Position numbers and translations under genes: made by a program. 64,000 bases of DNA from Prorocentrum cordatum (Eukaryota; Sar; Dinophyceae; Prorocentrales; Prorocentraceae), in contig CAUYUJ010015704.1 of NCBI GenBank assembly GCA_963575745.1, forward strand, positions 222,501-286,500, read 5' to 3'. The first letter of the stretch is position 1. Each line of letters begins with the position of its first letter. The notes under the pieces were generated by a model. That model ran no database searches. It had not been told where the DNA came from and worked only from the letters and a program-made list of their open reading frames with translations. Below are positions 1 to 64,000 of the stretch, piece after piece.

Positions 1-99
1 GGACGCGCCAGTACACCCAAAGATAGATTCAAAGTGGCCGCAACGAGGTGTGGCTCTTCTCCGCGCTGTCTTGGCCGATAAGGAGGTTCGGGGCGAAGC

Positions 100-945
100 A
101 CCTTACCCTGAGCGCGCCCGAACGTGAAGCACGATCGTGAGACTGTACCGGCTGCGTGGACGATAATTTGGGCGTGAGGTGTCGATGCTATCCCTCATGA
201 CCTCATATAACGACATGTTGGGCCCCACGAAGTGGGACCCGGATGTGTGCTTGATCCGTCCCATGGGGACGCAACGAATTAGCAAGAAAGCGCGCGCGCC
301 TTGCCTGGGGGGGGCAGGATTTGTCCGCCCCTGGGCTGCGGTTCAAGCTAGAATCCAAACGCGCGCGGTTCTGATATGTGTTGCTTCTGTCCCGGCTGCG
401 TGGCCGATGATTTGGGGGTGAGGTGCCGATGCGATCCCCCCCTTGACCTCACAACGACATGTTGGGCCCCACGAAGTGGGATCCGGATGTGTGCTTGATC
501 CACCCCATGGGGACGCAACAAATTAGAATGAAAGCGCGCGCGCCTTGCCGGGGGGGTAGGATTTGTCCGCCCCTGGGCGGCGGCTCAAGCCAGAAACCAA
601 ACGCGCGCGGTTCACGTATGTGGTATGTGGTGTTGCGTCTGTCCCGGTTGCGTGGCCGATAATTTTGAAGTGAGGTGTCGAAGGCTAGAGTCCAAGCATG
701 CGCGGTTCTGATATGTGGTGTTGCGTCTGTCCCGGCTGCGTGGCCGATAATTTGGGGGTGAAGTGTCGATGGTATCACCCTGGCACGAAGTGGGACCAGA
801 ATGTGTGCTTGGTCCCCGGGGGACGCAACAAACTAGAACCAAAGCGCGCGCACCCTGCCGGGGGGCAGGATTTGTCCGCCCCTGGGCGGCGGTGCAAGCT
901 AGAATCCGAGCGTGCGCGATTCTGATGTGTGGTGTTGCGTCTTGA
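100..945. repeat. Tandem repeat, unit about 245 bp, 3-4 copies
   Basis: The block beginning CGGCTGCGTGG(C/A)CGAT recurs near 151, 392, 645 and 733. Each copy is followed by a segment with CCACGAAGTGGGA and a G-rich segment with GGATTTGTCCGCCCCTGGGC. The copy at 645 is shortened. Short ORFs on both strands follow the repeat and are not genes. Confidence 0.85.
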
Positions 946-969
946 TTGCATGCGCCACATATTGCGCCC

Positions 970-1066
970 AAGCTTGAAGCAGGCCCGTGAGACACGACAG
1001 CTTGCACCACGTATTGCTCCCGAGAGTGAAGCAGGACCGTGAGACACGATAGCTTGCACCACGTAT
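970..1066. repeat. Two copies of a 50-bp tandem repeat
   Basis: Two adjacent copies share GTGAGACACGA(C/T)AGCTTGCACC, at about 988-1,011 and 1,039-1,062. The tail resembles the TAGCTTGCACCAC minisatellite at 21.5 kb. Confidence 0.7.
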
Positions 1067-1875
1067 GGTTATGCTGATGTAGGCCTTGCGTTTGCCCTGC
1101 AGTTCATGGGGACCTACGGACTGGATCATGTAATGAAATGTGCCATGCACGTGGTGACAGCGATGGATGCGTGACGATGGGAGCGACAGGCACGTTTTTT
1201 CTCTTGAGAGCGACCAGGGAGTCAGAGGAGGGAGGAGATAGGGAGGTACTCGCTAGCGGGGCGGTGGCTGGGAAACCCGACAGGGTCGCAGGACAATCTT
1301 TCTGGGATCCCCAAGGGGCCCCAGGCGATCACAAGATGGCCCTCAAGTAAGATCTACCGCTTAGATCTTCATTTTGGGACCTGCCAGGGTCGCAGGACGG
1401 CCCCAGGAGGGTCCCTGGAGGACTTCTATCCTGTCGCAAGATTTCCTGAGGGACGAACTACAGCGTAAATCTCGGAATTCGCCAGGGCCGCAGGGATTGT
1501 CCAAGAGGGGCCTCTGGGGGCCCGCCAGACGGGCACAATATTGACCCCAATGAAGACCAACAATGTAGAAGTATTTTGGGCTGATGATCTACAATGTATA
1601 TCGTTGTCTGAGACCTGGCAGTGCCGCAAGAAAGTCCCCAGGATTCGAACGGGGACCACAGGGTGCCCCCAGGTAACAAGATGGCCCCTCCGAAGATCTA
1701 GGGCGTAGACCTGATCTGCGGTCGCCCCTCGACCGCACAATCACGTTTACCGTTGCATCTATAGCACAGGTAGCGTTTATTCAATTATTTTCCTGGGCAT
1801 TTTATGAGATCAAGTGGGTTGCGAGTATGCAATGTCTCACGCACCTCGCGTCGCAACTAGAAGTATATGTGCGGC
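1067..1875. other. Gene-free spacer with scattered short G-rich repeats
   Basis: No convincing coding sequence. Short units of the type CAGGGTCGCAGGA and AAGATGGCCC recur at 1,280-1,700 and resemble the GGGGCC-rich dispersed repeats elsewhere in the window. Confidence 0.5.
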
Positions 1876-1879
1876 ACTC

Positions 1880-3680
1880 TAACCAGTCGTGCAGGACCGC
1901 CAGGATTGCCGCCGGGTTGTGTCTAGGAAACGATTGCCTCGTAGATGGGGTAGTTGTGCAGGACCGCCAGCATTGCCGCCGGGCTGTGTCCTGGAGGGTA
2001 ATCCACGACGTGTCGAAAGTAGACAAGAGCCGTTGGCATTGCCGCCTGCATAACTCTATGAGGCGCATGCCTTGTGGGTGGGGTAGTTGTACAAGACCGC
2101 CAGCATTGCCGCCGGGCTGTGTCCTGGAGGGCTGAAATTCCGACGTGTCGAAAGAACACGAGAGCCATTGGCATTGCCGCCAGTCTGTGTCCAGGAGGCG
2201 CTTGCCTAGTAGATGGGGACATGTGCAGGGCCGCTGGAATTGCCGCCGGGCTGTGTCCCAGGGGGTTGAACCTCCGACGTATCGAAAAAATGCAAGAGCC
2301 GCTGGCATTGTCGCCAGGCTATGTCTAGGAGGCGCATGCTTCGTGGGTGGGATAGCTGTGCAGGGCCGCTGGCATTGTCGCCAAGCTGTGTCCCCGAGGG
2401 CTGAACCTCCGACGCGTCGAAGTTAAACCAGAGCAGCTGGCATTGCCGCCAGGCTGTGTCCAGGAGGCGCATGCCTCATGGGTGGGTTGGCTGTGCAGGA
2501 CCGCCGGCATTGCCGCCGGGCTGTGTCCCCTAGGCAAGAATTTCCGACGTGTCGAAAGTAAACAAGAGCCGCTGGCATTGCCACCAGACTGTGTCTAGGA
2601 AGCGCTTGCCTCGTGGGTGGGCATTTGTGCAGGACCGCCGGCATTGCCGCCAGGCTGTGTCCCGGAGGCCGGAGACTCCGACGTGTCGAAAGTGGTCAAA
2701 TGCCGCTGGCATTGCCGTCAACTGTATCCAAGAGGCGCTTGCCTCGTGGGTGGGGTAGTTGTGTAGGACCGCCGGCGTTTCCGCTGGGTTGTGTCCCAGA
2801 GGGCGGAACCTCCGTCGTGACGAGAGTAAAACACGAAGCGTTGGCACTGCTGCCAGACTACGTCCTCGAGGCGCGTGCCTCGTGGGTGTGGTAGTTGTGC
2901 AGGACCGCCAGCATTGCCGCCGGGCTGTGTCCCAGGGGGTTGATCTTCCGACGTATCGAAATAAAGCAAGCGCATACCTCGTGGGCGGGGTAGGTGTGCA
3001 GGACCGCCAGCATCGTTGCCAGGCTGTGTCCTGGAGGGTGGAACCTCCGACGTGTCGAAAGTAAGCAAGAGTCGCTGGCATTGCCGCCTCGATGTGCCAG
3101 GAGGCGCTTGCCTCGTGGGTGTGGGCATTTGTGCAGGACCGCCGACACTGACGCCGGGCTGTGTCCAGGAGGCCAGAGCCTCCGACGTGTCGAAAGTATC
3201 CCACATCCGCCGGCATTGCCGCCAGACTGTGTCCACGAGGCGTTTGCCTCGGAGGTGGGGTAGTTGTGCAAGATCGCCGGCATTTCCGCCGGGCTGTGAC
3301 CCAGAGAGCTGAACCTCCGCCATGCCTAAAGTATAAAAGAACCGCTGGCATTGCCGCCAACCGTGTCCAAGATGCGCTTGCCTCGTGGGTGGGGTAGTTT
3401 GCGGGACCGCCAGCATTGCCGCCCGGTTGTGTCCTTGAGGCATCTCCCTCGCGACGTGGGCAGGCGTGCAGGCTCAGCAAATGCACGCAACCTGTCGTTG
3501 CCGCCAGGCAGCGCCCACCGGAAACGAGGTGCGAGAACAGGTAGAAGTGAGTGTGCAGGACCGCCAGTCTTGCCGCCGGGCTGTGTCCTTGAAGCGACTG
3601 CCTCGTGACGAAGGCAAACACGCAGAATATGCGCAATTATGCACGGTCGCTGGCACTGCCGCCCTTGCCTCAATCATCAG
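1880..3680. repeat. 67-bp satellite arranged as 134-bp dimers
   Basis: The core GCATTGCCGCC followed by GGCTGTGTCC recurs about every 67 bp, for example near 1971, 2037, 2103, 2170, 2238, 2306, 2371, 2441, 2508, 2574 and 2641. That gives roughly 26 monomers. Odd and even monomers differ: one type leads into CCGACGTGTCGAAAGT, the other into GGCGCTTGCCTCGTGGGTGGG. The regular higher-order unit is therefore about 134 bp. One spacing near 2,912-3,010 is about 98 bp, probably an internal rearrangement. Long ORFs on the minus strand are by-products, because the unit is nearly stop-free in some frames. Confidence 0.9.
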
Positions 3681-3924
3681 AGGCGGGTGCCCGTGACTGT
3701 CCATCGACACGGATGGGCATCCAGGCCCGTACGGCCTTGCTTCTTTGGGGAAGGCCGTGCCTGCCCTGAGTGTGAGGGCGAAACGTCCTAGGCCACTGTC
3801 GCCCGGCCACTCACTGGATAAGGGGCCACCCAGGGGTGCTCCTCGAGTTCAAGGACCTCTTAGTGGCGCCCCGTGCGTCCCCTAAACTTTTCCCCGAACC
3901 CAGTATCGAATGGCGTCGGTACGA

Positions 3925-4235
3925 GGAGGAGGAGGAGGAGGAGGAGGAGGAGGAAGAGAAGGAAGAGGAGGAGGAGGAGGAGGAGGAGGAGGTGGAGGAG
4001 GAGGAGGAGGTGGAGGAGGAGGAGGAGGAGGAGGAGGAGGAGGAGGTGGAGGAGGAGGAGGAGGAGGGTGGGGGGGAGGAGGAGTAGGGAGGAGGACGGT
4101 AGCTGACTACGGTCGGGGGGCCCGACTAAGGTTTTACTAGCGTTGCGCGCTGGGCCCATCAGCCAGGGCAACGGCGCCCTGGGCTGATTTCATGTTTGAG
4201 GAGGAGGAGAAGGAGGAGGAGGAGGAGGGGGAGGA
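3925..4235. repeat. (GGA)n microsatellite, interrupted
   Basis: Nearly uninterrupted GGA/GGT triplets at 3,925-4,086 and a shorter run at 4,196-4,235. The poly-Glu, poly-Arg and poly-Gly ORFs here are translations of the microsatellite. Confidence 0.95.
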
Positions 4236-5510
4236 CAGACCCAGACTCTAGACCTGCGAAGGAGTGGTGATTTCAACCCAGGCGCTTTTGCCAAGTTTCG
4301 TCCAGGGTTGGTGGTTTCAATCTATGCCTGGTGGTTTCAACCCTGGCATCTGTGAGCCGTGTGTGGGCCTGGGGGGCATCAGAAACGAATCCGGAAGAAT
4401 GCCCCGGGGAAGGGGCCGGGGGCCCTGGGGTGCGGAATGTACAACATCACATTGCCAGATGTTTTGGGGGGAGGAGGTGGAGGAGGATGAGGACAGACGA
4501 GGAACAGGTCGGATCAGCACTCCCCGAATTTGCGCGGAAGGCTTACTCAGCTAGGCGAGTGTCGCACCCAAGGGACACGACCGTTTGGGAATTGACCGTA
4601 CATGAGGTTCGCCTGGAATTCACACGCCTACCTACCCACACTAAACAGGTATGGGCCACGAGCTGTCGGACAGAGCAAGCACGCAGACCGTACACAACGA
4701 GTTGGCATGGACAAAGCCCGAACTTCTCATACATATGGACATACGGAACGCATTCGACAGGATTTTTCTGTGCGGAACGCATGCAGGTCACGCACATTCG
4801 TAGCCTGATTTGTGCACATGATTTGTCGCCATCGCCGTCTGCCATCATGTGGCCCGTCGTCTCCCATCATTTGTCGCCTGCCGCCGTCTGTCGTCGTCAG
4901 CCTTCGTCGCCTTCGCCGCTGTCGCGGGCGCCGCCGCCGCCGCCGCCGCCGTGGGCGCCCACGCTTCCGCCGCCAGAGAGGGCGCCGGCCGCCGCCGTGC
5001 CGTCCAGAGGGCTCGCGCGCGCGGACCCGCCCGGACCGTCCGCGCCTCCGACGCCGCCCCGCGGCAGCAGGAGCCCCCCGCGGGCGCCACCGGCCAGGCG
5101 CCGCTCGCGGCGCCGGCCGCCAGGCGCGCCCGTTTCGCCGCCGCCGCGCGTCGTCGGCCGCGCCGGGCGCCGTCGCCGCGGGCGCATCGTCGGCGGCTGC
5201 CGCCGGCGTCGCCGGCGTCGTCGGCGCCCCCGCCGCCTTGCGGCGTCGCTGCCGCGGCCACCGCCGCCGCAGGCGCCCCTGTGAGCGTCACCACCGTCGC
5301 GTTCGTCGCCGGTGCCTGGCCGTCGTGGTCGTAGCCGTTGGCGCTGCTGCCGGTGCCTGGTGGTCGCCGTCGTGGCCGCGGGCGCCTGACCGCGGCCAGC
5401 GTTCGTCCTGGCGGGCGTTCTGTCAGTGGCGACCCCTCGATTGTCCTCTTCCTGTCTTTCCTCGTCCTCGTCCTCGTCCTGCTGTTCCTCTCTAATGCTG
5501 TCATTTGCTG
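4236..5510. other. Gene-free region with a very GC-rich block
   Basis: 4,236-4,840 shows no gene. 4,840-5,510 is built of CGCCG and GTCGCC units with overlapping Ala/Arg/Pro-rich ORFs on both strands. No recognisable domain is visible and no frame stands out. Confidence 0.5.
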
Positions 5511-7545
5511 AGGGGGCGTAAACGGTCCCTATGGTAAAAACATCAAAGTGAGGAACAGTTCGAGGTCAATGCTTTCAAAAAGTTCAAGTTCGAGCTTGCG
5601 AGAATCCTGAAGTCCAGAAAAAGTGTAGCTACAGTTCGGCAGCGAAGAATTGCCATACATCCGGAGCGCGTGTGACCTGTTCGTGAACTCCCGAATTGGT
5701 TTCGAACTTTTTCCGAATTTTCTTTTTTGGTATCAGAACGTTTTTCCTAACTTTGAGACGTAGTTCGAACTTTGTTCGGATTTGTCCGGACTCTGTCCAT
5801 ACTCCTGTTAACCATTTGGTATGTTTGCGGTGCCCCCCTGAACTTTCGAACTTGTTTCGAACTCTTGCTTTCCTTGGTTTGCGAACTCGAACTTCTAACT
5901 TTCTTCCCCCCCCAAACCCAAGCTCGAACTTGAATATTCCCAGCCAATTTCAAACCTAATGTCCGTCATGCCCATCATGCTCCTCCTCTTTTCATGGTCT
6001 TCCTCTTGCCGCCGCTCTTCCTTTCGTTTCCCTGCTTCTTCTCCAACTCCTCCTGCTCCTTCCCCTCCCCATGCTCATTCGATCATTCTGCTTCCCATGA
6101 TCCAACCGCTCCTCGCATCCCGCCAGACTATAACTAGTATGTCCGTTGCCATCACCCTGCGTGCTCGTGTCGGTTGGGTAGTTGATCGTTGGCGACAGTG
6201 TTGTGGAGCTCGAGTGGTGGAAAAGGCAAGCGCTGGGTAATTATGTTGCGGGCGGTTATCGCCGGACGCACGCCCCCGCCAAGGTGTCACCGTCCAAGCC
6301 CGAAAGCACGTCGAGGCCGTCATGGCGGAAGCTATGGAGACGGTTGTCGGATCATTTTGTGAGGTTCACATTTCGTGCGACGGCGGATCATTGTTGGAGA
6401 TGTTTGGGAGTCTGTAGAAGATTCAGGAGGGTTCTGGAGTCTCTAAGGGATTTCTTGAGGCCTCTTGGATATTGTCTGAGACCGTCTTGGGCCGCCAAGG
6501 TGGGGCCCGGGAGCTGATTCGGGATCATCCTGGGGCCTGCCAGCCAAGCCCCCTTTGGGCACTCTTGGGGGTCTTTGGCGCTCTCTTGGAGCCCTTCTAA
6601 GCTCCACTTGTAGCTATCTTGGGCGTCATTGGAGCCATGTTGGGACCGCAGGAGGCCATAGAAAGTGAAAAGGTGAGAAAGCCAGCAAACTTGAAACCCG
6701 TCAGGCTTTTTTCAATGGTGAGTGTAAAGACTTCCGAAGCTTGGGGATGGTTTGGCCCGTCTGAAGGCCTCTTGGGGCCTGTCTTGGACCAGATTGGGCT
6801 GCAAATGTGCTCTCCGCGTCCCCTGCTGCAGCTTTTGCCGTGTCGGCAGCTCTCGAAAGCTCGGTGCATCTCGCCTGCGGGGCATCGGAGCCCTCTGGGG
6901 GACCCAGCAGCCCCTTAGGAAGCGACAGTGAGGGAAGGCCGGCAGCATCAGCACTTCCTGTGGATTTGAATGAGTTTGGCCTCTCTTGGGGGCCAGTTGA
7001 GCTATTGGGGGTCTCCAAGGAGCTTACAGTATTTGGCCATGTTGGGCCACTTTGGAGGGCCACCTTGAGGCCTCCTGAGGCGTACAGTCAAGACGCTGAA
7101 AATGACCATGCTGGGATCAGGAGGGGCCCTTGCTTCGCCGTGGCCGAGGCTCGCCGTGTCCAGGAAGACCACTTCGTTCACCTTCTGCCGACCATCGCGC
7201 CCGTCGCTCGCACTTGTCTTCCAGGCCAGGCTGCGCACGCGCGTTCCCAGGGGTGCTCCGGCGCCTGCTCAGCGGGATTTGCGAGATCGGCAGAGGTTGG
7301 CCGGGCATCCGAGTCCCCATGGCTGGTTCTCCCGGGCGGGTTCCGACTGCGCGTTCCCACTGGCGGAGGGTGGGACGCTCGCGACAGGAAGTTCCGTCGT
7401 TAGTCTTCCATCAATTCCTCGTGGCAGCACGGTTGCCTGCACCACGGCCTCGCCCCCCGATCGCCCCCCTTCCCCCCTTCCGAGGAAGGGCGGCGCCAGG
7501 CCTGCGGCGGGCCGCAGGAGGAAGAGAGCGGCGGCCTCAACACGA
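5511..7545. other. Gene-free region with GTTCGAACTT-type repeats
   Basis: At 5,560-5,950 the motif TTCGAACTT and variants recur at irregular spacing, giving a Phe/Arg/Ser-rich ORF that I regard as non-coding. 6,380-7,080 contains scattered CTTGGGGGCC-like units. An ORF of about 198 codons at 6,807-7,403 has no domain I recognise. Confidence 0.45.
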
Positions 7546-7546
7546 C

Positions 7547-7686
7547 ATGGGGGGGAGAGAGAGGGGGAGAGGAGGGAGGAGAGAGGCGGAGAGAGGGAGG
7601 GGGAGAGAGAGGGGGAAAGGAGAGAGGGGGAGAGAGAGGAGAGAGGGGGAGGGAGAGAGGAGAGATGGGGAGAGGAGAGGGGGAGG

Positions 7687-7720
<34 letters not shown>

Positions 7721-8170
7721 AACAAAAAATGGGCATGGGGGGAAAGAAGGGAGGGAGAGGAGGAAGGAGAAGGGAGGAGAACGGAGGGGGAAAAAGGATG
7801 AGGAGAAGAGGGACCGATTTCGACAGGTTGCAGATGGCGGCCGCCGAGCCGTTGCGAGGCCAGGAGGTGTGAGGTGGGGCAGCGGGGAGGCGCAGCAGCA
7901 TCGAGCTAAAACGTCCAAGCGATTCGCGTAGGAGGGGTGCGAACGACAGAGATAAGGAATGATACAGGAGAGGAAAGAAGGAGGAGGAGGGAAGAGGGAT
8001 AAGAAGGAGGAAGAGGATGGAAGAGGGGGAAGAGGGATGAGGAGGAGGAGGAGGAGGAGGAGGAGGATGAAGATGAGGAGGGGGAGGAAGAGGAAAGAGG
8101 AGGAGGATGTGGAGAAGGAGGAGGAGGAGGAGGAGGAGGAGGAGAGAGGAGGAGAGAGGAGCAGGGGAAA
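7547..8170. repeat. Purine-rich simple sequence, (GGGAGA)n and (GGA)n
   Basis: Two polypurine tracts, about 7,547-7,730 and 7,959-8,170, are separated by a mixed segment. The minus-strand Ser/Leu/Pro ORFs are their translations. Confidence 0.9.
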
Positions 8171-8404
8171 TGATGAGGAGTCGAACAATGAAATACATTA
8201 CACAAACAGAGACTTTCGGAGTTCCTCGCGGACTTTCTTGGATCGGCGCTGGGCCCCCTGGCGTCACCTCAGGCGCCGCCCGCAGATTTATCCCAACCAT
8301 CTTGTGCTGTTGGCTTCCCGTTTTGAATCCTCAGCGGCCCGCGTCACTCCTCACCTTCCTCATCCCCCTTCTCTCTTTTTACTGGCATTGTTTTTCTTCC
8401 CTCC

Positions 8405-8660
8405 GCGTGCCAATTTCGGCACACCAAGCACACCCCTCACGCGTGTCGTGGCCTCATAGGGAGCTCCACCTAATGCTCCAGTGGGAGCGTCCACACGTGG
8501 CACCCGCTCGATTTCGGCACACCCTTCACGCGCTTCGTGGCTCCGTAGGGGCTCCACCTAGGGCCCCAATGGGTGCGTCCACATGCACCCACCCGCCCAT
8601 TTCGGCACACCCCGCACACGCTCCGTGGCCTCACAGGGAGCTCCCCCTCCTTCGGTCCAC
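8405..8660. repeat. Three copies of a 90-100 bp tandem repeat
   Basis: ATTTCGGCACACC recurs near 8,411, 8,511 and 8,598. Each copy is followed by a CGTGGC(C/T)(T/C)C block and a GGGAGCTCC or GGGGCTCC block. Confidence 0.8.
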
Positions 8661-9784
8661 TTGCCGTTCCGTATCCAAATCCGCACGTGCATGTGGCCGC
8701 ATTTTGCGGCTGCGCCAGGATAGTTGTATTTGAGGTTGCTCTTGCAGCCATTATGGTTGGGCAGTGAGTGGACGGGGAAGGGAGTCGGGAGGCTGAGGAA
8801 GGGGAGTATGCAGCACATGAGGGATGAGGGGGGAATGGGAATGTGGGAGGACGGACGAGAGAGGAAGGATATAGCAGGGAGGGGTAAGAGGGAGGAGAGA
8901 TGCACCAAGGGAGAAAGACAGAGGAGGAGTAGGAGGAGGGGAGAGTGTGGACGAGCAGGAGCGTGAAAATGGGTAGAAACACGAGTATGATGAGGTAGAG
9001 GTTTAGGATAATAGCGAGGGTCCGCTCAATCGTCTGCTGAGCACATGACCCGTGCGGTCACCCTCCAGAGACGGATTCCTGACTGCGCTGAGAGTTGCGT
9101 TCTTTTTCCCGCGGCAGTGTTGACGGCAGGGGGGTGGCGCGCAGTTGAGGGGGGCGTTTGAACATGGTTTGTTAATGGTTCGATCGATTCGGTAATGTGT
9201 AGCAGAGGTTGCGTGCGGTATCGATCGAGTCGAGTCCGCATACCCAAGGGAATACCAAAGGGGGGCCTTGCCCTTTGGATGGGTTTCGATGTGTTCGCTC
9301 GGTTATGCAAGCGTTTCGATCGATGCGCGGCAAACGATTGCGTGTGGACGGCCCGGATACGGGTCTCCTCTTTAGGAGCGTCTGGAGGAACGTCTTCACC
9401 CTGCAGGGCTTTCAGGAATCACTTCGAGGCCACTGGCGCACTCCAGGAAGACCTCAGGAGCCTCTGGCGCGTTTCTTTTGTCCTGGATCGTCGCCGTCGC
9501 GTCGTCGTCGTCGTCTTGGTCTGCGAGATACCCCCGCAGCGCCCGCGAAGTTTTGCTCCATTTGACGCTGGGCTGGCAGCGAAAAAGGCTGTCGACTTCG
9601 TTTCGTTTTTGGGGCGCGTTGGCGAGCGGAAGAGGCGTTGCTGGGCTTTGAGGCCCCCCGGGACAATCTGCGAAAGAGACAGGGGCGAGGCGGGGTGCGA
9701 GAGCAGGCGTGGTGAGCAGAACCGCTGGCAGTCGCGTCCGTGCAGTCCCAGCCGCGATCGCGATCTCGGAAAGAGCGTGTTCTA
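8661..9784. other. Gene-free spacer
   Basis: Contains purine-rich stretches at 8,770-8,970 and no protein family I recognise on either strand. Confidence 0.4.
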
Positions 9785-10745
9785 CCGCTGCTGGCGGAAA
9801 ACCGGGGGGGGTCACTATCGGTTCGAACCCCTCCCCCCCCCTCCGGAAAACCGGGCGGGGTCACTACCGGTTCGAACCCCTTCCCCCCCCCCGTTCATCA
9901 TGAAAAGGGAGGGGGGTCACTACCAGTTCGAACCCCTCCCCCCCCCCCGGCCCCCCCCCCTCCCTCGAAAACCGGCAGGGGTCACTACCGGCTCGAACCC
10001 CCCCCCCCGAAAACCGAGGGGGGGTGCGGACAGTGGTGGGGACGGTGGTGGTGGGGACAGTGGTGAGGAGACAGCGGGACAGTGGTGGGGACAGTGGGAC
10101 AGTGGTGGGGACGGTAGTGGTGGGGACAGTGGTGAGGACAATGGTGGGAACAGTGGGGACAGTGGACAGTGGTGGGGACGGTGGTGGTGGGGATAGTGGT
10201 GTGGGGACAGTGGGAATGAGGTGGAAACAGTGGGACAGTGGAGGGTACAGTGGTGGTGGGGACAGTGGTGAAGGCGGTGGCGAGGACGGCGGTGGGACAA
10301 TGGGACAGAGGTACAGTGGGGACAGTGGTGGGGACAGTGGGGACAGTGGTGGGAACAGTGGGACAGCTCAGTGGGACAGCGGAGGAGTCAGTGGGACAGT
10401 GGGGACAGTGGGGATAGTCGGGCAGTGGTTGGGGCCGTGGAGAAAGTGGGGAGAGTGGAACCGTGGTGGGAACAGTGGTGGGAACAGTGGGGACAGTGCG
10501 ACAGTGGTGGGGGCACTGGTGGGGACAGTAGGGACGGTGGTGGAACCAGTGGGGACAGTGGTGGTGAGGACAGTGGTGCTGGGAACAACAGTGGGGGATG
10601 TGGTGCGGACGGTGGTAGGGACCGGGAGTCGTTTGCTGGCGGTGGCGGGGGAGGGGTTCGAACCGGTAGTGACCCCCCTCCGGTTTTCGAGGGGGGTGGG
10701 GGGTTCGAACCGGTAGTGACCCCCCCGGTTTTCGAGGGGAGGGGG
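9785..10745. repeat. Inverted repeat arms around a GGGGACAGT minisatellite
   Basis: At 9,795-10,020 a unit with GAAAACCGG, GGGTCACTACCGGTTCGAAC and a C-run occurs four times on the plus strand. At 10,650-10,745 the same unit occurs about twice in the opposite orientation. Between them, 10,022-10,640 is an array of units such as GGTGGGGACAGTGG. The T-loop-like string GGTTCGAAC has no surrounding tRNA structure. Confidence 0.85.
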
Positions 10746-11186
10746 GGGGGTAGGGGAGGGAGGGGGGGGGGGGGTGCCGGGGCAGGGGAGGGGGGGGGGG
10801 TCCAGCAGGGGAGGGGGGGAGGATTTTCGGAGGGGGGGGGGGGAACCCCGGGCTACGGAGGAAAAGGGCGGCAATTTTCCGCAGTAAAGCGGCGGTGGAT
10901 CACGCTCTCTCCGATCTCGATCGTGGCCGTCCAAGCGACGCTGGCACCAGCCTGCGGAGCAGCGATCGCGGGGGGGTCGGCGACGGGAGATGGCAGGGAA
11001 GTGCAAGGACCAGACAGGCCTAGGACAACGGTAAATCTCCCCCCATCTGCGTCCTGGAGGTTTTTGGAACAGCCACGGCGCCCAACGTATCCTCCAAATC
11101 CGCCGTTCTTCAGAGATGCCAGACTGCGAAGGCCTCGCGGCCGGTGCCTCCGACCCCGACGGGAACCGACGACGACGACGACGACG

Positions 11187-11269
<83 letters not shown>

Positions 11270-11279
11270 GACGACCACG

Positions 11280-11355
<76 letters not shown>

Positions 11356-11375
11356 CGGGGGCGGCGGCTGCGGCG

Positions 11376-11414
<39 letters not shown>

Positions 11415-11445
11415 GCGGCGGCGGCGATGGCGATGACCACGACGA
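10746..11445. repeat. Poly-G and (CCACGA)n/(CGA)n simple sequence
   Basis: Long G runs at 10,746-10,850. At 11,160-11,440 the sequence is CGA triplets, then CCACGA hexamers, then CGA and GGC triplets. Poly-Thr, poly-Arg and poly-Asp ORFs arise from these. 10,860-11,140 shows no recognised gene. Confidence 0.9.
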
Positions 11446-12295
11446 CGTTGACGCTCTGGAGCCGAAAGCTGCTCCCAGGGAGGGGTGCTCCCCGCAGGGG
11501 TAGGGCGGTTGCAACCCCCGGGACCCCCCCGCACCCCTGGACCCCCCCCCCACCCCCCACCCTTGGGACCCCCCCCGGCGGGGGAGGGATCAAGAGGAAG
11601 GGGCTTGGAGATACCAGATTTGTCTACGTCCGATCTTGTCTTCGTCCTACCGTGGCCTCGAGGGAGAGATTGTGAGGTCAAGACGGCGGTGCCCGGAGCG
11701 CGGCTGGAACACCTCATGTGCCACCTCTCCAACCTGCAGCTCCAGACCGAGCTCGGCGACCTGGAGGATCAGCTCCTGCAGCAGGAGCCGCCAGCGACGG
11801 CGCCATTGACGGCGACGACGGCGGCGGTGGCGGCCTCTAGCGCCGCGACGGCGGAGGCGGTGCGGCGGCGTCCCGCGCCGACGCGCCGAACAGCCCGAGG
11901 TCTGGGGAGCCCTCGGGGCGGGGGGGGGGGAGGCGCAGCTTGCGGGCCAGAGAGGGCGCCCCCCCCTCCTCCCCCCCTCCCTGAGCAGGGCGCGCCCCTC
12001 CTCTCGGGGGCCGCCCTGCGGCACCTCCCTCCCCTCGAGGGGGGCGCCTCGCGGGGGGGGGGGGGGGCTTCCCCTCTGCGCCTGGCCCGCCTGGGCCACC
12101 CCTCCCATCGGGCGGGCCCGCCTGCTCTGCGGCAGCGCCGCCGGGATCCGGTGCACGCCATCCTTCAAGCAGCAACGGCCCGTCAGTTGCAGGCATCGAG
12201 AAGCAGCAGGCTGCACATAACGAAGCTTTCGGGGGTCCGCGTGGACTTTTCTTGGATCGGCGTCATAGGCCCCCCTCCACCCCGCCCCTGAGTTC
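11446..12295. other. GC-rich region, no recognised gene
   Basis: A plus-strand ORF at 11,485-12,291 ends with a sequence whose DNA around 12,227-12,265 (GGACTTTTCTTGGATCGGCG) nearly repeats at 8,220-8,245. The shared segment suggests a dispersed repeat rather than a unique gene. Confidence 0.4.
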
Positions 12296-13235
12296 GCGGA
12301 GCGCGCGAGAGAGAGAGAGAGAGAGAGGCCGCAACTCCGCTGCCGTTTAGGCCTGTCAGTTTCGCGCTAAAGGGCCTGGAGGCGTTGGCGCGCGACCTGG
12401 CGCAGGCGGTCACCACCTCCCTGGTGGTCCGCGCCTGCGTGCCGTCGCCCGCCGCTGACCTGCTCCTGCCCCGGCGGTGAGGGCATGGTCGGGCCGGCGG
12501 GCCGCGAGGGTTTCTCGTTCGGGGTCCTGGCGCTGGTGGCTGGCACCCGCGGGGGCCGCGGTGGGAGCTGCGTGGGCCCTCTGGGCGACGCGCCCGATGG
12601 AGGCGGCGCTCGCGCGGGCGGCCGCGCCCACGGCTCGCCGGGGATCGAGGCTGCGGCCGCGCTGCCGGCGCCCCGTGCCACGGCGGCTCTCTCGACCGCC
12701 GAGGCGCCCGTGCAGCGATCGCTCGAGGAAGTGCAGGCGCCGTTTGCGGCCCAGTCTAATTAGGGCCTTTCGGCGCCCAGCCCCCTCGCTTCCGATTTGG
12801 CGGCCGCAAGCGCTGCCGGCAGCTGGCACCTCACTCGCTACAACGTGGGTGGCGTGACGGTGTACCACGAGCGGCTGACGCTCCCCCCGACGGGGTACGT
12901 GCTGACGCCCGACCTGGACGATAACGAAGAGAGCCAGGCACCCGACGCCGGCATCCGCAGCATCCAGCCGATCGCGGGCGGGCGCATCGGGGGCATGGTC
13001 GAGGGCCAGACCAGCAGGTCCCGCCGCCGGCTGCCCACGCAAGCAGAGCTGCGGGCGGCGCTGCGTCGCGGATCCGCCGCCGGGTTCGGGCCGCTCCCGC
13101 CGTCGCGCTTCAACGACGAGCTCTCGGCCTTCATCTGTGCTGGAGCGGCTGCGGGGCCGCTGGCGATGGCCGATCCGGCCGCTGCCCCGGCGCCGGGCGC
13201 GGGCGTTCCCAGTGGCCCGAGCGGCACAGTTTTTT
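12296..13235 (+). pseudogene. Retroelement 5' end and N-terminal gag half (fragment)
   Basis: A (GA)n stretch followed by GGCCGC...CTGC.GT and TCGCGCT at 12,305-12,370 resembles 26,845-26,905, the presumed A2 terminal repeat of the element at 21.9-27.1 kb. Coding-like sequence follows in several frames. A hydrophobic segment is spread over two frames at about 12,490-12,600. A better-kept stretch at 12,797-13,237 contains VTVYHERLTLPPTGYVLTPD, which resembles the N-terminal half of gag-like proteins of dinoflagellate tyrosine-recombinase retroelements as I remember them. Similarity stops at a T-run near 13,232. The segment does not overlap the gag half at 21.9 kb, so it may be the missing 5' part of that element. 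Confidence 0.55.
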
Positions 13236-13760
13236 AAAGGAATTCTTGCACCATTAGTTTTTTGTTGTGCGTTCCACGGAATTAAGTAACACCTTAATGT
13301 TTTAAAGACGTTGGTTTAACTTTTATTTCGAAGAAACAATTCCGTAATTTTGTAATTCTGATGAGTTTAAGCCATAATTTTTGAATTGTTGAACCCTTCG
13401 CGTTCTTGGCATGGCTCACGCGTCTGGTGGCCCCAAAGGGTCGGCGACCTCTCGACATTCGCTCCTGATGACCCGTCTGGTGCATGAGTGCATTAGCAGA
13501 AGCAGAGAGGGAATCGGTGGAAGCTGGCGGAAGGAGCACTTTACAGGGGCGGTTGTACAAACGGAAGCTGGCGGAAGCAAAGTCTCATGGAAATTTGCGG
13601 AAACAAGATCTTACCGATCAGCAGACAGGAGGAGGAGGAAGTTTGCTGTTTGTGCTGCTGCGACTGAATTCCCTGGATTGGTCACCCTTCTGTTTCTGCT
13701 TCCGCACGGCAACACACCCCATCATCAGCCATAGTTGTTCTGGCCCGAGCGATTGCCCAT
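13236..13760. other. AT-richer spacer before a gene remnant
   Basis: 13,236-13,400 is clearly more AT-rich than its surroundings and holds no ORF of interest. GAAGCTGGCGGAAG-type units recur at 13,515-13,580. Confidence 0.5.
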
Positions 13761-14877
13761 ATGGCGGCTCGAAAACACCGACCCCAATCGACGGTGATAA
13801 AGACCGATGGTTTGCACGCACGCTGGGAGACTTTGCTTGGGAAGAAGTTTCGTGGTTTCAAGTGGGACGGCTCCGACTACGGCACCCCTGATCGGAGCCA
13901 GGGAGGGGGCTCGGACGGCCTCGTGAAGTACATGGAGCCGCTGAAGGGCCTTCTCGCAGAGGCCCCTACTGGCTTTCCCACGTACAGGTCGTTGCGGGAT
14001 GCCTTCCTCAAGTTTGACTGTGACTACCAAATACTAGGCAAAGGCGAGGGTGGCAAAGGTAAGCATACAATAGCAGGCGAAGTGGCGGACGTATGGAGGA
14101 AGATGTGTGGCGACGTGTATCAACACCGCAAATCAGGAGTGCACGACAAAAAGGTGGAGCCCCTGGTGGAGCTCATCACCACCAAGCCTTCGACCGAGCC
14201 AGCCTCGTCGGTGCCGATGCTTTCCACGGCGCCAGCGGCGCCAGCGATGCCTGCCGTCCCTGACTTCGAGGACGAATCCGAAGAGGTGGAGATCCTGGAG
14301 CCAGGGTGCACGAAACACCAGGACACCAAGGCAGGCAACTCTGATGACGATGACGATTGCGAGGTCGTCCACGTCAAGTGCATGTGTCCAGAATGCCAGG
14401 TGCCAGTGCCGCCCCCAGGCATTGGCGGACAGAAGCGTGGCATGGTGGAGACCACGACCTTGGTTCAAGGGAAATGCTCGAAACCAACGCGTCGGCTCAG
14501 GAAGAAGACCTCGCTCACCGAGCTCCCAGCAGCCTGGTAAGCCCAAGCACACCCCCATGAAGCAGAAGCGCCCGAAGCAGGTCGGCCCAAATATTCGTTT
14601 TCGCCATCGAGCAGATTCTGACATCGCATTGCCAATCGGAGTCGTCACGCGATCTGCATCTGACAAGAGGCCTGGCGAGTCCTACATACTGCAGAACACC
14701 CGCACGATGAGCTACGTCGTCGGTTGCACGTCGACGGGACACGCATCTTACATGGGCACCATCGCCAAACTGGCCGAGATGATCAACAGCAAGCGCATCC
14801 AGAAGCACAGCGATGCGAAGCAGCTCGTGCACCAGTACATCAAGGGCGACCTTGAGTGGGTTGAGGCATCGGTGTGA
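13761..14877 (+). pseudogene. Unrecognised protein, about 370 aa, one frameshift
   Basis: From ATG 13,761 the frame runs to a TAA at about 14,537. A one-base shift near 14,530 joins it to the frame ending at 14,877. The N-terminal part (residues 1-130) is Gly-, Lys- and aromatic-rich, followed by Pro/Ala/Ser-rich linkers and an acidic patch (DDDDD near 14,345). A paired CMCPEC motif around 14,380-14,400 could bind metal. The C-terminal part contains YVVGCTSTGHASYMGTIAKL, which reminds me of the C-terminal segments of a large dinoflagellate-specific family of unknown function. GGTAAG at the stop would also fit a 5' splice site, so an intron is an alternative to a frameshift. I assign no function. 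Confidence 0.5.
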
Positions 14878-15374
14878 GCTGATGCGTCGGGCGAGATGTT
14901 CACGTGCATCGCAGGGGTCGCGAGTCGACGCGATACCCAATGAGCTCTTAGACATTGGAGGTGTCTCGTGACGATTTGCATTGCGCATTTACGTTATTTG
15001 GGAAACAAGCATGCACGACAGCGAGCCAGGAGGGCCCCCCATGGTCCCAAGATCCCGAGGTGCGTTGTCTGGGAGCCAAACTCACCACAGGAAGCCTAAC
15101 GACCTCGGGGTTGGGGGCCCCAGAAGGGCCCCGAGAGGGCCCCAAGATGACCCCAGGAGTGCTCCAACATTGCTCCACTGTGTGTTCCGTCCTGCTTCCC
15201 TGTCATGGTTCTAACCTCTTCCCTGAATTGCCCTTCCGTCCTGCATTTCAGATCTGTGGAAGCCGTTCGCTCTGCACTTCAACTATTTGTGAATATCCTT
15301 GTTCTCATTGTTGCTCCGTTATGTAGTTCAGGTCTTGGGTTTTGTACGTCCTGTCTTCTCTCAAGAGGTCCCCG
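14878..15374. other. Spacer with CCCGAGAGGGCC dispersed repeat
   Basis: 15,025-15,165 contains CCCCAGAAGGGCCCCGAGAGG-type units (written in parts), also seen at 17,080-17,225. No gene is visible. Confidence 0.5.
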
Positions 15375-16688
15375 ATGAGGCCCCGTTGGTGCGTGTCTGG
15401 TAAGCGAAAAACGAAACGACACAACAAGGATACAAACAAAACCGCCAGCAATGACAGCAGTTACCATCGAATCAAATGCCGCCAACAACGGTTACAACGC
15501 CAAATGCGACAATGTAACAACAACATGCGTATCAGAACATTTTTGCCCAGGTTTTGCGACGACCCAGTCTTGTTCAGCATGGGGGAGGAAACGAAGCCCA
15601 TCGCGAAGTGCCTCTTCAGGCCTCAAGCTGTCAAGCATGAGCCAGCGACAGACGGTGGGGCAGCGAGCTCGGGCGCGGCCACTTCGAACCCAGAGTCCCT
15701 TCTTGGGAAGGCTGGTCCAGGTGATGCCAGTCGGCCAACCCTCGGCAGCGATAAGGCCAAGTACAACACATTCAACTACAAGCTGAACCTCGCCCCGCCC
15801 GAGATGCGATCTAAGTAGGTAGTCGTCAAGAGCCAGGAGAAGGTTAACCCAGCAGCGTTCTGGGCGTACGTTGAGAGCGCCATCGCTTTCAAGGCCGTCG
15901 CTACCACGAGTACGAAACGAACGCTGGCACAGATCGATGAGGACATCGACGAAGCGTCTTGGATACCTTGGGCCGAGGCTGCGAGGAAGGAGTGCCCCGA
16001 AGTGCTGATGGAGCAGGTCGAGGCCGGCACCGCCAGGGTGCGTCGCCACGTTCGGTTTCCGAAGGACTCAAAGATCCCGCATCCCCAGGACCAACAGGTG
16101 AAGTACGTCACCGAGACCGAGAGGAACGCTAAGAAGAGGACGAAGGAGGAGGAGGACACGGTGGAGACAGATGAGCAACAAGCTTCCGACAGCTGCGACA
16201 AGAGGTGGGAGTCCAGCCAGTTGGGCAAGAATGCTAACGCCACGGGCGGATTCGCCCAGCCGGCTGGGGCGGCGGGGGGGACCTCGATCGCTTCGAGTTC
16301 GGAGTCTGGGCTACCAGAGTGCATGGCGGCGGCCACCGCCCGCCCGCCCACGGCGGAAGAGATGCGGGACATGGCGGCGGCGCAGCGCATCAGGAAGGCG
16401 CACAACGCCTGGGACAAGGTCAAGAGGGACCTCCAGTCAACGATTGCCCAATCCAAGGCCCACGAGAACACGAAGGGCTGCAAGTTCGAGACAGACATGG
16501 CCGATATGATCAGTGCCGGGGACGCTGACGATGCAGCATTGGCGGCGCTCGAGCAGAAGTGCATGCGCAACGAGCGTTACACCAACGACCAAGTGGCCAA
16601 CGCTTCGACCGTCAGCACGGCCATGAAGGAGAGGACCAAGCAGGCCAGCAAGATCATCACTGCGATCAAGCCCTGGTTCGCAGTCTGA
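15375..16688 (+). pseudogene. Unrecognised charged protein with in-frame TAG
   Basis: One frame is open from 15,375 to 16,688 except for a TAG at 15,816-15,818. A more likely start is ATG 15,579, since its product begins MGEETKPIAKCLF. Downstream of the stop the protein is Lys/Glu-rich (KKRTKEEEDTVETDEQQ near 16,130), with an Ala-rich helical segment around 16,320-16,420 and a final segment ending IKPWFAV. No transmembrane segment or catalytic motif is visible. Composition is balanced and protein-like, unlike the microsatellite ORFs. Its neighbours on the same strand are two other broken unknown genes, so all three may have travelled together. Function unknown. Confidence 0.5.
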
Positions 16689-16896
16689 GCGAGTGGGCCC
16701 GCTTGGCAGTTTTGGAGCTTGCATCGGTGAGGCATTCTGCCCCGCCTGAGCTGAGCTGGGGTTAGCTTGTGGCAGTCAGCGCCTGCGCTTGCACTGGCCG
16801 GGGTCAGCATGGAGCACTCGCGGGGGTGGCTTACTCGAGCAGCGACCCGATGCGAGGGCAGCTGGAGATGAGCATGCAAAAAATTTGGGTATCTGG

Positions 16897-17032
16897 AAAA
16901 TCTGAATTCAGATTTTCTGGAAAATCTGAATTCAGATTTTCAGATTTTTCAAATCTTCGTCTCTTCTTGTGTATACAATAACAAGCGACATCTGAAAACT
17001 GAAAATCGGAATTCAGATTTTCAGTTTTTCAG
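16897..17032. repeat. Palindromes around GAATTC
   Basis: AAAATCTGAATTCAGATTTT, a perfect 20-bp palindrome, occurs at 16,897-16,916 and 16,921-16,940. A third, imperfect inverted repeat centred on GGAATTC spans 16,992-17,032. Each could form a hairpin; the AT-rich stretch stands out from its GC-rich surroundings. Confidence 0.85.
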
Positions 17033-17079
17033 GTTCTCGTTCTTCCCCCCAGCCCCTCTGCTCCATTCAATCCACCCGA

Positions 17080-17312
17080 GAGGGCCCCGAGAGGGGCCCA
17101 TGATCCCGAGAGGGCCATTTGAAGCGTTCGGAAAGGAGCGATCCGCTCACAAACCAAACAACGCCAAAGTGACAAGAGGTCCCCTTGGAAAACAATCCCG
17201 AGAGGGCCCCGAGAGGGGCCCAATATGATGGTTGAGGAAGAGGAGGAGGAGGAGGAGGGGGAGGAGGAGGAGGAGGGAGGAGGAGGATTGAAAGCCCCGC
17301 AGGGGGGTGGGT

Positions 17313-17343
<31 letters not shown>

Positions 17344-17345
17344 AC
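17080..17345. repeat. GAGAGGGCCC repeats, (GGA)n and poly-G run
   Basis: CCCGAGAGGGCC units at 17,080-17,220, GGA triplets at 17,235-17,290, and an almost pure G run at 17,308-17,341. Confidence 0.85.
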
Positions 17346-17439
17346 AAAAGACCGTTTTGCACAGAATTGCCCCCCTCCCTCGCCTTGGGCCCGCCGCCAC
17401 CGAGGAGGCAGCAAGTCCCAAACAAGGGAGGGGCGAGTA

Positions 17440-17765
17440 AGATCGATGGTGAGATCGATCGAGTAAAATCTAGAGTGCGTTCGGCAGTGAAATCGGTCGA
17501 GTAAGATCGATAATGGTATCGATCGAGTAAGATCTAAAGTGAGATCGACAGTGACATCGATCGAGTGAGATCGATAGTGAGATCGATCGATTGGGATCGA
17601 TAGTAAGGTCGATAGTGAGACCGAGCGTGGGATCGATCGTGAGATCGATAGTGAGATCGATAGTGATATGTATTATGAGATCGATAGTGAGGTCTATCGT
17701 GAGTACGATAGTGGTACTCATAGTGAGGTCGATCGATATTGAGATCGATAGTGGGATCGATTGCG
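17440..17765. repeat. 12-bp minisatellite of GATCGATAGTGA type
   Basis: The unit ATAGTGAGATCG and variants repeat through the block and encode a spurious Ile-Val-Arg-Ser pattern. Many copies contain GATC. Confidence 0.9.
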
Positions 17766-17879
17766 TGACCGCAATGATTGCAGTAAGTTGCGGCGGCCGT
17801 GGCAAAGCCAACGATGACGGTGACACAATCAAGACGGCACGTTCCAACGTGTAGCGCAAAGAACCACAACTGTCACCGC

Positions 17880-17896
17880 GTAGCCATTTTGGCTCA
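17880..17896 (+). other. Relic of the dinoflagellate spliced leader
   Basis: The sequence is identical to 17 nt of the conserved dinoflagellate spliced leader (GTAGCCATTTTGGCTCA). Preceding bases read ACCGC instead of CC, and following bases are CG instead of AG. It ends 21 nt before ATG 17,918. In dinoflagellates, leader relics in genomic DNA mark genes that came from reverse-transcribed mature mRNA, which is a known phenomenon. A chance 17-nt match in 64 kb is very unlikely. Confidence 0.85.
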
Positions 17897-17917
17897 CGCA
17901 CGCCAGCAGACGCTAGC

Positions 17918-19797
17918 ATGCCAAGTAGGCTCCGGTCTCCCATCGAGGAGACGCGCAGGCGCCGCAGGGGGGGATGGCGGCAACAGGCTGAGGCCGAACG
18001 CATACAACGAACTGCGCCAGTTCCCAAGCCATCCATGGCTCGACTTGCTGCTCGCCAACTGCTTGCTTGGGCAGATGGGGAATTGTCGGCGTCAAAAATG
18101 CAGACGATCATGCAATATGCTGTGTCCGACGGCTTGGTGCACCCCATGGTGACTAGAATGAGCGCGATCCAGGCAGGGCAACATGCCCACTCAAGCTTGA
18201 TAGACTTGCTAACAAAACGCACTGCTGTGATGGATGACATCAAGATCGTGGACGTCGATGGAAACTACGCGCTTGCACCATCAACAATTGTCACGAGGTT
18301 GTACACGCATTACCCATCCGAGTTTTACCGCGTCTTTGGTGCTGAGACAGGCCGTGTGCGATCATCCTGGGAGCAGTTATGTGTTGGGAGGAGCAACAAA
18401 TGGATTGACGAGCGCCAGCTATTACGTGGGTTGCCCATCGATGATTTGGCGTTCGTAATTCCTTTTTGGTATTGCACGAAGACGCTGCTCCAATCACAAA
18501 GCATCTCAGTTCAAACATGATATCAATGTCTTCCACTCTTGCGATGGGCAGCGAGAAGGTTACCCAGCTTTTGATGGCGACCCACGTCAAACAAACTAAA
18601 GCAGACTCCCCTGGCTACACGAGGCTTTGGAATGCGATGCTGAGCGACTTCGAGGGCCTCTTCAAACCAGATGTGGCCTCTCGAGGGCCATGGAGGTTCA
18701 TCCTGTTGTTCGCGTTGGGAGATGAAGAAGTTCGGAGCGCGGAGTGGGGGCTGACGAGCGTCGGTGCAACCACCGAATGTTGCAGTGAATGCAAGGTGCG
18801 TTCGGGATAATAGGCTGTTCACCCACACCTATGGGTTGCACCATCAACCCGCCCCAGCTGGTTGCGCACTGGAGGTGTTGCCAAGGGTTGGGGTGGGCGG
18901 CGTCATTGCCCCTGCCCCAAAGGCAGACAGAGACCGTCGCCCGTGGACGGACTTGCGACGAGCAGCGGCATGGCGAGGCACCGAGTTCTTTGGCTTAGAA
19001 GATTATCGCGCAAGGTTGTCGCAACCGTTGCACCCGTTGGCTCGCAGCAAGTTCGCGTGGAGATGCTTCTTCTACTTGAATTTCCTGCACATCATGGACT
19101 GCAAAGGGCTGACCTCGTCCATCGCTGGATCTATATTGTACTTGCTGGTCCGTGACGTGAGACTGGGCACGAACCAACAATCGCGAATGGACGTGAGCAA
19201 CACAAAACTCAAAGGGGTCTACAGCCGCCATAAAGCCTTGAACAAGTTGCCGAAACTCAAACTGCAGAACCCAGTCGGCAGCAGTGTTTGGGCGGAGATG
19301 TCGGGGCCAGCGATCAAGGCCGCTGGCGCTAGATCATCGGCGCCGTTTTTTTGTTCGAGAGCTCGCAGAAGAGTGCTTCAACGGCGATTCGCAGGAGGAT
19401 CGAGACGTGCGTAGAATCACTTCGAAGCCCGAGAGGTTCTACGACATCATCGGGAACGCCCCGATGATCATGAATGGTGACGAGTTGAATGCCTTAGATG
19501 ACACGTGCGCTGACTTGGGAATTGCTCTGCAAAGTCTCAGGCGCGCAGCATCAATTCGGAAAGAGTTCGCGTGGCAAGTGCGATCGAAGGCGCACAAAGC
19601 CATGCGCTTGCCGTTTTTTTGCGTCTGTGGTAAACCCGCACTTCTTGAACTGTTATGTGCGGGAGTCTCAGGTTGGAACCTCTCAGAAAATTTGGCGTTC
19701 GGTCGTCAAAGGCGTCTGGAGGCCACGCGCACAGAACACTGTCATCGCCAAGCGATGGTTGGGCGTGTTGCTGCGAGTCGAGGCAGACTTTTGAGCG
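17918..19797 (+). pseudogene. Retroposed unknown gene, about 620 aa, six frameshifts
   Basis: Starting at ATG 17,918, just after the spliced-leader relic, a protein-like sequence runs to the stop near 19,795 but changes frame about six times. Sites lie at a G7 run (17,966), a G4 run (18,076), a T5 run (18,463), a GG (18,797), and T7 runs at 19,347 and 19,613. Each can be explained by one base gained or lost. Readable parts include SHPWLDLLLANCLLGQMG, LHEDAAPITKHLSSNMIS, a Cys-rich CCSECK near 18,780, FLHIMDCKGLTSSIAGSILY near 19,085 and ESQVGTSQKIW near 19,655. The pattern resembles a large dinoflagellate family of unknown function, possibly transposon-related. No intron is visible, as expected for a retrocopy. 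Indels only in homopolymers also fit assembly errors in an intact gene. Confidence 0.65.
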
Positions 19798-19879
19798 ACG
19801 CTGACAACGCACCGCCCCTCACTGCTCGCTATTTCTCCTTGTCATGTCTAGAAGCCTTCGGCCGATCCCGCCACCGTGC

Positions 19880-20175
19880 CTGGGTTGTGGGTCAGGGGCC
19901 TCTTGGACGCCTGGTGTTGTCTCTTGTGATGCCTCTCGGGTGCGTCTTGGAATCCTCCTGGGAGCCTCTTTGAGCTTCACGGGTGGCCTCTAGGGGGTTC
20001 TTGGAAGTTGATCGGGGGCATCTTGGGCACCCGTGGCGAGCTCTCGGGGGCGAATTGGGAGTCTCTGGGGCCAGGCTGGGGGAAAACGCTCCCGAAGGCC
20101 CCCTCTGGGGCCCCTCTTGGGGCCCATGCCTGGTGGCCTCCAGGACCTTCAAGTGGTCTCCATGTGCCAAAATTG
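19880..20175. repeat. CTTGGGGCC-type dispersed repeat
   Basis: Irregular 10-12 bp units such as GCCTCTTGG and TCTGGGGCC, as in the larger copies at 29.8 and 33.8 kb. Confidence 0.6.
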
Positions 20176-20219
20176 CTGGCTACGTAGATTCTCCTTTTTA
20201 AAAGAGTAATAGATTCTAC

Positions 20220-20880
20220 CCCCCCCCCCTCCCCCCGGACTTATCGGGTCCCCCGCGCGAGCTGTAAATCACATATGATTCTGACCACATGTCCATCTTA
20301 AATATGAATTCGTACCATTCCAGCCAAGCCGGCATCCCCCCCCCCCCCCCCTGCGGTCCCCTGTCAAATAACACTATGCGGGGACATTTTTCTTTCTGAC
20401 ATAACATTTTTGCACGAATCCATTGCAAAAAATTGGCGAAGTGCACGCGCGCGCGTCGTCGCGCGCGCATGCCGAAATCCTTCAAAAACCTTCGGTGCTG
20501 GAAGGATTTCGCAACCGAGTTTCCGAAAACACATACAAAAGCACATGGTTTCGCAACACTGATTTGCTAAAAAAACTTCCGCGCGAGCTCTTGCGAAATC
20601 TTAAGAAAACCATAGGTTTTCCAAGATTTTCACAAAATGCTACCAAACGGGCTTCGCGCGCGCGCATGTCGAAATCTGTCGAACGCCCTTGCGCGTGTGC
20701 CGTCGCGAGAATCCTCTGCAACAAATGAGACGAAGTGCAGACGCGCGCGTCGTCGCGGACGTATGCCGAAAGCCTTCAAAACCCATCGGTTTCGGAAGGA
20801 TTTCAAAATCGCGCGTCCAAAAAACCTACAAGAACCCAAAGTTTCGCAACACGGATTTTCAACAAAAGCGTGCGCGCGCG
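20220..20880. repeat. CG-hairpin dispersed repeat, copy 1
   Basis: Modules shared with 48.5, 57.3, 58.2 and 63 kb occur in the same order. First comes a TATGATTCTGACC / AAATATGAATTCGTACCATT module at 20,274-20,335. Modules with GCGAAGTGCACGCG and the self-complementary CGCGCGTCGTCGCGCGC, then CCGAAATCCTTC, follow at 20,438 and 20,730. Short ORFs cross it in all frames and are not genes. Confidence 0.85.
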
Positions 20881-21400
20881 CTCTTGCGTCGTCGTCGTCG
20901 TCGTCGTCGTCGTCCTCCCTCCTCCCGCGTCGTCGTCGTCGTCGCCTACGTCGTCCTCTGTCTTTTCTCCTGTTTGTCGTCGTCGTCCTCTTTGGCGTCG
21001 TGGTCGTTTCCATCGTCGTTGTCGCCGTGGTCGTCCTTCCTCCTCCTCCCACGTCGTCGTCGTCGTCCGTCGTCGGCGTCTCATCGTCGTCCCTCCTATG
21101 TCGTCGCCGTCGTCGTCGTCGTTGTCGTCGTCGTCTTCCCTCCTCCCTCGTCGTTGTCGTCGTCGGCGTCGCCGTCCTTCCTCCTTCGTCGTCGTTCGCG
21201 TCGTCACCGTCCTCCCTCCTCCTTCGTCGTTGTCGTCGTTGTCGCCGTCGTCGTCCTTCCTCCTTCCTCGTCGTCGCCTTCGTTGGCGTCGTCGTCTTCG
21301 TCGTCGTCGTCGGCGTCGGCGTCGTTGTCGTCGTCGAAGTCGTCGGAGACGTCGTCGGTGTCGTCCTAGTCGTTGTCGTCGGTGTCGTCGTAGTCGGTCT
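20880..21400. repeat. (CGT)n microsatellite, interrupted
   Basis: CGT/CGTC triplets with TCCTCC interruptions throughout. The Ser/Val/Arg ORFs are its translations. Confidence 0.95.
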
Positions 21401-21407
21401 TAACAGG

Positions 21408-21475
21408 TTTTGCACACCAAGTTGTGGGTGGGTGGGTGGGATGTTTGCGCGAGCAGTGGAGATGACGACTTCAAG
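21408..21475 (+). repeat. G-quadruplex module of the CG-hairpin repeat
   Basis: GTGGGTGGGTGGGTGGGATG at 21,423-21,442 has four G3 runs with one-base loops. It is followed by TTGCGCGAGCAGTGGAG, and the same pair of motifs recurs near 57,155, 58,110 and 63,775. Confidence 0.8.
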
Positions 21476-21484
21476 TTCCGCAGA

Positions 21485-21690
21485 GTGGATTGCACCACTT
21501 AGATTGCACCATGTAGCTTGCGCCGCATAGCTTGCGCCACATAGTTTGTGCCGCATAGCTCACGCCATGTGATTTGCGCCACGTGCATCGCACCGCGTAG
21601 CTTGCACCGTACAGCTCGCACCACATAACTTACACCACGTGGATTGCACGCGCATCTTGTACCACATAGCTCGCGCCACCAGGATGCACA
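21485..21690. repeat. 15-bp minisatellite, TAGCTTGCGCCACA type
   Basis: About 13 degenerate units of CATAGCTTGCGCCA. The segment to 21,885 is AT-rich with TTAATTCATTAA-like words and no gene. Confidence 0.8.
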
Positions 21691-21889
21691 TGCACGTGAG
21701 GGCCGCAATTGCTGACTCACGAGTTAGATAATTGCTAATTCATGAATTATTTAATTCCTTAAATCTATAATTCATTAAATCCATGAGCGGTCTCTCGATT
21801 ATGTAATACTTGTGCGATCGAAGTTGAACTCTATCTGTGGAATTGAAGAATAACCGTGGGCTAGCATTATTGAACAAAACGATAGGAAG

Positions 21890-22830
21890 TTACTGCGTTG
21901 CGGCCTCTGGGTTCCCGGGGCGCTGACGCCCGCGGTCGCGGCGCCGCCTCCTGGCGGCCCTGCGGGAGGCGCCGCGGTTGCCCCCGCGCTTGGCGCGCCC
22001 GCCCTCGCCGCGCCGCCCGCGGCGGCTGCGGCAGCGGCGCCGCCGGCGCCGGGCCGCCGCCCCGCGGGGCCCGGCGCCGCCCCCGCGCCGCCGCTGCCCA
22101 CCAGCGAGGCCACAACAGGCTGGGCGTGGGTCGCCGCAAAAGATGTCGACGGGGAGAGCCCCTGCAGGTCGGAGGTCCAGGCGGGGTGCTGCTGGCGAGC
22201 CGCGTCAGGAGGCGGGGCCTCTTCGCGCTGCCGTCGGGCGGGGGCGCCTGGCCCAGGCGGGGGTGGCCTACTTCGAGCAGGGGCACAGAGGCAACGACGC
22301 GCGGGCCCTAGAAATCCCGGCCCCAGCGGCGGAGGGAGGCGGCGGCTGGCGCGCGCGACTGGCGCGAGGCGGCGCAGCTGTGCCAAGAAGAGCAGATCAA
22401 CGGCTGCGCCGTTGCCGCCCTTCGCGCCGCGACGCGTGGAAGTCCCGGGGGGGGCTCGCCGTCGCCGACTATCCGGCGCGCGCGGAGATCGGGCGCGGGA
22501 AGCACCAGCTGATTGCGCCTTACTGGGGCGATCGGCCCACGGAGCAGCAGCAGCGCTTCGGCGCGATGCCGCTCGAGGAGAGCCAGGCTGTCATGGGCGG
22601 GGCGCGCTCGCCGTCGATGGCGCGCCCGCGGCTGCTGGGCAAGGTCTCGAAGGCGCTGGGGCGCATCTCAGGCGTCGAGAAGAACGCGCGGAAGCTCGGG
22701 GGCGAGCAGGGCGCCGCCGCCAAGGCGAAGGCTGCCCCCCCCAAGTCGGGGCGGCGACGCGATGGGCCCGCCGCCAGGAGAGCGTCGGCGCGGCGGCGGG
22801 GCGCGCCAGGGGTTGGCAGATGACGACGAA
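21890..22830 (+). pseudogene. Gag-like protein, C-terminal half, decayed
   Basis: An Ala/Pro-rich linker (21,900-22,110) leads into a segment containing WAWVAAKDVDG near 22,120. The readable C-terminal part contains YWGDRPTEQQQRFG, PLEESQAVMGGARSPS and a basic, helical LLGKVSKALGRI segment ending in Lys/Ala-rich sequence near 22,740. The order matches gag-like proteins of dinoflagellate tyrosine-recombinase retroelements as I remember them. In a live element it would bind and package the RNA. The frame changes several times between 22,140 and 22,440. On the minus strand an ORF of 195 codons overlaps, but its composition is that of the complement. Confidence 0.6.
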
Positions 22831-22965
22831 CAGTTCCCGAAGAACACGTGCCGCGGTCGCTCGCGCGTCTACCGGCGCCCGACAGGCGCCTCGCCCCCCG
22901 CGAGCCTGCGCGGGCGAGGTCAGCGCGCCGCCGCCGCGGGCGCCGAGCGCCGCAGCCTGCGCGAA

Positions 22966-23157
22966 CGAAATTGGCACGGAAAGAACGGGCACAATGCCCA
23001 ACAGCGGATCTTGTTCATTTTGAACAGGACTCGCTGTCCACGCCGCCGCGGCATGCGTCCATTCGAGACAGAAGGCCGCCTGCCCAACAGCGGCCGCTGT
23101 TGGTTTGGGGCAACTTTTTTGTTGGGCATTGCACCCATTCTTTCCGTGCCCATTTCG
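22966..23157. mobile_element. 192-bp MITE-like element with 38-bp terminal inverted repeats
   Basis: 22,966-23,003 and 23,120-23,157 are reverse complements with four mismatches in 38 by my count. Both carry GGCACGGAAAGAA and CAATGCCCAACA. The inside holds a perfect 20-bp palindrome, CCAACAGCGGCCGCTGTTGG, near 23,082-23,101. No coding capacity. No clear target-site duplication is visible, so its family is undetermined. It lies between the gag and polymerase parts of the retroelement. Confidence 0.8.
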
Positions 23158-23159
23158 GG

Positions 23160-24375
23160 CGTCAATATGCAGGGCGAGTTCCGCGCCGAGCTCGCCGCGG
23201 CGCTCAGCCAGCTAAGCGCCGGCCCAGACGTGGCGCGCAGGCAGTGCGAGGGCGAGCCCAACAGGACGCAGCAGCTGAAGCTGCGTGGCGACGGGCATTC
23301 CGCCTTCTGACGCGTCGACCGAGCTGGCCCTCGGAGGCCCCCAGGTCGGCGCCGCCCGCGGGGGCAGCAACGTCGCGGCGGCCCCCTTCGCGCGCGACTT
23401 CGTTTCTTCGCGGGCTGTCGGCGGCCCCCCAGCGCCTGCGGATCAGCCGCTCGGAAAGGATGGGCCAGATATCGCGCGGAGGCTTATTCCGACCGCGGCG
23501 TTGCTCTATCGAGGCGCCGAGTGGGCTGGGCGGGGGGCCAGCGTCGCGCGCCCCCGCCTGCGCCCTGCGCCGAGGCGGTCGAAGGACAACCTGTTTTTCA
23601 CCCGCCGGATGAAACGCGCTGGCACGTGGGGCTTCCGGGCCGACGGGGGCGGCTTCGAGGGGGTCGGGCTTTTCATTGTTTGGAAGATGAGCGGTCGCCA
23701 ACGCTTGGCGATCGACTGCAGGGGATTTAATTTGCACTTCGCGGAGCCTGACGAGACGGGCCTCGCCGGCGGGGCCGGCGCCGGCGCCGCGGAGCCACGG
23801 GGCCGCGAGCTGCTCCGGACGGGGGGCGTCGACATCGCCGATGCTTTTACAACGTGGGCTTGCCTCGTGAGTTTCGTCACTTCGCCGCGCTTCGTCGCCC
23901 GCGCGCTGGCAACCCGGGCTTCGAGAGCGCGGAAGGCCGCCCCGTCGCGAGCGGGTGTCGGGCCAGCCCATGCTTCGTTGTTTTGCTGATGGGGTAGGCT
24001 CATTCTTTGGATTTCTGCTAGAGGGCGCGCAAAACGATACGGCTGGAAAAGGGCGGCGCCGTTTGGGGCAGTGGAGATCGTCGACGGGCGGCCGCCCGTG
24101 GACGTGAGCGAGGGGGCCTGCGCCGCCCGCGCGGGCAATTTCGTCGCCTTCGGGGCGGGGCCCGGGCGGCCTGCGGCGATGCTGAACTCGGATTAATGCG
24201 CTCTGGAAGTCGCGGGGCTGCTGGCGCACCCCGTCGAGGTCCCGGCGACCGTCTCAGAGCAGCTGTGTTGGGCCTTCGACAGGGAGGAGGAGGCCTTGCG
24301 GCCAGCGCGCTGGCGGGCCTGGAGGCTGCGCTCGAGGGCCCCGGGGCCTCTGGCCAGGGGTTCGCCGCGGGTCGC
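23160..24375 (+). pseudogene. Reverse transcriptase, decayed
   Basis: The best frame (23,285-23,989) contains GLFIVWKMSGRQRLAIDCRG, the fingers region with the basic residues before motif A, and then VDIADAF, motif A with its Asp at 23,831. After a frame change the thumb-side segment reads ALEVAGLLAHPVEVPATVSE near 24,200. In related proteins the motif C region reads YVDNF or similar; here the aligned stretch is RAGNF near 24,130, so the catalytic Asp appears changed to Gly. A TAA interrupts the frame near 24,193. It would copy the element RNA into DNA. The call is firm for the RT fold, weak for activity. Confidence 0.7.
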
Positions 24376-24376
24376 C

Positions 24377-24377
<1 letters not shown>

Positions 24378-24447
<70 letters not shown>

Positions 24448-24450
24448 GGG
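24378..24450. repeat. (GT)n followed by poly-G
   Basis: About 27 GT dinucleotides at 24,378-24,430, then a G run of about 20. It interrupts the connection between reverse transcriptase and RNase H. Confidence 0.95.
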
Positions 24451-24539
24451 TCGCGGGGCACTTCGCTTCCATCGCTCTGCCCAGGAGGCCTCTGCTGTCA
24501 ATGTTCAGCGATATCCGTGCGCCTTCTCTCGCAAGTAGC

Positions 24540-25130
24540 TTGCGCAGGTCATGATGCTCCCGCCCTCTGGTCGACGCGGGCTACAGTGGGCCTCTGCTCT
24601 CATTCTCCTCGCCTGGGCCGACCTCCGCATCCTGGGGCCCCGACGTGCGCGCGACCGACGCGAGCGAGGAAGGCGGGGGGGTGTGCCGGAGAGACGCGGA
24701 CGCAGCGACCATACGGGCGACGCGGAGGTTCGAGGAGAGGCGGGGGTTTCGACGCCCTCACGCATCGCGACCTCGAGATTGCCTCGATGACCCCAGGGAC
24801 CTCGTGGAGGAGCAGGAGATCGCGGAGGGCGCGAGGTGGAAGGTGTTGGATAGTTATATCGAGCAAGCTGCGCGGGGGCAGGTGGCAGGTGGTCTCGAGC
24901 GGAAGTTGGGCCAGTCCTGAGAATATCGTCGTCCTGGATCCTGGAGGGTCGGGCCATCGCCCTGTCCGACAACATGGGGCGCGCGTGCGCCTTGCAGAAG
25001 GGCCGCTCCTCGGCGGGGCCGGCGATCCGCCGACCGCGGCGCGTGGGCGAGGCGGCGGCGGCGGCGCAGCCTAGCGGCAAGGCTGCCAGGGCTGCGCGTC
25101 GGCAGGCGCGGGCGGCGCCGCTGGCCACGG
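24540..25130 (+). pseudogene. RNase H domain, decayed
   Basis: ATDASEEGGGV at 24,651-24,683 is the first RNase H strand with its catalytic Asp (24,657). After frame changes come GSWASPENIVVL near 24,900-24,935, where the catalytic Glu is expected, and ALSDNMGRACALQKGRSS at 24,965-25,015, with the next Asp. The domain follows the reverse transcriptase, as in DIRS-type elements. It would remove the RNA strand of the hybrid. Confidence 0.7.
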
Positions 25131-25139
25131 CGGTCAATT

Positions 25140-25789
25140 TTGTTTTGGCCCCAGTGCGCGCGGACGGGTGCCACGCAGGCTTTGAAGGGCTGGAAGCGGC
25201 TCGCCCCCGCGCGGGCCAGGCCGCCGCTGCCCCGGGAGGTCGTCGCCGCGCTGGCCATGGAGTTGCTCGGCGCGGGCTTCTGGGCGATTGCCGCCTGGGT
25301 CGTCGTCGGGCACTGCTGCTACCTCAGGCCGAACGAGCTGGGCAGGGCGACGGGGGACATGATCATCCCACCAACGCCCCGGCACGACGCTGACGCGCGG
25401 GGCCATAGTCTTGCACTCGAGGTGGGCAGCAAGACGAGGGAGTTCGACGAGACGGTGGTGGTCGACCTGCCCGACTTCAAGTCCCCAGCAACGTCTTCGT
25501 TTTCTTCGAGATGCTCGCGCGCCCCACGGCTTGCCCATCTTCGCTTTTGCGCACGGGGGCCTCGTCCAGAAATTCAAGCTGGCGGCCGCGCGCGCGGGGG
25601 TGGAGCGCCCGGGGCCAGAGCTGCGCGCGCTGCAGGCGCGGCGGGCCAAGCCACGACCGCGCCCGCCAGCTCCGCTCGCTCCAGGAGATCAAGCAGCGCG
25701 GCCGGCGGCGCTGCGCTTCGAGCGCGCGGCGGCGCCAGGAGGAGGGCCGCGTGGGCGAGCAGCTGCAGAGGCTGCCGGCCGCGGAATAG
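25140..25789 (+). pseudogene. Tyrosine recombinase, decayed
   Basis: ALKGWKRLAPARARPPLP is followed by a hydrophobic helix and YLRPNELGRAT, which holds the first catalytic Arg (25,326). SKTREFDETVVVD supplies the conserved Lys region. After two frame changes, RRGGPSHDRARQLRSLQEIK near 25,635-25,700 corresponds to the HxxR region. GRW is read as GRR, and the nucleophile region reads RRRQEEGR, so the Tyr is not present. The stop is at 25,787-25,789. In live elements this enzyme inserts a circular DNA copy. Confidence 0.7.
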
Positions 25790-25859
25790 GTGCGCGCGCT
25801 CAGCGCGGCCCCGGCCGCGCCGGCGGCCCTCGCGCGGCCCCTGCCCGCGCCCCGGCCTT

Positions 25860-26581
25860 CGGGGGCGCCCGCCTCGCCCAGCCGCAAACTTTCTAATCGG
25901 CGGGCGCGGAGGCTTGACCGAGGCGCCGCGGGCCAAAGGCTCCATCGCGCTGGAGCGGGGCCGCTCGCGCGGGCCACTGCGGGATCTGACGCGCCGAGCG
26001 AATCAGAAAGTAGTGCGAGGCTGGATAGTGGCGGGGCTGGCGCGGGGCGCGTTCATGGGCACGCCGCGCCAGGTCTGGACCAGCGCACGGGCCGCCAGAC
26101 TTCCCGGGACCCTGGCAACCCTCAGTCTTGCCTGCCGCCCAGACTTCGCAGCGACCAGCAGCTGACTGGCCTCCTAGAGCTGCTGCTTGCAGCGGATCTG
26201 GAAATGGTGAGGGTCGGCAATCTTCGCAGCGTTGTCGGCTTCACGCGCGCTGTTAAATTGCCTGTTGCCATCGAGAATCCAGCCCGCTCTCGCTTGCGGA
26301 GCCTCCCCCGCCATCTGCAGGCTCGCACTTGGGCTTCCGGCTCGCACGGTGTCGCAGATCTGTGCCAGCGGGGATCGCCCTGGAATGAGCTCGCGGGCAT
26401 CCTCAGTGATCGGTGGGACCTCTGCGCCCAGAAGCCCCATGCTTCAATCCTTGGTCTCGCAGTTTCCAGAGGCTTCAGAACAATTTCCGCGGAGCGATTT
26501 CCCATCTGCCTTGCCTGCCTTCGTGCGCGCGCTGAGCCGCCGTGCCGAGGCTGTCTGCGCAATCGTCCTCCCATGCAGTAG
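25860..26581 (+). pseudogene. Cytosine-methyltransferase-like region downstream of the recombinase
   Basis: FLIGGRGGLTEAPRAKG near 25,889-25,940 resembles the S-adenosylmethionine loop (FxGxGG). ANQKVVRGWIVAGLARG then leads to GTPR at 26,058-26,069, where C5 methyltransferases have GxPC. After the TGA at 26,163 the next frame continues with FTRAVKLPVAIENPARSRL; ENP at 26,273-26,281 takes the place of ENV. The order I, IV, VI fits a C5-type enzyme. Captured cytosine methyltransferases have been reported in dinoflagellate and charophyte retrotransposons. Cys to Arg would abolish catalysis. A different Rossmann methyltransferase is possible. Confidence 0.5.
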
Positions 26582-26629
26582 CAGGGGGATTTCGAGAGGA
26601 CCAACTGGAAAGTTTGGCGAGGTCGCATG

Positions 26630-27061
26630 TGTCGAGCCCTCGTCTCAGGCCCGCGTCTGCGCGCCGTGTCCGCCTCGCGCGGACGCGGCCTGACCCCGCC
26701 CAGAGCGGGCGCTGCCTTGCCTCTGCTCGCTGCGCCCACCGCTGGCGCGCAGAAGAAGAGAAGAGCAACCTGGCCTCGGCAGCGGAGGGCTGAAAGCATG
26801 CTTTCTACTTTGTTGCTGATTGCCGCCAACCGCGAAGGAGAGAAAAAGAGAGAGAGAGAGAGAGAGAGAGGCCGCCTTTCCACTGCTGTCAAGCCTTTCA
26901 GGCTCGCGCTCCCAACCCCTCCCACCCTCGCGCGCGTGTGTCAAGTTCTCGTCTCATGCTGGTGTCGACGCGCCGTGCCCGCCTCGCGCGGATGCTGCCT
27001 CGCCTAAGCGCAGAAAAAGAGAAGCGTAGCCTTGCCTCGGGAGCGGGGGGCTGAAGGCATC
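26630..27061 (+). repeat. Right-end split repeats B1-A2-B2
   Basis: B1 (about 26,630-26,800) and B2 (about 26,941-27,061) share CTCGTCTCA, CCGCCTCGCGCGGA, AGAGAAG and GGGCTGAA(A/G)GCAT. B1 has about 50 extra bases. Between them A2 (about 26,801-26,940) holds a (GA)n tract and GGCCGCC, matching 12,305-12,370. The layout is that of split direct repeats in PAT/Ngaro elements. Confidence 0.6.
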
Positions 27062-29688
27062 CCCCTCCTTATCCTCCTCCTGCTGCTTGTTGCTCCTCCT
27101 GCTGCTCACTCGATTTCCCCCTTCCTCCTCGTTGCTGCTGCTTCTTCCGTCACGGGGCCTCCTTCCGGGTGCGGTGGGCGCCGCCCTCGGAGCCTCCAGG
27201 AGGCGGAGGTGGAGGACCTCTACCACGCACGGAGCGAGGAGGTCATGCGCTTATCCCACGAAGCGTCCTCGCTAAGGAGGCCTGGGCGCCCGCCTTCTTG
27301 CCGCGGGCAGGGAAGGCAAGGGGGGCAGGGAGGGAAGGGCACGCATGACCACGACGGGATAGTATCAACTTGCGACTAACAAATGTAACCCCCCACGGGG
27401 CGCGACACATTTGGGGGTAATCGCGCGCGCCAGGGTTCGGAAAGCTCGGGGAAACACCGCGCCGCGAATGACGGCAAACGGCGCGAACGAGGAGGAGGAG
27501 GAAAGTGAGGAGGGGGGGAGGAGGAGGGGGAGGAGGAGGAGGGAGAAAAAGGAAGAAGAGAAGGAGGAGGAAAAACCCGCCTTGCTCGTGGGCCTGCGAG
27601 GCAGGTGTCGCCCCCATGGCTGCGGCAAAGGCAAAGGAAACGCATCGGTTTGAAAGAAAAGAGGGGCGCCTTGGCCCACGGTCCTTGCTTCTGCCGCTGT
27701 TGCCTCCCGCCCCCCCCCCCCCCCAGTCAGCGTTGTGTATGTTGTTTTTTCAGTGGCGGCTGGGCGTCGGCGTGAATCACCGGCGCCGCCGTTGTTTTTT
27801 AATTTGGCGGGCGCCGCCCCGCGACCCGCCCGAGCAGGCAAACCGTTTTTGCATGTGAGCGTTTCCCACGGGTTTGTTAATCACAAACTGGCATTGTTTT
27901 TCTTGCTTTCCCCCCTCATCCTCATCTACGATCCCCATTTATCGTCGTCGATCCACTGCTGTGTTTTTCGGGATTCCTGGTCGCCTGGGCTGCGGACTCC
28001 AGAGCTCCTGGACATGTTAGTTTTGTGCGTGTGTGTGAATATGTTGAACCTCTGGGGGTGGGAAATTTTGATGCTGCATCATAACATATGTTCGGAATTA
28101 TTGATATCCCGAGGGGTCCAGAGCTTTCGGGATTCTTGGTGGCCTGGGCTGCGGATTACACCGTCCCTATGCCAGGCCCCCTGGAAATTTCCAACTTTGG
28201 GTAATCTAACAATTCGGGGGGGCGTTTTTGTTGGTTTATAAGGATTTGACGGAGCTGGAGTTTTCGGGGGTCGTGGTCGTTTTGGGCTGCGCCGCGGGTT
28301 GCAGGGCCCCTGGACACGAGTTGCCGAACATTGCGAAAGTAAACAAAACATTCGGGGGCTGGAATTCTTTAATTCAACAAGATTTACAACAGTTCTGGAA
28401 TTCTGACGGGTAGGAATCCAGATTTTTCTGAATTTCTGGTCGCCTGGGTTGGTGTCAAAAGGAAGGGGGGGAGGGAGGATGCTTAGGATGAGGAGGAGGC
28501 GTAGAAAGACAGTAGAGCCACTCCTGGATCAAGCATCGTCGCTCCAGGAATGGACCCAGAGGATGGCGATGAGGAAGAGGCACTATGGCAACGCACCAAC
28601 GATGTGAATAACAATGGGGCCCACTGTTGCACTGCGCGCGGTGCGTGTGTGTTCAATGTTTTGCGTGGCGCTGCATGGCCAGACATCGTAGGATATGTTC
28701 GGAGTATTGCATTGCATTGCGCGGCATGGCATTACATAGCAACGCCCTGTGCCCTGTTACGAATGGCAGTGCAAGAATGGTCCCGCGGTGACGCATTCAG
28801 CCCTCCAGCAGGTGTCTAGTGTTACACGCTGGACGAAAATAGTGCCCACCACTTGGTCGGCTGGTTGGATTGGTTGCTTGGACTGGTTGTTTGGGTTGGC
28901 TGGAGTGGTTGATCGGACTTGGTGGACTGTTTGATCAGGCTGGTTAGTTGGCAACCCAGCTTGTTTTTCAGAGCACCCCCCTTTGTCATAATGTACCCTC
29001 CTCATCGCCCACCCCTGGCTCCATTCCTTGAGCAACGGGTTTTGCTCCAGGAGTGGCCCTATACTCCTCCTCTTCCTCGTCCTTCTCCTAAGTCTCCTCA
29101 GTATCCTCCATCCTCCTCCTCCATCCTCCTCCCCCTCCTCACGTGCGTTATTCTGTCAAGCCGACGTGAAAAAAAACAGTCCGGGCGACCGTGGAGACGA
29201 CGATGCCTGGCCAACCCTTCTACCATCTGCATGGAGATGGGGCGGTGTATTGTTCAGTTTGCACAGAGCCATCCAGCGCGACCTACGATACGGTATGCAG
29301 TGGCATTTAATGCTACGCTACGTGTGATCATGCTACGCACGACATTTAAGGATATAATATCACGACGATGAGATTGTATGTCATTCGATATAATCATTTG
29401 GGGATCGAGAGCCACTGCTATGTTATGCCATGCTATACCATGCTTTGCACCACTGCGGTGCACAGGGCGCCCCGCAACATGTTATATACGTATCTCAGCG
29501 TGGCAACTCAAACGTGACATGTGTGACGATGAGGATGGATGGAATGACGTGGGGGCGTATGCAGCCTCAGATCAACACGAAGGCTCAAGCACATATGGTC
29601 CAATGGCGATCCACACGCATCGCACGGTCCTTTTCATATATCAAATGACGAAGGTGAAACTGACATCCAAGCACAACAGCTCTGCGGA
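27062..29688. other. Repeat-rich region without a recognised gene
   Basis: Holds TCC/TGC-rich sequence (27,065-27,150), GGA triplets (27,495-27,580) and a poly-C run (27,710-27,724). A short unit GGATTC(C/T)TGGT.GCCTGGGCTGCGG occurs at 27,969 and 28,129, with weaker copies at 28,270 and 28,425. GCATTG and CTATG-like words occur at 28,700-28,745 and 29,400-29,450. Confidence 0.5.
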
Positions 29689-30440
29689 CAACACGACAAC
29701 ATTTCCATCCGTAAACTTATTTAATCGCTTCGCTCATTCCGCCGGCCCATATTGTCGCACCGTTGTGGGCTAGCCGAGTTTGGGGGCCTCTTGGGGGCCG
29801 TTTTGAAGCCTCTTGGGGCCTCTTTTGGGCCTCTTGGGCGCCTCTTGGGGCGTCTTGGGGGCCTCTTGGGGGCGTCTTGGGGCCTTTTTGGGGCCTCCTG
29901 GGCGCCTTCTGGGGCGGAGGGCTCGATTTTTCAGTTCTCGGTTCCCCTCTTGAGCCCCTCTTGGGCCCGTCTTGGGGCCTCTTGGTCCGTCTTGGGCGGC
30001 ACTTGGGCCGTCTTGGGGGCCCTCCTGGGCCGTTCCGGGGCCGTCTTGGGAGCCTCGTGGGCCGTCTTGGAGCGGTCTTGGGGCCTCTTGGGCCGTCTTG
30101 GAGCGTCCGGAAGCCGAAAAAGCCAGAACGCAAAAAACATAGAAAAAACAATGAAAATCAACGATTTTGGCCTCTTGGGGCCCTCTTCGGAGGCCTCTTG
30201 GAAGGCCCTTGGGGCGTCTTGGAGGCCTCTTGGGCTGTCTTGGGGCCCTGTTGGGCGTCTTCGGGCGATCTTTGGCCGTCTCGGGGCCCTCTTGGACCGT
30301 CTTGGAGGCTTCTTGGGGACCTCTTGGCCCGTCCTGGGGCCCTGTGACAGGGCTCCGGCATCTCTGGCCCGACCTTGCCGGGACCTTGCCGGGGTGCGGA
30401 CAACACGACAATGTTTCCATCCGTAAACTTATTGACAAAA
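29689..30440 (+). repeat. CTTGGGGCC-rich dispersed element with flanking 40-bp direct repeats
   Basis: 29,770-30,370 consists of 10-12 bp units such as GCCTCTTGGG and CGTCTTGGGG, with an A-rich core at 30,110-30,170 (GAAAAAACAATGAAAATCAA). The same core, reverse-complemented, lies at 33,930-34,000. The element is flanked by near-identical copies of TGCGGACAACACGACAA.. TTTCCATCCGTAAACTTATT at 29,691-29,731 and 30,398-30,438. ORFs rich in Gly, Leu and Trp or Pro and Arg are translations of the units. Confidence 0.8.
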
Positions 30441-31419
30441 CTTTCCATAGGGCAGATCCATCGCCGACCGCTCTGGCACAACAAAGATGTAGAACACATA
30501 TGCTGGCCAAAACCGCGCTGGCACATCAAGGGTGTTGAGTGCACAGCGATATATCTGAACACTATGGCACAACACGGATTCAGAATTCATGTGGCCAGAA
30601 CGCCACGGGCAAGGAATATCACGAATCATGAGGCTCTGTGGGATCGTCAGGGTTCCTCTCGCGACGGAAAAGTTCATGTACACTTGATCGAATGAATGTT
30701 ACGGCAGATAAATCAAGCGCACGATGAGCAGAAAGCCTCGAACAAAGGACGAAACATCAAAATACAACAAGGATGCTCACGTAAAGGAGGAGGGTTGATC
30801 ATTTGGCATCGCAGCAAGCTGGTTTCGAGCATGACATCGAGAGTCGTAGGGTATAGCAAAGCACTCTGGCAACCAATGATCAGACTTGTTCTCGCCGACA
30901 AGGTGCCGCATGTTCAGCCATGCCACCGTCAAGCCCAATGGTTTTCAACAGCGCATGGCATCATCGCTGCTACCTGCGGCTGCACCCTTCCCTCTCCGAG
31001 TGAGAATGCATTTAGCGTGACACCTGCAGGTCGCAACGAACGTGCAATTGCTCCCGTAGAAATCAATCCGAACGCCTTCGTCGAGAATGACAGACGCCGT
31101 GACCGTCGACCTCCTGCCACCAAGTGCTCAGACTGGAACAGCGGGCACGGGCGGTGGAGCAGGTACTGGCAGTGGCGGTGCTGGTGCCAGAGCGTCGGGG
31201 GCCAGTGGGGCTGGCGGCTCGCCGGAAGGTCCTGGACCTGGAGCAGCGGCAACAGGGCCGCCAACGGGGCCACCAGGTCCTGGACTTGTAGCAGCGGCAG
31301 CGCCGTCATGGCCGTCGTAGGCCAGCAGGAGTAGCTCCGCGCCGAGCACAGCATCGGCCACGTCGCCCCCGCCCACGGCGGCGCCGCTTTCAAAGGCAGC
31401 GGAATTGGAACGTTGGAGC
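30441..31419. other. Region without a recognised gene
   Basis: 30,441-31,080 has near-average composition but no frame with protein-like features beyond about 100 codons. 31,087-31,320 encodes a Gly/Ala/Pro-rich ORF of 77 codons that I treat as low complexity. Confidence 0.4.
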
Positions 31420-31610
31420 ATCTTGGAACCTCCTGAGTCTCCTGGGCCCGCTGCTCCCACCCCTGGTTCCGCAGCGCCGGGCGCTGTAAAACATTGATTA
31501 TGCGCATTTTTCAGATAAATCGACGTCTGTGCAAAACTCCACGGCACTAGATTTGTTGAGGGGTGTTGGGCTCCTGGACGCCTGGGCTGCAGGCTCACCC
31601 TACCTTCTCC
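31420..31610 (-). repeat. Dispersed repeat, reverse copy of 41.46-41.67 kb
   Basis: Read on the minus strand, GCAGCCCAGGCGTCCAGGA, then GACGTC, then CAGCGGGCCCAGGAGA occur in the same order as at 41,480-41,655. Confidence 0.75.
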
Positions 31611-31679
31611 AAACTCCTTCCTCCCCCTGGTCTCATTTGCCCACCCGCATCTGCTCTCTTCCTCCTCCTCGCTCCCTCC

Positions 31680-32458
31680 TCCTCCTCCTCCTCCTCAGGA
31701 GGAGGAGGAGGGGAGGAGGATGAGGATGCGGGAGGAGTGCGAGTGAGGTTGAGCAGGATGAGGAAGCCAGGGTAAAGCGGAGGACGACGATGTTAATAGA
31801 ACAACAATTTATCAGCGAATGCATGTAATGGAGGAGGCGCAGGATGAGACAAATAATATTACAATACTAATACTAGTAGTACTGATGGTGATAATACTAT
31901 TAATGCAGGAAAAAATAGTGTTTGCGATACTAATACGAATACGTATCAGACTAACATGAAAGCTACGGGTAGCAATACTAGTAATCATGATAGTAAGAAT
32001 GATGATGCTGAGGATGATGGTGGTGATGATGGTGATGCTGATGATGATGCTGGTGGTGGTGTTGGTGACAGCGACGATGACGCTGATGATGCTGATGACG
32101 CTGATGATGATGGTGGTTGTGTTGTTGATGATGATCAAGCCGAGGGGAGGCATACGGCGACGATGGCGACGACAGCTGCGACGAGCACGATGGCAGCGGC
32201 TGCGACCATCTTCTGCAATGTCATTATTCCGAATGGTTATGGTGAGGAGGAAGAGGAGGAGGAGGAGGTGGAGGTTGAGGAGGAGCTCATGCACCGCCCA
32301 CTGAGGGTTGCTCTCGATCTCACGTCGTCCACGGAATGCAGTCGATTTCGAATGGGTTCCTCGTTGCGCCGTTCTCCTCATTCATATCCCGCGTGCCCTC
32401 CTCCTCTTCCTCCTGCCTTATTTGTCTCCTTACCATCCTTCGTCTCATCATCATCATC

Positions 32459-32489
<31 letters not shown>

Positions 32490-32765
32490 TCACCATCACC
32501 ATCATCATCACTATCATCAGCATCATTTCATCATATTAACCCACAGGCGTACTCACTGCAATGCCTTGTATTTTTTGGAACTAGCCATCTCATCTGTATA
32601 TGTTCATATACATGTATATTCGTATAGGTATACGAGTCTATTGGACGCCCGCGTTTACATACACATTATCTACACATGTACAGGTGTACATATGGTTACA
32701 TACATATATATATATATATATGTATATCTGTGTATATATACACATATATGGATATACATTCCTTG
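31680..32765. repeat. Microsatellites: (TCC), (GAT), (CAT), (TA)
   Basis: TCC/GGA at 31,680-31,725, GAT at 31,985-32,135, GGA at 32,240-32,285, CAT at 32,445-32,530 and TA/TG at 32,700-32,760. No gene. Confidence 0.85.
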
Positions 32766-32876
32766 AGGGCTTCGCCCCATGCCGCCGGCCCCCTGTCTCA
32801 GATAGTGGGAGATGCAAGAGCTGAATCATGAGGTCTGGGCGCCGCCGTGAAGCAGTGCCAGGACCTCTTTGTTTTT

Positions 32877-33285
32877 CGACTATGACCCTACGGATCTGCG
32901 TCACGGGTGCCACCGAACTTCAGAAATGTCGCAAATCCTTCATTTGTTTGGACCCTGACCCTACGGATCTGCGTGAGGGGTGCCGCCGGATTTTTAGAAA
33001 TGTGGCAAATCCCATATGTTTTGGGACCCTGACCCCGCCGATCTGCGTGAGGGGTGCCACCGAATCTCAGACATGTGGCAAATCCCATGTGTTTTTGCAC
33101 CCTGACCCCGCCGATTTGCGTGAGGGGTGCCACCGAATGTCGGAAATGTGGCAAATCTTCTGCGTTTTTGGACCCTGACCCCGCCGATCTGCGTGAGGGG
33201 TGCCACCGAATATCAGAAATTTGGCAAATCCCTTGTGTTTGTTGGACCCTGACCCCGCCGATCTGCGGGAGGGGTGGCAATTCTT
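32877..33285. repeat. Six copies of a 73-bp tandem repeat
   Basis: GACCCTGACCCCGCCGATCT begins units near 32,951, 33,025, 33,097, 33,171 and 33,244, with a diverged first unit at 32,880. Each unit continues GCGTGAGGGGTGCCACCGAA and AATGTGGCAAATC. Spacing is 72-74 bp, not a multiple of three throughout, so the ORFs on the minus strand are incidental. Confidence 0.95.
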
Positions 33286-33584
33286 ACCCACCAGCAATTC
33301 AGAGCATACGATTTCTCCTTTTGTAAAAATGTCAGTTTGGGGCCTCTCCCCCCCTCGCGCGGTCCATCAACAAGGAACAGTTTGCAGCAAGAAGTCAACA
33401 AGGATCAGTAAGCAGCAAGAAGCAGAACTGTAGCAGTGCAAACTGGAAGCTGCAACTGGTACAGGGAACTGCGAACCTTCGCCCTACAGCCTGGTGGCCC
33501 CACACAGGGCCGGCGGATATAAGTACATGTTCGTAAATCACGTATTCAAAACTACATGTATGTGTCTATGTGTCTTTATTGGTG

Positions 33585-33638
<54 letters not shown>

Positions 33639-33709
33639 TATTTAATAAACGTGTATATATATATATATATATGTATCGGAGTAGGGCCCCGGGGCGGTGC
33701 CTGTCATCT
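33286..33709. repeat. Spacer ending in (TA)n microsatellite
   Basis: 33,286-33,580 holds no gene; short AGCAAGAAG-like words recur at 33,370-33,430. TATATA repeats occupy 33,588-33,672. Confidence 0.8.
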
Positions 33710-34380
33710 CCATGGGGGGTGCAGGGCGCCCCCGGGAGCGTCCGAAGCGTCCCGGAGGGCCCCTGGGACCGCCAGGAACAGTTCGAGACCGCCCAAGACG
33801 GCCCGCGAGCGCTCCAAGACGCGCATAGATAGCCTCAGGAATGGCCAGGAAGGCCCGAAGACGTTCCAAGAGAGCTCCATGAGGCCCCGAAGGCATCCCA
33901 AGAGGCCTCCCAAGAGAGCCCCGACAAGCCAACATCGTTGATTTTTATTGTTTTTTTGTTTCTAGGTTTTTGGCCTTCTCGCGTTTTCTGGGTTCCGACG
34001 CTCCAAGGCCGTCCAAGAGTCTCCCAAAACCGCTCCAAGACGGCCGAAGAGGCCCCCAAGACCGCCCCAAGACGGCCCAAGAGACCCCCAAAATCGTCCC
34101 AAGATGGCCCAGGAGCCGCCCAAGACGGTTCCAGGAGTGCCCCGACAGGGCTTCAAGACTGCCTAAGCGAGCCCAGCGGTCCCCAAGAGGGCCCCGCGAG
34201 GCCCCAAGAGGCCCCAAAGAGGCCCCCAAGAGCCTCCCCGAAGGCCCCCAGAGGCCCCCAAGATGCTTCAAAATAGCCTTGAGCGCGCCCCAAGACGCCT
34301 CCAGGAGAGCCCCACAGGCCTCCGAGAGGCCCCAAAGAGGCCCACTGGAGGCCCTCAGGAGGTCGTCCCCGTAATGTTCC
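33710..34380 (-). repeat. CTTGGGGCC-rich dispersed element, inverted copy
   Basis: CCCCAAGAGGCC-type units run through the block. The T-rich core at 33,935-33,990 is the reverse complement of the A-rich core at 30,110-30,170, including the flanking CTTGGAGCGTC. Confidence 0.85.
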
Positions 34381-34860
34381 CGGAAGGCGGTCCGGGAACA
34401 TGATTCCGCGCCTTGGAGGAGTATTTTGCGCCTTCCGAGGCGCCTTGGACGACGTACGATTCATATTCTTGAACGCTTTCCGGGAACATGATTTCTCACC
34501 GTTTCGGAACGCTTTCCTACTGCTGCGGTGCTCTGGGGGGAAGGGACGGGGGTCCGGGAACATGATCGGGAGGTTAGGGAACGAGGGTTTGGAGAGGAGC
34601 AGTAGGACAGACGGACGGGGCCCGGGGGCGGGGGTGGGGTGCTGCCACCGGTTGGCATGGCCGCCCCGGGCGTCCTGTGGGGTCCACGAACCCGCCCAAG
34701 ACGGCCCATGAGGCCCCAACGACAGCCCAAGAGGCCCACAAGACAGCCTCAGCGAGGCCCAAGAGGGCCCCAAGGCGCTCAAGAGCGCCCCAACAGGGCC
34801 CGAGATGGCTTGAAGATGGCCGAAGAGGGCCCCAAGAGGGTCTTCAAGAGGCAAACACCG
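34368..34860. repeat. Hairpin and flanks before the 0.8-kb array
   Basis: ATGTTCCCGGA and TCCGGGAACAT pair at 34,374-34,402. Single arms recur at 34,483 and 34,554. The rest shows CCCAAGAGG units and no gene. Confidence 0.7.
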
Positions 34861-35604
34861 GCCTATTTCCATTCGTAAATCGTAAAGCATACATTTTCAG
34901 CATACTCGTTTGCTTGGTCCTCACAGTGCCCCAGACGCCCCCGAGCCCCAAGACAGCCCAAGAGAGACCCAAGAGTGCCGACCCAAGACAGCCCAAGAGA
35001 GACCCAAGAGAGACCCAAGACAGCCCAAGAGAGACCCGAGCCAAGAGACCCCAAGACAGCCCAAGAGAGACCCAAGACAGCCCAAGAGAGACCCGAGGGC
35101 GATCGACGATCGGAGACGACGACCCGCGACGGTGATTCACGACGACGACGACGACCACGACGACGACCGATGACGAGCGACGACGATGACAACAGTCGAC
35201 GCTGCCGATCGATGATCGACGGCGACGACGACGACGGCCACGCCGACGGCGACGACGCTGTCCGACAGCCTCAGCGAGGCCCAAGGGGGCCCCAAGACGT
35301 CCAAGAGCGCCTCAAGAGGGCCCGAGATGGTTTGAAGCTGGCCGAAGAGGGCCGTCAAGAGGCAAAAATCGGCCCACTCCCGCTGTACAACGTACGTTTT
35401 CAGCATATTTCCTTGCTTGGTCCTCACAGTGCCCCAGACGCCCCCAAGCCCCGAGACAGCCTAAGAGAGACCCAAGAGGGCCAAGACAGCCCAAAAGGGT
35501 CGTCCTGTGAGGCTCACGGAACCCCCAAGACGGCCCAAGAGGCCCCAAAGCCGGCCCAGGAGGCCCCCAAGACGGCCTCAGGAAGGCCCGAGAGGGCCTC
35601 GTTC

Positions 35605-35644
35605 GAAATCATGTTCCCGGAAGCCTCTCCGGGAACATGATTTC
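35605..35644. repeat. 40-nt hairpin, copy 1 of the array
   Basis: GAAATCATGTTCCCGGA pairs perfectly with TCCGGGAACATGATTTC around the loop AGCCTC: a 17-bp stem and a 6-nt loop. Confidence 0.95.
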
Positions 35645-36384
35645 CGGGTTTCTAGGACGCTCAAGAGGGCCCCAGGACGGCCCCAAAAGGGCCCTAAAAG
35701 GACCTTCAAAAAGGCCCGGATGGCCACTGTTCGTTGATTTGCGTGAGATGTTGTTGGATTTCTTCCGCGCAGAGGAGACGGAGAGGGCGAAGGAGGAGGA
35801 GGAGGAGGAGGAGGAGGAGGAAGAGGAGAAGAAGGAGGAGGCAGGGAGGAGGAGTGGAGGGGAGGAGGGGGGGAGAGAGGAGGAGGTTCGAGGGCGATCG
35901 ACGATCGGCGACGACGACCGGCGACGGTGATTGACGACGACGACGACGACGATGACAACGACGACGACGATCGACGACGGTCGACGACCGACGACGACGA
36001 CGATCGACGACGATGACAACAGTCGACGCCGCCGATCGACGATCGACGGCCACGCCGACGGCGGCGACGCTGCCCGCGTGACAGCCCAAGAGGCACACAA
36101 GACAGCCTCATCGAGGCCCCAGAGGGCCCCTAAGACGTCCAAGAGCGCCCCAAGAGGGCCCGAGATGGCTTGAAGATGGCCGAAGGGGGCCCCAAGAGGG
36201 CCTTCAAGAGGCAGAACTTTACCCATTCCTTTTGTAAAACGTACAATTTCAGCATACTCGCTTGCTTCGTCCTCAGAGTGGCCCCCGAGGAGCCCCAAGA
36301 CAGCCCAAGACGGCCCAAAAGGCCCCAAAGCCGGCTCAGGAAACTCCCAACACGGCCTCAGGGAGGCCCAAGAGGGCCTCTTTC

Positions 36385-36424
36385 GAAATCATGTTCCCAG
36401 AAGCCTCTCCGGGAACATGATTTC
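36385..36424. repeat. 40-nt hairpin, copy 2 of the array
   Basis: Same sequence as copy 1 with CCCAGA in place of CCCGGA in the left arm; the stem is otherwise complete. Confidence 0.95.
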
Positions 36425-37195
36425 CGGTTTCCCAGGACGCCCAAGAGGGCCTCAGGACGGCCCCCGAAGGGCCGAAAATGACATTCAAAAATTCCCAGAG
36501 GGCCACAGTTCGCTGATTTTCGCGAAATGTTGTTGGATTTCTTCCGCGCGGAGGAGACGGCGAGGGCGAAGGAGGAGGAGGAGGAGGAGGAGGAGGAGGA
36601 GGAGGGGGAGGAGGAAGAGGAAGAGGAGAAGGACGAGGCGGGGAGGAGGAGTGGAGGGGAGGAGGGGGCGAGAGAGGAGGAGGAGGCTCGAGGGCGATCG
36701 ACGATCGGAGACGACGACCGGCGACGGTGATTCGACGACGACGACCACGACGACGACCGATGACGATCGACGACGATGACAACAGTCGACGCCGCCGATC
36801 GATGATCGACGGCGACGACGACGACGGCCACGCCGACGGCGGCGACGCTGTCCGACAGCCTCAGCGAGGCCCAAGGGGGCCCCAAGACGTCCAAGAGCGC
36901 CTCAAGAGGGCCCGAGATGGTTTGAAGCTGGCCGAAGAGGGCCTTCAAGAGGCAAAAATCGGCCCACTCCCGTTGTACAACGTACGTTTTCAGCATATTT
37001 GCTTGCTTGGTCCTCACAGTGCCCCAGACGCCCCCGAGCCCCAAGACAGCCCAAGAGAGACCCAAGAGGGCCCAAGACGGCCCAAAAGGGTCGTCCTGTG
37101 AGGCTCACGGAACCCCCAAGACGGCCCAAGAGGCCCCAAAGTTGGCCCAGGAGGCTCCCAACACGGCCTCAGGGAGGCCCAAGAGGGCCTCTTTC

Positions 37196-37235
37196 GAAAT
37201 CATGTTCCCAGAAGCCTCTCCGGGAACATGATTTC
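37196..37235. repeat. 40-nt hairpin, copy 3 of the array
   Basis: Identical to copy 2 over the stem and loop. Confidence 0.95.
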
Positions 37236-37698
37236 CTGGTTCCCACGACGCCCAAGAGGGCCCTAAGACGGCCCCAAAAGGCCCTAAATGGACGTTCAAA
37301 AAGGCCCGGAGGGCCATAGTTCGTTGATTTGCGCGAGATGTTGTTGGATTTCTTCCGCGCGGAGGAGACGGAGAGGGCGAGGAGGAGGAGGAGGAGGAGG
37401 AGAAGGAAGAGGAGAAGGAGGAGGAGGCGGGGAGGAGGAGTGGAGGGGAGGAGGGGGGGAGAGAGGAGGAGGCTCGAGGGCGATCGACGATCGGCGACGA
37501 CGACCGGCGACGGTGATTGACGACGACGACGACGACGACGACGGTCGACGACCGACGACGACGACGATAGACGACGATGACAACAGTCGACGTCGCCGAT
37601 CGACGATCGACGGCGACGACGACGACGGCCGCGCCGACGGCGGCGACGCTGTCCGCGTGCGCAGAGCCACCCTGGACCCAGTCTTTTCTGCATCGTTC

Positions 37699-37738
37699 GA
37701 AATCCTGTCCCCGGAAGCGTCTCCGGGAACATGATTTC
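37699..37738. repeat. 40-nt hairpin, copy 4 of the array
   Basis: Diverged left arm (GAAATCCTGTCCCCGGA) and loop AGCGTC; right arm intact. Confidence 0.9.
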
Positions 37739-37915
37739 AGGAGGAGGAGGAGGAAGAGGAAGAGGAGGCAGATTAGGAGGAGGAGGAGGAGGAGGGAGGA
37801 GGAGGAGGAGGAGGAGGAGGAGGAGAGGAGGAGGAGTGGGCGGGAGGGCTCGGGGCCGATCGACGATCGGCGACGGTGATCGGCGACGGTGATTGACGAT
37901 GACGACGACGGTCGT

Positions 37916-37951
<36 letters not shown>

Positions 37952-38179
37952 TGGACGACGATGACAACAGTTGACGCCGCCGATCGGCGAACGGCGACGA
38001 CGACGACGTCTTCACAGTGCCACCCCGAAGAGCCCCAAGAGGGACCAAGAGGGACCCAAGATGACCCATGAGAGCTACATGCCAGCCCAAGAGAGCCCCA
38101 AAAGGCACCCAACAGAGCCACAACGGGGGCAAGCAGAGCTGCCTACAGAGATTCTCGGGGGGCCTCTTCCGCAGCGTCC

Positions 38180-38219
38180 GAAATCATGTTCCCCGAAGCC
38201 TCTATCGGAACATGATTTC
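38180..38219. repeat. 40-nt hairpin, copy 5 of the array
   Basis: Left arm GAAATCATGTTCCCCGA, right arm TCGGAACATGATTTC preceded by TA; the inner stem has changed but the outer stem is kept. Confidence 0.9.
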
Positions 38220-38360
38220 CGGGTTCCCAGGGCGCCCGAGGAGGCCCTAAGACGGCCCCGACAAGTCCTAAAATGACGCCCGAAAAAACCCGGAGGGACA
38301 CAGTTCGTTGATTTCCGCGACACGCTGTTGGATTGCTTGCGCGCGGAGGAGGTGGAGGAG

Positions 38361-39340
38361 GAGGAGGAAGAGGAAATGAGGAAGAGGAGATGGACGAGGA
38401 GGAGGAGGTGGAGGAGGAAGAGGAGAACGAAGGGGGGAGGAGGGGGGCGGAGAGCGAAGGGGGGACGGGGGGAGGACGAGGGATGAGGGATGATGACGAA
38501 TGATGATGATGAGGAGGATGATGATGATGATGGTGATGATGATGATGATGATGATGGTGACGATGACGATGGTGATGATGATGATGATGGGGAGGAGGAT
38601 GAGGAGGAGGAGGAGGAGGAGGAAGGGGAGGAGGAGGAGGGAGGAGGAGGAGGACGAGGAGGAGAAGGAGGGGGCGGAGGAGGAGGAGCAGGAGGAGGGG
38701 GGGGGATGTGGAGGAAGAGGAGAAAAGGGGGAGGAAGAGGAAGAGGGAGGCCTCCCCCGAGAGCTCCGTTTATCCGATGGGGACCAATGCTTGCGCGGCG
38801 TCGCAGTGCCGTTTGGCGAGTTATGTAGTCTGAACAGGAGGAGGAGAAGGAGCAGGAGAAGGAGGAGTGAGAGGAGGAGGAGGAGGAGGGGGGAGAGGAG
38901 GAGGAGGAGGAGGAGGAGGAGGAGGCGAGGAGGAGGGGAGGGAGGAGGAGGAGGAGGAGGAGGAGGAGGAGGAGGGGGAGAAGAGAGGAGGAGGAGGAGG
39001 AACATGATGAAGATGATGATGGTGATGGGGATGATGATGATGATGTGATGAGGAGGAGGAGGAGGATGAGGAGGAGGAGGAGGAGGAGGAGGAGGAGGAG
39101 GAGGAGGTGTGGAGGAGGCGGAGGAGGAAGAGGAGGAGGAGGAGGGAAAGTGGGAGGAGAAGGAGGAGGAGGCGGAGGAAGAGGAAGAGGAGGATGAGAG
39201 GGGAGGAAAAGGAGGAGGAGGGGAGGAATGGGGGCGGAGGGGGACGAGTGGGGGTAAAGGAGGGGACGATGGGGGGAGGAGGAAGAGTAGGGGGAGAGGA
39301 GCAAGGGCAGGGGGAAAGAGGAGGACGAGGAAGAGGTGTC
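38361..39340. repeat. (GGA)n and (GAT)n microsatellite tract
   Basis: Nearly continuous GGA, GAGGAT and GATGAT triplets, broken by a unique-looking stretch at 38,750-38,835. The 511- and 390-codon minus-strand ORFs (Ser/Pro/Leu) are translations of it. Confidence 0.95.
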
Positions 39341-39765
39341 GTGTTCGGCCGCCTCGGGCCGCCTGGGGGCGAGGAGCGCCCAAAAGCTTTTCGAACCACG
39401 ACCGCGAAACTCGACGAATAACCGAAGCGCATTCAGCCATTCAACCTCCTCGTCGTTTGTTTGGCCGTTGCCCTGGGCGAAGCTAGAACCTAAGCGCGCG
39501 CGTAGCGCGCGCGTGGTTCTAGTGTATGTATGTATATATACATATATATATATATATACACGCACACACGGATTTACACTCGCCCCCCTCGCATATTTCA
39601 AACCATACATCTACCTATACATGTATGTATACGGTAATGCAACACAACACCGCGTACGTAGCATGTATATGTACAGGCATACACCACCTGTGTACAGTCT
39701 GTACCATAGGCGCTCTCTCTACATCTGAATCAACGACAGATGTGTATAGCAAGGGTGATCCCCCA
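39341..39765. repeat. CG-palindrome and TA-rich stretch
   Basis: CGCGCGCGTAGCGCGCGCG at 39,495-39,513 is an inverted repeat, followed by GTATGTATATATACATATAT. No gene. Confidence 0.7.
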
Positions 39766-40590
39766 GTCGCCCCCCCAGGAGGCCACAGGATGCTCTGGGG
39801 AGCCTCAGAGGGGGCCCAGGAGGCACCAGGAGGCCCCAGGCGGGCCCAGGAAGGCCATGGGGGCTGCAGGAGGCTCCAGGAGGCCCATGAGGTTCCAGGG
39901 GGGGGGGGGGGGGCAGTGTGGGGGGGGGCGTGGGGGGGGCAGGAGGCCCCAGGAGGCCCTGGGAGGCGATGGCCAGAGCGGCTGTCGATCTGCTGCCCAG
40001 GCGGTCCAAGAGAGATTTTGATGCTCGTAGATGGCCCCATGACGGCCCCAACTGGACACACGAACCGTAAGAGCGGCTCCACGAGGACCCACGAGGTGGC
40101 GTCCAGAGGCAATGATCACGGATATCTGTCGGGTTTGTGTTCAGTCTGCTCGCCACAGCGCGACAGCAGTCCAACAGACATCCTCACAACCTCGCGCCCA
40201 CAAGTTGGCTTACTTCGAGTCCTATCACTCCTTCCCTCGTCCTGTCCTGCTGCTGCTCCTCATCGCCGTCGCCCTCATAACCTATTGTTCTGCTTGCCGA
40301 TTGTCCGCTTCGTTTTTCCACCATGAATTCGTCCAACCTGTTTTCATGGGTTCTGCCCCCGTCCGACACGGCGACGCAAAACAGGCTTCAACACAGCGTG
40401 CACGGCCAGGTGAGAGGCACCATGTCAGATGTGGTGCTGGCGCGCGCGAGTCTCCCTTGTCCCCCCCTCCTTCGCCCGAGGACTTCGTATCCAGAGCCTC
40501 GTGGCGTCCCCGGTCGCCATTCCATAGCTTGGAATTTGTGTTCCCAAGGAGCCGCCCAGGTGTTGTGCACCCACCCGCCCCGATTCGGAG
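39766..40590. other. CCCAGGAGG repeats, then gene-free sequence
   Basis: 39,770-39,960 consists of GGCCCCAGGAGG units with a G run at 39,898-39,912, as at 41.6-42.0 kb. 40,020-40,590 shows no recognised gene. Confidence 0.6.
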
Positions 40591-41037
40591 AAGGAGGAAG
40601 AGGAAGAGGAAGTGGAGGAGGAGGGGGAGGAGTGGGAGAAGGACGAGGAAGAGGATGGTGAGAGGGATGATGAGGAGGGTGGTGAGGAGGAGCCGTTTGG
40701 ATGTAGGATGGAATGGCACGACTACACATGAGGAGCAGGGGCAGGAAGCAAGGGATGTTGATGATGATGGTTCATGATGATGACAATGATGACGATGATG
40801 CTGATGCTGACGTTGATGCTGATGATGCGGATGATGATACGTTTGATTATGAGGTTGATGATGATGATGATGTTGTTGATGACGATGATGCTGCTGATGA
40901 TAATGATGATGCTGAGGATGATTATGATGATGATGGCGATGATGACGCTGATGTTGCTGATGCTGGTGATGATGCTGATGCTGATGCTGATGCTGATGCT
41001 GATGCTGATGAGGATGATGCGAATGATGATGTTGATA

Positions 41038-41097
<60 letters not shown>

Positions 41098-41330
41098 TTG
41101 ATACTGAGGATGCTGACGATGGTATTGATACTGGTGTTGATGCTGATGTTGATGACGATGCTGCTGATGCTGGTGATGGTGATGATGATGAGGAGGAGGA
41201 GGAGGAGGAGGAGGACGAAGACGAGGACGAGGAGGAATAGAGAGAGGAGGATGATGATGATGAGGAGGAGGAGGAGGCGGAGGAGGCGGAGGAGGAGGAG
41301 GAGGAGGGACGATGAAGGGGAGCAAGAAGA
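40591..41330. repeat. (GGA)n and (GAT)n/(GCTGAT)n microsatellite
   Basis: GGA at 40,591-40,680, GATGATGCT patterns at 40,755-41,195 and GGA at 41,190-41,310. Poly-Asp, poly-Met and poly-His ORFs come from these. Confidence 0.95.
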
Positions 41331-41429
41331 GAGACCTACAGAGAAAGCTGGGGGAGGGAATGGTGGAGGAGAACGAGGAGGATGTAGGTGGGGGATTCGG
41401 ACGAGCCGTTGCGCCTGGGCACCGACTCG

Positions 41430-42030
41430 CCCCCTTCAGGAAGTTTCAGGAGGCCCCAGGAGGTTCCAAGGGGGGTGAACCCTGAGCAGGCAGCCCAGGC
41501 GTCCAGGAACCCACAACCCCGTCGGAAAATGCAGGGCGGCGGAGTTATGCGCCGACGTCGCTTTTCGATGGAACAATCGACGTCTGCACATGATCCATGT
41601 TTTAGAGCGCCCAGCGCCGCGGAGCCAGGGGCGGGAGCAGCGGGCCCAGGAGATCCAGGAGCTCCCAGGAGGTCCCAGGACGTCCCAACAGTTCCCAGGA
41701 GGTCCCAGGAGGGTCCAAGAAGCTCTTGGAGGCTCCAGGATGCCTTGGGAGGTTCCAGGAGTCCTTGGGGACCCGAAGTATTTGGGAAGTTCCAGCAGGC
41801 CACATCACGCCCCAGGAGGCGCGAGAAGGCCCCAGGAGATCCCAGGAGGCACCAGAAGGCACCTGGAGGGTTCAGGAATCCCCAGGACGCTCCAGGAAGC
41901 TCCAGCAGCCCCCCTCCCCCCCCAGGAGGCCCCAGCAAGCTTCGGAAGCCCCAGGAGGCCCCCTCCCCTAGGAGGCGCCAGGACGCCCCAGGTGGCCCAG
42001 GAACATTCAAGATGATATCCCGTCTTGGTC
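41430..42030 (+). repeat. Dispersed repeat plus CCCAGGAGG array
   Basis: 41,480-41,655 matches 31,420-31,610 in reverse orientation. The following 350 bp are units of CCCAGGAGGTC and CTCCAGGA. Minus-strand ORFs rich in Trp, Gly and Leu are repeat translations. Confidence 0.85.
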
Positions 42031-43180
42031 GATCGCACGGGAGGGAGGGAGGAGGGGGGGGAGGGAAGGAGGTCGGTCGGGCACAGCTTGGAGGCGGACG
42101 CCTACTATGATGTCTTGTCGGACTGCCGCACGCCCTTCGCGCGGCCGCCGCGTACCTCCCCCCTCTGGAAGAGGACGCTGGAAGCTCTACCCCCTGGTAC
42201 CCCTTGGGGTGGACTAGGGTCGATATATGGAGCCGAAAGTGGACAGCGAACCAAGCCTGTCCCGCCCGCGAGGCACTCCTTTGGTGCCTCCGTCGGATCG
42301 CCTCGAATCGGAGGGAGCAGGGAGGAGGAGCACTGCGTTGTGAGGTGCGTGTCAACTCAGGCCTGGGCCCATTCCGATTTGGTCGATCCGTTTAAATATC
42401 AATTCCAGCCTGCCTGATCATATTCGATTCCGATATTCTGACGATCCAGTGCGGGCCGATGTTTGCATGGCGTTGTTATGCACCTTGGTGCGGCCGATCG
42501 AAGTCGCTTTCGATTATGTGCCGATGTATCCCGACCCGACGCGCATTTCTAAGTGATTCGATTTCCAGAATCGACGCCGGTTGGTGCTACCCTGGCCCAC
42601 CAGAGGCTGCCCCAGCAGGACACTACCTCGCGCTGGCGTTCGACGGCGAGCTGCTCGGAGGTTGGACTCCGCCCCGTACGTTGGCTCCTACGTTGGCTCC
42701 TTGCGCTTCTGCACAGTTGGCAGTGCCGACGCTGGCAGTCCCGACGAAGGGGAACTCCAGATGGAGATCGAGTCCAGCTCGAGCTGGGCGGAGGCCCTTG
42801 ATGCGCGCACCGGGCCGAGTCACCGACCGTGTACGGCGCTCATGGCTCTCAATGGCTCGGGCGGGATGGGCCCCCGTGATCAGGCATTTCAGTGTTCAGC
42901 CGGATTGTCCCCGACGACCTGGGGCTCACCATCCTTGACATGCATGGGGCGAGGCGGCCTGCGTAGCCGACAGAGGGCGACGAATGTGACTGTGCCTTTA
43001 GATCATCAAGTTTCGCGGGCACTCACGGCCAGGAACTGTGTGGAAGTCGGGCATACACGTGAGTGCTGATCCCGCTGACTGCATCAGTTGAGCAGCAACG
43101 TCCACGTGCTCCACCTATAGTCTTGTGTGCGCCCACTGCCAGCATCTTTTGTTGTAGAAATGATGTGGCGGCTAGTCGGA
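42031..43180 (+). other. Possible coding remnant, unrecognised
   Basis: A frame open from 42,581 to 43,069 (about 160 codons) reads like protein in places (ELQMEIESSSSWAEALDART), and the segment before it is more protein-like in the next frame (PEAAPAGHYLALAFDGELLG at about 42,600-42,660). This suggests one decayed gene with a frameshift near 42,720. I do not recognise it. GTTGGCTCCTAC is tandemly repeated at 42,682. Confidence 0.3.
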
Positions 43181-44176
43181 TCCTCTCAGCAGAACATGTG
43201 GCAATTGTTTGTGAAGGGGCGGTTCGTAGAGCACTTCCATGCAGCTGTCCTGTAGCGGGGCCCGGTCAGCAGAGCACCCGATCTGAATCTCCCACGGTCG
43301 GTTCCTGTGCGTTTTGCGCATGGGGGGCCAACAAGGGCACGACGGACTGCCTTGAACACCAGATTCGATCGGTGCCGCTTGTGTTGTTTCACCTCTTCTG
43401 TGCCTGGGCCCGCCGATGTATTGGCTCAAGCTAGTATTGCGCACGTGCCCGCGCGATCGACCGTTTTCACACTTTCCATTCCTTCCACCAGAAAAGTGTC
43501 TGCCTTCATATTTACCTCTTGCATCCATGTCTCTAGTTTTCCTCCCTCCTCCGCCTCCTCTTTCTCTTCCTCCTCCTCCTCCTCCTCCTCCTCCTCCTCC
43601 TCCTCCTTCCCCCCCCCCGCGCCGCCAGGTGGCTGGACCCAGGCGGCCTCCAGCACTGGTCGGAGGGTGGCTCTGTCGACCAGGACCCAGCGATGTCGGT
43701 CGGGGTTTTTGGGGGGACATTTGCGCGTTCCCGCTTCTCCTTCCTCTTCCCCTCCCTCTTCCCCGCCTTTCCTCCCGTTTTCCTCCGCCCTCCTCCCTCT
43801 CTCTCTCAGCGCACGGGCGAGGTTTCACGTCCGGAGGTTTCGCACCCGTGGTTTTCGTCGCTGCCCCCCAAGCAAATGCAAAACGACGAAAGGGCCAACC
43901 AGCAACAGGCGAGCCCGCACCCCGGAGGGTGCGGCGTGCACGCACGCGGGGCGTCGATGGCGTTGCGCTTGGGGGGGAGTTGTAAAATAACGCCCCTTCG
44001 AGGCAGCTGCGGCCCTCCGTGGTGTTTTTCGTTTGTCGTGGGCCCATCGTGGAGGTTTTGCGCCGCCGCGGGTCAGAACGGACCCCAAGAGGGGCTTGGG
44101 GACCGATGCTTAGTGGATTCTGGCGGGAATGCGTCCCAGGATGAATTTCGAACACCCAGAAAAATATCGAAATAGT
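43181..44176. repeat. Spacer with (TCC)n microsatellite
   Basis: TCC triplets at 43,548-43,605 and further TCC/CTT-rich sequence at 43,735-43,805. The rest shows no recognised gene on either strand. Confidence 0.6.
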
Positions 44177-45223
44177 GTCTGTCCGTCATCTATGCACACC
44201 AACGCGGTCGAGTCCGCGGCTCTCGCCGTTTTGAGATCCAGAGAGGCGTCAAACAGGGAGACGTCCTGAGCCCGCTGCTCTTCAACGCGGGGGTCGATGC
44301 AGCGCTGCGAGTGTGGAAGAACCGCGTGAGAGGGAAAGGTGTTCTCGCTGATGACGGAGACCCCCTGACAAGCATCAGATACGCGGACGACATCATGATT
44401 TTCGCAACGTCACGCAGTGATCTCATCATCATGGCCACAGCGCTAAAGGAGGAGCTTGCGAAAGTAGGTTTCAGCCTGAACGCCAGAAAGACCAAGGTGC
44501 TGACGACTTCGGACGACAACGACGTGGTCCCGCTTGACCTCGGAGAACAGCCCGTGGGAATCCTCACTGGCGACATGGCCCACAAGTACTTGGGGAGGAA
44601 ATTATGCGGCAACCTGCGCGCAAGGAATTCCCACGAGCTGGGCCACCGGATGCAGATCGCGTGGATGCGGTTTCATAAACACCGTGACATCTTGACCAAC
44701 AGGCACCTGAGCATATACTCCCGGTTCAAGTTTTTCAACACGGTGATCACGCCAACGATTCTGTTTGGCCTCGCGTCGCATGCGATGGCACGGGCGCGGA
44801 TGTGTTCTTTGGACGCACTGCAGCGGCGAATGCTTCGAAAAATCGCTGGTTGGACCCGCCTTGTGGACGAGCCGTGGGAGGACGCAATGCGAAGGATGCG
44901 ATTGAAAGTCGTTTCAGCCTTAATGAAATACCCGGTGGAAGACTGGAGCGCCCGCTGAGCTGCTGCGCAGGCAGTTTAGAATAGCTTATCGAGTGGGCAG
45001 TATGATTGATAGCTGGCCTGCAAGATTATCTCGTTGGCATCCCCCTACAACTTTTCCTGGGGCTGGACGTGGACGTGGGCGACCCGCAGTGAGATGGGAT
45101 GACTATTGGCGAAGGTTCTCGAACACTTATTTTGGAACAGACTGGCTAGAAGCGGCACTGACCAATGATTTTGCAACGCACGAAGACGACTTCGTGCAAT
45201 TTCCAATCGAGCACCAACAGTGA
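44177..45223 (+). pseudogene. LINE (non-LTR retrotransposon) reverse transcriptase, 5'-truncated
   Basis: The frame starts within the polymerase core. FEIQRGVKQGDVLSPLLFN (44,233-44,289) is the conserved block RG.KQGD.LSP. RYADDIMIFA carries the YADD catalytic box at 44,380-44,391, and GFSLNARKTKVL is the following helix region. HKYLGRKL, a run ending LRKIAGW and an RLVDEPWEDAMRRM segment follow, typical of non-LTR elements. The stop is at 44,956-44,958. A second frame (44,993-45,223) with GRGRPAVRWDDYWRRF gives the usual C-terminal tail, so one frameshift separates them. The catalytic Asps are present. Loss of the 5' part fits the truncation usual for LINE insertion. No poly-A or tail repeat is clear. 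Confidence 0.85.
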
Positions 45224-45695
45224 TGCTCGAAGTCTCACACAGTCGCGCCCGATCCTGGGCCGAGCTTTGACTCGATCGGACTGCGTGCTTGCCGTCGCTG
45301 CAGCGAAGTGTCGAGTGAAGTGTCGCTCAAGTGCCGCCCCCCCGCGGCCCGACACGTGAAACCCGTCGCATTCGCTACAATTGTATGGTGTTAGAGATTT
45401 GCTGGGTGATAAGGGCAGAATAGTAGGTTCGTAGGAACATTCTAAATTTGGATGTTTCTTAGTGGCCCTCCCGGCTTCCAAAGGGCCCCCCATGGAAGCG
45501 CCTTTCTGGGGGCACCTTCTCTCGTCCAAGGAGGGCCGCCCCGCCGCGCCCCCCCCCCCCCCCCCCCCCCCCCGACTCGCGCCGCGAATTTGCGGGCGCC
45601 CACGAGGGGGGAGGGGGGGGGGCGACGGGGGGGGGGGGTGGGATCTGGAGGAGGAGGAGGAGGAGGATGAGGTGGAGGAGTAAGATGAGGAGGAG
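45224..45695. repeat. Spacer with poly-C/poly-G and (GGA)n
   Basis: A C run at 45,547-45,573, G runs at 45,610-45,640 and GGA triplets at 45,648-45,680. No gene. Confidence 0.8.
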
Positions 45696-45789
45696 AAGGT
45701 GCCACGCGCAGCTGCGCAGTCAATTTCGCAGCCTCAGCCAGGGGGGTCCAGTTTCGCGAGACCGTGCAGAGCTGACGGCACCGACCGTT

Positions 45790-46684
45790 CGATGAACCTT
45801 CTGCGCCAGGCCACTCGCGAGGAGAAAAAGGCGTTGAAATATAGCGTTCTGGCTGGTTTACCAGGGTGGTGGATTCGGAATGGCGCCCGCCAGATTGGAG
45901 AATCAGTCGGGGTGCTCATTGCGCACGGTACGTGGCTCAAACCTAATGCGCATCCAGGAAAGATATCCGACCACGTCGACCCAGGTTTCGACGTAGCGCC
46001 CCCCGAGATCCGAAAGGCGCGGCCCAACCTGAGCACGAACCAATCGTCGGAACTGCGTGCTGCCAGCTGCGAGGACGGAGGCTCCAGGCGCGTCTACGCG
46101 GCGTCCAAAGCCAACCATGGAGGCGCGATGTTCTTCTCCGAGCAGAGCTACACAAGGGCGCCAGGCTGGTTCGCAACGATGAGGCATTCACAATATTGCG
46201 GATGACCTGCGACACGAATGCGGCGTGGATGTCAGTTGGCAACCGCGACATTCACGGCGCGAAACAGTTCAATATTTTGAGAGAGCCGGCGAGTGGATAA
46301 TTCCAACGTCATGCGGGCGCCTTGGAGCACGCTGCGCAGATCGCTGCGGCAACGCAGCGCGCTGGAAACGCAAGGGCGCGTGGACGTGGAAGCAAGCCCG
46401 TTGGCGGACGCAAGACGGCCCAACAGGCGAAACAAATCTTTGCAAACAGGAACAAGGGGAGGGCATTGCAATTTGTTGACTGCACTCGTCCAAGCAAAGC
46501 ACGGTCATCGGAAAGCCTCGACATGCCGAGCGACAAGCTCGAAACCATGAATGTGGCGTTGCCAGATGACGGAGAGGACGATTTGGTAAAGATCGCGCAC
46601 GGGAGGTTAGCGCGGACTGAGCACACCAAGACGTCGCAAACCATGAAACAAGTATGTCGCAATGAGCAAGGGAATATCAGTTAG
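45790..46684 (+). pseudogene. Unrecognised broken gene
   Basis: Two frames read like protein. The first (45,699-46,205) contains REEKKALKYSVLAGLPGWW. The second runs from about 46,120 to 46,684 through ELHKGARLVRNDEAFTILRM, GNRDIHGAKQFNILREPASG and LEHAAQIAAATQRAGNARAR, and ends in an acidic and Lys-rich tail. It is broken by a TAA at 46,297-46,299, where CAA (Gln) would keep the frame. Composition is balanced and no repeat is visible, so I think it was a real gene, probably part of a dinoflagellate multicopy family. No domain is recognised. A frame change between the two parts lies before 46,130. Confidence 0.5.
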
Positions 46685-47239
46685 ACCGCGCGACTATGCC
46701 ATGTTGGACGAGGACCTCTGACATTTGTTCAGCGACACACCTGAGGGAAGAGAGCCCCTGGGAGCACTCGAGGGCCAACGCGACGGCGACGGCTTTTACG
46801 GCCGATCTGAATATATACGCAATTTGCATTCCGCCGTTCCAAGGCCGTGAACGGGGTCGCTTCGGCGCAAGGGGGGCCGATGGCCCGGGGGAACTTGCGC
46901 AGTTGCCAGGGCAATCTTGGCCTGAACATGGGAGTGCTGCAGCGTCGAAGCGGCCGAGGTCACTGGCAAAAGTGGAGCCGCAGGCTGCGTCAAAATGCCG
47001 GGGCTAGTTAAAGTGCGCCAGGAGTGGGGGGGGAGAGCATCTGGAAGCCAGCGGAAGGAACGGGGGGGCAAGGTTAGGGATCGCGGATGATATTTTATAC
47101 GTGGCCCTCCGAAGAGGGGAACAGCGGGGGCGCCGGCGGTCTGCGAGGAACTGAAGAAGCCCGCCGCGGGCGCATAATTTTTCAAGCTATGCAGAGAGCC
47201 CGCCGCAGGCGCCAATTTTTGTGTCAAAATAGTGTGGGT
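46685..47239. other. Gene-free spacer
   Basis: No recognised gene. GCCCGCCGC(G/A)GGCGC occurs twice at 47,158 and 47,198, each before AATTTTT. Confidence 0.4.
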
Positions 47240-47935
47240 GGGTTGCGGGTTGGGTCGCAGGCGGGCCCCAAGTGGGTCGACGGTGGGTCGCGGGTGGGTC
47301 GCGGGCCGGTTCGCGGGCGGGTCGCGGGCGGGTCGCGGGCGGGTCGCGGGTGAGCCGCGGTTCGGTCGCGAGCGCGTCGCGGGGTGGGTCGCGGGTGGGT
47401 CGCGGGCGGGTCGCGGGGCGGGTCGCGGGCGGGTCGCTGGGCGGGTCGCGGGCCGCGAAGGAAGCGGAACTTGCGCCGTGGATCCCCACTTGAGCCTCGC
47501 ACCCAGAGACAGTGAATGACCGTGCGGCCCCCTCACTCTGACTGAGTGGGTCGCGGGGTGGGTCGCGCGCTGGTCGCGGGGTGGCTCCTGGGCGGGTCGC
47601 GGCGCGGGTCGCGGGTGGGTCGCGGGATGCGTCGCGGGGTGGGTCGCGGGTGTGTCGCGGGTGGGTCGCGGGCGGGTCGCGGGGCGGGTCGCGGGGTGGG
47701 TCGGTGGGGTGGGTCGCGGGGTGGTTGGCGGGGTGGATCGCTGGTTGGGTCGCGGGGCGGGCGGCGGGGCGGGTCGCGGGGCGGGTCGCGGGCGGGTCGC
47801 GGGCGTGTCGACGACAGCGAACAAACGACAACGCAACGACGCAACAATCAAAACCGCCACCGCGGATCACCGCTTCCGCCGCGCACCCTGTGACAATGAA
47901 TGCCCGTTCGGCCCCCTCGCTTTGACGTGAGCGCG
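47240..47935. repeat. 10-bp minisatellite GGGTCGCGGG, two blocks
   Basis: Blocks at 47,270-47,455 and 47,545-47,812 consist of GGGTCGCGGG/GGGTCGCGGT units. Each block is followed by a related segment, GCACCC(A/T)G.GACA.TGAATG.CCGT.CGGCCCCCTC, at 47,498-47,540 and 47,881-47,925. The whole structure is therefore duplicated. Confidence 0.9.
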
Positions 47936-48036
47936 GCTCGTTGCGAACGTTGCGCCGGCTGGGATAACGGGATTTTCACGCGCGCTGAGCGGGGGGAAAG
48001 ATTGGCGCGGCGGCGCGCCGAACAGACTGCGCGGTG

Positions 48037-48140
48037 GTAGGAATGGGGGGCCCTAGCAAAGGAAGCCCATGAAGTGCCCGCGAGGGTAGAAATGGGGGGC
48101 CCTAGCAAAGGAAGCCCATGAAGTGCCCGTGAGTGACCGA
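48037..48140. repeat. Two copies of a 50-bp repeat
   Basis: AATGGGGGGCCCTAGCAAAG and GAAGCCCATGAAGTGCCCG occur twice in a row, at about 48,040 and 48,090. Confidence 0.95.
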
Positions 48141-48519
48141 GAATGCAGGGTGGAAACCACCCCGTTTACCGTTTATTTTGGGATCAACAACGCTATCGGA
48201 CGGCCGATCGCGGGAATTCGCCGGCCCCGCTAAACCGGGGGGAGCTTCCGAGAGCGAATAATTATTCAGACAGTGCTTGCTTGCATTTAGGGGTTCTTCT
48301 TTTGCTCAACCATATCAGGGTGACTGGCGGCTTCCGCGGGCGACGCCGCCCGTCGCCGCCGCCGCCGTCGCCGTCGCTGTCGCTGCCGCTCGGGGCGAGC
48401 GGCGGCTTCTGCGGGCGGCGCCGCTCGTCGCCGCCGTCGCCGTCGCATGGGCCCCTTTTCTCCGGGGGGATTTGAGTGTAACCCCCCCCGGGGTTGCCCG
48501 TTCTTTTTTTTTTTCGCAT
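48141..48519. other. Spacer with duplicated GGCGGCTTC block
   Basis: 48,320-48,450 holds two related copies of GCGGCTTC(C/T)GCGGGCG followed by GTCGCC triplets. No gene. Confidence 0.5.
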
Positions 48520-49554
48520 GGCAAATTGAATGTGATTCTGCCCCATCGCCCATCTTAAAAATTAACACGCGCCCTCGGGCAGGCCGGCATTGGCGCCCCC
48601 CGTCACCCTCTGCAGAACACCCTGCACGCGCGCGCTCTCTTTTCTGAAATTATCAGTTTTCAAGAATCCCTTGCCGAGAGAAAATGCGAAGTGCACGCGC
48701 GCGCGTCGTTGCGCGCGAAGTGCACGCGCGCATCGAAAACCTTGCGTTTCGCGGGGGTTGGACAACCGGGCGTCGACAAGCACGAAGAAAACATGGCTTC
48801 GCAGCGCGCGTTGCATTTACATGAACAGAGCTGGGACGAAGTGCGCGCGCGTCGCCGCGCACGCATGTCGAAGTTCTTCAAAAATTGGTGCATTCGTTGC
48901 GGTGTCGAAATCGAGCAACCAAAACGCGCGCGTGCATGCCTGGCTTCGCAATGCCGTTTTATCAATATAGAAAGACGCTTGCGCTCGCGCACTTGCGAAT
49001 ACTCCGGAAAACGATTGGTGTTCCAAAATTTTCATAACTGCTACCAAACGGGGCTTCGCGCGCGCATGTCGAAATCGCTTGAACGCCCTCGCGCGCGAGC
49101 TGTCGCGCGAATCCCTTGCAAATCACGGGGCGAAGTGCGCGCGCGCGCGCCGTCGCGCGCGCGCCGAAATCCTTCCAGAACGCCGGGTGTCGCAAGGATT
49201 TCGAAATCGAGCGTCGCGAAGCCATGGAACAACACATGGCTTCGCAACGACAGTTTTCATGCAACCTTGCATCCCTCTTGCGGGTTCTGAAGGAGACCAT
49301 CGCTTCTTCAACGTGTCCATGGAATTATGCCGCGCGGGCCTCTCGCGCCGCATGTCGAAATCATTCGAACGCCCTCGCGCGCGTGCGGCTGGGGGCTTTC
49401 TCGCGCGCGCTGCCGCGAGAAGCCAGCGCATAACGCAAGGGGAAGCGCGCGCGTCGCATCGCGCGCGCGCCGAAATTTCCCAAGAGCCCGAGGCGTCGCA
49501 AGGATGTCCAAACCGAGCGTTGCGATGCCGCAACGACAGCTTTCGCGCGGCAGA
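48520..49554. repeat. CG-hairpin dispersed repeat, copy 2
   Basis: The GTGATTCTGCCCCATCGCCC module (48,531) is followed by GAAGTGC(A/G)CGCGCG modules at 48,688, 48,838 and 49,130, with CATGGCTTCGCA at 48,791, 49,236 and variants. Element 49,555-56,602 is inserted at its end. Confidence 0.85.
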
Positions 49555-49662
49555 TGATACGAGGCACGCTCGGCGGGGGGAACCCCTGGGGAGGACCCGT
49601 CAGAGCGGACCGAGGGTAGTGCAGGCCAGCGTGAGCGGGAGCCTCAGTAGTCGTCTTGGCTC
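49555..49662 (+). repeat. Split repeat A1 (108 bp, left end)
   Basis: Matches A2 over 108 bp with five mismatches by my count. It starts TGATACGAGGCACGCT and ends GTCGTCTTGGCTC. 49,644-49,665 agrees with the 22-nt dinoflagellate spliced leader at 18 positions, ending GGCTCAAG. Confidence 0.95.
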
Positions 49663-49718
49663 AAGCACCGAGTTGAGTTCAAGGCAGAGTGCCAGCCCTG
49701 CGCCCGCGCCGCCCCCCT

Positions 49719-51471
49719 ATGCCAGGGCCGTGGGTTTTGTCGGCGTCGGACCCGGAGTACGCCAAGGCGTTGCGCCTGAAGGCGGACAGCATCATCGAGG
49801 TCCGGTGCTACGACGACGACGGGGGCGACCAGGGCACGGCCATCCTGCGCCTGGAGGGCGACGGGAAGGTCGGCGACACCATCCAGGCGCGGTGCGTGGC
49901 CGCGAGCGACGATTATTACGCTCATTGGGCGGCTCGGCAGGAGAAGGTGGGCCAGTGCCACTTCTGCCGGGGTCGCCGGGAGCGATGCCGGACGACCGAC
50001 GTCACCACCCGCATCGAGACGCTCCGGGAGCTCTCGACCGCGGACTTGGGGAAGGGCGGCCTCAAGTGGGTCCAGGGGCCCGCCGCGAAGGCCGTGGAGG
50101 AGATCCTCAAGGACCGTGAGCGCGGCGGAGGGGCTCCGCCATCGCGCTCGCCTCCAGCGGCTGGCCCCCGGCCGCCAGCCGAAGGCGGAAGGCCAGCCCG
50201 AGTGCGGCAGGCAGAGGAGCTGTTCGAGCCGGGCGAGGGCAAGGCGGGCGACTTCGAGGGGGATTTGCGCGAGCTCAAGGACAGGGCGGCCGAGGGGGGC
50301 CCAGGCGGGATCGCAGGGGGCGCGAACGCTCGCGCTCACCGAGTCCCCGGGGTCGCCGGGCAGAGGAGAAGCGAGCCAGCAGGAGCGGCCGACGGTCGCG
50401 GCGAGGACGCCGGGACCCGTTCGGGCCTGCTGCAGGAGGAGATCGTCGGGGAGCCGTCCGGGCACGTTCCCCGCGCGAGGAGAGAGGAGCTGGCCGCGGT
50501 GCAGATCGCGGAGAGGCCGCGGGCGCTCGTCCACAGGAGCCTGAGCAGCAGCCAAGGAGGCGCAAGGAGAGCCCCAAGAGGGGCGGCGACGCAGTCAGGA
50601 GGAGCAGGGAAAGGAGCACGCAGAGGAGGAGGAGCCATAGCCATGAGAGGGGCAAGAAGAGGAGGACCAGGACGAGGTCCCGAGGGCAGAGAGGAGGGAG
50701 CCATGAGAGGAGCAGGAAGAGGAGGTCCAGATCGAGATCGCGAGGGCGCCGGAGTCGGCGGCAGAACAGGAGGTCCTCGCGGACGGACTGGGGGCCTTTC
50801 GGGGCCAGTGCGCCGATGGACGAGAGGAGTCGGAGTCCGAGCTATGCGTCGAGTTTTCGCTCAGCCTCCCCTTCGCGCGGGCAGCTGTCTCACAGCCGCC
50901 TGCTGGAGTACGCGGTGCGTCATCCAGGTCGGTTAGCCCAGAGGCTGCTTGCAAGAATGCGGGCTCTGTCCGATCGCGGGGGGGGGGGGGGGGGGCGTCC
51001 ACGGCGACGGCCTCAGAAGTACAGCAAGGAGCCATGCGCTACTGGTTCGCGATCCTCCAGCCCCAGAACCCCAGCATGGGGCCCCTGAATGCGCGGGAGA
51101 CCAAGACGATTTGCACCGCCTTGGATCTTCTGGCCGAGAAGCGCTACGGCGAGGCAGCAGACCTCTTGGGCCAGAGGTTGAAGGCCATCGAGAGGGCCCT
51201 CAAGGACGGGCACTGGCAGCGGGCCGTGTGGTGCGAGCTGATCCCCCCCGACGACGTGACGCTCTTGGACCGTGCGGAGGACAAGATGCTCGCGCAGGAG
51301 GAGCGCCTGCAGAACCAGCTGCACTCCAAGAAGCAGAACAACTACCAGGACTACGGCAACATGAACAAGGGCAACCAGGGGTACGGCAAGGGCAACAAGA
51401 GCGACGACCCGAAGGGGAAGAACAAGGGGGCGAAGGGCAAATGGGATCGCAAGGGCGGCCGCCCTTACTAG
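49719..51471 (+). pseudogene. Gag-like protein with frameshifts
   Basis: ATG 49,719 opens MPGPWVLSASDPEYAKALR, followed by a compact N-terminal region with QCHFC and RRERC near 49,955-49,990, a possible metal site. From about 50,110 the frame changes. A basic Arg/Ser-rich segment follows in a second frame (50,630-50,830, SRKRRSRSRSRGRR), then LLEYAVRHPGRLAQRLL. A G17-type run at 50,978-50,994 shifts the frame once more. The C-terminal part (51,034-51,471) reads TALDLLAEKRYGEAADLLGQ and ends in a Lys/Gly/Asn-rich basic tail at TAG 51,469. It probably binds the element RNA. The poly-G run could also be misassembled. Confidence 0.7.
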
Positions 51472-51548
51472 GAGGCCCCGCGATAACCCTTCAGGAACTC
51501 CGAGCGCGTCTCCGGTGCCAAGGGTCCGGGCGGCTCTCGGTGCTGGCG

Positions 51549-54500
51549 ATGGGTAGGGTGCTTTGGGAGACTGTGTGCCGGTTGCCGACTCCCCTTGGGG
51601 GTTTCGTGCGCTGCGCCTCACTGGGCGTTCCGCCCGACCGGCGCCGGTCTCTCCTGCCCCTGCCAGTCGAGGAGTTCGTCGAGGTCGGCTCCGCCCGCTT
51701 CCGGAGCTCAGGGAAGGAAGCAGAGGCGGATATCAGGTGCTGGTGCCGCTTGATTGCCCATTCGCTGAACTACCTTGGGGCCGGGTTCGGAGCCTCTGGC
51801 CGGGGGGGGCCGCCTCCCCGGCGCTCGAATCCAGCGCAACGTCGGGCCATGGCTCGGTTAGCGGAGGTCCTGCAGTGGTTCTTGGCGGAGGACGACGCGG
51901 ACCCGCCCGCGCTCTCCGACGTCTTCCGCGAGGCCCGCCAGAAGAAATTCAATTATGGGGGTGAGGCCGTGACCCACCGCAGGGAGCTGTATGCCGATCT
52001 TGTTTTCCCGACGTGGCCGGCTAGCCACGAGGTGGGCGTGCTCGATCTCACGGATCTCTTGGTCGGCGACCTCAAAGCGACAGTGCAAGACCCATCGAAG
52101 TGCTTACGGCCGCGGGGCGAATGGCCCGACAAGCCCCACGTCTCCAGGGTGCACGCTTCCCAACACGAATGGGACAAGCTGGCCGGCGAGGGGCTTCGAC
52201 GGGGCATTTTTCAGGAGATCGAGGGCAACAGGGTGTTCAAGGCGAAGGATGGGTCGCGCCTGCTCAACGGGGCCATGGGGGTCAACAAGTTCAAGGAGGT
52301 CCAGGGCAAGGCGATGCACCACCTCCGGGCCATCACGATTATGACCCCCCTGAACCAGCATTTGCGCGAGATCACTGGCGAGGTCGATTACCTCCCGTGC
52401 ATTGCCCACGCAATTCTCATCATCCTGGGCGCCGACGAGGAGGCAGTGGTCGACAGCGAGGACTTCGTGAGCTGCTTCAACCTGGTGCGCATGCCTCGCT
52501 CGTGGACCGGGTTCCTGGCTTACGAGAAGCCCGTGTCAGGGTCGGTGTTGGGCCGGCCTGATGGATGTGACTTCTTGATCGGCATCACCACCGTCCCGAT
52601 GGGGTGGTCTGGAGCGGTCGCGGTCATCCAGGCGGCGGTGCGCAGGCTGGTGTTCGGGGACGCGGAGGTGGACGTCCAGACCCGGATCGCCAGGTGCAAG
52701 CCCTTCCCAAGAGGCCCGGATTATTCGTTGGTCTACTTGGACCCCTTCGACTTCATCCGAAAGCGGTGCCGACAGGCCCTGGGGGAGCTAGGCGGCTCGG
52801 AGTCCAAAGAACACGCCCGCTTTCTAGACGCATGCCGCCTGATGGGTCTTCCTTTGTTGAATGCTGGAAAGACATTGGTAGGATCCTACCGCGCCGCGCT
52901 TCAGGGCGGCGAGTTCGATGGCAGGCCGGGCAGTTTGGCTCGCAGCCAGAAGCGGGGCAGGCATTTAATCCGACTTACTTCGGGCATGGCGGCCCAGGGT
53001 TTTTGGCCTGAAGTTGTTCTTCGCCATTGGGCTGAGCTTGCCTGCTACGCTCGTTCGTACCGGAGGCCCCTCTTCTCCCTCATGGCGGAGGTTTTCACGA
53101 CCATGGACAACTGCCATGGGGGCGACGTCTTCCACGAGGCAGCCTTGGACGAGATCATACTCTTCGCTGCCCTGGCCCCGCTTGCGGCCACGAACCTGCG
53201 GGCGCCGCTGGCGCCGCGGATCAGTTGCACTGACGCTTCCCCAGATGGCGGAGGCGCTGGCCTCGCAGCGTCTTTCTCGAAGGTGTTGGGGGCCAGCTGC
53301 GCCGCCCAGGAGGATGAGGATGAGGATAGGGAGGGCGAGGTCGCGACGACGCAGGAGGAGGAAAACGACGACGTGGAGGACGCGCAGGAGCCCGAGGAGG
53401 ATTGCCGCTAGGAGCCTGAGGAGGAAGAGGATGACGAAGAGGAGCAGGGCGAGGCGCCCCTGCAGAGCGCGCAGGCCCCTGGACCTCGACCAGCCGTCCT
53501 GCGAACGTGGCCGAAACTCGCCCTCTGCAGGTTCCCGTGCCCGGGCGGCTGCCCGGCCCGCCTCGACACTTAGGAAGGGTTGCGCGTTCACCGCGAGGGC
53601 CCGCGCAGGAGTTGCCAAGGAGTGCCCTTCGGCAGCGCGCCGCGTTGCTTGCACGTCGGCCTCGAGGGGCTCTACGAGCAGATGGGAGCCCCCATCGCGG
53701 AGAAGGGGATCGAGGTAAAAATGGAGGTCATCATCCAAAACGGCGTCGTGAAGAACGACGTTGAGGCCCCTGAGGCCTGGGCCCATTTTCAGCCCGAGGG
53801 GCGAACAGTGGCCCGGAGCGGGGACGGCATCGCCTTGCGCAGTTGGAGGGCGCGGAAGGGGCTTCCGCGCTTGCCGGCCGCTCTGAGCAGGGAGGTTCGC
53901 AAGGAGAATCTGCAGCACGCCTTGTGCGCCCGAGCGTTGCAGGCCGAGGGCAAACGCGAGGGCGCGACCGTTGCGCAGGTGGACTCTGGCAGCTGGTGGC
54001 TGGAATGGCCGCGGCTGAAGCATCTCAGGCACATGGGGGAGGTATTCTACACGTCTGTGGGGCCTCACGTGCTGGCGCATACTTCGCCAGAGCTGCACCA
54101 GAAGTTTCTCGGGCGCTGGAGCGCAAATGAACGCGCTGAGACCGCTCTCGACTGGGTCAGCGAGTACGCCGAGGAGGTGCATAATTACATCGCGCGCGCT
54201 CGAACGGCGCTGCTCCCTAGCGATCCTGGCGAGCGACAGCCGTGGTTGAGGCGGCAGCTGGCTGGCGCTACTAACCGCCTGGCCGACGGGGCCGTCAACG
54301 AGGTGGTCGCCCAGGAGCTCATGCGCTGGATCAGCGGCATGCTTCCCGGCCTCGAGGCGGAGCACGTGTGCCATCTCATCCGGTACGTGGATCACCGGGG
54401 CTCCGACGTGCAGCTGTGGGCCGGCGAGCTTCTACGGCAGTCGCGGCAAGCAGCCCCGTGCCCTGCCTTCCGGTGGGCATGGAAGGCGGTGGCGTCGTAC

Positions 54501-54815
54501 CCGTGGTCGGAGACAGGCCACATCAACGTCTTGGAGGTCTTGGCCTTCCTCTATTTTGTCCGGCAGTCGACGGGGAGCGGAGTGCTTCAGTCGACCCAGT
54601 TTGTGCATGTTGTGGATGGCATGGTAGCGTCGGCAGTCATCGCCACAGGGCGGTCCTCTTCTAAGCTTCTCAACTTTCGGTTGCGTCAACTGGCAGGACT
54701 CCTGCTTGCCGCGGATGCCTACCCCTACGTCGTGTGGGCGATCTCTTCTTGGAATTTCGCCGACCGCGCGAGCCGGTGGTGGCCGGCGCGGGGCTTTCCA
54801 GAGCAACATGGGTAA
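51549..54815 (+). pseudogene. Reverse transcriptase-RNase H polyprotein, two in-frame TAGs
   Basis: One frame from ATG 51,549 to TAA 54,813, interrupted by TAG at 53,409 and 53,570. The same frame is open from 50,949, so it overlaps gag in -1. Motif A is SEDFVSCFNL with Asp 52,461, motif B VPMGWSGAV near 52,593, motif C YLDPFD at 52,734-52,751. The second Asp of the usual YxDD is Pro; relatives I remember also vary here. RNase H starts with CTDASPDGGG (Asp 53,232). It is split by an acidic insert with the two stops, then continues with INVLEVLAF (Glu 54,534), VVDGM (Asp 54,616) and WNFADRASR (Asp 54,761). The enzyme would make the DNA copy of the element. Confidence 0.85.
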
Positions 54816-55757
54816 GTTCCTCATGCGGCACCGTGCCGCGCGACGGAAGGGGTCACTCAGGGAAGTTGGGATCAAGGAGGCAACGCTTCGACGCTATCGA
54901 ATTCGTTTTCGTTCATTTTTTGATTATTTGGAGCTGCGAGGGCAGGCTCTGCCGCACAGCCTCGAGGAGCTGGACGCGAGGGCCAGCGAGTTCGTCGACC
55001 ACCTGTGGGGCGAGGGAGAGCCAGAAAGCTGGGCCACTGATATCGCCTCTGGCTTGAAGCGCCTGGTCCCCAGAGCTCGGAAGGCGCTCACCGTAACGGG
55101 CTTCTTCCTCAACAATTGGCGCCGGACAGTTAGCCGATGCAGGGCTTTACCGTTCACGCCACTCATCGTCAAGGGCCTGGCGGGGATGGCGTTCGCGGAG
55201 GATTTGTGGAACTTCGGCACCGCTCTCTTAGTTGGCTTTGTGGGGTTGCTTCGTACAGACGAAATTTTGGGGCTCCGCTCACGCCGCGTCATGTTCTATG
55301 AGAGCCACCAAAAAGCCATCATCATCTTACCCGAAACGAAAACGGGCTCCCGAGAGGCTAGAGTGGAAAAAGCAATGGTGAACGACACCGTTGTCGTCCG
55401 CGCCTTGGCCAAAGTCTGCCAACAGCTGAACGGCGACGAACTGCTGCTGCCAATGCGCCCTCACGTTTTCAATGAAGAGCTCAGGAGGTTGGCAGAGCCG
55501 CCGGCATCCAGTCACGGGGCGTGTCTGGATGTAGCTTGCGCCGGGGCGGCGCCACGTGGCATTTCCTCTCTGGTGGCAGCTTGGGGCGCGCGATGGTGCA
55601 CGGCCGGTGGGCCCATGAGAAAACAGCGCGGATCTATATCGACGGGGCTCTGGCCCAGCAAGCCGATTGGGCACTCAGCGAGTCGGCTCGCGCGCTCTTA
55701 AGGCTCGGGGGCCGAGTCGCGGCAGGCTTGCTGGGGGGTGGTGCCGGTCGGCAGTGA
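54808..55757 (+). pseudogene. Tyrosine recombinase, one frameshift, His lost
   Basis: ATG 54,808 overlaps the end of the RNase H frame (ATGGGTAA), an overlap common in this superfamily. An N-terminal helical region (to about 55,100) resembles a core-binding domain. GLLRTDEILGLRSRR carries the first catalytic Arg (55,252), and ETKTGSREA the Lys. Near 55,510 the frame shifts; the other frame gives SLRRGGATWHF, MVHGRW and TARIYID, with the nucleophile Tyr at 55,635. The residue expected to be His in HxxR is Cys (55,530). Total about 316 residues. It would join the circular copy to the chromosome. GGTAAGT at the start also fits a 5' splice site. Confidence 0.85.
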
Positions 55758-56118
55758 CAAGGGTGCTGTCGGGGAAGGGGGGCTTCCTCCCCCTGGGGGG
55801 CAGGGTCGCAGGGCCCTCGCCCTCTGGGGTCCGGCGCCGTGTGGCGGGGCTAAGGGGCTTGGCGTTGAGAGCCGGGCGGCGTGGTTAACCATAGGGTTGC
55901 CCTCGCTTGCCCGCCCGCCCTCCCGCGCCTTCTGGTTGAAGCTTCGTCGCCCCGCATGGGGCAGGTCCGCGGCGCGCTGCCTGCAGGCAGGCTCGTGCTT
56001 GTCTAGGCTCGCTCGTGCGGGCCATGGGTGCAAAGGCTCCCAAGAAATGCATAGCCCGGCGTTGTCTGGGGGGGTGCGGGGTGCGCCCCCCTGGAATGGG
56101 GGCACGGGTGGTTGCGTG
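55758..56118. other. 3' region of the element, non-coding
   Basis: GC-rich, with an ORF (55,738-56,298) that runs into the repeats and has no recognisable domain. Confidence 0.5.
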
Positions 56119-56290
56119 GCGCCCGGGGGCTGGGCGTCGCCAGGGTCAGAGGCTGGCCTGGGTGGCTGTTGGGGGAGGGGCCCCCTCGCCAATTCACGCG
56201 TCATCGCTTGCATGCCATTGGATGCGCAGGCCGAGGCAGGTAGCGCGCAAGACAGCGCCGAGGCGCAGCGCAAAAACAGAGGCATGCACT
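56119..56290 (+). repeat. Split repeat B1 (172 bp)
   Basis: Matches B2 over exactly 172 bp with about 13 mismatches by my count. It starts GCGCCCGGGGGC and ends AACAGAGGCATGCACT. It touches A2 directly. Confidence 0.95.
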
Positions 56291-56398
56291 TGATATGAGG
56301 CACGCTTGGCGGGGGGGACCCCTGGGGAGGGCCCGTCAGAGCGGACCGAGGGTAGTGCAGGCCAGCGTGGGCGGGAGCCTCAGTAGTCGTCTTGGCTC
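56291..56398 (+). repeat. Split repeat A2 (108 bp)
   Basis: Internal copy of A1, adjoining B1 with no gap; 32 bp separate it from B2. Confidence 0.95.
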
Positions 56399-56430
56399 CC
56401 ACCACCTCCCCAGCGTCCTCCTGTGAGCCA

Positions 56431-56602
56431 GCGCCCGGGGGCCGGGCGCCGCCTGGGCCAGGGGCTGGCCTGGGTGGCCGTTGGGGGAGGGGCTCCCTCA
56501 CCAGTTCACGCGTCATCGCTTGCATGTCATTGGATGTGCAGGCCGAGGCAGGTAGCACGCAAGACAGCACCGAGGCGCAGCGCAAAAACAGAGGCATGCA
56601 CT
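56431..56602 (+). repeat. Split repeat B2 (172 bp, right end)
   Basis: Copy of B1; ends GGCATGCACT, after which similarity to B1/A2 stops and flanking repeat DNA begins. Confidence 0.95.
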
Positions 56603-57617
56603 AGTGTTTGGTCGCGCTCGCGCTCTTGCGACTTCTTCAGAATGTGGTTCAACATTATTAGTTGAATTCTGCCAGCTGGGCCCCTCGCGCCGAGCGCCGA
56701 CATCGCTCGCGCGCCCAGGCGCGCGCTGGGGGGGGGGGGGGGGGGGGGCGCGATCCGCGTCAGATCATGCCACGCGGGGCACTCTCGCGCGTCGGCCGCG
56801 CGCGCATGTCGAACCCCGCCCAAGCCCTTCATCGCCGACGAGAGGGCGCCGTCATCGTCGACGGCGCGACCAGCATCGGCGTCGTCACTGGCCGCGCCGC
56901 CGCCATTGTCAACGTCGCCACCATCGCGTATGCTGTCGTGGACGTTGCCATGGTGGCGCGCCCGCCCAAGTCGCCGACTCGCACACATGCGCCCGCTGGG
57001 GCGCGCCCCGCGGTCAGCGCCGCCGCGGCCGCGTCGGTCGCGCCAGACCAGCTGGCCGCTGCGCGCGCGCATGCGCGGGCCAGCGCGGCCGCAGAGATGC
57101 ACCAGCCAACGCCCAGCACCCGTGGCAGTCGCCGCCGCTCGCGTCTTGCAAGATAGGTCGCGGGTTGGCGGGCGGCGCGGTTTCGCGAGCAGTGGAGTTG
57201 GTAACTGCGAGATCCACAAGTGCTTTGCGCAACGTAGGTTTTAATTTCTCGAGTGAATGCTGCCCCCCCCTCCCCCCCCCCAGGATTATTGGCGCCCCTG
57301 CTTCGCGCTGCAGTTCGCATGTGATTCCGCCGCGTCGTCTTACATATGAACTCGCACCATCCCAGCTTATCTGGCATCGACCCCCCCCCCCCCTCCGCCA
57401 TTCTCTGCAACGAATATCATGCGCGCGCTCGCCTATCAAAACCCATCAGTTGTCAGGGGCCCCCTGCAGCAGATGGGGCGAAGTGCGCGCGCGTCGTCGC
57501 GCGTGCATGTCGAAATCCTTCGCACCCTCGCGTTTCGTCGGGGTTGCACACTCCGAAGAACACATGAAACAATGATTTCGCCACGCGGCTTATACACATA
57601 TATATATGTATATATGT

Positions 57618-57658
<41 letters not shown>

Positions 57659-58520
57659 CATACATATATACACACGTACATATTATAAGCATGCGCGCGT
57701 GCTGTTGCGAGTTCTTAAGAAACCATCGGGCTTTCAACATTGCACGAAACGCTGCCAAGCGGGCTTGGCGCGCGCATGTCGAAGTAGTTCGAACGCCCTC
57801 GCGCGCGCTGCTGCGAACACCCCCTTCAACAGATGGGGCGAAGCGCGCGCGCGCGCTGCAATCCGACACGCATTTTAGGTTTCGCAAGGATTTCGAAACC
57901 CAGTGTCCCGCGCGCTCGCCCAAGTCGCCGACTCGCGGTGAAGTGCCCGCTCGGATGTGCCCAGCGGTCATTGCCGCTGCGGCCGCGCCGGTCGCGCCAG
58001 ACTAGCTGGCCGCCGCGCGCGCGCATGCGCGGGCTAGCGCGGCCGCAGAGATGCACCAACCAATGCCAAGCACCCATCGCAATCGCCGCCGCGTTGGTTC
58101 GGCAAACCCATTTGCGGGTGGGCGGGCGGGATGATTGCGCGAGCAGTGGGTTTGACAACTCACTGCGAACGAAAATCCGTTATCATTCCTTGAAGTAGAA
58201 CAGATCCTGCCCCCTGGGATTATCGGCGCTCTGTTTCGCGTTGAAATTCGCCCTTGGTTCTGCCGAGTTGTCCAGCCCGCATGTGAACTCATTCTATCCC
58301 AGGGGAGTCGGCCGAGACCCCCTGCGCCATCCCCTGCAACTAGTAGAATGTGCTCACATTCGTTGATTATGAACCATCAGTTGTTATGAATTCTTTGCAA
58401 GCGACGGAACGAAGTGCACGCGCGCGCGTCGTCTCGCGCGCATGCCGAAACCCGTCAAAAAACCTGAGGTGTCGCAGGGATTTGCAGACCGAGTTTCCAA
58501 TATCCCCAGTGCGGCCCTAC
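56603..58520. repeat. CG-hairpin dispersed repeat, copies 3 and 4
   Basis: Two copies in tandem order. In each, a GCGCATGCGCGGGC/GCGGCCGCAGAGATGCACCA module (57,070; 58,022) precedes the GGGCGGG…GCGAGCAGTGG module (57,155; 58,110), a GATTAT.GGCGC module (57,286; 58,217) and a CGAAGTGC.CGCG hairpin module (57,478; 58,410). TA repeats lie at 57,600-57,675. Ala/Arg-rich ORFs are incidental. Confidence 0.85.
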
Positions 58521-58529
58521 CTAGAAGTT

Positions 58530-58905
58530 GGAGCCCCTAGGAAAGCAGCATCAGCTGCTATGCTATGCTATGGTGCGCTATGCTATGTTATGCTATGCTA
58601 TGCGATGCTAGGTTATGGCAATCTATGCTATGACATGCTGTGCTATGCTATGCTGTGATCGGCTATGATATGTGTTAAGCTGCGCTTTGCTATGAATTGC
58701 TATACTATGGTATGCTATGCTATGCTATGCTATGCTGCGCTATGCTATGCTACGCTATGCTGGGCTATGTCATGGTATGCTGTGCTGCGCTATACTATGC
58801 TACGCCATGCTGTGCTGTGCTGTGCTCTGCGATGCTAAAGCCCAGCGAAGCTAAGATGAAGGCAAGTTGAGCTACGATAGACCTGAGCTAAGATGAAGAT
58901 AAGCT
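58530..58905. repeat. (CTATG)n and AAGCTAAGATGA repeats
   Basis: Degenerate TATGC pentamers at 58,555-58,840, then AAGCTAAGATGA-like units to 58,935. Confidence 0.95.
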
Positions 58906-59412
58906 AAACTAAGCTGAAATAAGCTAAGCTAAGATGAGATAGAACGCGCTCGTGGGGCCCGACAAACTAGAAGGGGGGGCCCAGCTTGAAGCTACCCCCC
59001 TCCCCCCTTCCTTGCTAAAAGGGGGGGGGGCTTCGGACCCCCCCCCCCTCCCCCTTTTTTCGTGGTCCGGAGAAGAAGGGGGGGGGGCTTCCAAGCTACC
59101 CCCCCCTTCCCTCCCTTTAATTGGGCCGGGGTGAGCCACCCCCCCCCCTTTGAAAGGGGGGGGGGCTTCGGAAGCTACCTCCCCCCTCCCCCTCTTTTCG
59201 TGGCCGGAAAAGGGAGGGGGGGGCTTCCAAGCTACACCCCCCCCCTCCCTCGTTTTCATAGAGATGGGGCGAGCCACCCCCCCCCTTCGAAAGGGGGGGG
59301 GGGGCTTTGGAACCCCCCCCCCTTCCCTTCCTTGGTGCAAAAGGGGGGAAGGGGCTTGAACCCCCCCCCCCTTCCCCCTTTTGGCCGCCCAGCTCCCGGA
59401 GCCATCGCCCTC
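58906..59412. repeat. Left arm of a 3.9-kb inverted repeat
   Basis: About seven units of GGGGCTTCNAAGCTACCCCC with long G and C runs. The inner end TTTTGGCCGCCCAGC.CCCGGAGCC pairs with 62,287-62,318, and the outer end near 58,930 pairs less well with 62,790-62,820. Confidence 0.8.
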
Positions 59413-59512
59413 TCTTTCGCCTCCATTTATTCCCGCCCCTCTCCCTCCTCCTCTTCTTCCTTTTGCCTCCTCCTCTTCCTCGTCCTCCTCATCCTCCTCA
59501 TAGTCATCATCG

Positions 59513-59601
<89 letters not shown>

Positions 59602-59940
59602 GTACTCCCCCGCGGGTCCTTCCGTTCCGTTCCTCCTCCTCCTCCTCCTCCTCGGTTTTCTCCTCCTCCTCCTCCTCAATGTTTCCCTCCTCCTCCTCCT
59701 CCTCCTCCTCCCCATCCGCCTCCCCCATCCTCCGCCTCTTCCTCCCCCAGCTGGCCGCCGTCTTACACGAACACTGCCAAACCTGACGGGCTGGCGTTCT
59801 CCGAATTTCACTTCGTGCCAACTTTCGGGGGGAATAGTATTTGTCCCAACCCTCCTTGGTTGGGTATTCGTTTTGAATAGAGCAGTGTGGTCTCCACTTC
59901 CTCCTTCCCGCCCCGTCTCCCTCCTGCCTCCTCCTGTCTT
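59413..59940. repeat. (TCC)n and (CAT)n microsatellites
   Basis: TCC at 59,440-59,495, about 30 CAT/ATC triplets at 59,505-59,602, TCC at 59,630-59,710. The rest is unrecognised. Confidence 0.95.
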
Positions 59941-60966
59941 GCTTGCGGGGGGCTGCGATCTGTGAAACTGTCGCCACTTTCGAGGCTTGCTGGGGGGCCC
60001 AGCACAGTGACGCCACGGGCGGACCCAAATTAGACCTCGCCATCCCTGGGGGGCTGCGATCTGTGAAACTGTCGCCACTTTCGAGGCTTGCTGGGGGGCC
60101 CAGCACAGTGACGCCACGGGCGGACCAAAATTCTTGACGCTTCGCGTATCCCCACCAGCCCATCCTACACCAGGCACTCGAACGAAGAGCGCCGATGATC
60201 GGCAGCTGCTTTCCTCCCCTCTTCCTCCTTCTCCTCCGCCTTCTCCTCCTCCTCCTCTCCTCATCCTCCCTCTCCTCCTCCTCCTCCTCCTCCTCCTCCT
60301 CCTCCTCCTCCTCCTCCTCCTCCTCCTCCGCCTCCTCCGCCTCTTCCTCCTCCCTGGTGGCGTATTGGAAGTGTCTTCGAACGTTTTGGTGGGCTCTTGG
60401 GCCTTGCGGGCGGGCGGGCGGCGCTCCGCCCGCCCGCGCGCAGAGCCCAAGAGGGGGTCCAAGACGTCTTTTGGAACAATCTTGGAGGAGATCGATCAAC
60501 GAAGGGGGGTTCCCTAATTACAGCCCCCCCCTCAGGAGCCACGATCCTCGTGATGGGTGTCGAATTTTAGCCTTCCCAGGAATCGATCTTGGACGCTCTA
60601 ACTACCCGCGGCCCCCCCTGTCCAGGTCAGTGGGGAGGGCGTCGGGGGAGGGGTAAACCCCTCCCCGAAGGGGAAGAAGGAGGGGTGGACGAGGAAACGC
60701 TCTAAACCACCGACGCCCAGAGGGCTGGTGGGATTAGACCTCGCCATCCCTGGGGTGCTGCGATCTGTGAAACTGTCGCCACTTTCGAGGCCTGCTGGGG
60801 GGCCCAGCACAGTGACGCCACGCGCGGACCCAAATTAGACCTCGCCATCCCTGGGGGGCTGCGATCTGTGAAACTGTCGCCACTTTCGAGGCCTGCTGGG
60901 GGGCCCAGCACAGTGACGCCACGCGCGGACTCAGATTAGACCTCGCCATCCCTGGGGGGCTGTGAT
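59941..60966. repeat. 104-bp repeat in two clusters around a TCC tract
   Basis: GGGCTGCGATCTGTGAAACT and GTCGCCACTTTCGAGGC recur at 59,952, 60,053, 60,758 and 60,855, with a partial copy at 60,957. Between the clusters lie TCC triplets (60,210-60,340) and a CGGGCGGGCGGCGCTCCGCC palindrome near 60,410-60,440. Confidence 0.9.
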
Positions 60967-61619
60967 CTGAGATCCCCGCTTTCGAAGTGGCTAGGGTTGC
61001 TCATGGATTGCAACTAATCAGCTTTGTCTAGTCCTTGTCCTGAAGCCAGTGTCCTGCGAGTCTCCCGAATTCCGAATTCGCTCCGTCATCGCCCCCTTTA
61101 TAAAGTGTCCTGAACTATTTGCGCCCCGCGTTTGCGCAGGGGTTGGGTACGTCGCCAGGGTAATTTTTCGTTCTCGGGCGTTGGCACGGGACGAGTTGAA
61201 TGATACACTTGCGCTGCAATCGATTGCAATCCATTGGATTGCAAACGATTCGATTGCAATCCATTGGATTGCAATCGATTGGATTGCAATCGGTTGAATT
61301 GCAAACGATTCAATCGATTGGATTGCAGGGGAGGGACAGGACGGAAGGGAGGGAGGGGAGGAGAGGGAGGGGAGGGAGGAGATGGAACGAAGGGTGGGGA
61401 GGGAGGGGAGGGAGCCAAGCTAGGTGCGCTCGCGTCATATCTGACGTCCTACCCCTCCCTCCCATCCCTTACCATGGCGCTGATTTTCTCTACCCGCGGA
61501 CGCGTGTCGTAGCGGACCTGTGGCTCCGCGCGCGCGTGCGTAGTGGGTGGTGGTGCACGTGCGTGCGTGCGTTGGTGTGTGCGTGGTTGTCGTGGTGGTG
61601 GTGGTGTTAGTGGTGGTGG

Positions 61620-61650
<31 letters not shown>

Positions 61651-62286
61651 GCTGGTGCTGGTGGGGGTGGTGGTGCTGGTGGTGGTGGTGGTGGTACTGG
61701 TGCTGGTGCTGGTGGTGGTGGTTGTGGTGGTGGTGGTGGTGGTGGTGGTGGTGGTGGCGGTGCGGCGCGGTGGTGGCGGGCGGATGGGCGCGCGAGAAAA
61801 AGGCCCGCGCTGGGGCGAGAACGCCATCCTGAACGACGGAGGCCAAACACCGATCCGAAAATGAGGCCCAGAGGCCCACGCTGCAGCGGGAGCACGATTC
61901 GGAACGATTCGGGAGCAGAAATGAGGCCGGCGCCTCAACGAGAGCAGCATTTTGGGGAAAAATGGCGCCGGCGCCTCAGCGAGAGTCGTTTCCCGGGATA
62001 TCCCGGGGATCCTGTGTGTAAAAAACAGTACGCGGAGGGTGCGCGGCCATCACCCGGACGCCATCAGGGGAAGAGGGAGAGTATTTTCAGATTGAGTAAT
62101 TGTGGAGGGAGGTGGGGAGGGGGATTGCAGTGGAATGGAGCGCAATCGATTGCAAGCGATGCGATTGGGATTTTCGATCCTCGATCGTTGATCGTCGATC
62201 GTCCATCCTCGATCGTGGATTGTTCATTTTGGATCGTCCATCCTCGATCGTCCATCCTCGATCGTGGATTGTTCCTCGATCGTGGA
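60967..62286. repeat. Minisatellites: GATTGCAATC, (GGT)n, CGATCGTGGAT
   Basis: GATTGCAATCC units at 61,217-61,330, GGT triplets at 61,590-61,770 and TCGATCGTGGATCGTCCATC units at 62,165-62,290. No gene is recognised in the remaining parts. Confidence 0.85.
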
Positions 62287-62845
62287 TCGTGGAGGCTCCG
62301 GGGGCTGGGCGGCCAAAGGGGGGAAGGGGGGGGGGGCTTCAAGCCCCCCCCCCCTTTGGCACAAAGGGGGGGAGCGGGGGGGGGGGCTTCCAGCAGGGTG
62401 GCTCCAAGGGAGGGGGGGTAGCTTAAGCACCCCCTTCCCTTTGGAAAGGGGGGTAGGGGGGGGTAGCTTCCGGGGCGGCCAAAAAGGGGGGGGGGTGGGT
62501 AGCTTCCAAGCACCCCCCCCCCTTTGCACGAAAGGGGGGGGGGGGGGGGTAGCTTCCAGCAGGGCAGCGCCAAGGGAGGGGGGGGGTAGCTTAAGCACCC
62601 GCCCCCCTTTGGAAAGGGGGGGAGGGGGGGGAGCTTCCGGGGAGGGCCCAAGAGGGGAGGGGGGGGGTAGCTGTAAGCCCCCCCCCCCTTGCAAAAAAAA
62701 GGGGGGTAGGGGGGGGGGTGCTTCCAACAAGGGCGGCTCAAGGGAGGGGGGGGTAGCTTAAGCCTAGCCCCCCCTCCCCTTTGCTCGGGTCCTGTGGGCG
62801 CGCTCTCTCATGAGATGAGATAAGCAACGCTAAGCTAAGGGGACG
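62287..62845. repeat. Right arm of the 3.9-kb inverted repeat
   Basis: Units of GGGGGTAGCTTCC with CCCCCCTTTGG, the reverse complement of those at 58.9-59.4 kb, ending in AAGCAACGCTAAGCTAAG. Confidence 0.8.
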
Positions 62846-62939
62846 TAACTGGGGGAACCGCGGGGCGGATACTGGGGGAACCGCCCGGGGCGCTTTCCAC
62901 TGCCCGGCCCCTTTAAACCCAGAGAATAAGAACCCTTCT

Positions 62940-64000
62940 AGGCAGAGCCTAGGTAGGGAAAAACATGTCTAAACACACATGGTTTCGCAACGCGGATTTT
63001 CAATCAACAAATTAGTTTTCACGCACTTGCGAAAGGCTTAAGAAAACCATTGTTTGATCAACGTTCTCATTACATGCTGCCCTACGGGGCTTCGCACGCG
63101 CGCGTGTCGAAGTCGTTGCAACGCCCTTGCGCGCGTGCTGTCGCAGGAATACTCTGCGAGCAATGGGGTGAAGTGCGCGCGCGCGCGCGTCTTCGCGCGC
63201 GCGCGCCGGAATCCTTCCAGAACGTTAGGTGTCGTAAGAATTTCGAAATCGAGCGTCGCGAAACCAAACAAAAAACAAAACCATTGTTTCGCAGCGACAG
63301 TGTTCAAAGAAGACCATCGTTTCTTCTTCAACATATCCATGGAATTATGCCATGATGGCCAGTCGCGCCGCATGACAAAATCATTGGCGCGCCCTTGCGC
63401 GTGCTGGGGGCGCGGTCCGTGCCAAGTAATGCCGCGCGGGCCACTGTCGCCCGTCGGCCGCGCGCGCGCGTGCCGAACCCCTTCCAGAAACTTTCGCCGA
63501 CGCGAGGACGCCGTCCTTGTCGTCTGCGTGATCAGCATCGGCGCCGTCACTGGCTGCGCCGTCGTCGTTGTCAACATGCCCCCAGCATCGCTACGATCAT
63601 CGTCGTGTCTAGCGTTGTCGACGTTGCCATGGTAACGCATTTGCGTCGGTCGCGCCAAACTAGCCGTCCTCTGCGCGCGCGCGTGCGCGGGCTGTCGCAG
63701 CCGCAGGGGCGCGCCAGCCAACGCCATGCACTCATCGCAATCGCCACCGCATGGATTTTGCAGACCAAATTGCAGGTGGGTGGGTGGGATGATTGCGCGT
63801 GCAGTGGAGTCGACCAGCTCAAGTTCGGTTGGGTGAACTCTCTTTTATTGGCGCCCCTTATCGCATTTAAAATTGTATATGGTTCTGCACCATCGTCCAA
63901 TTAAATATGAACTTGTGCCATCACAGTCCAGCCAGTATCGACCCCCTGCGTCATCCTCTACAACACATACTCTGCGCGCGCATTCGTTGATCCAAAACCA
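62940..64000. repeat. CG-hairpin dispersed repeat, copy 5 (runs off the window)
   Basis: Order as in the other copies: ACATGGTTTCGCAACGCGGA (62,980), the CG hairpin (63,170-63,210), a CGGCGCCGTCACTGGC module (63,539), GCGCGTGCGCGGGC (63,683), the GGTGGGTGGGTGGGATG / GCAGTGGAG module (63,776) and TTATTGGCGCCCC (63,846). It continues to the last base. Confidence 0.85.

Follow-up and report, generated by a model that had tools for sequence, protein, structure and literature searches.

How might a retrotransposon be copied by a reverse transcriptase (RT) whose family lacks one of the catalytic Asp residues, and how are its ends rebuilt? Both questions are raised by a 7,048-bp element at 49555..56602 (+ strand, as are its parts below) of the window, the whole 64,000-nucleotide stretch of Prorocentrum cordatum DNA analyzed here. 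Overall, we consider it probable that the element is a decayed split-direct-repeat tyrosine-recombinase retrotransposon with an RT from a lineage without the second Asp, for which we infer the steps of replication.

Anatomy of the element and its copies

The original prediction described a tyrosine-recombinase retrotransposon in a dinoflagellate-type genome, and both parts proved correct: the host is P. cordatum, and the repeats, the shared ends and the coding for RT, RNase H and a tyrosine recombinase (YR) identify the element. The outer ends, A1 (108 bp, 49555..49662) and B2 (172 bp, 56431..56602), had been claimed to be exact to the base, which is borne out by their recurrence in unlinked copies. 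The predicted repeat lengths and the abutting of B1 and A2 also hold: B1 (172 bp, 56119..56290) is followed by A2 (108 bp, 56291..56398) with zero intervening bases, and a 32-bp spacer (56399..56430) precedes B2. A1 and A2 are identical at 103 of 108 positions, and B1 and B2 at 159 of 172.

As predicted, gag (here a gag-like region), RT-RNase H and YR lie inside. The gag-like region (49719..51471) occupies more than one frame in the window copy; sister copies, L015 among them, are similar here to the N-terminal portion of P0011, a protein model from P. cordatum that joins gag to pol. The pol frame (51549..53411) encodes the RT and the first part of RNase H. The N-terminal part of RNase H (ISCTDASPDGGG, 53220..53255) is separated by an insert (53256..54395) from the C-terminal part (RGSDV...HINVLE...WNFADRASR, 54396..54815), and the YR follows at 54808..55756. 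The predicted overlap of the last two frames was found as well, since the YR ATG at 54808 overlaps the end of RNase H, with its stop codon at 54813-54815, and the stop-to-stop frames overlap over 54628-54815. The window copy, whose sequence is carried by the P. cordatum protein P0010, is damaged by a pol stop (53409-53411), a frame change in the C-terminal third of the YR and a Pro in the RT loop. A Pfam search with six pieces of the window gave no family at E 1 or better. Runs of G occur at 50978-50995 (18 bases, inside gag, at the reading-frame change) and at 56728-56748 (21 bases, just beyond the element).

No inverted repeat pairs were detected in the window at the settings used, and thus no inverted terminal repeats of the DIRS1 kind. 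The order A1 - B1 A2 B2, with the internal repeats 3' of the recombinase, and the coding for RT, RNase H and YR are those of Ngaro and VIPER. Given real repeats, shared ends, a sister subfamily of the same layout and unfilled sites without target duplication, we read the element as a split-direct-repeat tyrosine-recombinase retrotransposon that has decayed and resembles Ngaro and PAT in its layout. The PAT/Ngaro signature of the original prediction stands with regard to the split direct repeats, in a layout already published for dinoflagellates and a copy that is decayed; the altered RT loop and the leader-like A1 end described below were no part of that prediction.

The YR assignment is supported by a family profile of eight sequences, which matches XerD (E 1.9e-4); Phage_integrase was matched in two of the eight members. 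The R, K, R and Y of the R-K-H-R-(H/W)-Y set are in place, and the box II His is replaced: by Tyr in the six database proteins that show the position and in L015, L017 and L023, by Cys in the window and in C17245, and by Tyr, Cys or Gly across the members read. This replacement is itself unusual for a recombinase.

The proposed check, a search of the 4.13-Gb assembly with A1 and B2 as queries, gave at least 14 matches for each. Among 12 A neighborhoods read, seven copies (window, L015, L016 = L017, L018, L019, L021 and L025) begin with TGATnnGAGGCAC after dissimilar flanks, while this start is not kept in L020, L022, L024 and L026. The right end GCATGCACT is found in three copies (window, L015 and L019), and variants of it in four more (L016/L017, L023, L024 and L026). 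L015, with 92% protein identity to the window copy, has A1 and one B only; L016 and L017 are a single internally deleted copy, represented twice and with one B only; L023 is decayed and retains B1-A2-spacer-B2.

The repeats might instead be a satellite or a dispersed repeat functionally unlinked to the coding region. Short A-plus-B derivatives without coding do occur (L019, L024 and L026), as had been named as a sign against the element, and five B-matched contigs (C2503, C17808, C20688, C18554 and C14198) have no A among the matches listed. Nevertheless, the matches in 4.13 Gb number at least 14 each, and none of the A1 and B2 matches listed is arranged in tandem, on which grounds a satellite origin was rejected. 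Furthermore, the paired A1/B1 copies that were read contain coding, and the coding is enclosed by the same order and ends at several loci and in a diverged subfamily. We therefore regard an unlinked repeat as extremely improbable, and retain the reading of A and B as the ends of the element.

A related host repeat at 62961..63850 (+), a diverged paralogue that lacks the element, can be aligned without a gap over the site where the window element is inserted. The element lies between stretches of a dispersed GC-rich host repeat that is seen again elsewhere in the window (48900-49554, 20412-20861, 57689-57856 and 62980-63810). Elsewhere in the window, 1905-2933 is a tandem repeat with a period of about 135 (or 269) bp.

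A recent sister subfamily and its insertion sites

An RT search of the genome, in which 73 of 29,619 first-look candidates were scored, yielded at least 80 matches, and a copy on contig C17245 was read to both ends. Its end repeats are 98% identical (A1/A2, 245 bp, 240/245; B1/B2, 206 bp, 203/206), one base is common to B1 and A2, the spacer is 176 bp, and the coding consists of a pol frame of 1,469 aa and a recombinase frame. On all nine contigs with A matches of at least 98%, the last base of B1 is the first base of A2, and the A1-A2 pair was found on seven of them. Since C4273 and C2544 have both flanks in common, and C16315 shares the right flank with them, these three may represent one locus. 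For C17456 and C6961, B2 was matched in part only, and the right ends of these two copies were not found within the stretches covered. Two copies of the subfamily also carry partial B repeats about 85 bp 3' of A1 (C17456:293641-293793 and C1418:50801-50930).

The fused B-A junction of this subfamily reads TGTGTG-AAA-CACACA. At the left junctions with the host we found AAA (C4273, C2544, C1418, C6961 and C17456), TAA (C1381) and CAA (C17245), and at the right junctions AAA (C4273, C2544, C1381, C1418 and C16315), AAG (C17245) and ATA (C11448). The flanks on the two sides of the C17245 element, joined into one probe of 182 positions, find an unfilled site on C17660 (positions 4-181 of the probe, 82%), and nine further loci also match over the joint, by 25 bases or more to its left and right. 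The two sites read, C17660 and C790, have a single AA and no duplication, and the adjacent bases differ in C790. In these unfilled sites, which are paralogues of a dispersed host repeat and not alleles, there is no duplication beyond the 2-base core. The insertion pattern, a short core without target duplication, fits a tyrosine recombinase.

The reverse transcriptase and the split RNase H

The canonical Y/F-x-D-D box of RTs is absent from the window family. Motif A of the window copy contains its catalytic Asp at 52461..52463 (D-S-E-D-F-V-S-C-F), whereas motif C (52740..52745) reads Asp-Pro where other RTs have Asp-Asp and relatives have Ser or Gly at the second position. The RT family retains motif A (D-x-E-D...CF), motif B (PMG) and motif D (N.GK), and its motif C reads YLDSFD, CMDGFD and similar. 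Motif C was readable in 44 of 46 homologous proteins; the second Asp is missing in 42 of these, with Ser or Gly in 41 and Pro in one (the window's own protein), and is kept in P0043 and P0046. In the genome itself, it is missing at all 30 loci read from the at least 80 matches (20 Gly, 9 Ser and Pro in the window), most of which contain no stops inside the match. L015, the copy closest to the window, has Ser. Eight codons are used at the replaced position (TCC, TCG, TCT, AGC, GGA, GGC, GGG and GGT).

Of 41 pol members, four matched RVT_1 (best E 8.2e-4); PDB profile searches with the RT gave weak zinc-finger matches only, and a scan of viral contigs produced 25 pattern matches and no relative. 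Among the literature matches listed, judged by title and start of abstract, we found no report of such an RT without the second Asp. As for annotation, one source lists P0011 and P0022, P. cordatum pol proteins of this family, under unrelated names (1,3-beta-glucan synthase and RNA-dependent RNA polymerase, respectively), and P0036 combines the family pol model with a ribosomal S8e domain (PF01201), and is probably a fused gene model.

An RT tree was constructed by a quick method from 61 rows and 378 columns, with the trait column removed; P0043 and P0046, both on long branches, serve as its outgroup, and the remaining rows are of the window family only. Eight proteins (P0004, P0009, P0010, P0040-P0042, P0044 and P0045) and seven near-identical loci of the genome (L035, L037, L039, L040, L042, L044 and L045) were left out. 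The D-G sequences form one clade (SH-aLRT 98), and the replaced-residue states need three changes. In the family rows of this alignment, both remaining Asp residues (that of motif A and the first of motif C) and the motif B Gly are each present in 59/59, and the motif D Lys in 58/59, with one gap. An acidic residue (D/E) is found at motif A minus 3 in 59/59 rows and at motif C plus 3 in 57/59, and at neither position in P0043 and P0046. The acid immediately preceding the motif A Asp was also considered as a substitute and rejected, because P0043, which keeps Y-I-D-D, has one too.

The missing residue is one that Ty1 and Ty3 need in vivo. The Ty3 D214N and D214E mutants keep polymerase activity with reduced processivity, and no mutant transposes (PMC5371799); in Ty1 D211N, kpol is 223-fold slower and transposition is lost, to be partly restored by RNase H suppressors (PMC2148107). 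The RT of the lineage might accordingly be catalytically dead, with the enzyme supplied by canonical elements and pol retained for RNase H or for structure, and canonical relatives (P0043 and P0046) are indeed present in the protein database. This explanation is at odds with the near-complete conservation of the four residues counted above, with a replaced position constrained to Ser or Gly over eight different codons, and with the finding that none of the 30 RT loci of the genome has Asp-Asp while most lack stops in the match.

Selection also bears on this point. Seven pairs met the limits of dS 0.02-0.9 and more than 300 codons. The dN/dS was 0.23-0.27 in four of them, which are the youngest comparable pairs and are not independent, as L051 is in all, and these low values again speak against a dead enzyme. 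The other three gave 0.45, 0.75 (window versus L028) and 0.75 (L038-L053). In other stretches, the window versus L015 gave 1.27 in the RNase H stretch and 0.50 in the recombinase, and the window versus L017 gave 0.39 and 0.49, respectively. The window pair looks near neutral, as would be expected for decayed copies; selection is argued from the younger group and from the conserved residues. Taken together, we consider a dead RT unlikely. Since the Ty1 and Ty3 second-Asp mutants polymerize and do not transpose, the D-S/D-G lineage looks like a natural solution to working without this residue.

In the 25 family proteins from which it could be excised, the insert that splits RNase H, between SDASxxGGG and RGSDV, is 224-403 aa long. 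The corresponding slot of P0043 is occupied by a cytosine methyltransferase (PF00145, E 4.5e-10), and the family profile aligns with P0043 on either side of it, with a strong match of 64 columns on the C side and a weak one of 23 columns on the N side. Apart from P0043, the Pfam/NCBIfam search recovered no methyltransferase. The inserts of several relatives contain what we take to be C5-methyltransferase-like motifs, in an order that looks right, without statistical support. The HHalign comparison of the insert with methyltransferases (E 0.42) was no better than shuffles, and the insert was therefore rejected as a proven methyltransferase; of the PAT features, the split direct repeats are present and the methyltransferase score is at shuffle level. 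Because the Ty1 suppressors map to RNase H, one could speculate that the split RNase H is tied to the missing RT Asp.

The A1 end, proposed replication and known systems

The 3' end of A1 (49645..49665) resembles the dinoflagellate spliced leader, DinoSL (DCCGUAGCCAUUUUGGCUCAAG; PMC6616646), at 17/21 positions, the second-best match of the window on both strands. The best is 17878-17898 (19/21; GCGTAGCCATTTTGGCTCACG), possibly a retrogene leader relict by its sequence. The A1 end of the C17245 type also scores 17/21, and in both subfamilies the A1/A2 homology ends at the leader-like sequence (inside it, in the window), for which reason the A2 copies score 13-14. In a scan of 592,064 positions in loci of at least 2 kb, which had been picked for these elements, 17 positions reached at least 16/21, and 16 of the 17 are A1 ends, corresponding to eight distinct copies because the loci overlap. 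In 20,000 trials with shuffled leaders, none gave 17/21 for both A1 regions.

The addition of a fresh trans-spliced leader to each new copy was rejected, because A1 and A2 of the window have the same 18 leader-like bases with mismatches common to copies, although at two bases A1 of C17245 agrees better with the leader than does A2 of the same copy. The leader-like end suggests that the element RNA may start there and overlap with A2. An equally plausible account holds that it was passively left behind by an old trans-spliced transcript, or arose by coincidence, and has no role in replication. Dinoflagellate retrogenes often bear leader relicts at their 5' ends (PMC12014239), the 17/21 match is confined to two subfamilies (14/21 in the relatives C13334 and C14928; 13, 15 and 11 of 21 in the A copies L019, L022 and L026), the 18 shared bases of the window are compatible with a relict, and the idea of an RNA start arose after inspection of the data. 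On the other hand, the scan and the shuffled leader make coincidence unlikely, and the end of the A1/A2 homology at the leader-like sequence in both subfamilies is in favor of a role, leaving the chances of this account about even. Among the literature matches listed, judged by title and start of abstract, no report was found of a spliced leader in such elements.

If the RNA does start near the 3' end of A1, it would run on through B1-A2 into B2 and be copied to cDNA. The RNA would not contain the left part of A, so the cDNA would have to be completed on the internal B1-A2 junction, where both true ends already lie fused. The completed product could then become a circle, and the recombinase would recombine the B-A fusion, which in the sister subfamily reads TGTGTG-AAA-CACACA, with a short A-rich target, leaving only the 2-3 base core at both ends. 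For catalysis, the RT would probably rely on the two Asp residues that it still has, possibly assisted by the lineage-specific acids at motif A minus 3 and motif C plus 3. The reading as a whole, in which a lineage that is old and was recently mobile replicates through an RT without Y-x-D-D, those two acids substitute, the leader mimic marks the RNA start because the RNA begins where the A repeat ends, the RNA 5' end and A2 overlap for strand transfer, and the R region stems from the host trans-splicing leader, is tentative, and we rate it as rather doubtful.

The Y-x-D-D box is taken as a signature of working RTs, and without its second Asp Ty1 and Ty3 stop transposing. If the proposal is true, a mobile element can manage without this residue, and the lineage offers enzymes with which to probe how. 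It would also make end rebuilding by split direct repeats testable, as the leader-like A1 end predicts the RNA start and TGTGTG-AAA-CACACA predicts the crossover site.

Among known systems, the Ty3 D214N/E and Ty1 D211N enzymes are altered at the same acidic position and keep polymerase activity in vitro, but they are non-transposing laboratory mutants, whereas the window family is a natural lineage with recent insertions. In layout, the closest counterparts are SymbioDIRS-Dnmt3 and DIRS-like elements of Symbiodinium, for which A-coding-B-A-B has been published (PMC5890265). SymbioDIRS-Dnmt3 resembles the window element in its dinoflagellate host, this layout and its RT/RNase H and tyrosine recombinase; its RT is called divergent, and the available part of the description does not mention a missing Asp (PMC5890265). 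P0043 is likely, on the basis of its PF00145 domain, a member of the SymbioDIRS-Dnmt3 type. It has the same RNase H slot as the window lineage, but combines Y-I-D-D with a cytosine methyltransferase in the slot, in contrast to D-S/D-G and an insert without a recognized domain. Ngaro, VIPER and PAT likewise have A1, B1, A2 and B2 split direct repeats, internal repeats 3' of the recombinase and an overlapping recombinase frame (PMC4157794, PMC6681497 and PMC3783388). Compared with these elements, the window element differs in its RT loop without Asp-Asp, its insert-split RNase H and its leader-like A1 end. The layout is thus already known in dinoflagellates, and what goes beyond it is the RT without the second Asp and the spliced-leader-like A1 end.
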